From: Cladopsammia gracilis
Taxonomy: Eukaryota; Cnidaria; Anthozoa; Scleractinia; Dendrophylliidae
Length of the DNA stretch: 64,000 nucleotides
NCBI GenBank assembly: GCA_022457155.1
Contig: JAJGOT010000002.1
Location: forward strand, 2,188,501-2,252,500
Direction: 5' to 3'
This document shows, piece after piece, positions 1 through 64,000 of this stretch (positions are counted from its first letter, which is position 1; each line of letters opens with the position of its first letter). Position numbers and translations under genes: made by a program. The notes under the pieces were generated by a model. The model saw nothing but the letters and a program-made list of their open reading frames with translations, was not told the DNA's origin and searched no databases.

Positions 1-70
1 ACAGTTAAAAAAGAAAAACATAAAACTTTTTTATACAAGCGCATGAGCAGGCTACCAGTGTAGCCTCTTG

Positions 71-115
71 TTAACTGACAATTGGCCGAAAAAATAGTAG
101 TTAACTGACAATTGG
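71..115. repeat. 15-bp direct repeat, two copies 30 bp apart
   Basis: The word TTAACTGACAATTGG occurs at 71-85 and again at 101-115. It may be the edge of an element that starts left of the window. Nothing else is recognisable in 1-309. Confidence 0.6.
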
Positions 116-309
116 GTACCCCTATTAGCACCCTCATTTAGCAGTGCTAGATTATTAAATTTGTCGTGTGTTTGGCCTTGTTTACAAAATGGTAAAGTAA
201 GCTCACTGTAGCTGTTGAGAAAAAGCTGCGCCGGGTTTACAGCTCTTTACAGGCAAATTCACCACGAGAAACAACTTCAAGCATCACGCTTCAGTGAATG
301 TTCTGATAC

Positions 310-666
310 CTATAGAATGAATTGAATTCCATTGTAATAATTTGATTCAACAATATGAATTGATAAATTGAGACAATTGGCCACAGCTTGAATGATAATC
401 GCATCAGCCCATGTTCCCTGACATGACATATTACTCAAATATTCTTGCCAGGAGTGTTCAATATTATTCTCAATAAACTGTTCTGGGTTATATACTAAAG
501 ACTCAATGCCAAGACCACGCATGTAAAAATGGTTGGTAGCATTGCCATACAATTGATGTGATACGGCACGAAAAAAACAATCGCCACCTCCTCCAACATC
601 AAGAGCAACTCTATTTAATTCATAGAACCTACTTTCTAGTAGTGAAACTGAATCTATGGCACCTCA
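310..666 (-). pseudogene. OTU-like cysteine protease domain, fragment
   Basis: The minus strand reads through from about 664 to 310. It contains the OTU active-site block GGGGDCFFRAVSHQLYG (Asp and nucleophile Cys of the D-G-x-C-hydrophobic motif, here DCFF) and downstream GTWADAIIIQAVANCLNLSI, which fits the conserved W-(A/G)-(D/N) region and the following helix. OTU proteases remove ubiquitin; in invertebrate genomes the domain is also common as TE cargo. The distal block with the catalytic His is absent: the frame stops at 310 and I cannot find it in 240-310. There is no start codon and a TGA lies just upstream at 664-666. It is therefore a piece of a protein, not a gene. The assignment to the OTU fold is fairly secure, the parent element is unknown. 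Confidence 0.7.
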
Positions 667-747
667 AGCATCAAAAGCAACCATTATAAACAATTGATAA
701 TTTTGTTTTACGAAATAATAGATTTCAAAATATATTTCTTGCTTTAA

Positions 748-2622
748 GGTTACAGTGTACCTTTTGATCGAAAATTTATTGAAATTTTTTTGGCGTTAAA
801 ATAAAGTTTATGGGACGAACTTTCATCCAAAAAAAAATATCGAAAAATAGTGAAAATTGACGGAGAAATGACGGTATAACTTTTGTGGGCGGAGTTTGTT
901 TATTCAGCGATATGTTTTTTTAAGCGCCGTTTTCTCAAAGTTAATAGGGAGCTTACGAATCGACGACTTTCGCACGACGACGCCGTTGGATTGCGTGACA
1001 TGCCTACTGCGCATACTTTTGTGGGCAGTTGCCGGCTTCGAGCCAAAGTCGACGACGTTGTTTTGAGCAAATTGACGGCTTCGCCAAAACAGCAGAACGT
1101 GAGGTGTGTTTTCGAAGTTTTCTCTCGTTAATTCAGGGGATCTGCCAGATAATTCAAGAATCACATCAGGGAGATGTTCTTGACATAAATGTTTCTGACT
1201 TTTTGTCTGTTTTCATTCAAGTAACGCCCCAAAATATCAAGTAGAAATATGGCAAGTGAAACAAGTGAAACGCCAAGTGACACGAAAAGTAAGGATGAGA
1301 TTGCTGAATGAAAACTCGTTTATGTTAATCACACCTTATTGAAGGATAAGACATTTGCTTTTGTTTAACGAATTTTCAAAGAAATTAAAAGGGGTGTATA
1401 TTTTATAGTCGGGTCTATAGTTAAAAATAGGAAAATATTTTACTGGCAGCCGGGACTGGAAGCAATACACGCTGCTAGATTTCAAAAAGTTAAGCTTGTA
1501 ATTCGATGAGGTTTTTTATTCTTGTTCTGAGTCATCTTTTAGCCAGCCTGAAGTTGTAGAAACACAAATTTGTCTCGGCATTTCTGCTATGCGAGCGAGC
1601 AGATGATCTGTATCACATTTGAGTTATAGGGACATCTTACATAGGCTTGTAAATGTCGGGCAATTTTCGTTTTCTAAGCTTTGTCCATTTTTGGTCGCTT
1701 CGGCTGTTAGGATAGGTCTGCCGTAGATATTTCGCATTTTAAACAATTCACTTGTCCAGCTGCCCAAGAGATCCAACACCGCCCAACGATTTGTGGCTGT
1801 GGTCGGTCTCAGAGGACGTTATAACATAGCTAGTAAATTCGCGGTGCTTCATATTCCCGTTGTGCACGCTGAAAACGTCAGCAAACAATTGCCTCGAGAA
1901 AAAAAAATATCTCCGCGAGTGACTTCGGCATTTTGCATTCAAAAACGGGGGAAAACTTCAGAAAATAAGCCTGCGGCGCACCCACCAACTTCGTCGTCTT
2001 CATTAGGAATCGTAAATTCAAATTTCTGCAGGACGGCGACGCGGGACTATGACGTGACCCAACGGCGTCGTCGTGCAAAAGTCGTCGTTTCGTAAGCTCC
2101 CTAATTTTTCGCTTGTTGGGGACACTTTAAAGAGCTACAACTCAAAGGGAATTTGTTCGATTTTCCTTAAATTTGGACAGAAGCTAGGCTAACATATAAT
2201 CAACAAAAACTTGTCGGCGAATTTCTTATTTCCAAAAACTTTTTCGTCAAGAGCCATTTCCGTGCGATCATTCCAATTTTTTTTCTCTTCTTTTCGAAAA
2301 TATTCTGTAACTTTTTACTGCAATTGAATATGGGAAATCGCCGACATGTTTTTTTAGCGGTTCGTGTCCGAAAATCCGAGAACAAATCAAATTAGCAAAA
2401 TATAATAATCGCTTTGAGTTATAGCGTTTTAAAGCTGATTCGGACGTTCGAATTTAGACGTCGTAAAAAATTCGACAATTCATTTTATTACCAAATGGTT
2501 TCCATATTTAGGTAGCCAGCTCTATAAGCTTTAATTTGATACCTGGGTTTAGATATATTAAGTGTAATCTTATGACGCTAGAGCTGTTATACTGGAGACA
2601 CCCCCGAAGGTACACTGTAACC
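748..2622. mobile_element. TTAA-flanked DNA element with 16-bp TIRs
   Basis: The left end reads GGTTACAGTGTACCTT at 748-763 and its exact reverse complement occurs at 2607-2622. Both ends are flanked by TTAA (744-747 and 2623-2626). A TTAA target duplication is typical of piggyBac and Kolobok elements. No transposase can be read inside, so this is a non-autonomous copy of 1875 bp. A second inverted-repeat element (945-2103) occupies most of the interior. A 20-codon reading frame at about 1248-1310 begins with a plausible ATG but ends at once, and I give it no function. Confidence 0.72.
945..2103. mobile_element. Non-autonomous element with about 50-bp TIRs, nested
   Basis: The left end begins TAGGGAGCTTACGAA and continues with a CGACGAC-rich stretch to about 1000. 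The right end (2045-2103) is its reverse complement with a few mismatches. The element is about 1159 bp, lies within the TTAA element and has no recognisable coding content. Target duplications are not clear. Open frames on both strands in the ends exist because the TIR is GC-rich and lacks stops. Confidence 0.65.
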
Positions 2623-2648
2623 TTAAGTCTGCTATATTCTTTGCTAAT

Positions 2649-2760
2649 AGAGCTACGTTTAGCGCTCGAAGGCAACTCTCTTGCGTCACGATTTCAATGA
2701 AATCAGGCTACGTTGAGCACTCTAAGGTAACTCTCTTGTCCGCTTTAGGATTTCAATGTG
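2649..2760. repeat. Tandem duplication, about 55-bp unit, two copies
   Basis: Two adjacent copies share GCTACGTT-(T/G)-AGC, AACTCTCTTG and GATTTCAATG in the same order, at 2649-2703 and 2704-2760. They have diverged by several substitutions and a short indel. Around 2925-2985 the phrase TTGCATAATCAAACCG also occurs twice. The stretch 2765-3225 has no gene. Confidence 0.55.
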
Positions 2761-3227
2761 ATGAGTACGACACACAATTGATATTCGATCGTCTTCTTTT
2801 TATAGACTTTATACGCTAAGAACATTTTCTCTCTCTTACTTGTTACTCAAAATCAACACGCTGAAATCGCTTATAAAATGCTTCTTAAAATGCTTGCTTG
2901 ATAAATTTTTACGTCTTTTGCGTACTTTTGCATAATCAAACCGTAATGGCAATGGTCCATATGTACTCTTGCATAATCAAACCGAAACATTTTTAGTTAG
3001 CTGAATAGACAAAATCTCACCTCTCTTACATACTATTCTATAATCATGACACGTCAACATTTAATAACCATTGAAAAAGCGGACAAAGATACACGCACAA
3101 TGTCACCTATAAAACTCAAAAAGCAAACAAACGTACAGGGTGAGATTTCTTAGCTTCGTCGAGCGCGAAAAGCTGACTTGCTTAATTTTAAGCCAGTTGA
3201 CTTTAAGCGAGTTGGAAAATCAACTCT

Positions 3228-3776
3228 TTGGCATTCGCGTCGTCCCGGGTAGACAAGGTACAGCAGAACATTCTTACCATTTTTTCTTTTCACAATATTT
3301 CCGGTTGTCACTTGGTAAGCGACTTAAAAATTCGCTCCTCGGGGTTAGTCGTCTTGAGTACACAAGGTGTCACAAAACATTCCTGCCAATTTTTAGAATT
3401 TTCAATCAATTCAGTTGCAACCTGTACCTAAAAGAAATTAAAATGTTCAGCGGAATATGGACTTCTATTTTATCACAGGGGGAAATCCCGCAATCTCTTT
3501 TTGGTCATATTCCTGTGCAAAAAGTCGCGTTTATTTATTTTTTATTTAACATGTGTACACAATCTATTAAGCGATAACCTCATAGCATTGCCTTTGGCAT
3601 TCGCTAAGCAACATGAGAAATCGCTCCTGGCTGTTAGTCGTCCCGGGTAGACAAGGTATAGCAGAACATTCTTACCATTTTTTTTTTCACGATATTTCCG
3701 GTTGTCACTTGTCACTTGGCTTTATCAGAGGGGTAAATCCCGCAATCTCTTTTTCGTCATATTCCCGTGCAAACAA
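3228..3776. repeat. Duplicated non-coding block, about 85-bp and 45-bp modules
   Basis: A module containing GTCGTCCCGGGTAGACAAGG, AGCAGAACATTCTTACCATT and TATTTCCGGTTGTCACTT is present at 3236-3316 and 3638-3719, with a more degraded copy at 3346-3418. A second module, TCCCGCAATCTCTTTTT followed by GTCATATTC, is at 3484-3520 and 3737-3772. The order module 1 then module 2 is kept, so the block was duplicated as a unit. Frames crossing it do not resemble proteins. Confidence 0.6.
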
Positions 3777-5523
3777 ACGTTTGAGGAGCTTACTTACAAC
3801 TTCCTCTATTATACTCGGCGTTTATTCGGGGCCCGGCGTTTAATTGAGAAAATACGGTAACAGTTAAGCGACATTCTATTAATTATACTAAATTAACTAT
3901 TGTTGTTGTTAATAAAAGCAACATAGTTTTTTACTAACAGCAAAGCTATTTTGTGACTTTTACCTGCCTCGCTGCGTGACCAGGTGACATATTAACCGAT
4001 ATTATATGCGAAAGGTACCAGGGACGAAGAGCGTTGACCTTGATCTCCGTGATGGCGTCAAGTGGCGTGGTCAAAGTTATTCTGAGTTTTTATCGAGATG
4101 ATGACAAAGGATCGGCATTCGAATGACACATAAGTCGCATACCGTTTGACATGACAGAGCACAATTCAATGGACATAACCCTGTTCTAAGATAAGACGCG
4201 TCTTATTTAAGTCGCGTCTAAAATAAGATACGAATGCTTATTTTGTACTGTTTATACAATCAGTTCGCATCTTATTTAAGTCGCATCTTAGATAAGACGA
4301 GTCTTATTTTTCTGATCTTATTTTCTAATCTGTCAGACGATTAGTTCTCCGGCACATCCACACAGGAAACAATGAGCATAAAGCTTAAGTAGATAGGAAA
4401 ATATAACTTGAAAAAAACATTTCCTCCAACGTTCGTGTGTACATTATATGAACTACAGGATCACTAAAACAATAAACAATGGATAGCTCTCGTCGGCCTT
4501 TTCGCTCGAACGGGGAGTTAGACAAGGTTGTCCGTTGTTGCATTATAATTCAGTATTATTTTATTTTGTATTAAATTTTCCACCGCATAAATATACTCCC
4601 GCAGAAAAAATTACTTGTTTTAATGATGTATATCGGCTTAACAGGAACTTTTAAACAGTGAACAAACATATTGCTCTCATAACTCCGAGGCCGCCAGCAC
4701 AACAGTCATCTACATTCCCGATTCAACTCCAGACACGTCCTCAAAAGAAACAGACTGTCATCATGATACTGATACGTTTTTACAATAACGTACAATAATT
4801 CACTCACTAGTTGTCTCGTTGTTTATGTTCATGTTGAAGCCACAACAGCAACCACAACTATAAGAACTATACAAACCTCCGGTCAGGAAGAAAACTTGCA
4901 GTTTAATACCGATGCCTTGGATTTTATTTATACTTGACCAGAAATCGGCAAACAAAAATTTTAGCTGTCTCGACCCGCAAAAATTTCCTCCCGCAAAACA
5001 AATTCACTCCGACAATCTGCAAAATTTCCTTGTGCACAGTAGCTAGATCAACAAAACTATGACGTCTTTCCCATACTATTGCAAAATAAAACCGTAATAG
5101 CTATTATTCAGTATACCAAAATAGAACAAACACTGATAGGTAACGTGAGATATCGAAACTTAATAAGAACTTTAACACCTTTGCGGTAACGAAATGTAAG
5201 ATATGGCAACGTCATGACAAGTTCTGACATCCCAATACCCTAGGGAAATTAACAATAGGTCCGGGGGTGCTCCCCAAAAATTATAGTGCCAGTATGTGAT
5301 GCCGTTCTTGAAATCCTAACCGGTTTAACCAACCATATCCTCAATGCCCTAATATAGCTTCTATAAAGAAGAAAGAAGAACCCCCCCGGACAAAAGTACA
5401 CAAAATTTAACAAAGAAACCTTTGTTAACAACTTTTTTCCCGTTTTTAGCTTACTGATTCCGAAATCTCGTTTAATGTGCATGCGCATTAACGAGAAAAG
5501 GTCAACAAAGTATTAGAAACTAA
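3777..5523. other. Non-coding stretch
   Basis: I see no gene. AT-rich unique sequence with a short palindromic patch at 4185-4320 (listed separately) and poly-C/poly-G runs near 5265 and 5383. An 80-codon frame on the minus strand at 5249-5488 has no protein-like character. Confidence 0.5.
4185..4320. repeat. Palindromic repeat patch, TCTTATTTAAGTCGC words
   Basis: ATAAGACGCGTCTTAT at about 4192-4207 is a perfect 16-bp palindrome. The phrase GTCTTATTTAAGTCGC or a one-base variant then recurs at about 4200-4216 and 4269-4286, and a third half-palindrome (ATAAGACGAGTCTTAT) lies at about 4294-4309. This may be a small fold-back element. Confidence 0.45.
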
Positions 5524-5935
5524 TATATATAGATAGCCCAAGGCTAACAGCGGCGCACTTTGAACAAGCTTAACTAAGGTGAAACTTAACTAAGGTAAAA
5601 GGTTGGAAGCACAAGAATTAAGATTGACGAACGGGTTTTCAATTTTAGCAATTCTCAAAAACCGTATTACGCGACCGTCTGCACAGTACATTTTTATAGA
5701 CCGTACAAAAGTTCACAAAAACAACTTTTCTCTGTCTAGAATAACTAGTATCACTAGTTTCCGAATAAAATACAGTTTTTGTTTGTCAAAAATTGCCCGA
5801 CAAACTGATTTGAAAATCAAAAATTGCAAAAATACAGAAACATATTTGCATAAGGCGATGCGAGTGAAGATAGAACTGTACTATAAAATCAAAGTCTTGT
5901 TTTGTTTACATAAAATCGCTTTTCAAACTATCTAA
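5524..5935 (+). repeat. Dispersed repeat A, copy 1
   Basis: Begins with TATATATAGATAGCCC and continues with CTTAACTAAGGTGAAACTTA and AGCACAAGAATTAAGATTGA. The same sequence returns at 63645-64000 in the same orientation and at 50430-50772 in reverse. The family starts at the same point in all three copies, which marks a true 5' boundary. The 3' limit is unclear. No coding capacity; class unknown (SINE-like, MITE or the end of a larger element). Confidence 0.75.
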
Positions 5936-6499
5936 TGAATGAACACATAAAAATGGACAACACAATCTTCTTTCGAAAAAATTTCTTCAAATCTCCATTA
6001 GTTTACGTTTAAAAGCAAAACGCTTTAATTATAGCTCATCGAGTTCAAGCTTTCTTCGATGAAATTCAAGAGATCGATACAACTGAATTTAAGCACGTAT
6101 TAAAATCAATTCTCCAAAACAAACAATAACACCAATAAAAAGTCACTCACAGATTGATATCAACATAAATTCTCATCGAAAACTGTGATCTGTTTTACCT
6201 TTAAGTCCCTCGCTTGCTTGGAAATTCAAATCTCCGCTTCTGGTTCTGAAATCCGTAGAAAGCAAACATCTCCCGCATTTGATAAAAACATAATATATGA
6301 AGTTCCTCGAAGCAAGATTTTATCCCTGAAAGCTCGTCTTTTTCCACTAAAGCGGCTTCTGAGTATCCCTTAATTAGTATCCTTGTCTTGAGTAGCAAAC
6401 CGCGAAATATTCAGGGAAATAACGCCTTTAATTTAAACGGTTTTCTCCGCTTAGTAAATTCACAGCAAAACATCAAAGTGTATTTCTAGCTGACGTGAC
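5936..6499. other. Non-coding stretch
   Basis: No gene found. It may contain the continuation of repeat A (about 5936-6100) and sequence joining it to the LINE fragment that follows. Confidence 0.4.
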
Positions 6500-6776
6500 A
6501 TTCGGCCGTGTAACCGCGCGAAAAAAAAGCCTCGCTTTGGTTTCAACATGACGTCGTACGCGCATGTTTTGCGACGTCATACGCGCCCGCGAGCTAGTCC
6601 TGCGCGACAGCAGAGCTAGTCCGGCCCTGCGCGACGGCGGGCGGATGGAGGGCGGGCACACGCGCGCCCGCAAAACATTCCGCTAGCCATGGCCATGAAA
6701 AATGACGGGCACAGGTTCTGGTTCTATGAGTATGGGGCTGCGCAGCCAGGCCTTCGGCCTGGCAAGTGCTCCGCTA
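6500..6776 (-). mobile_element. 5' end of an L1/Tx1-like LINE, fragment
   Basis: Read on the minus strand from 6776 this begins TAGCGGAGCACTTGCC, passes GGCTGCGCAGCC, CCCATACTCATAGAACC and CATGGCTAGCGGAATGTTT, and matches the start of the LINE at 47015 on the plus strand. It is GC-rich (with a CpG-rich tract near 6590-6670) unlike its surroundings, as expected of a LINE promoter region. Two hairpin-forming palindromes (GGCTGCGCAGCC and AGGCCTTCGGCCT) sit at the start. It stops inside the 5' region, so no protein is encoded. Confidence 0.7.
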
Positions 6777-6919
6777 TAAAATTGTTCCTGTGTTAACAAA
6801 TATCATCAATCATTTCAGTTTGTGTTTGTTCATTATTGGAAGAACTCGATTTTCTGATTTTATAGAAAAATTCATTGATAGTGAGTGCCCCATAGTTTTA
6901 TTTTTAATTATTGTAGGAA

Positions 6920-9915
6920 TGTAGGGTATCCCCTCCACAAGAAATTGTTAATTTAGCGAAAATATACGGCAGAGGATCAGACAGGGCTTTGAATAGATAC
7001 GAGACTGCCGTAAATGAACCAGCACGTAAACTAGCATAGAAGATACTACAATGCTTATTAAAAGAGACATTCTGTTTGAAAAAGCAAGGGAGATAGTTAG
7101 GTCTGGAGACAGCTTCACTTTCAAGAAAGGTAAATCTCGGTCAAAATTGGAGAGTAAACTAGTATCATCAAAGAGAAAGTACAGTCAACTCCTGTTATAG
7201 CGGACACCCTCGGGACCGCGATTTGGTGTCCGTAATAGCAAGAGTCTGTAATAACGGGATGCAAGATTTTTTTTAATTTTAAACCATATTTACAGTAGGG
7301 GGTCACATTTGTGTTCATTTTCATTAACTCCAGTACCTTTTTCAGACCCATTGTCGCACGTAGAGAGTGTCAGAACTTTATTTTCAAACAGAACAGAACT
7401 TAACAGAACAGAAGTTACGTACCCTTTGTGTACAGTAGTTCTAAGCACGTAAACAACAATCATCGTATGTTGCAGCAATGTCCACACACATGCATCGTTA
7501 TGGTTTCGTACTGTACTGAAGTAAAGTAATCTACATTTCTAAAAAAAATTATTTTCAAGGAAAAACCTGAAAATCAGCTATTGATTGCATCAGCTATCAC
7601 ATTGTCTTAAAATATTGTTCCAATCGGCTCTGTGTACTTCTCCTTTGAATTACAACTTCCCCCACTTTGTCGCCAAGGAGACGAAATTCAATCGACCAAA
7701 AAAGACAAAGACAATTTCAAAAAGCAGAAAAAATAGACTTGATGTATGTGTGCAAATATTCCAAGATGCTGCTCGGTGTCCGTTATAACAAGAGAGAAAA
7801 CAATAAAATTGTGACGTTGGGACCAAATAAAGTGTCCGTAAGTCCATAGTAGCGGGAGTTTGTTTCAGTCAAACGTCTGTAACTTTCGCCGGGGATTTAG
7901 CTGCTGTCCGTAACAGTGGGGTGTCCGTACTAGCAGCGTGTCCATAATAGCGAGGTGTCCACAAGGCGGGAGTTGACTGTACGCCACAGAAAGTTCCCGA
8001 AAGGAACATACTTCACAACTTATGGCAGATATTGAAGGGAAACAAAAGCAAATGAAATACAAGCAGTTGCAACAGAGTAAAGCCCAAGCTTCTAAAGACT
8101 GGGAAATTTGTGAAAGGCTTCAGAAGGAGATGAATACTTTAAGGAGAAACATTTTTGCTTAGCCCAGATGTGAAATATAAGTCTAAAGATGCAAAAAGGA
8201 AACTGTTGCAATTGCCTCTTGCTGCAATAAGGATAAAAGAAAATGCAAACAACGCAATCTATCTTGTCTCAAAGGGGATTAATTTGGAGTTGCCAAGAAG
8301 TCTTTTGAGTAGAATGGACAGTGGTTCAAAAGGCGTATATTCAGAGTGTAATGCCTGCCAGTTATGTGAACCAAATACTATCAGCTGCAGATTCAGAAGC
8401 TGAGAGAGCTCCTCCATCTTTAGGAGCTTGTATGGCTTTGAGGATTTAAAATGAAGAAAACGTCAGGTAGAAAATGCATTAAGGGAAGCCAGAGAAATAC
8501 GAGAAGCAGTTAACTCTATTGCTCATATACAGCCTGAAACACAAGATGATGAAATTCGTACAGATAATAGGAGTAATGATTCAGGAATTTTGGAAATAAC
8601 TCATCAATTTTCCCTAGACAAACAGATAACCGAAACTGGTTCAGTATATCAAAATAGTAACCAACTGATTGACGTCTTGTGGTCATGTGAGCTAAACTGG
8701 TTAAGTTTTGTTGAAGTTGTAAAAAACAAAATGCATGGCTATAGCAAAACTGCTATAGTTCAATTGCTTTTGGACTTCACTGGACAAATTCCTATTCTTA
8801 AATTAGATGATGGAGACGAAGGCCTCATCGAACACAGTAGGCAGGCGTTTTTCCTCAGTGAGAGATTAGTGGAAAACAGTTCTTCGGATTATGATGGTGA
8901 AAATATACAATCGGAAACAGAAGACGTTTATAGTGACTACTGAGACATTATCCATGACACTTTACAACCTGAAGAAAGAGAGATTGTAAGAAGCTTAATC
9001 AGGTTCGCCTTAATGCTAAAAGAAAGGCAGAAAAACGAATTGAAGAAGCCAGGTTTCTGCGAAGAAGAAGAGGGGAAAATGTTGGAAACAGACTCAAAGA
9101 ATGCCCAGATATTGGTCACACCATTGAGTTATGTAAAGAGTACAGGAGCGGGAGCAGATAGTTGGCGGAGAACTGGAGTGTTGACCTTAGATGGTAATCG
9201 TTAAGTCCAAAAAAGGCCACATTTGGCAGAAAAAAGAACATCTGGAAAGACTTTACCAAAGAAAGTTTGCATATGGCACAGTTGTGCAACTCTTTGTCGC
9301 GAGAAACACGCGACGGAGCTCAGTCAATCGCTACAAAGGTCTTACGAGGGCAAGAAAGGGCTTTTCATTGAGGTATAACCCAGACCAACATTGGTGTGCA
9401 GCATTATATAGAGGGCTTGATGCTCTTCAGCTAAAGGATGGTACCGATGTTTTGAACATGAACCGTGATGACCAGGCTGGGTTTCGTTTGGATACACTTG
9501 CAACCCATTCCAAACGTGCAACTTTATGCATAGCAGATGAGGCGCCATTGACAACTAAGAGTGAGTATGTAAACAAATACTCATCAACGCTTCAAACAAC
9601 ATCGTACAACTTTTCAGGAACAGGTACAACAGCTGAAATTTGTGCTGGAATTGTTAAAGCCACTCCTATTCATAGTATGAATCCTGCTCAGCATGCTCAT
9701 GATTTAGAGGTCATTGAGACATATTCGGATGTGAAACCAGCGTTTGTAAACAATTTGACTAATGAGAGGAAAAGCAACGTGTGCAAACGAGTAGATGGTG
9801 GCCATGATGAGGGACCGGCACACAAGGAGGTTCAGTTTTGGTACACTAACAATCACCTCAAAAAGTCTTCTGCAGTTCTGATTGTTTCAACAAGAGACAG
9901 TGGTTCCAGCAACAA
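6920..9915 (+). pseudogene. Unnamed multi-exon TE-like gene, N-terminal half
   Basis: Coding pieces on the plus strand run 6945-7180, 7982-8163, 8164-8412, 8430-8943, 8944-9204 and 9191-9915 with frameshifts between them and a MITE (7182-7979) inserted in the first. The first pieces are charged and coiled-coil-like (many Lys, Glu and Gln). The last piece is a folded domain with runs such as RYNPDQHWCAALYRGLDAL, RDDQAGFRLDT and VDGGHDEGPAHKEVQFW, and an acidic DGGHDEGP motif that could be catalytic. The reading continues after the hAT element at 12356. I recognise the style of a high-copy invertebrate and fish gene family but cannot name it. It is interrupted and frameshifted, so not functional. 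Confidence 0.55.
7182..7979. mobile_element. pogo/Tigger-like MITE with TA duplication
   Basis: Left end CAGTCAACTCC at 7182 and right end GGAGTTGACTG to 7979, with TA on both sides (7180-7181, 7980-7981). CAGT-starting TIRs with TA duplication fit the pogo/Tigger branch of Tc1/mariner. Just inside each end the motif GGTGTCCGTAATAGC and variants recurs several times, in inverted orientation at the two ends; such repeated words often bind transposase. The 798-bp element codes for nothing recognisable. It splits the coding sequence of the surrounding gene. Confidence 0.82.
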
Positions 9916-12355
9916 CAGGGCTTCAAGTGGCCTCCTGCCAAATTATAGGGCTAAAAATAGGGTCTTTTTTTCAAAAATATAGGGAGAAAATAGGGAATAG
10001 GAAAAAAATATGGGAATATAGGGATTTTTTGAAGCATTTACAAGTGATATACAGCAAAATTTAACATTTTTATTAAAACAAATACAATGGCCTCCTCCAT
10101 GCTCCTCATAGCCATTCCTAACCATCACACTTAAAGCACAAGATATTAACACAAAGTTGGAAACAAACTCAAATTTACCATTCTTGACATTCAGTCTCAA
10201 AAAAACAGCAATAAGTGCACATCATGTCCTCGACATTCAGTAAGACAGTGTCCTTTCGCTTCTCTGGCAGATACATGTTTTGAATTATAGCCTTCCAGGA
10301 GTCTCTTCTTGTTTTTGTCTAGTTCATTTCTCTTATTTGAACACTGTTGGGTTTGCTCCATTGCATGTTCCATCATCTTCTTAGCAACTTCAAGTGGCCC
10401 TTGAGCTAGCTATACTAGTCTTGTTGGAAGCCTTTTTGTTCTTAACTGCCTGTGAAAGCATTTCATTTGCTTTTTGATGGAGTGTTTTAGCCATTTGCAG
10501 CTCACTGTCCTTCTGGTCTTACAACTTCATCAGTTCTTTTTCTCTCTCAGACAAGTTCAGTCAGCTTCATTCCAACTTCCCTGCTTCCCTTTTATCTCTC
10601 TTTCTCAGCATCCATCAGCCTTTTTTTTTTCTCTGCATCTTGAATGCTCGTTTTCTTTGCCAGATCTTTTTTATCAGAGAGCCTTTTTGAATAAGTCCTT
10701 TGGTGATGTGAACATTCTGTGGCTCTCCGCACTTCTTCACATGATCTTTGACAACACAGACGATTTATTGTCAAGTATCCAAGAGAAGCCCAGTCTGGAG
10801 TTACTGTCTTCTTGTTTGCAGAAAGACTTTGTTCTACATCTGCAATGACATGAGCTATAGAGAGAAGGCTTTTTACGAGTTTCTGAAGAACAGGATACTT
10901 AAATTCACCCTGCTGAGATTTCTTTTGGAAGACATCTGCCCAGTAATGGTCAACCCTATGCATGCTACTGTCTGAATCAACATCCCCTGCCTTGTACACC
11001 TTCCACTCATCTGTAACCAAAGCAACTTCCTCTCCTGATATTGTTGGCATCATGACTGCTAGTCTGCGAATAGCTTGCATGCCATGCTCACTACCTATGA
11101 GAAGTGAATGTTGGAAAGAGACATCTCTTAACAGCTTGTTGTCCATTGGTAGATGGCCAATCAGATACTTTGTGGTGCCCACATAGAACTGTTTCATACC
11201 ATGAAGAGCTTTCTTCTGTTGGTCACTAGACAGCTTAGACAGGGCAGAGCGAGTTTTCTCTCCCACTTCCATCTGAGAAATGGACAATTGGTTGTCTGGC
11301 TTGGAATAGTCTACTGTCAGCAGGCGCTTCCCTCTTTGTTTTTCAGGGCTTGGCTATTGAGGAAGCGACCCTTAAGGGACTTCAGAAGCTCACACATTGT
11401 ATCACACGGTAAGTGAATCAGTGGCCCTTCACTCTGGAAGAAATATAAAAACTTCTTAAAAATTGGTTCCACAGATAGTAGAAAAGCCAGTTGAACTGGA
11501 AAGGACTTCTTTTGTAACTTTCTACAGATATGATTGTACCGCTCATTCTTCTCCAAGGGCTTGAAAGTCTTCACCTGTGTAGCTTGCTTGGGCAGTTCCT
11601 CAAAGAAGTATTTCTTGATTGCTTCCCAGTTCTTGACAATTCTGTCTAATGCTGGAATAAGGGTACGCCACCTGCATTGTACATGCCGGATGAATAGCTC
11701 ATCATCAAGCCCCAGATTATTCAAAACATGGATGTAATCTTCTCTGCGAGGTGAGTTCTTCAACCAATAGAAAAGATCTATGGCTAGTTCCTCAGATGCC
11801 TCTCCATATGCATTAATGCTTGCATGGAAAGCATTATGCACAACATGAATGTTGCAAGGGATGAATGGCAAAAGACCTGCAGGGAGTCCTTCATCTAAGT
11901 TATCGACTGTACTCCATGTGGTTTTGTTGACATTTGGTCCATCTAATGCCAAACTTACTAAGCCTGAGAGTGGCAGCTGGTAGCCCTATTCCTGAAGTAT
12001 GTTGACAATTTTCTTTGCAACATCATCATAATGGCATGACCAAGGATTAGTGTCTGCAAGAATCTTAAACTGATCTCATTTTTCTCTTGAAGCAGTTCAT
12101 TGGTGACAAATATTGGTACATTAAATAGCAGCTACACATACTGAACTTACCAGTTTACTCTTTGCTTGACCCGGGAAATTCACTGCCTTTGTTACATCCA
12201 CCAGTACAAAGTTCATGAGCTTAGCAATATTTTTTCCTTTTTTATTCTGAATAAAATTATAGGGATTATAGGACATTTTTTAACTATACAGGGAGATATA
12301 GGGAAATTGAAAAAATATAGGAAATATAGGAAATATAGGGACACTTGAAGCCCTG
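9916..12355 (-). mobile_element. hAT-type transposon
   Basis: Ends are CAGGGCTTCAAGTG (9916-9929) and its reverse complement CACTTGAAGCCCTG (12342-12355); CAGGG termini are typical of hAT elements. The sites just outside, GCAACAAC (9909-9916) and GCAATAAG (12355-12362), match at 6 of 8 positions and are the probable 8-bp target duplication. Next to both ends the word ATAGGGA recurs many times (9950-10030 and 12255-12340), resembling the subterminal binding sites of hAT transposases. The element sits in an exon of the gene at 6920-13690. Confidence 0.85.
10592..12240 (-). pseudogene. hAT-family transposase, frameshifted
   Basis: Read on the minus strand: an exon near 12240-12155 (ending at a GTAAGT donor), then after a TTGCAG acceptor near 12065 the main exon down to 10592. 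The middle carries LALDGPNVNKTTW and CNIHVVHNAFHASI, the C-terminal part YPVLQKLVKSLLSIAHVIAD followed by EQSLSANKK, which is the hAT dimerisation block in a diverged form. The tail is Lys-rich. A TAG lies near 11985, a frameshift near 11300 and the N-terminal zinc finger is not found, so it is inactive. hAT transposases cut and paste DNA in the nucleus. Confidence 0.75.
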
Positions 12356-13690
12356 CAATAAGAACAGGGTGGAACTCCAGAATGGGTGCCTCGCACTTGG
12401 CCACAACAATTTGTTTATCCCATCCACACTAAATGGATCATGCTCGGACTCCTCAAGTGAGAAAGTAGAGGAAGGAAAACTAAAACAAAACCTGAGTGAT
12501 ACAGTGGATGTGTACAACAGGGTTAACAAATGCCTTTGTGCTAACACTGTCATTCACCTTTTCAAAGGCACTGATAGCTCTGAAAAGCACAATCTAAGAG
12601 AAATGGTAAAGACGTTCCGAAATGGAAAGCCAAACCTCCACAAAAAAGTTAAAGGAAGAGCATCCAAATGAGTTTCAGTGGAAAATACGATTGATGATAT
12701 ATGACGCTTGAGAGACCGTCATCTAGTTCCTGGGATGCCTTCGAAGTATGTATTCCATTTAACCTGCTGTTATGAAAGACAGTGCATCCACCCCCCTGTG
12801 CCAGAAAGGGCCACCACCACAAGGGGAAACCTGGTTTGAGGGAGGCCCACCACTAACGTACACTCCTCTTCCAGTTCCAGATCCGAATAGGTAAGAGCAA
12901 TTTAAATGTATTAAAACAATACAGAATGTTCACTTCATTTTCAAAAAGGCAACTAACTAGTATTATCATGTTCATTTTCTTTACAGGCCTTACGGAAATC
13001 CAGACTGCCTGGAATGCAAAGATTTTTGTGCTGGGCATAATATGAAACCGGATAAACTGTTTGCTAAATTTCCTGATGCCTCGCTGTTCCCTCAGAACTA
13101 CTTAAGGATCTCTTTGACAAGAAAGACCTTGAAGGAGCATCAGAACAAGTGCTACTGCCTCCAAATGAGGTAAGACAGTTTTCACACTTAAATACAGGAA
13201 CACTGAATGTTTATTTAAATCTGAATTTAAAACATGTAATTGCATTCCTTACATAACGTTACAATGTGGGTGGACCATCTCCAAACAGTCCAAGACAACA
13301 GAAGGAGAGGGGCATCCAAGGCTGCAAAAACGTAGGCTGGAAAAAGGAAAGGGCAAGAAGTCAAGGAAAGAAAATACAGAGGTCAGTAATGTATGTGTAG
13401 TAAACAAAGCCGACACACAGTGGACTTGTAACACAGCACTGTCACTGTCAAGATATGGGCGAGTGAATCTCATATTTTCTTTCCTTTCTTTACACAGGTG
13501 GGAGTTTGTCACCTTTGTAAACAGAAGGATCCCGGGGAGGAAGAAATGCAAACCATGGAGGGCCCAACCTCTTGGATGCAGTGTGAGTCTGTGCTTTGTG
13601 CCCTGAAGCAATGGTTGATGATATGTTCTGGCACTGCATCTTTTGCATTGCAGTTGATACCATGTGAGAGAGACCAACCTGTAAGCTAAT
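12356..13690 (+). pseudogene. Unnamed TE-like gene, C-terminal half with PHD-like finger
   Basis: Continues the gene broken at 9915: the frame resumes with KNRVELQNGCLALGHNNLF, then reads on to about 12892 with two internal stops. A GTAAGA donor at about 12893 and a TTTACAG acceptor at about 12985 flank a short intron. The next exon has NPDCLECKDFCAGH, with a Cys-rich spacing. After another intron a last exon (13498-13640) starts VGVCHLCKQKD and has W-x2-C, C-x2-C and WHCIFC, i.e. the Cys4-His-Cys3 pattern of a PHD-type zinc finger, broken by a frameshift. PHD fingers read histone tails, which for a TE-encoded protein could mean chromatin targeting; that is inference. Confidence 0.55.
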
Positions 13691-14960
13691 TAACTTGGGG
13701 ATTTCATTTGCTAAGATTGAACAAAAAATAAAAGTGTTGTATTGTATCTTCTGAAATACATAAGCTGTAATATGGCTACGTCTGATGCAAAAAAAGTACC
13801 CCAGGTTCGGGAATTTGACAGAAAAGTGCTGCTCAAGGGAAGGGAAATTGACATTTGGCTCTGAAAAAATGTCAAATTCCCCTGGGGGTCGCGGTCGCCG
13901 CCCCCGCCCCCCCGGGTGACAAAACCACAGTGGTCACTTCACCACAAGTCAAAAGGTAATTATAATGTTATTACATTGATATTACAGATATTCGAGGTAT
14001 TCCAATGAATTGGATAGTTGCAGTGGCCATATAAATATTTATTCAGAAAATCCTGGCAGGATCGATGGCAGGAGGGGGAGGGGTCCCCGCCAGGAAAACT
14101 AAATGTTTTTTTTTCTATCATAGTGTTTGATTTTGCTGGGCTATTTGGAAATCAATCTTATTCCTTGAATTTACTACCTGCTTTCTCCTTTCCAAAAATC
14201 CAAGCTGACCTTACTTCCTACCCAAAACGACATTTCTTTTATTCATCCAAAAACGAAATGTGTTTATTATTCCGACGTCAGGAAGATTGAGGCGATATTT
14301 CAATAAAGAAAACTCTAGTTTTTGGACAATTCATTACAAATTTTTAACATGTCGAAGGCCTTCCCCAAACAAGTGTGCCATTGAAACAATTAACTGGGTG
14401 CCCCTGCCTTAAGTGTGTAGTTGATATCGCGCTCTTCTTTGACAAAAGATGCTGGAGAAGTGTTCGCCAAAAACAATTACTCACTTAATGAAATTAATTT
14501 ATAGTTCCCACATGCGCGTTTTGTTGGATATATCTTCGTTCTTGATTAATTAATAGGGCAAATCAGCCAGTATAGCAGTACTCATAAGTTCACATTGGCT
14601 TCCATAATACTGCCAAATAATAAGCAAATATTTAATTCATATGACACTGACCAGAAAAAAAATGAGAAAGTTAAAAAAAATAACTTAAAACCCGCGCACA
14701 TTTTGCCAGAATCACCTTTGTATTTCCCAGGCCATTCTGTCGACTTCTATTTCGAACATAGTGGCCTAAGAATCAACCTGAATTTTGTCTTACTAGTAGC
14801 TAGAAGCTCAACATGACAGAAACATTATTGGCATTAAACACTTTGACAGAACCACCAGCCATATTGTGTCCTCTGACAAGTCAGAACACTTAACTGATTG
14901 CTTATATTTGCAGAGTTTGAGAATCGAACAGTTTGCCTTAACTTGTAACCTGTAACTTGA
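13691..14960. other. Non-coding stretch
   Basis: No gene. GGGAATTTGACA (about 13809) and its reverse complement TGTCAAATTCCC (about 13869) form a small inverted repeat next to a C-rich run at 13880-13918. The rest is AT-rich unique sequence. Confidence 0.45.
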
Positions 14961-15624
14961 TTATTATTCTATCTGGAAACGTTAAAATATTATAATAAAT
15001 TAAAAAAGTCCCGTCGTTTTGACCTTGAAGTGACCAATGTCAAGTAAAGGCTTATATGAAGTTCAAACACGCGGTCATCGCTTTTAGTGGTATAACTCAT
15101 TTTAATAGGCATAATGTCAACATCCACACTCGGTTTTGAGGAGACTGGGATCTTGTGAACATTTTGGTGGGAAATATGATTTAGTTTGAGAGAAAAAAAT
15201 CCCGTCATTTTGCCATTTTTTCAGTGCACTATGCTTCGACTATGCCAATTTTGGCTTCTATTATTCTGTATCTATTCGCATGCTCTTCTGTCAATGCATG
15301 GCCTGGCAATTTGTGAATTACTTTTCGGAAATCCACTCGGATTCTTGTAAAATGGTTATTATTCTATTTAAAAACGTTAAAATATTTTAATAACCTTTAA
15401 AAAGAGTACCGTCATTTTTACCTTGAAGTGAGCAATTTCGTATAAAAACTTGTATGGAGTTCGACCGCGCGGTCATCGCTTTAAGCGTTCTAACTCATTT
15501 TAACAGGCGCAATGTCAACATCCACACTCGGTTTTGGAAAGATTGGAATCTAGTAAACATTTCGGTGGGAAATTTGCTTTCGTTCGAGTGAAAAAACCTC
15601 CATCATTTTGTACTTTTCAGCCGG
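14961..15624. repeat. 265-bp direct repeat, two copies
   Basis: Copies at 14961-15224 and 15357-15619 share TTATTATTCTAT, AACGTTAAAATATT, GCGGTCATCGCTTT, ATGTCAACATCCACACTCGG and TTTCGGTGGGAAAT-like words in the same order. The spacer of about 130 bp is unrelated. No coding content; probably two neighbouring copies of a short dispersed repeat or a segmental duplication. Confidence 0.7.
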
Positions 15625-16499
15625 AAAGATTTCCGTTTAACCCCACACATTAGTTATGATTACCGTTCTTAAAACTAAAACAAAAGCCAAAACAATAGAA
15701 ATCCAAAAGCAAAACAATAGCGCATACATACATGATTATGAGCAATAGTTCGTTTTGGTAACGCGCACGCCCGGAGCAAATGTCTCATCTGAGGGATCAA
15801 TATTTTGAAATGAAAAGGTGGTTCACGAAAATTACAGCAATTTCACTACAACTAGCCCAAACAAGGTTTTTTATGACCCTAATCAGCCCGAAAATCACAG
15901 AGAAGAGAGGGAAGATGGGAAAGGGAGCGTGGGCTAGAGATAAAAAAAGACTCTCAAGTCAAGACAACAAGGTAATATCGCTAGTTTTCAATAGCCATCC
16001 TATATTCCGGTTTTCAGTGCGGGCGCGACGAAAATTGGGTGATAGTACTAAAGACGTTAGCTTCCTTTCTTAGAGAATGTGTCAGATAAAAGCATTAGGG
16101 AGGGTTAAGCGGTCACGACAGCGGAGGCAGCGAGAACGGCACAAAACAAAAGGTTTAATGAGCAAAAACAATGTGTCTGCTTGCGCGTTTTACATTTTGG
16201 GACTTTTCTTTGCCATTCAATGCAAAACAACAACGTCAAATGATCAAATTAAAGGTTTTGTAAAGAACATGAACACGTGGCGGCCAATTTTCCTTTTTAT
16301 ATTTGAACATGAAAGCCGTCCCTACAAATTAAGCTCCTGGACAATCCAGTCACGTTAGACAAACTAAACAATTGCAACAACTGCAAAGTAGTTAAAATAG
16401 AACGAATCCTTTGTGTTGATTTTGGTGAATTTATGCATAAAAATCTCATACTACCTTGTGGTCTTGTCTTGTGGGCTAGCTTCCTGTAAACAAAATAAA
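15625..16499. other. Non-coding stretch
   Basis: Frames of 90-97 codons at 15780-16358 do not resemble proteins and have no support from homology by eye. A CGACAGCGGAGG-rich patch near 16120 is the only compositional feature. Confidence 0.4.
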
Positions 16500-16521
16500 T
16501 AAAATAAATAAAGCAAGCACG

Positions 16522-17275
16522 TCAACGTTTCAGTAAATAATTGTTTACAGGGACACACTGTCCCCGCTGATATATCGTGTTTTCATGATTATGGTCAAGG
16601 AGGATACCTTTGATTAAGATGAAGACCATGGCCATCAAAAAGAAAAACCCGTAAACGTACGCCAAGACCGGATATTTCTGATGCAACTCCATATTATCAA
16701 TTGACATCTTTAGAACCAACTGCAAAGAATCAGGAAATGATCCAAGGTCAGTTAAATTGGCTCCAAAGCAAAGATAACCAAACTGAGAAAATGCAACAGT
16801 TACAACAGCGAACAGCACAGAAAATGACAGAATTCATTGTGCAGAACTCTTAAGAGTACCCTTGCATGCATTTGGCTAATGTGGGAATTAAACTTGATGA
16901 GCCTCAATAGCTTTAAAGTTATGATAAAAGTCGCCACTGAAAGCAACAAGGTTTCCACATCCATCAAACATGCGATGTTATCCGGTGCTGAATGTTTCCT
17001 ACGGATTCGTCTGTATCTCCTTCACATACAAACTTGTGTCTTTTCCTTTGAAGAATAATGACGTCAAAATTGCCGCAAGGGAGACAGCGAGAAGAAGCAA
17101 CTCCACCCAATTCCATACCTGATGGAAATATCCCTTTTGGCGAAACCACTTGATAACCTCAACAATGAAAAACACTACGATTCCAATAAGAAACAGAAGC
17201 TGGCACACCTCGTAAAACGATTGGTAGTTAGGATTTGATGATGAATACAATGATAGTGCTCCCGGCCACGTCTAC
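16522..17275 (-). pseudogene. Polycystin-2-like (PKD channel) transmembrane core, pseudogene
   Basis: In order on the minus strand: YEVCQLLFLIGIVVFFIVEV (S1/S2-like helix), GYFHQVWNWVELLLLAVSLA (the W-N-W-x-E/D start of the next helix), then in another frame VETLLLSVATFIITLKLLRL and RLIKFNSHISQ (S3-S4), then LSFSVLFAVVTVAFSQFGYL (S5), CFGANLTDLGSF (pore approach) and VYGFFFLMAMVFILIKGILL (S6). This is the order of the TRPP/polycystin-2 cation channel core. A TGA and two frameshifts break it (about 17000 and 16835), the extracellular domain and the C-terminal EF-hand/coiled coil are missing, and there are no introns. It is the only remnant here of an ordinary conserved gene; a retrocopy or an internal exon of a dead gene are both possible. 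Confidence 0.78.
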
Positions 17276-17559
17276 CGAGGTGACAGCCTGGCCAGTTGGC
17301 AACAGTTAGAAGATGTTTCGAACGTTGCAGAAAAGCGAAGTTGACGGAATAAGCAATGTAAACTCTATAAAGACTACAGCAGTATGTTCATCTACTCAGT
17401 TGTGCGCTCGTAGTTCTCTTACCACTTAACAAGCGGTTTCCTTGTTGTGTCCAATGACAGCTACACATTATTAGTCAGTTAAGTGACATTTGGCACCGGT
17501 GCACGTCACCGCTATTGTTCTGGGAGACCTTGGGTGACCACATGGAGTGTGTTTAGTCC

Positions 17560-18660
17560 CACGTGTACTTTTATTCTCATCAACAAATCCTTCTTTGAAC
17601 AACATGAAGTTACAGCATGTATTTATAAACAAAGCGACGAGAAGCCGGCAGTGAAGTGGTCTTTTTTGACCGAAGCTATCATGCGAGTTAACCAAATAAA
17701 CAATTTTATCGAGAGGTGTAAACAGGAAGTAAGAGAAGTTGCTGGTCAACAAGCAAGTGCCAGAATTCTTAAAGGCCGAGATGGTCAACCTCGTTCCCAG
17801 GGTCTCTCAGGTTGTCAGATGGTGTGTGCGGGACATCAAGCTGACAATACAAACACTTGAAGGGATTTCTGCTACCCTTCACGAAATTTCCCCGGCCCTT
17901 CTTGACAGTGTCGACCTAAAAGCGTTGACAACAATCGTGGTTGAGAATCTTTTTGCGGAAATTAGGCAAGGCAATGATATGCCTCTCGTTTTGCAGTTTG
18001 CCCATCGTTTTTAGTGAGAGAGTATATAAAGCACATTACAAAATGTAGCTACATAATATTACACAAGTGACTCTTCGTACTACTCCAAGCAAATTAGGTT
18101 TCTCCCATTTGCTCAATTCTCTTCTATGCCAAAACCTTGCAGAAACTCCAGTGATGACACAGCAACTAGATGAGATGAGAACGTGGAGGGCAGAGCATGG
18201 GCAAAGCCGTGCGACAACAAACTGTAAGAAACATGACCACAAAGGACTCTGCCGGTACGTTACCTTTGAACTGCTACGAGAACAAAGAAACAGATTCGAA
18301 GCCGGTGGACTCTCAGGACTTGCGCAAGCAGAACAAGCGATTTCTCTTGAGTAAGAGATTGCTCCTAGCAAATCCACTGCATCAGGGGTCCTTACTTCGG
18401 AGGGTAACTGTTGTTTGTGTGAGTAAAGGTTCCAAGCAACGAATGCACAAAATCCCGTGCTTCCCTGTCAATTTGTGGAAACAGCTACGGTAGGCCAGCT
18501 CCAGAAAGCAAACATTCTTAGCATTGTTATGAACTGTCAGAAAGAAGATGACACAATTGTTCTCGGTGATAAAGTGTACTACTGTCTACTAGTTAACGCT
18601 CCGACGCTCGACAATGGTGACACACAGACTGTTTCTGAAGCAATTGAAGTCAATTGAAGA
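17560..18660 (+). pseudogene. Unnamed gene family N, C-terminal half, frameshifted
   Basis: Pieces in shifting frames: an N-terminal helical part (about 17675-17760), VPEFLKAEMVNLVPRVSQVV and RDIKLTIQTLEGISATLHEI (17739-17950), then TTIVVENLFAEIRQGNDMPL (17928-17990), then MRTWRAEHGQS (18170-18205) and a last beta-rich part KANILSIVMNCQKEDDTIVL with YYCLLVNAPTLDNGD (18510-18655). The block V-E/x-N-x-F-x-x-x-R followed by MP and the later segments line up in order with the gene at 35160-40940, so both are copies of one family. Function unknown. There are at least four frameshifts, so this is a dead copy. Confidence 0.55.
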
Positions 18661-19905
18661 GGAAAGAGAACAGGATGACGACATGCAGTCAGACGAAGAA
18701 ACTCCCCCAGTTGCAACAAGATCATAGAGACGCTCAAGATCAGCCAGGAACAATAACGGCTCAAACTATGTCTTCTACTAATTCTCATTAATTAACAATA
18801 AAACTAATCATTCTAACCAGACATCAAAATTAACCAAGAACCAATAATCGAACTCCAACTAATACACTGAATATAGTTTCCACCGTACGTTGTTATTACC
18901 ATCGTGTCATCTCTGAATGTCGAGACTGTTTAGGTTCAATGCTGATCTAAGGAAGCCACAGCTGTTGTTTCCTTCCGTGCAGAATATTTGGTTTTCTTTT
19001 TTGCGTTACGTTTGAACGGATTGGTATGACTTCTTCTCTTCAAAACTGATACAAACAAGTTAGAAGATGCTCAAAGCAAGAGAGAATTATTTCTCATGCA
19101 AAAAAGAAAATGCAATTTTTAGCATTATTCATCGAGTCTGTGATTGAACAAAATTACAATTTATAACTGCTGTTTATAATGCCCCCCCACTAACAGGGCG
19201 TCACAAACCCGCGGTTAAGAAATTTAACCTCCGGTTAACCTCCGGCCCTGGAGCAAATAGTGTTTATAGGTATCTTCATCAGTTTCGCAGGAAATCTTTC
19301 CTCTTAAAAAAGCATTAACAGGATAGAATGCATGTTAACAAGCATTTTCTTCGGTCGCTCTAATTATGCAGTCAAGAAATGGAAAATAAAGCGTTCAATT
19401 GCGCAAATAAAATAACAATGAGTTAAGATGTGATTTGAAAGTTCATTTCAACTGGAATTGCATGCGAGAATTTGCATAGGTATTTTGCAAGTATTTATAT
19501 CACATTTACAAATAGTGGAGTAACTACTGCTAAAACAACCCATTTTAGTCCATCCTAATGACGTGCGTTGGTATTAAGGTGATTCTCAGGTTTTACACTT
19601 AAAGGGACACTGTCCCGCTAAAATAGCAAAATTTCGCCGAGCTTCCATTTCCACATTATATCGCTAAATACCAGCAAATATATAACTTAGTTGGATAAAA
19701 AGATTCTATAGAGCAAAACAAATGCAGTAGTTTGGAGATAAAGTGCAGGATTGCAAGGATTGAAGTGGATTACAGTTCATGAAAAACATGTTATTTCAGC
19801 CGGCACATCTTCCCTTGACAAAAGAAAAATAAACTAATATGAAAAGAATAACGACGCATCTTCCCTTGACAACAAAACAAAAGCCAACAAACAATAAATA
19901 AATAA

Positions 19906-19908
<3 letters not shown>
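18661..19908. other. Non-coding stretch
   Basis: AT-rich sequence without a recognisable gene. A duplicated phrase CATCTTCCCTTGACAA occurs at about 19806 and 19857. The GGTTAACCTCCGG words near 19235 are a short local repeat. Confidence 0.45.
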
Positions 19909-19945
<37 letters not shown>

Positions 19946-20235
19946 GCTGCGGTTACACGTTGCCACTTTTACCTCCGGATTTCGGATTTCCCAAAAAAAT
20001 GAAAAATCTAAAAACAGATTTCCAATTACCAAAATCCTTCTCCGCGATGAATTTCCATGAACAATAGAAATCCATAATCCGGATTTCCCAATCGAACGCA
20101 CCCAAGGTAAATTCGAAAGAACAATAACCGCGCACGCTTAAGTGTGCAAGGGCTATTGTTAATTCAAATTAAGCATGCACTGGCTATTGTTCTTTCGAGT
20201 TTACCTAGGTAAAGATTGAAACGTGTAACCACAGC

Positions 20236-20278
<43 letters not shown>
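19909..20278. repeat. AAT microsatellite split by a MITE
   Basis: An (AAT)n tract at 19909-19944 continues in the same phase at 20237-20278 after 292 bp of other sequence. The simplest reading is that the MITE at 19945-20236 inserted into the microsatellite. Confidence 0.75.
19945..20236. mobile_element. Fold-back MITE
   Basis: Termini AGCTG(C/T)GGTTACACGTT at 19945 and reverse-complemented to 20236. A second internal inverted pair surrounds GAAAGAACAATA (about 20116-20128) and TATTGTTCTTTC (about 20187-20199), so much of the element can fold. TA lies at both junctions but the microsatellite target makes the duplication ambiguous. No coding content. Confidence 0.7.
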
Positions 20279-20279
<1 letters not shown>

Positions 20280-20381
20280 TTTTCTCAAAGTCACTGATAT
20301 TTCACGGCGCCAGAGTCCTTCACGGTCACAAGACCAAGTCTTCAAAGTAAACAAAGTCCTCGAAGTCCTCATGCGAATCAC

Positions 20382-21312
20382 TCACGACATTGCAAAATCC
20401 TTGTAACGTTCAGGAAGTCTTCTTTGTCTTGTGGATCTCCTACTCGGCACGGCAACATCCTCAGCATCAAAAGATGGCACTGTGGATTCAGTTACAGGGC
20501 ATAGCGTCCACGATTCAGCAACAGGAGACGGCACTGTGGACTCAACTTCAGTGGGTGAGGTCGGAGGGCTGACCAACGGGGCTGGAATAACAATATCAGG
20601 CTGTGCAACCAGTTCACATTCCTCAAAAACCTGCGCGGACTGAGCTTCGCCAGTACGCCATATGTCTGCGATTTCGACGGTGAAAGTGTCCGTTTCCGTG
20701 TCATACGGAAGAGCAACTTCTAAGACACTCATCTCGCTTCCATGTTCCAGCAGGTGAACGAACGTGGATAGTTTCGCCAGGCTTCACAGGAGAAAGGGTA
20801 CGCTTGCCACGGTTGTAGTACTTGCGCTGAAGCTCTTTTCGCGCTCGCAGCTTGTTAGCATCGTTGGCGAGGCTGAATCCAGGCATAAGGAGTGTTTCGG
20901 TTGTCGGCAGCAAAATCTTACATCGGCAAACCAACAGACGCTGGGCGGGACTCGTATCCATGCCCTCACTCAGAGTATTACGCCAGTCCAGGAGAGATTA
21001 AAATTCACTGATACCAGCTGCTCGACATTTCGCGAAGAGACGCTCAACAGTGTGTACTACATTCTCCGCCTTACCATTACTCTGAGGATAACACGGGCTC
21101 GAGGTAACATGCTGAAAGTTCCATTGGTCTGCAAATTTGGCGAACTCAGATGAAGCAAAACAAGGTCCATTATCTGTAACCAGGGTATCTGGCACTCCAA
21201 ATCGGCTAAAAATTGCCATGAGACTTCTAATCACTGACGACCAGCAGACTTCGGCCACAGTGAAAACAGATGTCCGCAGCAACCTTTGCCCAAGGACGAA
21301 GTGGGACGTCAT
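20382..21312 (-). pseudogene. Ty3/gypsy-type integrase and tail, remnant
   Basis: On the minus strand 21312-20998 contains FGVPDTLVTDNGPCFASSEF and SSPCYPQSNGKAENVVHTVE. These are the second Asp (TDNG) and the Glu (GKAE) of the DDE integrase core. The first-Asp segment is deleted: the frame jumps from PWAKVAADIC-like sequence to the middle of the fold. 20961-20701 is the integrase C-terminal region (KLRARKELQRKYYNRG), and 20732-20382 a Pro/Ser-rich tail ending in RRSTRQRRLPERYKDF, as in many gypsy Pol proteins. Frames are broken and no protease, RT or LTR is seen nearby, so this is a truncated fossil. Confidence 0.85.
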
Positions 21313-22229
21313 GCTGAAGTAACGGTTCTTGTACTAGGAGTCACGATGCGTAAGACAAACGTCACACTGGCTAAAAAGTGTAAAAGTGCACGCGACAATC
21401 CAGAAAGGTATTGTGGGTAATCATCCACACTATATCCTAAAAACTCATTTATCCCAATGGTCCGCCATCTAAGATCGTCCCTGTATGGAGGAGACATCGC
21501 GGGTTTCATGTATTTATTTGACTTATTAAAATTCATTGATCATATCCCATATTATTTTTCTGGATTGTCGCGTGCACTTTTGCGCTTTTTTCCGACAACC
21601 TTTCTCGAAACAGCTGTATGATTCCCGACAAATGCACATAGCCTCGATCAACATTGACTCAAAACGTTCTTTGTGTGCATGATCGCAAGGTCATGACTTT
21701 GTTCCCATGAGTGGGCATGTGTATGTACTGTATATACGTGTTTTTAGCGAGAACTATTTTTCCTGACGAGGATTTTTTTTAAATTCTTTTAACTTAAAGA
21801 GGATGCTTTAACAGTAAAATTAAGCAATAAAAAAGTAGATCACCCTTCTCGTTTAGGAGAAAACAATCTCATATTCATTTGGCCGATTAATCCTCAATAA
21901 AACTCTCTTGGTTCGGACTGTGAGCGCCCTAAAAAAATAATGACGGAGGAAATTATGCATTGCAATACCAATTAATCACCTTAAATAGCAATGGCAAACT
22001 GCAGCTGTCTTAAGACACCTGCGTGTTCAATTACGTAACAAATATGCGTGCAGGGAACCAGTGAGAATCGAATATTTGATTATTTTATTTAAATGGGTCG
22101 TGTTACTGGCCGCGCCTGCGAAAGTTATAGATCACAAGGTGAAAACGTTCGGCGAGGCGAGTAGTGGTAGGCATGGCGGTAAGAGGAGCAATTTCAGGCA
22201 GATGAAAATTTTAAGCAGTCTTGTTAACC
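21313..22229. other. Non-coding stretch
   Basis: Beyond the gypsy remnant I see nothing that codes. A weak continuation of the retroelement may reach about 21345; the rest is AT-rich. Confidence 0.4.
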
Positions 22230-22779
22230 CTATTCAACCTGGGCTTTTTTTGAGTTTCTGAGCCTGGGGGGCACATTGTGCCCCCCACCCCCTTCGTAAC
22301 TTCAAGAACATTAAGGCTATGACAATGAAACCTAGAGGGTACATAGTACGTCCGAAACTGCCTCCTTTGCGGTCTGCACAATGGAACGATGACGTCATAT
22401 GACGTAGTTATTAGGTAATTAGTTATGTGGCCACCATCTTGGATTTCTGAATTTTTTTTAAAACCTTTTAGAAATCGTCCAAATTCACCCAAAATTAATG
22501 AAAACCAATAAATACACGTGACGTAAAAATATAAAAGTTATACCAATAAAGATTTTTTTTCTTCATTCAAAGGTATAAAAATACAAATTTCAAAAAACAT
22601 GGCTGTCAAAATCTTGTTGCCGTGAAAACATCAAGTCACGTGATCCAAAAAATTGTCATACGAAATTGTTGCCAGATAAATTTTAGGAAAAGTCACAAAG
22701 TTTGATGGCGTTTAAATAAATATTAAGGAAGTTATGAATGTTGAAAGTTAGCGCCCCCCCCTCCCCGCAGGCCGAATAG
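22230..22779. mobile_element. Non-autonomous element with imperfect TIRs
   Basis: Left end CTATTCAACCTGGG at 22230 and right end reading CTATTCGGCCTGCGGGG on the opposite strand to 22779. Both ends also carry a G/C homopolymer run. GGGGGGCACA and TGTGCCCCCC at 22265-22286 form an internal hairpin. No coding content, no clear target duplication. Confidence 0.5.
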
Positions 22780-23488
22780 AGTAGAGTAGAGAGTAATTTA
22801 CATGTTTTTAAGCCTGTAAATAGCTAGTACATTTTTGTAGATCGTAAGAAATAAAATGTTGAGTGTGATCATGTTGTGTATTGATTTTTACAAATCATTA
22901 GCGACCGAAACTTTAATTTTAAGCTTGTTCGTTTCGCCGTTATATTAGATGGATAATTTCTACTTGAGAGCCTCTCAAATCATAATTCATGTTAGAGAAA
23001 TTTTCTTTGTTTCGGAGACATGATTTGAATTAGAACTGCCAAAAGTGCAATATTTGTTTGCTTTTGTAATGCTCATACCCCATGTGACGCTATGCGCCTA
23101 TTGCCAGGAGACTGACTCTATAAACAAATTTTGAAATCTTACTTGTCTTTATACTTAACTGCCTTAACCGTGGCATTCCCATTAGAAAGTTATCCTTGTG
23201 GCTTAATCCTTATTTGCACTCAAATGAGTGCCCAATGTACGACGTGACATTATAAAGACCAGGAAGCAAAACACGACCCATCCAGTTCCACAGAGAAGCA
23301 TTACTGTAACCTGAGAAAAGACGACTATTCAATGATTATTATTTCATTAATCACACATTTTCCACAGGGGGCCCAAACGCTTTATCGGCCGTAACATAAT
23401 CATTTAATAAAATATTGTTATTTACCTGTTTTCCTGTGTCTTTGAGTCGTTTTCGAAGGGATTTGAATCAGAGCGAAGACGGTTGACC
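22780..23488. other. Non-coding stretch
   Basis: Unique AT-rich sequence, no feature recognised. Confidence 0.4.
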
Positions 23489-24570
23489 TTGCACGTTTCA
23501 AATATTATCTTGTCTGGCGCTTCCTAAATACGACGCGCCTATTACGTCTCAAGTTTCCATTATAATTAACTCAAGTTCCCATTATTATTAACTATAAACT
23601 CTCCAGAAAGAGAGAAAGAGAGCAAGGGATGAAACTAAAATGAGGGCACTTTTATTTTGAAGCATAATTCTCTTGTTACTGACCAATTTCAGCTAGAACT
23701 TCACACCTCGATTAATTAAAGGGTGAATAATCATCTGAGGCATGATTTGTTTGTTGGGACGCCCGTTTTCCTGCTTAGTTTTGGGTTGTTTTTAGATGCG
23801 GCTTTTCGTCCGATCTGTGACTACACTTGACTTGACCGGAAGTGATTTTATACTTGTGAGCATGTCCTTCATCAAAGTGGTTTTATTGTTCTCGTGACAG
23901 ACGCTTTTTATTTTCATTTGACAGGCGCATATGTCGGAAATATAGAACAGAACATTCCACGCGGAATACACAGTCTTGATGCGAGATAAATCTACCGTTT
24001 GTGTATCAGTGTTTGATCTAGATTGCTCGGTATAAATACACGGCATACACGGCAAATGGAGAAATATTTATTCACTGATTTATTTTCTATAATCGTGGCC
24101 GGGACCAAAAGCTGAGCGATCCCTTGGCTAAAATATGTTCTGGTTGTCCACATGAATTTGTGTTCTTAACTGGCAAAGAACCGAGCAAAACAATGGAAAT
24201 ATTTTTTGACTCACCAGTAAACAACATTAAAATTGCCCGGCACTGGACCTTGATTTGAGCGGAAATCGCTTGTCCTAAAAATTGTAGTCAAAGGCTGCCG
24301 GCTGTTGCCTCGTGTTTCCTCGCGCATATCCACGCGCGAGACTGGTCACCTCAACTGTAGTCACAGATTGTACGAACGCTCTCAGTGAGTTTCACCCTTT
24401 GTTCTCTTCTCTCTTCTCGTGGCCGTTAAATTGAAACCCGAGATTCTCCCCCGAGGAGAGTTAATAGTTAATAATAATGGGAGCTCGAGTTAATAATAAT
24501 GGAAACTTGAGACGTAATAGGCGCGTCGTATTTACGAAGCGGCAGACAAGATAATATTTGAAACGTGCAA
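23489..24570. mobile_element. Element with about 115-bp terminal inverted repeats
   Basis: 23489-23605 and 24454-24570 are inverted copies of each other, beginning TTGCACGTTTCAAATATTAT and including TACGACGCGCCTATTACGTC and TTATTATTAACT words. The inside (23606-24453) has no convincing gene; it holds a CGCGCG-rich patch near 24322. About 1.08 kb in total. Long TIRs with no gene suggest a fold-back or MuDR-like non-autonomous element; no target duplication identified. Confidence 0.7.
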
Positions 24571-24780
24571 ATTTACACAAACTTTACATCCTGCGTAAAA
24601 AAGCGTAAAGTTAAATCGCCAACTTTACACCAGCTTTACGCAGGCTTTACATCCCGATCGCCTAAATCTACCTTTATCCACCTTTACGTACAACGTAAAG
24701 TTGGCGTAAAGTTTGTTAACCAACTTTACGCAGATTTAAGAACACTTTAATTTTCCGTAAATCTGAGTTTTCATGCTGTG
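24571..24780. repeat. Cluster of GCGTAAAG / CTTTACGC octamers
   Basis: In about 200 bp the core GTAAAG or its complement CTTTAC occurs about ten times, often extended to GCGTAAAGTT or AACTTTACGC. Two inverted copies at about 24693-24730 form a 10-bp stem. It lies between the inverted-repeat element and the Harbinger transposase and may be the transposase-binding end of the latter. Confidence 0.6.
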
Positions 24781-24786
24781 TCTGTG

Positions 24787-25812
24787 GACAGTATGATCAT
24801 CTCCTGCATGAGCTGAACCGGGAAGACCATGCTAGCTACAGGAACTTTCTCGGAGTTGATGCTGATCTGTTCGGAAAGATTCTTATCAGGGTTACTCCTG
24901 CAATCAAGAAAAAGTCCACCTCATTCAGGTAAATATTTGTGTATTTTCTATATAATGTTAGTTGTTTTGTTAATATTTGTTGCGAAGTTACCATTGCCAC
25001 TACATTTTAAATAAGTGGACAATTTCTGTGTACTATCAGGGAGCCACTTGAGCCTGGACTTAAGTTAGCTGTAAGCATCTAGCTACTGGTGTGAATTATG
25101 CAGACCTGATGTATTCCTTCTGCATGGCCAGAAACTCCATATCACTCTTCGTACTGGAGGTGTGCGAAGCGATCATCTCTGCATACAAAGTCATGCCAGA
25201 CAACATCCCCCAGGAAGATTGGTTGTGCATTTTAGCAGGGTTTGAAAGAGTCTATAACTTTCCACATGCTTGCGGTGTGTTGGATGGCAAACACATCAGA
25301 ATCAAGAAGCCTGCTGACTCTGGTTCGTTGTTTTACAACTACAAGAACTTCTTCTCCATGGTGATGATGGCTATAGTGGACGCTGACTACAAGTTTGTAT
25401 GGGTAATTGTTGGTGCATATGGAAGTTCCTGTGATGGCCAGATATTCAACAACTCAGAACTGCGACCAGCGCTGGAAGAAGGAACACTGGGCCTTCCACC
25501 ACCATCTCCCCTTCCACATGACGACAGAGACACTCGGTGGATTCAATCGTGCTGACCTGTACTACCCTAAACTCCACAATTAAACTTACCAAGGATCACA
25601 CAGCCTGCTGCACTACGCCAGTATGTTGATGAAGAAGACAACAGTCACAACCTAGTTCTAGGACAATGGAGACAGGGTTCGCAACTTACCGACTGAGGCA
25701 GGTTATCAGAGAAATGTTGCCAATGCTGCTGGTACCGCGCAAAGGAACTATCTTAAAAAGTACTTAAACTCGGAGGCAGGGGGTGTTGATTGGCAGGAGA
25801 ATATGATATGAT
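24787..25812 (+). pseudogene. PIF/Harbinger DDE transposase (element 1)
   Basis: Exon from about 24787 (after GGACAG) to 24929 reads QYDHLLHELNREDHASYRNF and ends at a GTAAAT donor. A second exon (about 25040-25555) carries GVLDGKHIRIKKPADSGSLF (first Asp), AIVDADYKFVWVIVGAYGSS and DGQIFNNSELRPAL (second Asp block). The end of the protein, including YLKKYLNSEAGGVDWQENMI, is readable to 25812 in other frames. These are the hallmarks of the Harbinger nuclease (DDE superfamily 4). The usual first exon and part of the Glu region are damaged. The converging MADF gene follows at 26040-26672, the usual two-gene plan of Harbinger elements. Frameshifts make it inactive. Confidence 0.85.
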
Positions 25813-26039
25813 TCTAATTTATGATACTTAAAAGGGGCTTGTTGTACTATATTTCGATTTCTAATTCATTGTATTTTTAATAATTATTGAACATATAAAT
25901 GTGACTATTGGAAAAGATAGAAAATTTATTTATTTTTATTTTTTTTCCAACTTTCAAAACAGTTTACAAGTTATTGAAGTTACAACACATTTTACTTTCA
26001 ATATTACACTGTTCAAGATATTTTATTTACTAAATGTTT

Positions 26040-26672
26040 ACTGGGCGTCAGTAGTAGGCGCCGGCATCTCTTGGGGCATAGTAGGGATATAGTCACACAA
26101 GTTAAAGGAAGTGTTGGTGTTTAGTGTCTGAAAAGCACCGGTCAGGGCTGCCATGGTGTTGGTTGCATGGTTTCCACTGCAGACTGGGGTGGAGTAGGCC
26201 GTGGAAGTCGCAGGTCTTCTTTATGTCGCTCTTAGGATCTGCCAGCTGCTGCGAGACTTTGTCGAGATAGTAGGAGATGAAGGATGTTGTATCCGACTTT
26301 GTTGTACCTTCAAGGCTAGCCAGAGGTGCCACTGATGTGTCACTGCAGTGAAAGTGCTTGTTAGGTGTCTTAATCTTTGACCCTCTGGTGGCCCAGGCTT
26401 GACAGACATACTGCTTCACGAACTCAAAAACTTCTCCAACAACCAAGTGATTCTAGGCGTCATTATGTCATTTACAGCACTGGCGCCTGATCATGTTGCA
26501 TTTTTCTTCTTCTTCACCTACTTCAAGTACTGGGTCCTCAACGAAGTGTAACATCTGTAGAGGTCGCCATGGTTCAGCTGCATCTTCTGATGCATCTCCA
26601 GCCAGTCATGCTCCTTCTTGTCATGGTTCTTAAAATCGAAACTTGACTTGTCGTAAAGGAATCGGTTCATCC
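26040..26672 (-). pseudogene. MADF-domain partner protein of Harbinger element 1
   Basis: Minus strand from about 26672: MNRFLYDKSSFDFKNHDKKE, then W-L-E-M and RCYTSLRTQYLK, the pattern of a MADF DNA-binding domain. After a frameshift the C-terminal region reads WKPCNQHHGSPDRCFSD, and in a third frame FNLCDYIPTMPQEMPAP with a stop at about 26042. In Harbinger transposons such a Myb/MADF-like protein brings the transposase to DNA and to the nucleus. The upstream end is cut where BEL/Pao gag sequence begins (about 26690), so the element is truncated. Confidence 0.75.
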
Positions 26673-26699
26673 TGCGGAATTTTATGGAACTTGAGTCAG

Positions 26700-27916
26700 C
26701 CTCAAGGAAGCTCTCTAGGGAATATGAACTCGAGGCTAGTACAATGACAAACTTAAAGCAAATTGTCAAGCGATTACCGAATTATCTTGTGAACAAATCG
26801 GGAGATGCTTCATTCAAAATCCGGGAGAGCAGCTCCGCCTGATGACTCTCTGACCTATCCAAATTCGTCAAACGCCAGGCTACCATCAAGAATGACCCAG
26901 GATTTGTCAATGACAAGAGGTCTGAGAAACAAAGTGAATCGAACACTAGGCCAAGCAAACACACATCTGCATTCAACACCGATGTAGGAGCTCGTGGTAG
27001 AGATGCCAACCCCCCAAACGCTGAAAGAAATACTGGAAAAAAAGAGCCCTAACCATTGCCCTTGCTGCTCGGATGAACATGAGCTTACTGAATGTGAAAG
27101 GTTTAAAGCTGAGGATATTCAAGCACGATGGGAGATTGTTAAGCAACACAAATTGTGCCATGTCTGCTTGAAGTCTGGCCTCATACATGCTCGGTGTGAG
27201 TCCAAAAGTTTTTGCAAGTGTGGAGGTGATAGGCGACACCATAGGCTGTTACACCATCCTTATAAGAAGAATAGAAGGGATGCTGAACAAGGTCTCCAAC
27301 CAGAGAAACAGCTGCAAGAGCAAGAAACACAAAGCAAGCAGCAAGGAGAAGGGAGAGAAGTACCACAGCCAGATAGCCCCAGGAGTGTGCAACAGTATGC
27401 TACGGTCACCGAAACTCTCTCAAAAACGGTGTTACTGCACGTCTTACCTATCAAGGTGACAGCTCCAAATGGGTCTGCCTTAACCACCTATGGCCTGCTT
27501 GACAATGCATCTCGAGGAACTATAATTAGTAGTGATGTTGCAAACACTCTCGGGTTAAAAGGACGAAGAGAGCTAGTTTCTGTGAACACTGTAATGGACA
27601 AAAGAAATGAAGAACTTCAAGTGGTGAATTTTCAGCTACAGTCAGCTAGCGGCGATGGATAAATTATTACTGTCGAAGGTCTTGTGTCAGAGACGTTTAA
27701 CATCTCAGAGGTGGCTTCCCAAGGACATTGATACATCCCTCCACCCTCATCTGAAGGACACAGAGATCCCTGATGTGGAGATTAAAAGGGTCTCTATCCT
27801 GATAGGTAAGTATGTCGATTATGCTCATGAGGTGTATGAGGTGTTTGAAGTGCGAAAACCTGGCACACCACACAGTCAACTGAAAGCATTGAGAGGCCCA
27901 CTAGGCCGGGTTATTA
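26700..27916 (+). pseudogene. BEL/Pao Gag C-terminus and aspartic protease
   Basis: Reads KQIVKRLPNYLVNKSGDASF (Gag) at about 26750-26815, then a zinc-knuckle region with CPCCSDEHELTECERF, CHVCLKSGLIHARC and CKCGGDRRHHRLLH (27050-27255), a Gln/Glu-rich linker, and a retropepsin-like segment TYGLLDNASRGTIISSDVAN (27487-27545) in which the active-site D-x-(A/G) is DNA. After a frameshift near 27655 it continues PKDIDTSLHPHLKDTEIPDV to GPLGRVI, where Harbinger element 2 begins. These parts bind RNA and process the polyprotein in an intact element. Confidence 0.82.
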
Positions 27917-30900
27917 GGGACTTTAAGATAGGACGACTACGGACTACAGCTACGGTTGGACGTGGTCAGGGACCTGTATCGAGTTGTACTGCGCATGATC
28001 ACTAGCACGTGACTTTCCCGCATAGTCCGTAGTCTTTCTGCTACGGTGAGTAGTCGGTGTGTTTTGCGTTGTCGCGACTACGTAAGTACATTTTTCCTGT
28101 TTTTTTGACACTTTTGCTTTCCTATATTACATTCTCATGTGAAACAAGCTTAAACCCACTTTCTTTGATTAAAAGTAGAGCAGATAATGTATTTTTGTCT
28201 ATTTCTCACTCTAATATACCGACACGATCTTGTTTTCAATTTTTTATGTAGAATTCAGAATGTTGAGAGAAGGCGATGCCAGGTAATTTGTGTTTTGAGA
28301 CGAACTTCAAACTTTCATAAAGATATCATGCCCGTTAAATGTTGGCAATTCTACCATAAGAGCCATGCATGTATTACCTATGTTCATATGGTTTATTTTA
28401 ATTCAGCCGATTTGTTTATTTTTAATATATTTATTCTTTACCATTAGTGGACCATTCCGATGGACCAAAGGAAAGAACATATTGCTATTACGTGAAGCTT
28501 ATACCTCTGAGCCATTTCTATACAAAATTGGTAGCAAAGAAGCTGGTCAAAAATGGACTGAAGTGGCTGAGAAACCAAACTGCTACGGCCTTTTTAAAGT
28601 CATGCCACGGGATCAGCGTAGTGTCAGGGAGCACTTCAACAAGTTGATAGCAGAGTACAAGCGAAAAAAGAACAAGGAAGAAAAAGCAAGTGGTATCACC
28701 CCTGATCCACCAACAGAAAATGAAAAAATCCTCGAAGACATAATCGAGATGATTAATTCAACACCAACCTGTGGAGAAGATGCTGACAGCAAAAAACAAA
28801 ACAACAAGAGAAAAGAGGCCCTTGCTTGTACTGATAAGGCAATGACAACTTGGGCAAACGTTGGGAAAAGTGGGCAAGATTCGAATTCTGATGAAGACAC
28901 ATACTGAAAAGAAGAAGCCTGCTAATAGGAGGGGAAGAAAGAGAGGGGGAAACTCTGATGCCTTTCAGTATTTAGCAGAAAAAAACATCCAAGGAAGCAG
29001 AGTTCAAAAAGGAAGAAATGGAGTTACACCAGCAGCAGTTGCAGCTTCAGGCTGAACATATGAAAATGGTTTTGCAAAGCCAGTCTAACATGCAAAGTCT
29101 TATTCTTGCGATGTTCGATAAACTGCCCAAGTGACAATGTATGACAGTGTTGTCATTTGTTGTGTTTTGAGAAGCTGTATTTACAAGTTCTTCAGCAGAT
29201 TTTCTAAGCATCAGTTTTTTGGAGTTTCTGTACTTTTGAAAGTCCTTTTTATAAATTAAGATAGTAAGCACTATAATTAAGATAATAAGCACCAATTGTG
29301 TCAGGGAAACAGTGAGTTTTATCCCCATGAGCTCTTTATTCCACCCGGGGAATACTAAATCTTATACCCTTAGTCTGGGTTGAGGGTGGACAAAACTTGC
29401 TGTTTCATACAGGGACTGTTGTTTGCTGTTTATATATATGTTGTAGGGAATTTTTTATTTCAGGTAATTTTTATTTTTCCATTGTTTCAAATTCATTAGC
29501 ACATACTACCATACCCAAAAAAACAATGGAAACATATACATCCCAACTCAAATATAGAACTGACATTGAAGGCATGACATGGAAATGTTCTCCAATTTAA
29601 AAAGCTGTTTCAGCTGGGAAGTATAACTACAGGGGATAGGTTGTAATAATAAATAATTATTGTTAAAGTAATCTTGAAAACATGTTTGTATATGTTGAAT
29701 CCTCTAATTCCCTTATATCAATATTAGTCTCAATAATATTCTCCTTTTTTGCCCCCCATGCATTACCTATCAAATTGGTGGGGAGGTTTTAAAATATCAA
29801 GAATTGACAGCTTATTACTTTACAAGGATAAAATTGAGACTGACTTTGGAGCTTAAGGGGTTTACAAATCCTTTTCTGAAACAAGTCAAGGATTATACAT
29901 GGTTTATTGTTGGTGTTATATTTTCCAGCTTTAGCAATGCCATTAATAAACTTCAAATTTATTTCTATGAAAAAGTGAAAGAGAATTGAATACATAACAC
30001 ACTCACAATGTGGCAATCTGAAAAATGTACTGCAAGGTGAAAACAGGTTTCAAGCCTTTGAGGGTCCTTTAACAACAAAAAAGCCATTTAAATTTCATTT
30101 TAAATGTTTGATATATTGAAATCAATAGCCTTAGAAGAGCTTAGTAACCACCCTGAAACATGGAACTTTTATATTGGCACCATGCAAGGGTGGATCCAGG
30201 ATTTTCTGAAGGTGGAGGGGGATTAAGTACATCTAGGCACAGGAGGGTCTGGATTCTGGTGAAAAAGTTTCCAAGTAAGTTTTGAAAGAGCAAATTATAA
30301 ATTGTGGGAATTTCTTCAGAGATTTAATGCACGATTAAAAGGAGCCCGTGACGTTTGCATGAAAACACCTAAATCGACCTTTTCACAAGTTAACTTGGTA
30401 CAACAGTCACAAGGTGTACACTTTCTTTTCCCAAATATAACAATCATTCAAAACAACTTTATTATTTCTAGGATCAATAAGGGAAAGACAAATTTGAAAA
30501 AAGGGGGAGGGGAGTTGCAACCCCCTCAAACACACCCTGGATCTGCTTCTGCCAGTTTAGTCAGTGTGCTAGCCCCTTCATGCCAAATAGTCTTGAATGG
30601 TTGGTGGATCAAGTTGAAAGACCATTGAAGTTGTGTTGCCATAAAGGCAGGTGAGAATGTTCCGAAAAAGTGCAGCAACTATGTACTGCTTTCCAACTGC
30701 ACTTAACCCTAACTTTAAGTTTTTCTTAAAATCTATGAACTTGAAGTAGTTTGAGACATCACCGAACAGCCATTCCACAGCTACCCTAACTGAACTCATA
30801 GCCTCATTAAATGCTTGCATATCTGCTGAAAATACAGGCACCTCTCCCAAACGGTAAGGGGCCATCAAATGAGGACGAAGAGTGTAAGCGGGATCCCCAT

Positions 30901-31375
30901 ATATACACATAACTTCTCCTCATGGGCTGTAAGCTTCTCTTTAAAGAGTGTTCAAAAGGGCAGAGTCTTTCAACATTCCTGCGTCGTGGCGACAGCCTTC
31001 TACCGGAGCATAAAGATTGGCAATCAAACCGTTGGGAAGTGCTACACATTGAAATTTTAGCGCATGGACGCCTTTGTGACCATTGTGGACTACCCTTTGT
31101 TTTTCTCCCGGTCGACATATCGGACAAACAGTCCCATCAACGAACCCGAGCGGACTTCCTTTGCGACTTATAGCTTGTGCATATTCCTGAAGAGCAACAG
31201 GGGAGAGAAATGGTTGATCCCAAGAGGTTACACGAAAACCGTGTGTATTATAAATCCAGTCAAGTACCGTGTTAGTTATCATGCACAGTTCTGGTACTGG
31301 GCGCACAAAAGTGTAAATTAAGTCAAAATAGCGGCATGGGTAAGCTAATCTCTTCAACAGCAAACAAAGTCCTTC
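27917..31375. mobile_element. PIF/Harbinger element 2 inside BEL/Pao
   Basis: Starts with GGGACTTTAAGATAGG right after TTA (27914-27916), which fits the 3-bp TTA/TAA target of Harbinger elements. It holds a SANT/Myb-like gene on the plus strand and a DDE transposase on the minus strand, converging. The right end is not intact: BEL/Pao sequence resumes inside the transposase N-terminus at about 31375, with no TIR or second TTA. The space 29135-30577 between the genes has no further gene. Confidence 0.75.
28445..29134 (+). pseudogene. SANT/Myb-like DNA-binding partner of Harbinger element 2
   Basis: FRWTKGKNILLLREAYTSEP opens a SANT/Myb-like helix-turn-helix with W spaced as W-x(n)-W (KWTEVAEKPNCYG), then VREHFNKLIAEYKRKKNKEE. 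The middle is acidic (residues TCGEDADSKKQ, DSNSDEDTY). A frameshift near 28905 leads into RRGRKRGG, and another into a Gln-rich coiled coil, HQQQLQLQAEHMKMVLQSQS, ending at a TGA near 29133. It resembles the MSANTD-like proteins encoded by Harbinger elements. The start is missing: the frame opens after a TTACCATTAG that could be a splice acceptor. Confidence 0.75.
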
Positions 31376-31378
31376 CAT
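30578..31378 (-). pseudogene. PIF/Harbinger DDE transposase (element 2)
   Basis: Minus strand: LLKRLAYPCRYFDLIYTFVR, then GFVDGTVCPICRPGEKQRVV (first Asp), NGHKGVHALKFQCVALPNGL, VEGCRHDAGMLKDS (second Asp), CIYGDPAYTLRPHL and VRVAVEWLFGDV (Glu). All three catalytic residues can be seen. Two stop codons (TAA near 30945, TGA near 30925) sit between the second Asp and the GDPAY motif, so the protein is broken, but only there. The N-terminus ends at the BEL/Pao junction. Confidence 0.88.
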
Positions 31379-34180
31379 CCCATCACAAAGAAGAAAAATA
31401 TAGTGCAGTTATGAAAGATTACATTGCCAAGGGACATGCTCATAAATTGTCGACAGAAGAGGTTGCGAACAGAGGTCCTAGAACTTGGTACTTACCACAT
31501 TTTGCTGTCATGAATTCTAAGAAACCTGGGGAGGTACGCATTGTATTTTTTGCCGCTGCAGAGTATGAAGAGACCTCCCTCAACAAAAACCTTCTACAAG
31601 GACCTGACTGCACCAACAGTCTTGTTGGAGTGCTCATGAGATTCCGAGAAGAGAACACTGCTCTAGTAGCTGATATCGAAAGCATGTTAAGTCCGTGAGG
31701 ACCAAGACTCGCTAAGATTTCTGTGACGGACTGACCGATTCTCCAGAGGAGTATGTGATGACTGTGCATATCTTTGGTGTGACCGACTCACTATGTGCAG
31801 CGAATTCCACACTGAAGAGAACTGCAGACGACAATGCAAAGGATTTTGACCCTGCCACTATAGAAGCTGTGAAGCATAACTTCTACGTGGATGAGTTGTT
31901 AAAGTCAGTGCCCACATCAAGCGCAGCAATATCACTGGCTGACCAACTGGTGAAACTGTGTGCAAAAGGAGGTTTCAACTTGACTAAATTCGAAAGCAAT
32001 AATCACCAAGTCCTCACTGAGATACCTGTGAAGAAGAGAGCTTCACCATTCCTCGACCTCGACCTGGATGAGTTACTAATTGAGCCCTTGGAGTGCGATG
32101 GAACATTGAATCTGATACGCTTGGATTCAAAGCAGCAGATTTAGATAAGTTAAATACAATGAGGGGTGTGTTGTCAACAACTGCCTCATTTTTCAACCCA
32201 CTGAATTTTGCGACCCCAGTGATGTTGCCAGCAAAACAGATCATGCAAACTCTATGGAGAAGAGACTGCCTTGGGATCACCCAATCAGTGGAGAGATTCT
32301 TGAGAAATGCAAAAGGTGGAAGAGCTGTCTACCTCTCCTAGAAAACCTAAGCATCACGCGATGCTACTTCAGTCGTCTCAAACATGAGCAACTTCATTTC
32401 TGCAACGCCTCAGAGGTTGGCTATGGTACCGCAAGCTATCTGTGCATGAGTACTCAGAATATGGCAAAACCGAATGTTCCTTCCTCACAGGGAAATCAAG
32501 GAATGCACCCATAAAGAGTATCAGACTGCCACGACTTGAGCTACAGGGGGCACTTCTTGCCGCATGGATGGACTCGGCAGTCAGAAGTGAACTTAGCTTC
32601 CAGTTTGACAAAGTCGTGTTCTGGTCTGATTCAATGATTACGCTGAATTACATCAAGAATGAGAACCGACGTTTCCAAACCTTTGTTGCGAACAGAGTGA
32701 GTGAAATCAGGGAACTGACCCACCCAGACCAATGGAGACACTGTCCTGGGAAGATTAATCCTGCGGATGATGTAAGTCGTGGCCAAGAGATGGATGACTT
32801 TCTGAAGAATGACCGCTGGTTGAAGGAACCATACTTCTTAAGAGAACCTGAAGGAAAGTGGCCGGAGAACAAGTACGATGTCATTCCCACTGATATTCTT
32901 GAGGTGAAGAAGGAGATATTCACTACCACTCTAAAGCCCGCTACGACAGTTGGGATCCTCATCACTGAGTCCTCCAACTGGGTGCGTACCTTGCGAAAGG
33001 TGGTGTGTTTACTCAAGTTTCTGGATTGGCGTGTCGCGATGAAACAAAATCCAGAGGTGATCACTCTGAATAGGGATATCAACTGTCAAGATCTAGAGAG
33101 AGCTAAGAGAAGAATCGAATCGTGGCAGTTGTACAGAAGATCAATTTCCCAAACGAGGTGACAAACCGGAATGAAGGAAAGCAAGTGAAAGTTTCCAGTA
33201 AACTAATCAAGCTCAAGCCAATCATGAAGGGAGATGAAATCATTCGTGTAGGTGGAAGGATATCCAAGGCTCTGATATCCGCTGATGCCATCAATCCGAT
33301 GATATTGCCAAAGAACCACCATATCGGCACTATCTTGATCCGAAGCCTCCATAAAACAAATGGACATTGTGGCGTAGAACAGGTGCTGTCGCTTCTAAGG
33401 GAACAGTTCTGGATAGTGAAAGCCAGAGGAGCAATCAAGAAAGTCCTGAGAACATGTGTGCATTGCAGGAAGCAGATGGGACCAAACATGAACCAGCAGA
33501 TGGGAGACTTGCCAAAGGTACGACTAACTCTGTACGGGCCTCCGTTCACTTATAACGGGGTGGACTATTTCGGACCATTCTATGTCAAGCGTGGATGAGA
33601 AAGAGTGATGGGGAGTTATCTTTGTGTGCATGAACTCTCTGGAAACGGACGACTTCATGCTGGTGCTCATGAGATTTTTGAACCAAAGAGGACATGTGAA
33701 AGAGATCCGTTCGGACAACGGACATCAAAGAGGCCTTGGAGAGCATGGATAATAGCAGAGTGGAAAGAGACCTCATGCAGAGAGGGTGTAATTGGGTTTT
33801 TCACCCCCCCTGGAGCATCTCATGTCAGGAGTTTGGGAGAGGTTGGTGAGGACTGTCAAGAGAAGCCTGAAGGCTATCCTCGGCAATGACTCAAGGAATG
33901 AGGAGATCCTGACCACAGTGTTTACTGAAGCTGAACGCATCGCAAATTCGAGGCCACTGACACCCAACTCCTTAAGTCCAGATGACGCTGAACCGTTGAC
34001 TCCGAGCCATTTCCTTCCTGAATATGCGGCCCTCAATGAACATTCCCCCTGACGTGGTAGAAGAGAAAGATAGGTTCAGACGAAAACAGAGGCGACAGGC
34101 CCAGCTTCTTGCCAACCACTTCTGGAAACGCTGCATACAGGAGTACATAACAACCTTGCAGCAAAGGCACAGGTGACTGC
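31375..34180 (+). pseudogene. BEL/Pao Pol: RT, RNase H, integrase, DUF5641-like tail
   Basis: In order with frameshifts: RT N-terminal part DYIAKGHAHKLSTEE, RTWYLPHFAVMNSKKPGEVR and NSLVGVLMRFREENTALVAD (31410-31690); RT active-site area HNFYVDELLKSV (31876-31911, Y-V-D-E where Y-V-D-D is usual); RNase H PRLELQGALLAAWMDSAVRS and VVFWSDSMITLNYIKNE (32520-32665); integrase zinc finger HKTNGHCGVEQ with CVHCRKQMG (33350-33485); integrase core GPPFTYNGVDYFGPF (33535-33582) and SGVWERLVRTVKRSLKAILG (33825-33885); end SRPLTPNSL and DRFRRKQRRQAQLLANHFWK (33950-34135). This order is specific to BEL/Pao. The RT motif has lost its second Asp. Confidence 0.88.
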
Positions 34181-34500
34181 AAGAACAAAGAAATGTTGTA
34201 GTAGGATACATTCTGCTGATCGCAGACGGCAATGTGAAAAGGAGCCAGTGAAAGCTCGGTGAAGTGCTAAATGCCTTTCCTGGATCGGACGAAATTGGTG
34301 AGGAGTGTGGAAATACAAACAGAAGGGGGTACGCTGAAGTGACCAGTGACTAAGCTGTGCTGGCTCGATGGAGTAAACGACGAGTAAATGACATACACAC
34401 TGAGGGAAAATAAGAGACAATGATTTGTTAAATATAGAGATTGATGAGACAATCTCAGTTATGAATCCCCCTAAGGCTAGGAGTTCGTGGGGGGCGGGGA

Positions 34501-34965
34501 TGTTGTTACTTTTCTTTGGTAGCCCGTTTCTGAACTTCCCATAAGCCTTTTCGAGTGTCACGACCATGTGCTCTTTGCATCGGCCATGTTGATTTTTGCG
34601 AAAAGAGTATTTATCTGCTCCTGAATGTTTTTTCTTTTTTACGCCGGATAGAACTTGGAGTATCCACACTTGTGAAAGTTTAGTATTCTGTACTTTCAAG
34701 TTATTCAATTTGAGTGTATTTAGGACGTTTTTCTTAGATGGAACATTGTATTTTACAGCGAATTGCACTGAACGAACACACCAAATGCAGATGTGAATTA
34801 CTTACATGTATACTGGTACTGAATGAGAATCTGTAGGTGAAGAATCTGTGGGAGAACTTGTAATCTCAACTGAGGAAACTACGCTGTTACATAGTCCTTA
34901 ATCTTTCTTCTTGAGTGGAATTGAAATGTCTCAACTACACGGACCTGGCGATCACAGATATAATA
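34501..34965 (+). repeat. BEL/Pao 3' LTR
   Basis: Begins TGTTGTTAC directly after the polypurine run GTGGGGGGCGGGGA. A CA that could end it lies at 34955-34956 or 34969-34970, with an AATAAA polyadenylation signal at 34962-34967. No second copy exists in the window, so the exact end is uncertain. Confidence 0.65.
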
Positions 34966-36002
34966 AAACAGGTTGCTGAATTTAAATATTATTTTATGTT
35001 TATAATATAATTCACATACCCTAGCGCTCCGCACTGCAATTAGGATAAATAAATCGCCAAGCCGTCCAGAAGCAGAAAATCACTGAATTCTGATAAGCGT
35101 TTAACTCTTATTCAAGAGAACGACATTTTCATTCAAGGAAATACGAGTTTTATTAAAAAGTTTTAATGTTCATCTCTACGACTCTCAGAATGGCACCCTG
35201 CAGCCAGGCCTTGCATGCACTGCCTTAACGGAAAGAAAGTGTGCGTGAGGCTTGTGCAACTTGGTTGGTCCTCGGACTGTGAGTCAAAGCAGAAAGCTTT
35301 CATGGAGCGTTTAGCAATGCGGTTTCGTGAGGTCTTCCAACTACCCATGCCAGATCCTCCTCACAATATCAAATCCGTCCGCTCTGCTGTTTTCTGGCAC
35401 TGGCTTTTTCTCAACCATCTGATTAACGTGCGAATGCTTCTTGTCATCAGAAGGGACAGTAATCCTGCTATGTCTACTCCGATAAAGAAAGCAGTAACCA
35501 TCAAGGCGTTGAAGAATAAAGATAGAATGTCTGTAGAAACTGCACTGGAGATATCTTCGCAAGAGATCCAAAGTGCTATTCCAGCTGAAGATATTGTTAC
35601 CACAGTAGTCCCAGAAGTGTACACATTTTGGAAGCAAAAAAGACCTGGGACAATTGTCGGCCCTCTTGACGTTGTTGTGCATCAAACAACACGGACGCTT
35701 TTCTTCACTGACCAGAAAGCTAACCAAATCATGATGTGTAATCTGCACTGCCCAGCCATGCTTACTTCTGTTGCTGGTGAAAGCCGACCAGGTTTACGTG
35801 ATGGGAAGAACAGTTTGTTCCACAATCCGTAAGGGCTGTGCATTTATGGAAGCCTTCTGTTTGTTTGTGACAGTAGCAATGGGTCCATCAGAGTTGTTGA
35901 CATTTCTAGATTGGTCTCTAGAAAGCAATGCTGTTTTAGACAAACCGATAGAGCCAGAAAATGATCACAGAGACCAGGAAGACGCAATTCCTCTCACAGG
36001 GA

Positions 36003-36024
36003 AGTTTACGATAACAAGTACCCT

Positions 36025-36055
<31 letters not shown>

Positions 36056-38262
36056 TAATTATAATAATAATAATTAATAATAATAATTAATTAATAATAT
36101 AATTAATAATAATAATTATAATAATAATAATAATATAATTATAATAATAATAATAATATAATTATAATTATAATAATAATAATAATAATAATAATCCAGG
36201 GAGCCCACTCGCCATGGCGGTTTTCAGTGCTTCTGCGAGTTGAATAAGAATGAAAACTGCTATTACGACTGATGTCAAATTTAAAATCATGTTCCCCCAG
36301 CAGATATTTTTGCATCATAACACAGCGATGGAAGTGTCGTCTCTTTAGGAGGGTCTTTAGGTCCAAACGATGTAATGCCTCAGTAGATGAACTTCTTGGT
36401 GATAAATTAAGCAGGACCTTGGCTGCCTTGTTCTGAAGGACTTCAGCTGACCCATAAGCGTGTTGTTATTTTTGTCGCCCCACACTGTGTCTCCATAGTC
36501 AAACAGTGGGATGATTAAGCAATTGTATAGTGTTAGCTTAGCATATAGAGGCAAAAGATGTGTTATTCTCTTTATCAACCCAATCCTTTGGTTGATTTTT
36601 GTACTTATAGTATCAATATGCTCTGACCAAGACATAGTTTGGTTTATAACAACTCCCAAGTACTTAAATGAGTCAGACCTATCAATAGCAGTGGAGTTTA
36701 CTTTAAGAGAAACGTCATTATCCAGTTTAAGCTTCCGCGAGTTACCAAAGATAACGAAATTACATTTAGAAATGTTGAAGGTCAACAGGTTACTCGAAAA
36801 CAAGTTGGAAATTGTAGCCAAATCTGAATTTAACTTGCTTTCAAGGTCAGACAAATTAATCGATGAGTAGTAAATTACAGTGGCATCAGCGTAAAGAATA
36901 ATTTCACTGGCAAGCTCACACAAGGGTAAGTCATTCACGGTCCTAGTATACTTCCTTGTGGGACACCAACAGTTATTGGTGCAGCAATAGAGAGTGCATC
37001 TCCAACAGCTGTTTTTTGTTTTCTGTTCGTGAGATATGACTCGAACCAATTAAGAGAGTCATCTAAGAGTCCGACCAATTTAAGCTTATGAAGTAAGAGG
37101 TTGTGGTCAACAGTGTCGAACGCTTTTGAGAGATCTAAAAAACAGCACCTGTAAGATGACCAGAGTCCATGTTCAGAAGTACGTTATCTGTAAAGTGTGT
37201 CAAAGCTGTACTAGTTGATAGCTTAGGTCGAAAACCAAATTGCTTAGAGGTAATGATCTTGTTTTCATTGAGGAAATAATAGAGTTGGTTATGTACTGCC
37301 TTCTCCAGAATCTTGCTCAACGTAGGTAGCACGGTTATCGGCCTGTAATTATTTGGGTCACAACGATCGCCTTTTTTAAAAAGGGCAGACACCTTTCCAA
37401 ACTTCCATAAGGAAGGGAAGGTACGAGTGGCCAAAGATTGATTAAACAATTTGGTAAGACTTTTACTAATTACACTAGCCGAGTCTTTTAGAAGACAGGC
37501 ACTAATATTGTCAAGGCCAATTGCTTTGTTTGTTCTAAGTTGCTTAAGTTGACCACGTACGTAGTCTTCGGTGATTGGTTTGAAGACAAACTAAGGCAAA
37601 TCAGTAGATTTTGAAGGAGGAGATGCTAAGGTAATAAAGGATCTTAGTTTCATTGCAAGCTTTGTACCAGTTGTAGAGAGGTGAACATTTAGGATCTTGG
37701 CGATAGATGGATTGTCGCAATGTGCTACGTCATCGGCTTCGATACAAGAGATTGGGGAGCTTTGTTTACGCTATGTAATTTCATTCAGGGTTTTCCACAA
37801 TGCACTTGGATTGCTCTTGCTTTCTGATATCAGGTTTGAGTAGTAATCTGCTTTGCACTTTCGTATTTCTCTGTTTACATAGTTCTTAAGCTTTTTATAA
37901 CGTAACCAGAGGTGAGGTGAATTAGATTTAATGGCTCTGCCGTGGAGATAATCACGTTGGCTCATAGCTTGTGTTAAATGTGAATTCAACCACAGATAGC
38001 GGACTCCACGTATCCTTGCTTTCCTCGTAGGGGCATGTCTATCAGCAATATTAGTAAACAATTTGTTCCATGTGGAAACGGCAGAGTCGACATCTTCCTT
38101 ACTTGCAACAGATTCCCAATCAACATCCTTTAAATCATTTACAAAGTCTTGTTTGGAGTAATTTTTAAAAGAACGATATTCAATAGTTTTCCCTGGCGCC
38201 TTTGGGACACCTGACTTAACACAGAATATCATGGAATGATCACTTATTGTTAAGTGAATAAC
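36003..38262 (-). mobile_element. CR1/L2-like LINE, 5'-truncated
   Basis: Minus strand: SDHSMIFCVKSGVPK (the S-D-H end of the endonuclease, 38250), SFKNYSKQDFVNDLKDVDW, then RT motifs NYRPITVLPTLSKILEKAVH with KQFGFRP (37315-37240), ILYADATVIYY (YADA where YADD is usual, about 36890) and KYLGVVINQTMSWSEHI, ending about 36360. The order endonuclease then RT and these motifs fit the CR1/L2/Jockey group. The endonuclease is almost wholly missing, as usual for incomplete reverse transcription. It is broken by frameshifts and inserted in the family N gene. Confidence 0.85.
36026..36194. repeat. (ATT/AAT)n tail, about 170 bp
   Basis: AAT triplets with TATAATT interruptions fill 36026-36194. It lies exactly at the 3' end of the minus-strand LINE, so it is best seen as the microsatellite tail made at reverse transcription and later expanded. 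Confidence 0.8.
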
Positions 38263-39040
38263 TCCGTGATAGTGTTATAGACTGTTCTCTATATGCACTG
38301 GACCAAGAATATCCCGATTTGTATGTTGGACACATTATACAAGGCACAGTATCACTGACGTGATGACACGCAATTCATGCAAGGGACGACTACGTAAGCT
38401 GTACACTTCGGATGACCCAATCCTACCCATGGGTTTATTGTATTATCAAGAGGAACTGTTCGTTGCAAACGCCCAGGCTGATCAGCTTCGCATTCTGGTT
38501 CTTCATGGTAGCAGGGGAGTTTTGCTGTGCCGTATTGTTTCTGACACTCTCCCATCTCCATTTGGGATTTGTCGTGTAGACAATGAACTATTGGTTTCCT
38601 GCGGTAACCACACCATTGTGAAGCTGCCTCTGACTGACAGAAGAAACCAAATGGCCCGATACTGTGGACAAGCTAATGTCCCTGGGGATCAAGATGGTGC
38701 GGTCTCTTCTGCGAAGTTACACTCTCCGCATGGCCCCGCAAATATGGGTTCATCGCTATTTATTTGCGACATTGGAAACAGGTCTGTGCGACTCGTTTCT
38801 AACGGAAAGCCCTTCAAGGAACTGTCAGATGTTATTTGTCCTTATTCTCAGCTGTTTAACCTTGATCACTATCGAGGAATTCCCAGGAAGAGTTTTAATG
38901 AGTCTTTCTCAATAGTCGACACATTCATTGAATTTCTGATAACTTGGGGAATGCAAACAAGCGAAAGAACTGGTCATGTTACGACACAGGGGCCCGACCA
39001 AATAATCCCATACTGCACAAGGAAGTAATTTGAAGACGTC

Positions 39041-40201
39041 GGAGCATGTCCAACCAATGTCGAATTTAAGACCATTTTTTCGCGCTCATTTTGCCTCATT
39101 TTTGGCATGTGACCTACAAATTAATTGCAAAACATTGTTCAAAATTTTTTATGCTGTTTTTTTTCCTGTCGTTTTAGAGAAATAACGTATGCAAAAGACA
39201 AAAATGAACTGAACTCCCTGTCTTTCCGTTGAATTCCGCTCAAGAAAATGAATCCCAAAGTTTACCCGAATTTCTCGATTTGATGCTCAGCTTCTCACTT
39301 CAGATGGCCAAGTTTGGGCCAAGTTGGGTTCAGATGGCCAAGTTTGGGCCCGCTAAATCCCGCTCAAGAAAAATTTATCCCAAAGTTCATTCCCTCAAAA
39401 TTGCTTAATTTTTATCGCCAATAGTCAGCAAAGGTGTCACAAAGCATGTCATATCATCGAGCACGGAATGTCCACCGAAACAAAATACGGAAAATATTAT
39501 AAGTCTTGAAGCACTTTGGATATCGGACATTTCGACTACGGCACGGGATGGCAAATAGGCCACAACTCACAACGCTGCCCCTTTTCTGATCCGAAGTGAT
39601 TCCAGACTTTCTCGCTGGCTCCGTCTTGCCAACAAGCGTCTATTTTCACCTCGAGCGCAAAATGGCGATTTAGGCACAAGGTGGGAAACACACTCGTTTC
39701 TTTGAGAGGTGCTAGAGACTTACAGATTTCAGGACTTAATGATGTCCTTCCATCACTGGACGGGCCTTCAACATACACACGCTACGGACGATGTGTTGAC
39801 CATAGTGAAGTCGCGATCGATAAGCGAGCCGCGCGCGTAAATAGCGGTATTTTTGTTCAGGTTGGCTCTGGTCAAGAGCATTGTGGTCGCATAGTCTCGC
39901 GGTCAATCTATCTGCTTTTAATGGCGTCGTTTTGGGGTACGTTTCGTACAGTTTTGGAAGGAACACACTCGGATGTACAGTCAAATCACTAGAGGGCCAG
40001 AGCTCATCTTTCGTTGGGTAGTTTAGTTTAGTTAATTTCATTTTTATATACGTTTTTTTCTCTAAAATGACGGGAAAACCAGCATACAAATTTCTGAATG
40101 ATGTTTTGAAGTTAATTTGTAGGTCACATGCTAAAAACGAGGCAAAGTAAGTGCGAAAGACCAAAAAAGGTCTGAAATTCGACATAGGTTGCTAATGCTC
40201 C
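39041..40201. mobile_element. Non-autonomous element with about 150-bp TIRs
   Basis: 39041-39185 and the reverse complement of 40055-40201 match along their length, starting GGAGCAT and sharing ATGTCGAATTT, GCATGTGACCTACAAATTAA and TTTTAGAG. The interior has a short tandem copy of CAGATGGCCAAGTTTGGGCC (about 39302 and 39332) and no recognised gene. It interrupts the family N gene. The 9 bp outside the ends match at only five positions, so the target duplication is not proven. Long TIRs suggest a MuDR-like non-autonomous element. Confidence 0.7.
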
Positions 40202-40894
40202 GGACGCTTCATTTATGTTAATGCACGAGACCCTAGTCAAACACGAAAACTTGTTGAATGAGCTTGGTGTTTCTGATCTGCTCTCGCAAGTCAGTCTGAT
40301 GTCCATGGTTACCCTGATAGTGAACTTTTTCTCTCTGATGAGAAAAGAAGATCCCATGCCCACGCAGCTTGAATATGAAACAAGACGTGCTGCTTGTGTG
40401 AGGGAACTCCAAAAGTGCATGTACAGGGGTCACTTCCATTATTACACTGGCCCAAAGAGCTATTATCCCGATAAGGTTATCCACGGCACACATCCACCTC
40501 TGAAAGAAGTAGCAGCCTTGACAAATGAGATTGAGCAGTTGACATTAGAAGACAAGCAACAACTACGCGAGTTTTCCACAACATTTGAGAAGAGTGTGCG
40601 TCAACACACTGCGATGGATAAGAGAGGAAACTGGTTGTCTGCTGTATGCTACATCCTTTGGGCTACAACGAAGAGAGCCAGGATCAACAATGTCAACCAC
40701 CTCTTTCCATGGTGAGCCAACTTCAGGTGAGGTAAATGACAACCCACCAACCACGCAGCTACAATACGAAGTACTATTTTCCACTCATGATGTCGTCGCT
40801 GTGAAGCATGCCAGACAGAGGGAGCAGTTGAGCTTTTTTCTAGCTGTGGTGATGAAAGATCTGCTTGTAAAGAGTACAAAGTTAATGGAGTTGG

Positions 40895-40996
40895 AGTTTT
40901 GCCCAGTCAGTAAGGGACCATCTCTTCCCAGTCAGTAGGGACCATCTGTGCGCAATCGAGAGACCATCTGTGCCCCATTAGTAAGGGGCCATTTTT
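40895..40996. repeat. Degenerate tandem repeat, AGGGACCATCT units
   Basis: (A/G)(G/A)GGACCATCT or close variants occur four times, each preceded by (C)AGT(A)AG or similar, at about 28-bp spacing. It overlaps the last codons of the family N piece. Confidence 0.55.
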
Positions 40997-42137
40997 AGTC
41001 CGAATCTTAGGGACGAAATGTGCACAAGTAGCAGCGCACATTGATCTCTCTGAAATTTAACGTTGTTCAGAGCCCTTGCCAACACCAAGGTCTAAAGAGA
41101 AAGTTTGATGCCAGAAGATTAGCTACACAAGAACCAGGGAGCTTATCAAGGGCGCATTCAGAGAATTTACAGATGTTTCCAATATCAGTGTTCACAGCCT
41201 TAGAGCCAGAGGGGGCTCTGCTACAGCAAACGCTGGAATTGAAGATAGACTTTTTAAGCGTCACGGTCAATGGGCAAGTGAAAATGCAAAAGATGGCTAT
41301 ATCAAAGACAATATTCTATCACGACTGTCAGTTTCTCAATCATTAGGGACTTAAAATTACTGTAAACTTTTGTTTAGACCGAGCCTGGTAGGTCGGGGAG
41401 AACTGTCCATGGGGCCGTGATTTTCTCCTCGTCTTTTCGCAACAAGCACCGTGAGTTTTTTAATCCTATGAATGCTCGTTGGTTCTCTCCAAAGTTCTGT
41501 TTGTTGTTCCTTCCCGTGTGACAATTCAATCTATTTCTTTGTTAATAAACCGTGCGGCCTCCAGTGAGCACGCAATAGCAAAATGTGTTTATGGTTTTTT
41601 GTCTCCTTGCGTTTCGCACTGGTGTTATGATATTTGGGAAATTTAGACAAGAGACTGTATTTTCTTATTGTGTGTTAAAAAACGTCGCGTTTGTGAAAAT
41701 AGTCATCTGTTAATGCTATGGAATGTGAGTATATGAAATAACTTGTTAACGAAATTCACATACACAAAAATGATTGTACATTACTGTTATTGAAGTTGAT
41801 TATTGCACAAATGAAAGTACATTGCGAGCTAATGAATGTCAAAGCATGCAAATGTTTGTGTTAATATTATTGAATGTTACTGCTTATGCTAAAATCGTTA
41901 ATGAAGTTATTTTTGCATAAATTAATGATCTTTTGGTGTAAATGAAAATATTTCCACGCTATTGTCTAACTATTCACACAAATGAATTTATATTTTCGCT
42001 AATGAACAGCAAAAGGTGTACTTCCAGCCATGTTGCTTTGGTGATGGCAGGCCTTGATGTGGTTACAATCACCAAGTCAAGTTCTTTCTCTGGTAAAGGG
42101 ACTGTAACCAGCCCTTAGTAATAACAAAATTTAAATA
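40997..42137. other. Non-coding stretch
   Basis: No gene I can support; an open frame at 41041-41346 has no recognisable features. 41700-42010 is AT-rich with ATGAA-type words repeated roughly every 30-40 bp (for example GCTAATGAA), which looks like a decayed simple repeat. Confidence 0.4.
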
Positions 42138-42175
42138 TTGACGAAATCTTCCAAGATCACTCTTTATGAACCCCA

Positions 42176-43186
42176 TCAAAATGCCATAAATAACATGCTT
42201 GTTGATAGTCCCTCCTGCAGTTCTTGTACTGACAATGAACGCGCGGAGCTTTCTATCAAGCTCACGAGGCAGCTTGACTGTCGTAGGCTGTCACATAGCT
42301 GTCGGTTTAGAATGCCCAAACGCAGTCTACAAAGTACCAAGACATACTCTTCTTTCTCAGAAAGATGTCTCTGTCTTCCAGGCTTCTTTTTAGACACGTC
42401 ATTGTGATAGTATGACTTGCCATCCTTCTTTTTGTCCCAGTATTTAATGTTTTTTGTGTAGGGTTGAATTAGCCCTAAGGTTAAATTGAAACAAGCAAGG
42501 TTTGGTAAGCCTTTATAAAACTTAACAGACTCATCATCCCTGATCACATATTCAGTGTTAAGCTCTCTTTTAAGATCCTTTCTGTTTTCAAGTTTTTCGC
42601 TAAGAATCTTGTTTTTCCTACTGCCCTCTTCCAGTTCAGATACTAAGTAGTCTATTTCGTCAGCTGTCAAGTCTGTTTGACATGCTGTAGAACATTTCCC
42701 TTTCGGAAGCGTAGTAATATAATCAGAACTGTTCGTGCTACTTTTCGGTGTTGCCTGTTCCTTGCTGCAAAAGTACGAGTGATCATAGTTTACTGAAGTC
42801 GCATCGGCAATAAAATCCACGCAAGTCTCTATGGAGTCCTTAAAATCGAGCTTTCTGAAGCAAACTTTCTTGGCTTGCAGTTGTTCATCACACTGTCTCT
42901 TCCTATCGGCAAGACACTTCGTTTCGTTGGGTCAAAGGTAGTCTGATAGCATCCTGAACGTACACTTTTTCAAACCAGAAATTGAAATCTCAATGTCGCT
43001 TTCCCTAAAATGCAATGAAAAGATTCTTGGATCGCCGAGTGTCTTGAGTTCTTTATCTGCTTGCTTACAGAAAACTTTCCACTTCTTACGCTCATTGGGC
43101 CTTGTAGGAAAGAAAAAATAACTGAGATTCGGTCTATTCTTTCTTACTCCCATTACGGCAAATAGCAACAGCACAATACTTGACCA
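42176..43186 (-). pseudogene. THAP-domain transposase with HTH, truncated
   Basis: Minus strand from ATG at 43186: MVKYCAVAICRNGSKK, frameshift, then RPNLSYFFFPTRPNERKKWK, KTLGDPRIFSLHFRESDIEI. This is the C2CH THAP zinc finger, but the third zinc ligand (Cys in the usual R-I-C-S-x-H-F) is Phe here. After a coiled part (42820-42600) come DDESVKFYKGLPNLACFNLT, DVSKKKPGRQRHLSEKEEYV and LCRLRLGILNRQL, the helix-turn-helix block that precedes the DDE domain in THAP/ISL2EU or Harbinger-like transposases. The DDE domain itself is absent: the frame degenerates at about 42300. Inactive. Confidence 0.75.
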
Positions 43187-43739
43187 TGGTACACGCGAAA
43201 ATAAACTGCAAAGGACAAAAAAAACGCCGAGATTTGCCGATTTCTCAAAAGCACATGGCTTTCCTGGCAGTGTTTGTTATCATTATTCGCGCTGTATTCC
43301 CTGGAGCCTCGCTTCAGTGTTGGAGTTTCATCACCAGTCTCTCGCGCTGAAATATATTGAAATTGGGCTATTGGCATCGCTTCTATGATATGGCTAGTGT
43401 TAAATTTTATTAAACTTCTGGTATAAGCATGCTATCCTGATTTGGATTTTTGTTTTCTCATCTGTTATTCCTGCCAACAGCTGGCGTTTTGTTGTTTTCA
43501 TGTGTATTTTTTTCCTCTTCCTCCACAGCCCAGTCATGAAATGGTCTGAAACTCATATCTTCTTTCTGAAAGGGCTTTTTCAATTTCAACCTTGGCAGCA
43601 CAAAAGGGCACCGTTGAGAGGGGGAATGTTTGGGGTAATCTTGCTACATCCTTAAACAGATCAAGCGACCCACTGTTTCGTGTAAAACAACAGTCTGTGT
43701 GACAGATACGTTCTGCTAGAGAGACGCTATAAGAACAAA

Positions 43740-44760
43740 TGCAGAGTAAGTGAGGACGAGAAGCCTCAGGTGCATCTCCAGAACCAAATGAAGTAGACGT
43801 GTTGATGGAGGAAATCGTTGCATTATTTGATGAGCCAGACAAGGTCGACGCTGCCAAAAAACGCCAAGGAAGCCAAGGAAATGAGAAAGATTTCTCAAGA
43901 AACCTTTAAAGAAAGCAAGGATAGAAACCAAGTTGGCAAACCAAATTAAAAGAAGAAAAGGGCAAGTGGAGCGGATTCGATGGCATTTCTTAAAGAACAA
44001 GTTGAAATTGAATTTCAGCAGAAAGAAGCCGAATTAAAGTTGAGAGCAAAAGAACACGAGGACAGAATTGAGCAACAGAAAGTCGCAAAACTACAGCATC
44101 AGCAACTTCAACAACTACAAAATGTGAATATGGTTTTATTGCAACAGCATCAGCAGTAAAAACCCAAGCACTTTCGGCATTGTCACAAAAGTTTGTAGAC
44201 AGATAGAACTCTGTACTTTTCAAAGTCAACTTCAAAAGTTCTCGAAAACTTCCTGACATTATTAACCACTATGTTAATATTTTGTGTCTTTTCGAAGACA
44301 ATTTATAGTAAAGTTGATATGCACTCGTTGGATGTTATTGTTATGTAAACTCTTTCTTTTCACTTAAGGAAACAATCAGGTTATAAATTTGTCGCTTCAC
44401 ATGATCGTGTAAAATATAGATTCAGCTCAGTGTTTGTAACTGCAAATACTTGAAAATTTGCTAATAAAGCAAACAAATACACCTTCATTGAAAGTACTCA
44501 TTGACAGCTGGGGGAGAGATTTTAAAAACCTTTGACGAGGTTGAGCCATATAAACATGCCTGGGCATTGTGAAAAAGAACACAAGAAATATACATTTTCC
44601 CAATGGCACTTAGGCCTATTTTTAAGTTATTCTTGAAGTCTGAGAATTTGAATAAGTTAACGACATCGCCAATAATCCATTCCACTGCGACTCTAACTTC
44701 ACTCATAGACTTGTTCCATGCCTTTTGCAGAGCTCTCAAGTTTCACGCATTGAGCGTGAA
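43740..44760. mobile_element. PIF/Harbinger remnant (element 3)
   Basis: Plus strand at about 43880-44158: AEMRKISQETFKESKDRN-like helix and QEVEIEFQQKEAEL-type coiled coil ending HQQLQQLQNVN...QQHQQ with TAA at 44158, matching the style of the SANT partner of element 2. Minus strand 44739-44485: SEVRVAVEWIIGDVVNLFKF and FKNNLKIGLSAIGKMYISCV, the Glu-containing C-terminus of a Harbinger transposase. The convergent arrangement and spacing are those of element 2 with the middle lost. Both genes are truncated. Confidence 0.75.
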
Positions 44761-44812
44761 ACTCACGCAAACGAATCCAATCTCACGCTCTCATGCTAAA
44801 ACTAATATTTCT
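44746..44812. repeat. Hairpin and TCACGC repeats
   Basis: TTTCACGC and GCGTGAAA face each other across five bases (ATTGA) at about 44749-44769, followed by CTCACGCAAACG and TCTCACGCTCTC. It marks the point where Harbinger element 3 is cut. Confidence 0.5.
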
Positions 44813-45043
44813 CAAGCATTTAAGGTTTCTGATTAAAACAGTTGATCTTGTGGCAGAAAATTGCTGCTTTAAGTACCTGCGTGAATTAACTATATTTCTT
44901 GATATAATTAGTACCTGTTTCCATTGTACTCGCTTCAAACTTTTTCCAACAGTGTAAAATTCTCGTGCAGAGCCAACGTTACACTGGTCAGTGGGTTTAA
45001 TGAATATTGCAGATGCTCACATGCTGACCGCCGGTAACGTGAC

Positions 45044-45220
45044 AATGGCGGATTCCAGTTTGGAGTCGGACACTGATTCACCTGTCATAAAGAAGGCCAA
45101 GTATACTGGAGCGGCAAAATATAAGAGCAAGTTCAACAAAGAGTGGATAGTGAAGTATCCTTTTATTTCTTCTGTCAGTTCTGACAAATCAGATATCGTC
45201 TTAATTTTTCAGGCCAATTA
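45044..45220 (+). pseudogene. Possible first exon of a BED/hAT-like zinc finger gene
   Basis: An ATG in good context (ACAATGGCGG) starts MADSSLESDTDSPVIKKAKY, followed by KSKFNKEWIVKYPFISSV. The last phrase resembles the start of the BED/C2H2 region in hAT-derived cnidarian proteins, but no Cys/His follow before the stop. No downstream exon found. Weak call. Confidence 0.3.
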
Positions 45221-46418
45221 GGCTCATCAAATCATTTCACGCAAAGCGCCCCACTCTCTGCCACAGGGAGATGAGGTCCTCTTCGTGTGTACTTGTTATG
45301 CCACTTCCCTCATCTGCAGCTTGGCTGTTCAGTTCAGGATTCAAGTCTGCATCTGTGACCACAATTTCCCTATATTCTGGACCTAACACTTTCACTTCCA
45401 GATAAACCTCTTGAATAATGTGACATGCATGGTTCTAGCCGTTTCAGTCTGGATAAAATCCTGCAGATAAATACAAATAAATACATCTTGCGGTACAGTG
45501 TATTATGCTGTACTAGGTGGATGTTACTTTTGAGTCTGTGGGCGAAATCCAAAGGTGTGTGACCATTCCAATGACAGCTACTGAGCAGTGCTTTCCTGTG
45601 GTACTGTTCATTATGGTGTAAAGTGGTACTCGTCTGGGCGGTTATTCTTTGGCGCTCAGGGGGATGTAAAGCCATCCAAAGTGCTATTCAGCAGAATGCA
45701 GCTGAATTGATCACGAAAATGGAAATACCTTGCCTTTTTGCATTTGCGCTACTTTATCTAACTCAAAGACGCTTGTGATCCGTGTTAGCTTTAAAAAGAG
45801 TACAGTCATGCAGAGAGTGAGTGCAGAATAGCGCTAGACGTTTGTTGCGCTACCAAGGAAATTGCTAGGCTCGCCTTGTTCGACGGAATGAACTGAATCA
45901 GCAACACTAAATTTCATGCAAGGATATGAAAATCTGGACATTTCACTGCTCAAACGCATAAATGTAGCGTCTGCAGCATGGCTTAGTTAGTTTGGTCATT
46001 CAAAATACTGATGATGAATCACCTCCCCATCCCAGCTCCACCACCTCTTCACCTGATAACTCTTTCCATTCAGGAAATCGGGGAAAGGGCAACGGAATGT
46101 TTGGTGACGATAGTGGTGACATGATAAAATACTCAAATTAAACACATGCATCTGAAATAAGAAAGGATGCCATAAGGCATGTGTCCAGGTTTGCAGGATT
46201 CAGTCTCCATAGATTGTGCAAGTCGCGATAGAGACATTATCTACAGAATAGTTTAATTTTGTGGTCGGATTATATGCCACGTCATTTTAATTGCTTTGGG
46301 TCTTATTCTAATGTCAGTACCCTATCACACTGCATCTTAGAGGTGCAATTATAAAAGCTAAGTTGGATTATAATCTCATGTGGCTGGGGCGGCCGTTAGG
46401 CCTAACGCAAATGTGTAT
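45221..46418. other. Non-coding or unresolved stretch
   Basis: A minus-strand frame at 45370-45675 is open for 101 codons with HWNGHTPLDFAHRLKSN but I cannot tie it to a family. Otherwise unique sequence without features. Confidence 0.4.
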
Positions 46419-46669
46419 ATAGAGCAGTTTTAAATTGTGTCGAAAGTAATTACACAATTGCTTTGGTTTTGCATTGCTACGCTTTATGATTGGCTAAAAA
46501 ATATTTCGCCACTTTCTTGACCAATAAGAAGTAAAACCAAAACCAATCATGACACGCTGTAATTGCTTCAAGCTCTGATTGGTTCATTGGATTGTTTACC
46601 ACTGTTGTGATTGGTCAGAGTTACTACTTCGGTTTTTGTTTTACGACACTCAATTGAAAACTGCTCTAT
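46419..46669. mobile_element. 251-bp MITE with AGAGCAGTTTT TIRs
   Basis: Left end ATAGAGCAGTTTTAAATTG, right end reverse complement of ATAGAGCAGTTTTCAATTG; TA is available on both sides. The inside has repeated GATTGGT/ACCAATC words (CCAAT boxes), a known look of Tc1/mariner-like MITEs in marine invertebrates. No coding content. Confidence 0.75.
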
Positions 46670-47014
46670 GATACCTTTCTCTTACACAAACAACTGTTGT
46701 ATTTGTCCTAACAAATTAAAATCATTTCACACTGAATGCAAGCGACTACTTCTCCCCTCCCCGCCTTTGTCCCCTTGCAACACCGTATATGACTAGTAGT
46801 GATGGAATCTACAAAGAACATATCGCTTATTTAATGGGAAAAGACTGGAAAGCAGCGTGAAACGATTGATTGTTCATGTTATAGCAAGATCTCGTTTGGG
46901 TTTCGCGCGAAATAATGCGTATAAAGTGAGTTATACGAAACAGCCTCCCAGTTGTCTTTGAGTTTTGTCGCCCTCCAATTTTCTTCCTGCTGGATAATAA
47001 AAAAATATTGTTAA
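46670..47014. other. Non-coding stretch
   Basis: No feature recognised before the LINE start. Confidence 0.4.
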
Positions 47015-50000
47015 TAGCGGAGCACTCGCCGAGCCAAAGGCTCGGCTGCGCAGCCCCATACTCATAGAACCGTCCCGTCATTTTTTCATGGTCATGGCTA
47101 GCGGAATGTTTCACGGGCGCGTCGGTCCGTGTGCACGTCTGTCCACCCGTTACGTCATCATCGATGACGTATATGAAGAGAGAGGAACTGGGAACGAGGC
47201 TTTGTTTTTCGCGCGCTTCCCCGCGGCTACAAACAGGGCAGTTCGCAAAAGCTTGCCTCCGCGCCAAAACCAACACAACGACCACAACCTGTACCCGTCA
47301 ATGGAAAAATCACGGAGAAAGACAAACAAGATACGCCAATTCCTGAAGCAAAGAAAACGGACCCTAAAACTCGCGAACGTTCTGAATATGACGGCGAACA
47401 ACCTTTGCCGAAGAGGAAAAACACTGGATATCGGACAAACAAGCATAAACAGAAAAGCAAGTAACTGTCTAAATGTGATTTACAAAAATTGCTTAGTTAA
47501 GCCTATGTAATTTTACCAGAAGAATGTTCTCCAAGTTTTTACATTCAGAGCTAAATTTACATCTTTGAATATCCGTGGTTTTGGCAATGAAGCCAAACAA
47601 CGCTGTTTTTGATTTTGCGAAAAATTCCCGTTCTGATTTTATTTGTTTAAAAGAAACTTTAGCGACAAGTCAAAATGCGATAAATTCTCTGACAGCTAAA
47701 TGGCGCGGTAAAAGTTTCTGGTCGCCCGCTCTTGGTAAACAAGGCGGCGTTGCCATTCTTGTAGCTGAAAATACTGATTTCAAATGTTTACAATGGAAAA
47801 AAAGATTCTTCTGGTAGAATTGTTAGTGTTTTAACTGAACTCGACGACACCAAAATTAATTTGGTTAATACTTATGCACCCACGAATCCAAGTGAACGTA
47901 AATGCTTTTATGATACAATTCATGAATATTTTTTCAGAACTCTTTTAAAATTACTGGCTATTTTAACTGATAAGTTTGGAGGAAATCTTACAATTTCCAC
48001 GGATTTGAAAGATCTGCACAAGTTTTCATCGTTTATTGATATCTGGCGCAAAAAAACACGGCCGACTGAAAAATACAATGCACATGGTTTAACGCGGATA
48101 AAACTATCGGTACACGTTTGGATAATTTTTTATTGCTCAGGACTTGTATGATTCCCTTCTAAAATGTGAAATTTTGCCTTGTGTTTTTTCCGATCATGAT
48201 TCTGTTGATTTATCCGCAATTTGCATAATGGATTTTCCCGTGGACCAGGACTTTGGAGGCTAAATTTAGAATTTAATATTTACGATATGATCTCAGAAAT
48301 TATTAAGAAACATGTATAGTACCGGAAAGCATTTAATTCCATTCAAGCTTGGTGGGATTTTCTTAAAGAATCTATAACATTAGTTGCTATAGATTTTGGT
48401 CGAAGTAAACAACGCATATTTAATCGCGATAAGGCCACGCAACTATAATTTCTTTGATCGAAGCAAAAGGGGCTCTTATTTAAGGTGATAACTTAGCGAA
48501 AACCACCATAGAAACGCTCGAAAGAGAAATTCGAGCCGTTAATTTATCCCAAATGAGAGGAAACCAAATTCGTAGCAGAGTCAAATGGCTTGAAGAAGGT
48601 GAAAAACCTAGCAAATTCTTTTTTACGCTCGAAGCAACACTGCTCAGAAAAATACTGTTCATTCTATTTATAACTCCGCCGGTGTTAGAGTAAAGTCTTT
48701 TAACAAGACTCCAGCTCATTTCGATTTTTACCGTAATTTGTACTCGCAAGAACCTGTTAATTTACAGTCCAAACCGAATTTTTGAACAAATTTGAAAACA
48801 GATTAGAGCGAAATTTTATCCTGCGAAGAATCAGTTTTATCTTTGCTAAAATTACCCACGCAATGCGCGGACTTTCTTCAGGGAAACCCCCCGGTTCAGA
48901 CGGATTACCTCAAGAATTTTACGCTAAATTCTGGGATCTTTTTGGCCTTATTTAGTTTGGAAAATAATTCTTTCAGTGATTCAATGCAAGGAGGCGTGAC
49001 TAGGTTACTTTACAAGAAAGATGATAGGAAAAACTTAAAAAATTGGTGACCCCGCCATTTCGCTACTCGATGTTGATTACAAATTTGTTTAAAAGCTCTT
49101 ACAAACAGACTTTCAAAAGTGTTTACCCTCGATTATTCAAGAAGATCAAAGTTGTTCCGTCCCAGGTAGGACGATTTTTGTGAATTTATTTATTTCTCTT
49201 GCGTGACACTCACTGTCAAGCAAATATGAAAATTATAGCTAATCGTAATTCCACTCAAGTCGGGGGTGAGGCAGGGAGATCCCCAGTCTCCACTTTTGTA
49301 CATTTTTTTGGCTACCAGTGTAAGAAAGGATGATACTATCGAAGGTTTTCTCCTTCCAGAAGCCCGAGGAAAGCGTTTTAAAATTCGCCAATATGCGGAT
49401 GACTCCACATGTTTTGTGAAGTACATTTTTTCTTTAGACAAATTGTTTACCTCACTTCACAAATACGAGACAGGTACAGGGAGTAAATTAAATGCCATGA
49501 GGTTAGGAGCTTGGTGCTCACATCCGGACAATCCTTACCGTCGCTTGCAACTACCTGTCCACACGCGTGACAAAAACATGTTCTGCTGGCCAATCAAAAT
49601 TCAAAGCTTTGACAATCAAACTTCAAAGTTTACCCGCCCACCTGGGGACGTTTTGGCGCCACTTATACGCAAATGATCGTAGCTGATTTATCCACCGTTT
49701 GGCAACTGAAGACATGGCGTTTACAATAAATAAGTTTGGCAGGAATTTCAAGCAAGGTACTCCACTGTCAAGTGATTTACGAAACCAAGTGATAGAACTC
49801 GCACAACTTCATTCATATAGGGAAGTTGGAAGAAGGCTGCGCGTAGATGCGAAGACAGGTAAACTTTGGGCGGGTAAACTTTGAAGTTTGATTGTCAAAA
49901 CTTTGAATTTTGATTGGCCAGCAGAACATGTTTTTGTCACGCGTGTGGACAGGTAGTTGCAAGCGACGGTATGGCCTGACGTGGGTGTCAAGAATGTGAA

Positions 50001-50150
50001 TCTTGGGTGTCTGGTCTAGCAATGGTAATGCAAATTTGAAAACGGATAACTGGCTACCACGCCTTTCCAAGCTAGATTATAATTTGAACCTGTGGAAGGG
50101 TGTGGGGTGTTTTCACTCCCACCCTATCGGCACTACTCAATACTAGGTTT
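47015..50150 (+). mobile_element. L1/Tx1-like LINE, frameshifted, with nested insertion
   Basis: Starts TAGCGGAGCACTCGCC (as at 6776) with a GC-rich 5' region to about 47270. A short basic ORF1-like piece follows (47290-47510: KSRRKTNKIRQFLKQRKRTL). Endonuclease: RGFGNEAKQRCVFDFAKNSR-type start near 47570, then DFICLKETLATSQN, GKQGGVAILVAENTDF and INLVNTYAPTNPSERK to 47940. RT: GLSSGKPPGSDGLPQEFY-like (48868-48925 region), GGVTRLLYKKDDRKNLKNW, SLLDVDYK-like, RQGDPQSPLLYIFLA and IRQYADDSTCF (49270-49420). After a Tc1-like insertion the text resumes with NWLPRLSKLDYNLNLWK (50045-50098). Motif style is L1/Tx1. Many frameshifts; inactive. Confidence 0.85.
49530..49978. mobile_element. Tc1/mariner-like inverted-repeat element in the LINE
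   Basis: 49538-49640 and 49868-49972 are inverted copies (TACCGTCGCTTGCAACTACC, GTGACAAAAACATGTTCTGC and on). Between them, 49699-49860 encodes FKQGTPLSSDLRNQVIELAQ followed by YREVGRRLRVDAKT, which is the first helix-turn-helix of the paired-like domain in Tc1/mariner transposases. So this is an internally deleted copy that kept its ends and the first part of its transposase. The host LINE is missing some sequence at the junction. Confidence 0.75.
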
Positions 50151-50429
50151 TTAGTTAATGTTAAGACTATTTTCTTTTACCTATGGACTTCTGCTTACGA
50201 TGAGAATGACATGCGAGCGCGCTTTTGCATTAAGACCATACTTATGGTATATGGGTTTTTCGAAATAAGGCAACTTTTCACAATGGCACCGAGCACTCTC
50301 GGGCCACTGTAAGGGACATGAGGAATGACATCACAACACAGTTGCAAATTGATTTCTCCCGAATGACCGAACAGAAATTTTCTGCTTTGTGGTGTCACCC
50401 GAATATTTGTGAAGCTTGTGACTCATAAT
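50151..50429. other. Non-coding stretch
   Basis: Possibly the decayed 3' end of the LINE; nothing clear. Confidence 0.3.
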
Positions 50430-50772
50430 TGAGCTACTGGCAACTCATCATTTCCAAATCAGTTTTTCGGGTAATTTTCCAGACGCAACAGATGTATTTT
50501 ATTCGGAAATTAGTCATACTAGTTATTCTAGACCTAGAAAATGTTGTTTTGTGCAGTCTAATTTGTGCAGTCTAAATGTACTGTGCAGACGGTCGCGTTA
50601 TACGCTTACTATTTTTGAGAATTGCAAAAATTGAAAAATAGTCTGGTCGTCAATCTTAATTCTAATTTTTCTTGTGCTTCCGACCTTTCACCTAAGTTAT
50701 TAAGCTTATCATTATCGTTTCTGTTCAGAGAGCTCCGCTGTTAGGCTAGGCCTATCTATATATATTATTAAT
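50430..50772 (-). repeat. Dispersed repeat A, copy 2
   Basis: On the minus strand it begins TATATATAGATAGGCCTAGC and continues through AGGTGAAAGGTCGGAAGCAC, TTAAGATTGACG and CGACCGTCTGCACAGTACAT, like copies 1 and 3. It has extra short insertions and is the most diverged of the three. Confidence 0.75.
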
Positions 50773-51094
50773 TAGGAAATAGAAGTCAAGTTTTATATGC
50801 ATCAGTCAATTCAAGGAGTGCCCTGATTGGCTCCTAATTCCCCTGGGCCAACTGGGCATTATCATTTTTTAAAAGAAAAACTGGCGAATGCCCCACAGTA
50901 GGGACAACAATGCTGCTTAAATGCTTCAGGGTACAAGTACAAGTGGTTTCCCTCTATATTGCTATGACTGCATGATGCATTGATAAAAGAAAAAACGATG
51001 GTAGTACTTATTTAATAAACGAAAATGCACAGAGGGGAAAACCTTGTTCTACTGACATGATAAATCGCAAACATTCAGTGTTGTGTTGCACAAA
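50773..51094. other. Non-coding stretch
   Basis: No gene; sequence between repeat A and the 3' end of the small gene. Confidence 0.4.
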
Positions 51095-51653
51095 TTACTT
51101 TGACAAATAAAGTTGCCTCATCTCTGGAGTGAAGGTGGAAATGTCCGCCATTGTTGGTTTTGGCACGGGAGAAGAAGGGCGTTTGGGGGTTTTGTGTTTG
51201 ATTCCAAATTCTCTTTTAAAACGAACCGCTTTCCCATACCTAAAACTGAGTTTGGTATAAATGGGTGCATCAGTGTCTCTGGAAGCCAATTCTGCAATTA
51301 AGTTGATGTCACTTACTACTTCTCCTGCAATGTGAATTGAGTGCAGATCAGTCTTCGAGCGCGTGAAATGAAACGCTGGCATAAGTAAGCTCGACAAGAC
51401 TGCCAAAAATCTCCAAGGAAAGTTTAAAATCGAGCTGTAAAATGTTTGAAATCTTTAAGCTCGATAGTCTTGAATTCAAAAGCATGCTCGCCTTATAATA
51501 AACCTAATACTCATCTGCTAAATTAAGTTTAAACTTACTTCGAAGTGCTTCGCAAATCGCATCTCGGAATAGGAAGCGAATTTTGTCGAAGATGTCACTA
51601 TCGGTATCGCTCTTTCCACCACCATCATTTTCCCTTGAACCTTCTGCACTCAT
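51095..51653 (-). CDS. Small two-exon gene of unknown function
   Basis: Exon 1 is 51653-51539: it starts MSAEGSRENDGGGKSDTDSD, then IFDKIRFLFRDAICEALR, and ends at a good GTAAGT donor (51538). Exon 2 is 51324-51095, after TTCACATTGCAG, in matching phase: EVVSDINLIAELASRDTDAP, YTKLSFRYGKAVRFKREFGI, KHKTPKRPSSPVPKP, ending TPEMRQLYLSK. The predicted product is 114 residues, acidic N-terminus and basic middle, no membrane segment. Intact frame across both exons sets it apart from the decay around it. It lies head to head with the CMC transposase gene, about 500 bp from its first readable exon, so it may be a second gene of that transposon. Not recognised. Confidence 0.5.
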
Positions 51654-52149
51654 CGCGAAGAAGCTTGTAATGTTAGTGAAATATTAAACGAGGCAGATTT
51701 TGTCAAACCTTTTACGACTTTCACTTGTCAATGATCTGTCAACTTTTAGAGCGCTCGGAAAAGGGAAGAATTCGAGGTTTGACTTGTTTATGTACAAGCT
51801 CTACAAGGTGTACGTTATAACGAGTAATACTATTGGTTCTTGAGCCATGCGTGGGGGGGCTCATTTTCCAGCCATTTCTTTACCCATCCGCCGCGGCCTT
51901 TCTTTCATTGAAAAACTGCTGATCCTGCCACGAGACTGCACAAAACAAAATGGCAGAGTCAAAGCAGTTGAAATATTTTCGTGCCAGTACAGTTCGAAAC
52001 CATGTGGACTAGAGATGTAGTTTCTTCGTGCAACTGCCCCAAGAAGTCCTATAGACATGTACACTGCCGATGCTTGGGTTGGAACGGAAAAGCAACAACC
52101 AGAAGCACCGAATTGCGGCATTGCTCAAATGCTTGATTTTGTGCTGCAG
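51654..52149. promoter_or_regulatory. Intergenic space between divergent genes
   Basis: Separates the small minus-strand gene from the CMC transposase gene. A short plus-strand frame starts at 51951 (MAESKQLKYFRASTVRNHVD) and stops; it may be the decayed first exon of the CMC gene. A TTTTGTGCTGCAG acceptor ends the space at 52149. A shared promoter is possible but no core motif is convincing. Confidence 0.35.
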
Positions 52150-53823
52150 GCGCTTCAGGCACTTTTGCGTTTCGTAGTTCAGACTCAGATGAAGAGTCCG
52201 ATACCGAGTCAACCGTGATAGATATTGACGGAGAAGGGACCGACCCACAGGAGGTACTGGAAATGGATGACAATCCTGACGTTGAAAATGATTTTGTTGT
52301 GAAAGATTCAGACAACTATGACACTGAGAATGTAAACCCTCTGAAGAAACTTGTTGTGAAGGCGGTGCTTCAAGCAGTGAGTATCATGGACAATTCTGGT
52401 TCCTCAATTAAGACATTTGAAGAAATTATTGTTTATGGAAAAGAAATGCTTTTGGAGTCAATTTCAAGTGACGTTGATGTTGATATTCTCTTGGCATTGT
52501 GGCCAAAAGACTGGAAAGCAGTCCAATCACTTCTTGAGGAACAGGGCTATTCTGATGCAAGGTGTATCATATTTGTATCTGTAGAGAACAGAAAGAGATG
52601 CGGAAAGGTGGAAAGACAAGTGTGAAGTATGTGTACAGCCACAATTGGAGTGTTATGAGCAGTAAAGATGAACTATGCCCTTACTGTGGCAATACTGGAT
52701 ACATTAAATATTACTATCTTGGGTTAGATAACAAGGTTAAAAACTGGTTCAAGACTAAAAGTATGTGTACAAAAATGTTGTTTCATTGGAGGGAGAAAGA
52801 ACACGGGCTTGGACAGACTGAGCTGGCCTCTCAAAAAGGAATTCTGGGATGGATAAAGATGGGTAGACCTGCAGTGGTTCTGGAATCCAACCCAGACATG
52901 GCTTCTTCCCACCAGATGCACAATTGTAAAGCTGTGATTTCAACAGAAACTATTGCCAATTGTGAGAAGGATGAAAGTGGACTGTCATATGTGGAATGCC
53001 CAGAGTGTCTGGAGACAGTTCCTTGTGAACTTAAAACAACAAATGGCTCATCCTCTAAACATTGCTTTAATTGGTCAATGGGATGCGTGGCAACCTTTCA
53101 AAACAGGTTTAAGGAGCTGTGGCTCCATTGAAATTTCAACTGCAAACATGTGCAAAGAAGATCGTGCCCATGTGGATGAAGTATATGTGGTAGGATTTGT
53201 GCCATGCACCTCTGTTCCAAATGATATACCTGAAGCTTACGATCCATTTCTCAAACCGCTAATGGATGACCTTTGTAGAGGTTTCATTGATGGGTTTCAA
53301 GTTCCATATACCACTGGGGTTGCCATCGATAACTATGAGCCACGTGAAGTAGAAACTGTGCGAATTTTATTGTTGTGCTGGGCTGCAGACCATCCTGGTC
53401 AATGCGAGTTTGGAAAGTTCTTAAACCAAGGCAAATGTAGCTGTAGGAGATGCAAGATGACTGGGCAGCAAAGTGAGCATTCCAACCATTACTACTACGG
53501 GAATAATCGTTATCACTGTCGTTATCCATGGGCAAAGAGGAACATTGAACTGGAACTGGAGAATCTATATGGTGTTGACAATGAAACCAGGAAAAGTGTA
53601 AGGAAATCACTTTCCTCTGAAAAAGGTTTTACTGGAACAAGTGTTCTACACAAGTACCTGTATCCACTTTATGGATTTGATATCTTACAACACATGTTGT
53701 TTGATGTTTTTCACACAGTCCCATTAAATCTATGCAAAAATCAAATTCGGATAATGTTAGAACTTGAATTGATTGACACAGCTTACCTGGAAGAAAAACT
53801 GAAAACATTTCCATGGACACGAG
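52150..53823 (+). pseudogene. CMC/EnSpm-type transposase, first part
   Basis: Three frames in succession: 52150-52625 (acidic N-terminus, LLALWPKDWKAVQSLLEEQG), 52562-53070 (ELCPYCGNTGYIKYYYLGLD, a C-x2-C zinc site; KNWFKTKSMCTKMLFHWREK; VECPECLETVPCELKTT), 53065-53823 (NIALIGQWDAWQPFKTGLRS, EVYVVGFVPCTSVPNDIPEA, YDPFLKPLMDDLCRGFIDGF, CSCRRCKMTGQQ, HMLFDVFHTVPLNLCKNQIR). The last part has the layout of the Tnp2/Transposase_21 RNase-H-like domain of CACTA elements. Two frameshifts break it. The text stops at FPWTR where the 6.9-kb transposon entered and continues at 60743. Confidence 0.75.
53818..53823 (+). repeat. Target-site duplication CACGAG, left copy
   Basis: CACGAG immediately precedes the left TIR, and the same six bases follow the right TIR at 60737-60742. 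The duplicated bases lie in the coding sequence of the CMC transposase. Confidence 0.9.
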
Positions 53824-54185
53824 TATGGTGGCCCATTAGTGCCATAGGGAAAAGCCATAAATTGATCATATATTCTTGTTTTTTTTTTTAATTTTTATTT
53901 TTTTAATACATTTTATTGATTTTTTTAAAATTTTATTTCATTTTTATTTTTAAATTAATTTATTTTTATATCTTTATCTTTTTTTTAATTCTATTTTTAA
54001 TTTTTTTTATTTTAAATTTATATATTTTATTTTTTTTATTTTTGAATTAATTTTTTTCATTTTTCAATTAATTTGTGTTTTCATTTTTTTATAAAAATGA
54101 GCATGGCCCATGAGTGCCACAGCAAAAAAAAAAATTGATCGGCCCAGGCGTGCCATAGCCCATGATGCATTGTGGTTGACTGAGT
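53824..54185 (+). repeat. Left TIR, about 360 bp
   Basis: Outer part TATGGTGGCCCATTAGTGCC and TTGATCATATATTC, then about 220 bp of T-rich, nearly pyrimidine-poor-in-C sequence (53875-54105), then GATCGGCCCAGGCGTGCCAT and CATTGTGGTTGACTGAGTA. The whole is repeated in reverse at the other end, low-complexity middle included. Confidence 0.9.
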
Positions 54186-54201
54186 AGTCCCCAGGCCCCG
54201 C

Positions 54202-54228
54202 TTTCAAACTCTTCAACATGGCGGCGGC
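54202..54228 (+). promoter_or_regulatory. YY1-like motif at the transposase start
   Basis: CTTCAACATGGCGGCGG (54211-54227) contains AAcATGGCGGC, close to the YY1 consensus AAnATGGCGGC, which often sits at or just after the start site of TATA-less promoters. The ATG in it is the transposase start codon. The same 17 bases occur inverted just inside the right TIR. Confidence 0.55.
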
Positions 54229-57200
54229 CATAAGAAACGATGGCTGGAAGGACGACGAGGGGTTGAAGCAGGATTTGCAGGAATACGTGAAACAGAACCT
54301 CAAGAGAGAAGAGATCTTAGATTTCGTTTCTACGAAATATCCAATGTATGCATGGAGTTTCCGTACTCTCTGTCGTCGTTTGCAGTATTTCGATAAAGTA
54401 CATCGACTATGACATAGAACTGGACGACTTAGAAGAATCTGTCCGCAAAGAAATGAATGGCCCCGGAAAATTACTTGGTTATCGTGCGTTGCACAAAAAG
54501 ATTAGAGAAGTACACGGCCAAAAAGTTCCAAGGAACGTGGTCTATGCTATGATGGAGGTCGTTGATCCTAGCGGCCTCAAAGAACGAGGAGGTGTCGGAC
54601 AAGCAAAACGAGCTCGAAAGGGTGTTTTTTTATCAAAGGTAAGCACAAACTAAAGTTTGTTACAGTAAAGGTCATTATGAACAGTTGTGATGTTGCTTGT
54701 TTACCTGTTCTAATTTTAATTTAGAAGACCACTACTATCGATCTCTGGGCCCTCTCTAGCCCCTCTGGCAATTCCACCTTATCAACTTTCCTAAAGCAGA
54801 CCACTGTTACATTTTGTTATGTTTCTGACTCCCCACATTTAGCCTGTGTCAGTTCCATGTGCTAGCTCAAAGATAGGTTGTGTTTCTGAACTTCTTTGTC
54901 CTGTTTTCTCTTGTTTATCTGGGAGACATTGATACAGGATATCTTAGTGTTGAGAGCACTGGCCTCCCACCAGTGTGGCACAGGTTCAATTCTAGGTCCC
55001 AGCATCGTACATGGGCAGAATTTGTTGTTGATTCTTGACCTTGCTCCAAGGGATTTCTCTTGGTACTCTGGTTTTTCTCCCATCACAAAAACCAACATCT
55101 CCAAATTATTAATTCCCTCATGAAAACAGTGGGTGAATAAACACTTTGTGGAAATGTCACTGTAAATTCCAATTTATTATGTTTTTTAAAATTTATTTTT
55201 CTTTTAATCAAATTATTTGTTGCCAAAGCAGAATCAAAGGTTTTTTAAACTCTACATGACCTAGAATTAATGGCTGTAAACGGAAATTCAAGCCTACAGT
55301 CTTCATTAAGAATTGTGCCTAGCCACTTATTTTAATGGCCTCCCTTTTTTATCTCCTAAACCTTCTGTCCTTATTTGCAATGATAGTTGTTTTTCTACAT
55401 TTTGTGTTGAGCATATTTTTTTAATTTAACATGATATTTGAAGTGCAGACATATTATGGGAAAAAATCGGACATGGAAATTCAAGATGCTCAACATATAT
55501 CGAGGCACATACCTTCTGAAGTTATACAAATAAATTGGCACCATGTTGTGATGTGGTATGTTCTTTTGATTATATTACAGGGTTCAGATTGGACAATGTC
55601 ATTGGATGGACACGATAAACTCTGTGGTTACCAAAATTCTACTTTCCCGTTGTGCATCTACGGAGGATTAGACACATTCAGTGGCAGAGTGCATTTTCTT
55701 CGTATTTCGACTTCAAACAGCAACCCCAAAATTGTTGGTCGATACTATTTGGAGTATCTTTATGAATCTAGAGGTAAGTAAAGTTTTCCAGACAAAAACT
55801 GTAGCCTTACTTAGTGAATTCTCTCCATGCCAGGAGGCACATACAAGGCCGTAAAGGCTTGGTATGTAGACACAAGTATACTATAACTAATACAAATGTT
55901 TATTGGAACCTTCAGAAGCCCTATATTGTGCAAACATTGCTTTCAGTGACTAGAATTTGTAGATCAAGAATTTCAAGTATGAATTACAGATCCATACCAC
56001 AATCGCCAGAGAAATATGGTACACATCAAGTGGTGGTCTAGGTTGCAGTGGGACTTTGATCAGATTTTCCAGTAAAATTTATTGTCTTGCTATCCTTTAT
56101 ACAGTCAAGTGGCCTAAGTGGCCTGAATTGTGGTAATTCTCAATTCTGTTATTCGTTTATTTATATCCTTTATTGTAATAAACTGGAACTTGAATAACAG
56201 TTCAATGATCTGAAACTTTAACAGCAATCCTCCTTTGATGTACACTGTAGGTGACCGGATGTGGATTCCGGCGACTTCTGTCTTAGATATTACATTTATT
56301 CATTCCTTTCTTGTTTTTTCTCTTTCTATTGACAACACAAGTACTGCCATCAAGACTACGTATGGATAAGGGAACTGAGACAGGAATTTTAGCAACCATG
56401 CATACATATCTTAGAAGCAAACATGAGGATCTGGAAGATCCCACAGACAGCGTACTCTATGGTCCTTCCACAGAAAACAAGATAGAGTGCTGGTGGAGAG
56501 AGCTATTAGATAGGATGGAGAGGTTTTTTAAGAATCAGCTCAAGCAACTGTTAGAGGACGGTAGTTATCAACGTGATAATAAAATGCATCGGTAAGTCCT
56601 TTGTTTCTTTTATGATCTTGTGTAAATACCTAATCTCAAAGAGGTTACTCATATCAGCTGTATATGACCCTTTTGAAACACTGGTTGAGAACTTTGTGTT
56701 CTGTCTAAGGTACTGCTTTCCCTAACACATTAACCCCCGCCCCCATTATGGCAATGAAGCTACAACTCTTTTTCTAGAGTTCAGTTCCTAATGGAAATGG
56801 ATTTAAGTTTTATTGAAGTCCATTTATTCTTGTGTAATATAACTTAAAATAATAAAGAAAGCATTGATTTGAAACAATATATTACCTTTTTCCCCTTTGA
56901 CAGAGATTTACTTGCATTTGTGTATATCCCAGTAATCCAGAAACAACTCGATCTATTCAGAGAAACTGTATGGAATTCTCACCGAGGTCGCAAACAAAAG
57001 TCCAAAGAACTTCCAACTGGAGTACCAAACCACATTTATTCCTTTCCTGAGCATTATGGGGGTGAAAATTGTGGCTTTCCTGTTGATGAAGATCAGTTGA
57101 AGGAAGTTGCAGAACTGTCTGAAGTATTAGAGGGGACTGATGACTTTTTAGATTCTGAAGTCCGCACTCGTTGTGAAGCAGTTATCTCAAATGTTGATGA

Positions 57201-57255
57201 TGTTGAGCCGGAGGATGCTGCTACCGCATATTTATATCTCAAGGCAAACTATTAA
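54218..57255 (+). CDS. rve-type (IS3EU-like) DDE transposase, four exons
   Basis: Exons 54218-54638, 55581-55773, 56342-56591 and 56904-57255, all with GT-AG borders (GTAAGC, GTAAGT, GTAAGT donors) and matching phases 0, 1, 2. Exon 1: helix-turn-helix region (LKQDLQEYVKQNLKREEILD, SFRTLCRRLQYF), a 1-nt deletion near 54405, then DDLEESVRKEMNGPGKLLGY and a basic end RARKG. Exon 2: WTMSLDGHDKLCGYQNSTFP (first Asp), IYGGLDTFSGRVHFLRI. Exon 3: RLRMDKGTETGILATMHTYL (second Asp), YGPSTENKIECWWRELLDRM (Glu). Exon 4: FVYIPVIQKQLDLFRETVWN, GVPNHIYSFPEHYG, acidic tail ending LYLKANY. The DDE triad is intact. It should cut and join the element's ends in the nucleus. The single frameshift in exon 1 would stop it unless it is a sequencing error. 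Confidence 0.8.
54935..55147 (+). mobile_element. tRNA-derived SINE in transposase intron 1
   Basis: TTAGTGTTGAGAGCACTGGC (A-box like) and CAGGTTCAATTCTAGG (B box) form the tRNA-like head of a Pol III promoter. It is followed by GCTCCAAGGGATTTCTCTTG, GGTACTCTGGTTTTTCTCCC and AAAAACCAACATCTCC, a body I associate with widespread cnidarian SINEs. It is in the same orientation as the transposase. It inserted after the transposon arose, as it lies in its intron. Confidence 0.75.
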
Positions 57256-59087
57256 TACATTTATGTAATCCAATGTTTTGTAGAAAGGGGCAAATAAGAG
57301 ATACATTGAGCCATTTATATGCAAATATCTAAGTAAACATTTGTGTCATACACCAGCTATGAGTCTTTGAATAACACCGACAACAATAACTTTAACTTGG
57401 GCTCCTTTTACAACTTTTACCGTTGACAACCTTTTGTGTTGCCATGGAAACCAATGTTGACCTCACAGAGATTTCATTTTGTTGTGTGATAAACAATGTA
57501 AAACTTTTTGCTAAATGTCCTTGGCAAGACTGAGTGTGATAGAAACCTAATGAAAAGAAGGTCTAAACTGTAACACCAACTGGAAATTATGATAAGGTGT
57601 AGTTAATGCTCCCAATCCATAAAAGCAAGCAGGACAACAAACAATTGTGTGGGGAAAGGGGGTAGGGGATGAAGTGCTCGAGTTGCCAGTACAGGTCATC
57701 AATGTATAAAAACACCTGGATCAGGTTGCTTGCGAACGAGAGGACCTAATCCCCCCGGCCTAATCCTCTAGTCTGGAAACAGGCTTTCTTTCAGCGCAAA
57801 GCGCCATGCTTCGTCTGAGAGAGATAGAGCCTGTTTGCAGGCTACTAATTCCCAGGCCACTAAGAGTTCCATAGGGTTCTAATCCCCAGGGCACAGAGAG
57901 GTCCTAATCCACTCCAGGAGTCTGATCAACAGAGTTTGCACGCATTGTTACCATGGAAACAAGATAGCTGACCATGTGAGCCTATGGGTCAAAGAGTGAT
58001 CTGTATGGTGCACTTCATGCTCTCCCAGATTTTTATTTATCTAAAAAAAACAACATATCAATATAATGTTTACAAATCAAAACAAACTGTAACGTTCATA
58101 ACAAAGGCAGACATGCTGCACAAGTCCAAAGCAGCACTAAACTGAAACTACTGTAACATTTGTAACAAATTTCCAATGGCAGACAATTTGCACAAGTTCA
58201 TATCAACGTAAAAGCACTACGCTTAATTGCTAAAATATTTGTATGACAGTAGCATATTGGACAAAGTTCCACAGTAGTGATTACAAAATTTCAACTTGTA
58301 ATTCCTATACTTGTTCACCTCACCTACTGTTGTTTGTTAGAACACCTTTTTGTGAACATTTCTGTAAACATAATGGTACTATAATAATTATTGCGAAAAT
58401 GGTCGGACGGAAAAATGTCTGGAAGGTTTTCCGTCCGAAGATTTTTGTAATTTTAAAAGTATATTGCATTTCTTAACTCAAGTCAGTCAACCTATCACCT
58501 ATCATCCACTGACTAGACTAAACGCCTGGAAACAGTGATGGAAAGGGAGATTTTCGAAAATGGTTTCAAAATGCTCAGTTTTCTGGCCTAGGGTGGGCAG
58601 GTGAAATTGGAGGCTTTTGAACATGGTGACGAAAAAAGCGTCACATACTAATGTCCCTTCCATCAGTGTTTTCAGGCATTTGTGGATGATAAGCGGAAAC
58701 GCATCGAAAAGTATGCGTTTTCAAAAAAAAAAACGCATTAGTGTGGTCGGAACCGATCGCAAGAAAAAAAACAGTTAACCTTGCACTTTTTTTAAGCTTG
58801 AAATGGAAAGACCAACAAATTCCATTTTACTTTTTTGAATGTTTGTTTAAAACAGAGCCAAAAATCTCCCATAGTCACATGGGGCTCCTTAAAAACTTCA
58901 CACTTTTTGGCATTTCTTATACAATATTGTTCTTGACCAACTGTTTTCAGTCCTGAAAGAAAACAGTAATTTACTGAACATTGTCTTTCTATGAAACTAA
59001 ACAATTATTGCTGTTCAAAAACAATAAAGTACTTTATGGGAACAGCTATCTTTAGTCAGTTTAATTTAAAAAAGTGTGAAACCCAGA
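57256..59087. other. Transposon interior between the convergent genes
   Basis: No gene. 57720-57920 has repeated CCTAATCC and CCCAGG words. 58523-58550 (ACGCCTGGAAACAGTGATGG) is matched in reverse at 58656-58690, followed by AAACGCAT/ATGCGTTT at 58697-58716, so a small inverted-repeat element may lie here. The transposase 3' end and kinase 3' end would share this space. Confidence 0.45.
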
Positions 59088-60295
59088 TTATTCAGAAATT
59101 CCGAGGAGACGACAATATTTGTTGCAACTGTGTTCTTCAAAGAACTTGTCAATCGCATTGGCCGACAGGTTTCGAGAACAGAAGAGAATGCTGTTGTCGG
59201 TCTTGTCGGTCAAGTTGGTACTTGCGATTTCTGGATCGCACAGGTTATAGTCAATTCCCTGAATATCGAGAACCATCAGTTGTTTATCGGACCTGACGTA
59301 TGTATAATGGGCAAATGCCTCAGCTTTGACTGTGACCTCGTCACTACTATCACCGCATACTTCCACTGTATTGTTGACGTACTTCCAGAAAGTGCCATCA
59401 AGGTACAGTGACAAACGGTGACAAATTCGCCATTTAACGCTGAAAAGAAAACTTTTGTGTAGGTAAAACTTCTGCCAAATTCTAATGCTGGCTTTTCCAT
59501 TTCCATGCTTTGTGTAAAATTGCGGGCAAGGGCGTTCATCTGCACGGCCTTCCTGGTATGTGCCTCTGTCGACTGGAACAACTGCTCGATTTCCTTGATC
59601 CTGTTTTCCTTGTATCTTTTAAGGACATATTTTCCTGGGGGCAAACCAGAAATCGCATTCGCCTCGTAGGCTTCACGGAATGCACCACTAGCAAAGGAAC
59701 TCTTGTTCAAAGATAACTTTACCTCAATGGGCTGCAGCCACTGTCGTTCGATGGAAAACTCTTCCAAGTATAAAGATACTATGTCAACTTTGGGCAAGAT
59801 CAACCGCCCTAACTTCAATATTTGACTTAACGGAACAGATGCCGCAACCGCAGTAGATGCGACTTCCAATGGATTGGCTTTCTCGGGGCTGACCGGGGTA
59901 CTCTGGGTAAGTCGAACGCTTCTGGGCACGCTTCTGTTGTTGTCTGCGTTGACATTCTCAATGAAACGAATGTGGATTACTTTCCAGTTCTTAATCTGTG
60001 CTGCGTCCATATAGGAAGGACCGCGTTCGCCTGCGAGCAAGTCGCATTCCATTCGTGTACCGAAATGCGCCTTGCAGGCTTCCTTAATGTTATCTAACGT
60101 TGCTTCTTTTCCCAGTGGAACCATAGTGAGCGGCCCTATCCTCGAATATTTCTGACACTTGCCCTCAACATTGGATGACAACATTTGCACTGTTATGAAG
60201 TCACTTGGTATGGCGGCATCATCTCTTTTCCCTGTTCTTTTTTTCGCATTCTTTCTCTCAAATTCAAGCCACTCCTTTTTTCTCTTCGAAGACAT
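59088..60295 (-). CDS. Alpha-kinase (atypical protein kinase) carried by the transposon
   Basis: Starts MSSKRKKEWLEFERKNAKKR at 60295 (basic, possible nuclear signal). Residues 31-115 form a separate N-terminal domain (QKYSRIGPLTMVPLGKEATL, HFGTRMECDLLAGERGPSYM, NWKVIHIRF). The kinase domain begins near residue 180: SSFASGAFREAY (199-210, Gly-rich part), KYVLKRY with the ATP-binding Lys at about 226, KAVQMNALARNFTQSMEMEK, then after a +1-type frameshift at about 59415 LYLDGTFWKYVNNT, EAFAHYTYVRSDKQLMVLDI, QGIDYNLCDPEI (catalytic loop region) and HSCNKYCRLLGI, the C-x3-C zinc site that closes alpha-kinase domains. So all core parts of the eEF2K/MHCK/TRPM7-type fold are present. It has no intron and runs toward the transposase. 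Role in transposition is unknown; substrate unknown. Not activatable as read because of the frameshift. Confidence 0.82.
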
Positions 60296-60360
60296 ATTAA
60301 ACTATGAGAAAACGTGGGCTTATTCTCAGATTTTGAACAAATAGTCAACCACGAAACATG

Positions 60361-60377
60361 CCGCCGCCATGTTGAAG
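60361..60377 (-). promoter_or_regulatory. YY1-like motif upstream of the alpha-kinase
   Basis: Minus strand CTTCAACATGGCGGCGG, identical to 54211-54227 and directly adjoining the right TIR (60378). Its ATG opens a 14-codon upstream frame (MAAACFVVDYLFKI) ending in TGA before the kinase ATG at 60295, so it could be a short uORF or the initiator of the kinase transcript. Confidence 0.5.
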
Positions 60378-60736
60378 TACTCAGTCAACCACAATGCATC
60401 ATGGGCTATGGCACGCCTGGACCGATCAATGTTTTTTTTTTTTTTATTTTCCGGCTAAAAAAAATAAAAATAAAAAAATGAAAACACAATAAATTAATTA
60501 AAAAATGAAAAAAAATTAATTCAAAAATAAAAAAAATAAATGTAAAATAAAAAAAAAATAAAAATAGAATTAAAAAAAAGATAAAAAAATAAAAATAAAT
60601 TAATTTAAAAATAAAAATGAAATAAAATTTTAAAAAAATCAATAAAATTTATTAAAAAAAATCAAAATTCAAAAAAAAATCCAAGAATATATGATCAATT
60701 TATGGCTTTTCCCTATGGCACTAATGGGCCACCATA
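60378..60736 (-). repeat. Right TIR, about 360 bp
   Basis: Reverse complement of the left TIR, including the A/T-rich centre, now A-rich on the plus strand. It ends GGCCACCATA followed by the CACGAG duplication (60737-60742). Confidence 0.9.
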
Positions 60737-60742
60737 CACGAG

Positions 60743-62732
60743 CTTAAAAATGGAAGAATTCCAGTTGCAGTTGGAAAGGAAGGTAAAGGGTTAGGCTCCT
60801 GGAAAGCTGAGGGCTTTCAAAAATGTTTCTTTCCACTGCTAGAATGCATTCTCGAAGGAAAGATGGAAAACTTGACTGAACTTGAAATTGTATGCTCAGT
60901 TTTAAGGTTTTTAGAACTGTGTTTTACTAGTGGTTGAGATGGTTGGAGTAATGAAATGATTGAAATGCATAGAAAGCTGGCCCAGAGAATCAATGTAAAA
61001 ATTGAAGCTCAAGGCCTTGATATGTGTACAATATCCGTGCACAATATGATCCACGTCCACGAGGACATAATCAACTCTTCTGCAACAGACAATTATTGGT
61101 GTGCTGTTTTCGAAAGGGCAGTTAAAAGTTATGTCAAAAGATCACACAACTGCAAAGGAGTGGAGAACACATATGCAAAAGCTGAAGCCCATAGAGAATT
61201 TTTGAAGAGTCTAGTTGAGAAAGAGGATGATAATCAATTTGATGAATGTGACACAAGCTAGGTATTTTACTTTACTATTAAATTTTTTTGCATAGCATTT
61301 TTTGCATATTTGAGGAAACCTCACAAGCTTCACTTGGTTTATTACAGTTGTACTGTATGTACATTTAATGAGGTTTCTGTGTGATATTCAGAATAAGTGT
61401 TACTGTATGTCAATGAATTCTGATCAGACAGGTGATCTAGTTTGCAGTTGTAACTTCTGCAGTTTGAAAGAACACCCCCCTTGAAAAAAAAACAGCAACA
61501 ACAAGTGAGGCTTCAACATAGTTCATGTTGAACGCATGCTGATATGACACTGGCTGTACACTTTCAGCCAGTGACAAAATAAAAAATAAATGATGAATGT
61601 GTAGTGAGTGCAATTCAATGAACTTTGTACGTCTATGATACTTGTACTGATAGCTACATGTATGGTTTTGCAAGTCATGATTAGAACCAGTTTGGCCAGG
61701 CAAGTGAGTTACATTCTACATGAAAACAAAAAAGTACTAAGAACAGGGGAGAGACCCTTTTAACCCCAGAACCATCACAGAGAATTTTTGTTTAACTCAT
61801 CACATGAAAAAAACTGAAGACCAGTTGTTAGGGTACTCAGTACTAGTATTCCTTCTCTCTCTTCTATTAAGTTTTGGTCTTTGATTACCTTTAACTGACA
61901 AATTGTCATTTCCTTCTATTAATAGAGTGTTGTGCATTCTGTGGAAGCAGCTAGAGTAATGTGCCGCAAGGAAGGCCGCCATTCCTTGTTACTTGGGTCA
62001 TCAAAAGGAGTTTTGCAACTGACCAGTGAGAATCATATCAAAATTGCAACTGCTCTATCGCTTCCTCCAACAGAAATATCAGCTGTTTCCACGAATACTA
62101 AAAAGTGTTTTCTGAACAATGTTGGCTATGAAGGTGTGGTGCTGTCAAGTAATGATAACATCATCGTCAAGTTGGGAGGCAGTGAAGCAGTAGTCTGCCT
62201 GCAGAAATTTTTGTCAGTAAGATGTGAGGGACAAGACTGTCTGTTACTTGGGGAGGGCCATGTAAAGCCTTTCCAACGGAATGATAAGGGGGAAATTGAT
62301 GTGAACTTTTGGAATGGTTTTCCTAAAGTACAAATGCAACCTGTCAGTGAAACAGTGTTCTTTGCAACTGAAAATGTTGCAAGAAAAGTTATGCTGTATG
62401 ACTGTGGGAATAACACCGCAACTGTTGTTGATTATATGAGAAAACTGAGAAGTCTTCCATATGAACTTGTTGTACCAGTTTATCCAGAGAAAGATGATAT
62501 GCTTCTTATTCAAGGACTTCCTGGGGATGTCTGGTATGGCAAAGTACTAAGTATTGATAGGACAAGACATGAAGTTGATGTAGTCTTCTTAGTAGAGAAG
62601 CATCTCCATGCTGGTAGATTTGAACGAGAGACACTTGGAAGAAGAGCCATCAACACAGTTTCTTTAAATTCAGTAACTGGAATTGCACAAGGTCAATGGA
62701 TTAATGCAAACTGTTGGCTGAAAACTTCCTGA
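60743..62732 (+). pseudogene. CMC/EnSpm-type transposase, last part
   Basis: The frame continues from 53823 (one base out of phase): LKNGRIPVAVGKEGKGLGSW, FFPLLECILEGKMENLTELE, MIEMHRKLAQRINVKIEAQG, SATDNYWCAVFERAVKSYVK, HNCKGVENTYAKAEAHREFL, to a TAG at 61260-61262 with one TGA near 60937. The stop directly adjoins a GTATTT splice donor. After about 660 bp, an AATAG acceptor (61925) starts a last exon open to 62732: HSVEAARVMCRKEGRHSLLL, ATALSLPPTEISAVSTNTKK, VVPVYPEKDDMLLIQGLPGD and VWYGKVLSIDRTRHEVDVVF, the usual C-terminal end of animal EnSpm transposases. Confidence 0.7.
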
Positions 62733-62734
62733 TC

Positions 62735-63405
62735 TTGTTTCAGAACATTCTTTTCAGAAAATCAGGGACACCGTAAAGGGTTTGAGAATAACTAAAATAT
62801 TTGTACAGGTACGTATATACTGCACTTTCTCTGACAAGGGGCATTTTCCCAAAATTCATGATAAATTGTTCAACCCTTTAAGTCCCAAGATAATCATACA
62901 TGTAATGAGTGCCACACATTTCTCTCCGAGATCATTTTCAAGTTTAAAAAACTACCAAAATTAAATATTTATTATACCTATATGTACAATCTCATGGTAG
63001 CAGGCAGTCACCCACTTTTCAACATTTTATTCAGAAACATAATGCAAATATGTACAATAACACATGTATTTTTAGTGACGAGTATGCTACATGTAAAAAT
63101 GACAAAGGCCAGAAAAAAATGTAAATGATAAGTAACAACTTTTAAGTACCCAGTCTTCTCAAAACCAATAGGCTGTGTGAATCAGTCACCTCCCCTAAAG
63201 CAGTGACAGCCTCTGTTCAGCTGTTAAATGTGCTATGTACTGTGATACCCCTAGCCTGCTCCAACAGCCAACAAACCTACTCTTTCAAACATTTTGAGAA
63301 GGCTATGCAGTACCTATATAAATTTTGCATTTCCTCTATTTCAGTGCCTTTTCTTTAGTCTTAATTAAAATTATCTTAAAGCTGGTTTATATGTTTATTT
63401 CCCAT
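62735..63405. other. Non-coding stretch
   Basis: 3' flank of the CMC gene. No CACTA-type terminal repeat recognised, so the right end of that element is not located. Confidence 0.4.
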
Positions 63406-63409
63406 ATTA

Positions 63410-63652
63410 TTTGGGAATGGCATGGGTGAATATTCTCGTATTATTCACAATGTTGGGAATAACATGGGAAATTGTTGCCATCATATTCACAGGGTTGGGA
63501 ATGACATGGGGAAATTCTCCCACATTATTCACAACTTTGGGAATAACATGGGGGAATAGTCCCATATTTTTCACACTGTTGGGAATAACATGGGGGAATA
63601 GTCCCATAATATTCACAATGTTGGGAATAACATGGTGGAATAGCCCCATAAT
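63410..63652. repeat. 42-bp minisatellite, about six units
   Basis: Units of about 42 bp carry TTGGGAATAACATGGGGGAA and TAGTCCCATATTTTTCAC or variants. The later units are almost identical, the first ones diverged. Because 42 is a multiple of three and stops are rare, both strands read as open frames with 14-residue repeats (for example GITWGNSPI); I regard these as artefacts. Confidence 0.8.
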
Positions 63653-64000
63653 ATATATAGATAGGCCCAGCCTATCAGCGTCGCACTTTGAACAGGCTTA
63701 ACTAAGGTGAAACTTAACTAAGGTGAAAGGTTTGAAGCACAAGAATTAAGATTGAAGAACAGGCTATTTTCAATTTTAGCAATTCTCAAAAACAGTATTA
63801 CCCGACCGTCTGCACGGTACATTTAGACCGTACAAAAGTTCACATAAACAACTTTTCTCTTTCCAGAAGAACTAGTACGACTACTTTCCGAATAAAATAC
63901 AGCTTTTGTTTGTCAAAAGTTGCCCGAGAAACTGATTTGGAAATTAAAATTGCAAAAATACACAAACATAAGCTTATTTGCATAAGGCGACGCGAGTGAA
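63645..64000 (+). repeat. Dispersed repeat A, copy 3
   Basis: Starts ATATATATAGATAGGCCCAG and follows copy 1 almost base for base through CTTAACTAAGGTGAAACTTA, CGACCGTCTGCACGGTACAT and TTTGCATAAGGCGACGCGAG. It runs off the end of the window. Confidence 0.8.

Follow-up and report, generated by a model that had tools for sequence, protein, structure and literature searches.

Here we describe a transposon of 6.9 kb that carries, between a single pair of inverted ends, a DDE transposase gene and a convergent alpha-kinase gene, and we conclude that the kinase is very probably a fixed, standing component of this transposon lineage. The element lies in the 64-kb stretch of DNA analysed here (the window), and its termini, duplication size and transposase type agree with what has been published on IS3EU, so that on sequence grounds we class it as an IS3EU-type cut-and-paste DNA transposon. 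Our overall reading, which we hold to be reasonably probable, is that of a decayed IS3EU-type copy with two convergent genes, whose kinase is a standing part of the element, works in the nucleus and has either the transposase complex or some factor of the host as its substrate. Coordinates of the features discussed are summarized in Table 1.

Table 1. Features of the transposon and its flanks (positions are those of the window).
Feature	Position	Strand	Remarks
Transposon	53824..60736		6.9 kb; delimited by left and right ends and CACGAG
Left CACGAG	53818..53823		6-bp target-site duplication
Right CACGAG	60737..60742		6-bp target-site duplication
Left terminal inverted repeat	53824..54185	+	about 362 bp; begins TATGGTGGCCCATTAG
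Right terminal inverted repeat	60379..60736	-	
Left-flank ORF	52953-53888	+	Transposase_21 (tnp2), PF02992, weak
TISU-type motif CAACATGGCGGC, left	54214..54225	+	ATG at 54218 starts the transposase
Transposase exon 1	54218..54638	+	frameshift at about 54390-54400
Transposase exon 2	55581..55773	+	first catalytic Asp, DGHDKL
Transposase exon 3	56342..56591	+	second Asp, DKGTET; Glu, STENKIE; PF24764
Transposase exon 4	56904..57255	+	includes stop codon
Alpha-kinase, C-terminal catalytic half	59091..59414	-	PF02816; other frame than N-terminal ORF
Alpha-kinase ORF	59276..60295	-	basic N-terminus, predicted ubiquitin-like domain, start of kinase domain
TISU-type motif CAACATGGCGGC, right	60363..60374	-	mirror of left motif

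The inverted ends, put at about 360 bp by an earlier sequence-only reading of this DNA, agree at 321 of 350 aligned bases with 20 gap columns; their outermost 54 bases align without any difference, and the inner tract of each is AT-rich (91% A+T at 53878-54112). The element termini read TATGG...CCATA, and the CACGAG duplication, recognized earlier as perfect, is indeed so on both flanks. The 26-base terminus occurs twice in the window, once at each end, where shuffled sequence gives an expectation of 0.00, and no further occurrence was found in the window with three mismatches allowed. The same reading had placed the insertion inside a CMC transposase coding sequence. This is plausible given the match of the left-flank ORF to PF02992, which is weak (E 7.4e-4, 19.2 bits, below the cut-off of 28.6), and not established, since no Pfam match was obtained for the right-flank ORF (60956-61258) and the reading frames on the two sides do not agree when the empty site is rejoined. 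As judged from its sequence, the left-flank ORF is likely a CMC element that was hit by the transposon insertion.

The four-exon DDE transposase proposed earlier was borne out. All four exons are bordered by GT/AG, and the translation, read through the exon-1 frameshift with X, matches PF24764 'Integrase core domain' with an E-value of 2.2e-19. An alignment (A2) was made of 28 relatives taken from the 120 listed (best 120 of 465); PF24764 is matched by 29 of its 29 rows, and every row carries D151, D215 and E255, the second Asp and the Glu being separated by 39 residues. The closest of the transposase matches listed are cnidarian, with identities of 64% over 90% of the query in Exaiptasia and 60% in Acropora. 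No match to the transposase profile was obtained in the PDB, and no relatives of the A2 proteins were found in viral contigs or prokaryote genome contigs.

The alpha-kinase gene, read on the minus strand from an ATG at 60295, is intronless and convergent with the transposase gene, as had been described, and its C-terminal piece matches PF02816 at 88.7 bits (E 6.5e-25; curated cut-off 21.3). The reading frame shifts at about 59405-59415, and the last residues of the 339-aa ORF are thus out of frame. Searches found 388 relatives, 120 of which were listed, and at least 175 relatives were listed across the kinase searches; the closest of the matches listed is an Actinostola protein (63% identity over 86%). 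Taken together, the best matches of the two genes point to a cnidarian host. From the 175 listed, 42 were aligned as A1, in which PF02816 was detected at E 0.1 or better in 43 of 43 rows, and 81 as A3. Nine catalytic or zinc-binding positions are retained in 78 to 81 of the 81 full-length relatives in A3, counts that are biased towards intact genes because members of both alignments were picked mainly as full-length. The window kinase retains the Lys, His and Asp and the HxCNxxC pattern, and has Arg for the Gly of GNL, a residue kept in 80 of the 81 relatives.

Upstream of the kinase domain, the family shares a conserved basic stretch at the N-terminus and an N-terminal domain without a consistent Pfam match. 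The structure matches listed for the full-length model all fell on the kinase domain; the N-terminal domain was therefore modelled alone, and is tentatively predicted to be ubiquitin-like (beta-grasp). Family members carry cnidarian and hemichordate names, and no relatives of the A1 kinases were found in viral contigs or prokaryote genome contigs. The family is old and broad. In a tree of 86 rows, 82 kinase-family rows separate from an outgroup of four PDB segments with support of 100/97; with 112 columns and long branches, this tree says little beyond the distinction between family and outsiders. Five family members (P0047, P0054, P0006, P0021 and P0152) are named TRPM6-like, myosin heavy chain kinase-like or alpha-protein kinase-like, and given their place in this family these automatic names are probably misleading.

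The two genes begin 394 and 441 bp in from the element ends, in keeping with the earlier statement that each starts within about 450 bp of an end. The motif CAACATGGCGGC is an exact match to the TISU consensus SAASATGGCGGC, which has a role in transcription and translation start (PMC9658832, accessible text); it is matched twice in 64 kb against 0.02 expected, one match lying in each end and both facing inward. The ATG of the right motif precedes the kinase ATG by 75 bp, shares its frame and is followed by a stop after 14 codons, so that this motif may serve in transcription or may be retained merely as inverted-end sequence. The frameshift in each gene, together with the Gly to Arg change in the kinase, indicates that this copy is probably dead.

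From stop codon to stop codon the genes are separated by 1835 bp (57256-59090), a stretch with small inverted repeats, in which an ORF list starting at 70 aa shows none that reaches 100 aa. It includes a hairpin at 58390-58451 with 25-nt arms, 84% complementary and 12 nt apart. An Rfam scan of 53000-61500 returned no match. An intergenic stretch of this kind could be taken to mean that misassembly or a nested insertion had joined two genes, but one matching pair of ends and one perfect duplication enclose both of them, and the layout is that of fungal IS3EU elements (PMC12730594, accessible text); we regard such an origin as extremely improbable.

As far as the accessible texts describe them, IS3EU elements have TA..TA termini and, as a rule, 6-bp duplications (PMC10045372), and rust IS3EU families have TAYGG..CCRTA ends (PMC12730594). 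The present element combines its 6-bp CACGAG duplication and TATGG...CCATA termini with an rve-like DDE core, and published IS3EU descriptions agree with the earlier statement that 6-bp duplications and rve-like DDE domains are IS3EU traits. With IS3EU/GingerRoot elements (PMC10045372) it shares the TA..TA termini and the usual duplication size, and its first catalytic Asp, at residue 151, lies within the 100-300 residues given for them; the word 'kinase' is absent from the accessible text of that paper, whereas the element described here has an alpha-kinase. A second likeness is to fungal TET+ IS3EU elements (PMC12730594, 2025), in all of which, according to the accessible part of that paper, a TET/JBP gene lies between a transposase and an alpha-kinase that are oppositely oriented. 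These elements also have 6-bp duplications, TAYGG..CCRTA ends and an rve-like transposase. Here, however, no ORF in the 1835 bp between the genes reaches 100 aa, and the element is therefore not filed as TET+.

The statement in the sequence-only reading that an alpha-kinase was known from no described DDE transposon was accordingly wrong, and its proposal that the kinase is a fixed component gains from the fungal precedent (PMC12730594). In the accessible text of that paper 'kinase' appears twice, both times in the statement on gene order, so that no kinase function is proposed there. A literature search, with Repbase entries and most subscription journals outside its range, yielded no account of an alpha-kinase in an IS3EU element of animals. 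New here are the animal case, a kinase that combines a conserved basic tail with a predicted ubiquitin-like domain, and the presence of a TISU-type motif at both ends.

Beyond the window, linkage of the two genes is suggested by two pairs of records. In EukProt, a transposase (P0181, gene13470) is followed directly in number by a kinase (P0125, gene13471) whose name is built in the same way; for another EukProt kinase (P0117, gene11552), no neighbouring transposase occurs among the best 120 of 465 transposase matches. In Exaiptasia, a transposase (P0184) and a kinase (P0047) lie on contigs of equal size, 214,097 bases, which among the matches listed is the sole size shared when the 78 kinase records on contigs above 20 kb are compared with the 64 transposase records on such contigs. 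Other equal sizes in the two lists (1640, 1329, 1503 and 2183) belong to contigs too short for both genes and were read as coincidence. The Actinostola record P0044, which has both an rve and a kinase match, was dropped as a sign of linkage; its rve match is to PF00665 and its sequence resembles the integrase of LTR retrotransposons.

Divergence of the two proteins is not in step. Kinase identities are 52.6 (window-Exaiptasia), 50.5 (window-EukProt) and 44.4 (Exaiptasia-EukProt), and identities of the transposase core are 64.4, 75.1 and 64.6 for the same pairs; the ranking of the three pairs thus differs between the proteins, and the kinase is the faster-changing in every pair. Exchange between elements is possible. 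The transposase relatives listed include molluscs, Ciona and Clytia, names under which no kinases appear among the kinase matches listed, and part of the wider transposase family may therefore lack a kinase.

Alpha-kinases are otherwise known as host enzymes, which lends itself to the view that a host kinase gene was captured by one copy or a small lineage and has no role for the element. The discordant divergence is compatible with such a capture, as is the restriction of linkage outside the window to two pairs of records. Against it stand the age and breadth of the family (388 matches, with cnidarian and hemichordate names), its common N-terminal domain, the conservation of catalytic residues, the separation of its 82 rows from the four PDB kinases (100/97, on few columns and long branches) and the presence of an alpha-kinase in fungal IS3EU (PMC12730594, accessible text). 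We therefore consider capture improbable, and take family conservation, the two signs of linkage and the fungal elements to indicate that the kinase is a regular component and no chance capture.

Of the possible roles of the kinase, we favour that of a nuclear helper of the element. Transposase and kinase would each be expressed from the inward-facing start in their own inverted end, the basic N-terminus would allow the kinase to enter the nucleus, and the predicted ubiquitin-like domain would bring it to a partner. Its target there would be either the transposase complex or a repair, chromatin or cell-cycle factor of the host, and phosphorylation of this target would make the element more mobile or better able to evade silencing. 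For nuclear action in itself we see an even chance; that the transposase is what the kinase directly phosphorylates is doubtful.

Solved alpha-kinases include TRPM7 kinase (1ia9), MHCK A (3lmh, 3lkm), eEF2K (8gm4) and ALPK1 (8zd3). The transposon kinase is 22-28% identical to them; in comparison, it stands alone as a protein of about 400 aa, has a basic N-terminus and carries a predicted ubiquitin-like domain of its own. Its closest solved structures, TRPM7 kinase, MHCK A and eEF2K, have host substrates, which is in line with a kinase directed not at the transposase but at the host, acting on translation in the manner of eEF2K, or on the cell cycle, repair or silencing. The TET/JBP cargo of the fungal relatives, interpreted by the author of PMC12730594 (accessible text) as a way round silencing, points the same way, while the basic N-terminus would favour the nucleus over cytoplasmic translation factors. 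Such host-directed modulation is a serious possibility, at somewhat less than even chance. Alternatively, the kinase might damp the transposase and so spare the host; being encoded apart from the transposase and started from the opposite end of the element, the kinase could be controlled separately, but the sequence gives no sign either way, and we think this self-limiting role unlikely.

Host kinases are known to tune transposases by phosphorylation. A transposon that brings its own kinase would offer an element-encoded control circuit open to study, and the animal case alongside the fungal one suggests an old pairing. Cnidarian and hemichordate gene models that bear one of the three automatic kinase names given above may be transposon genes. 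In rust fungi, according to the accessible texts, the alpha-kinase family is highly expanded (PMC4469406) and one alpha-kinase is among the genes listed as under diversifying selection (PMC4150398), which raises the question of whether this expansion has the same transposon origin; the expanded rust kinases could, at least in part, be IS3EU genes. More tentatively still, the alpha-kinase may be an ancestral working part of animal and fungal IS3EU, a nuclear enzyme with ubiquitin-like targeting and a mirror-image start that licenses transposition by phosphorylation; if so, the rust expansions would largely consist of transposon genes.

Two further matches were observed in the window: a Pao-type retrotransposon peptidase match at 32442-33158 on the plus strand (PF05380, E 1.2e-10) and, at 36360-37049 on the minus strand, a weak reverse transcriptase match (PF00078, E 2.1e-4, below cut-off) that is probably a decayed retroelement.
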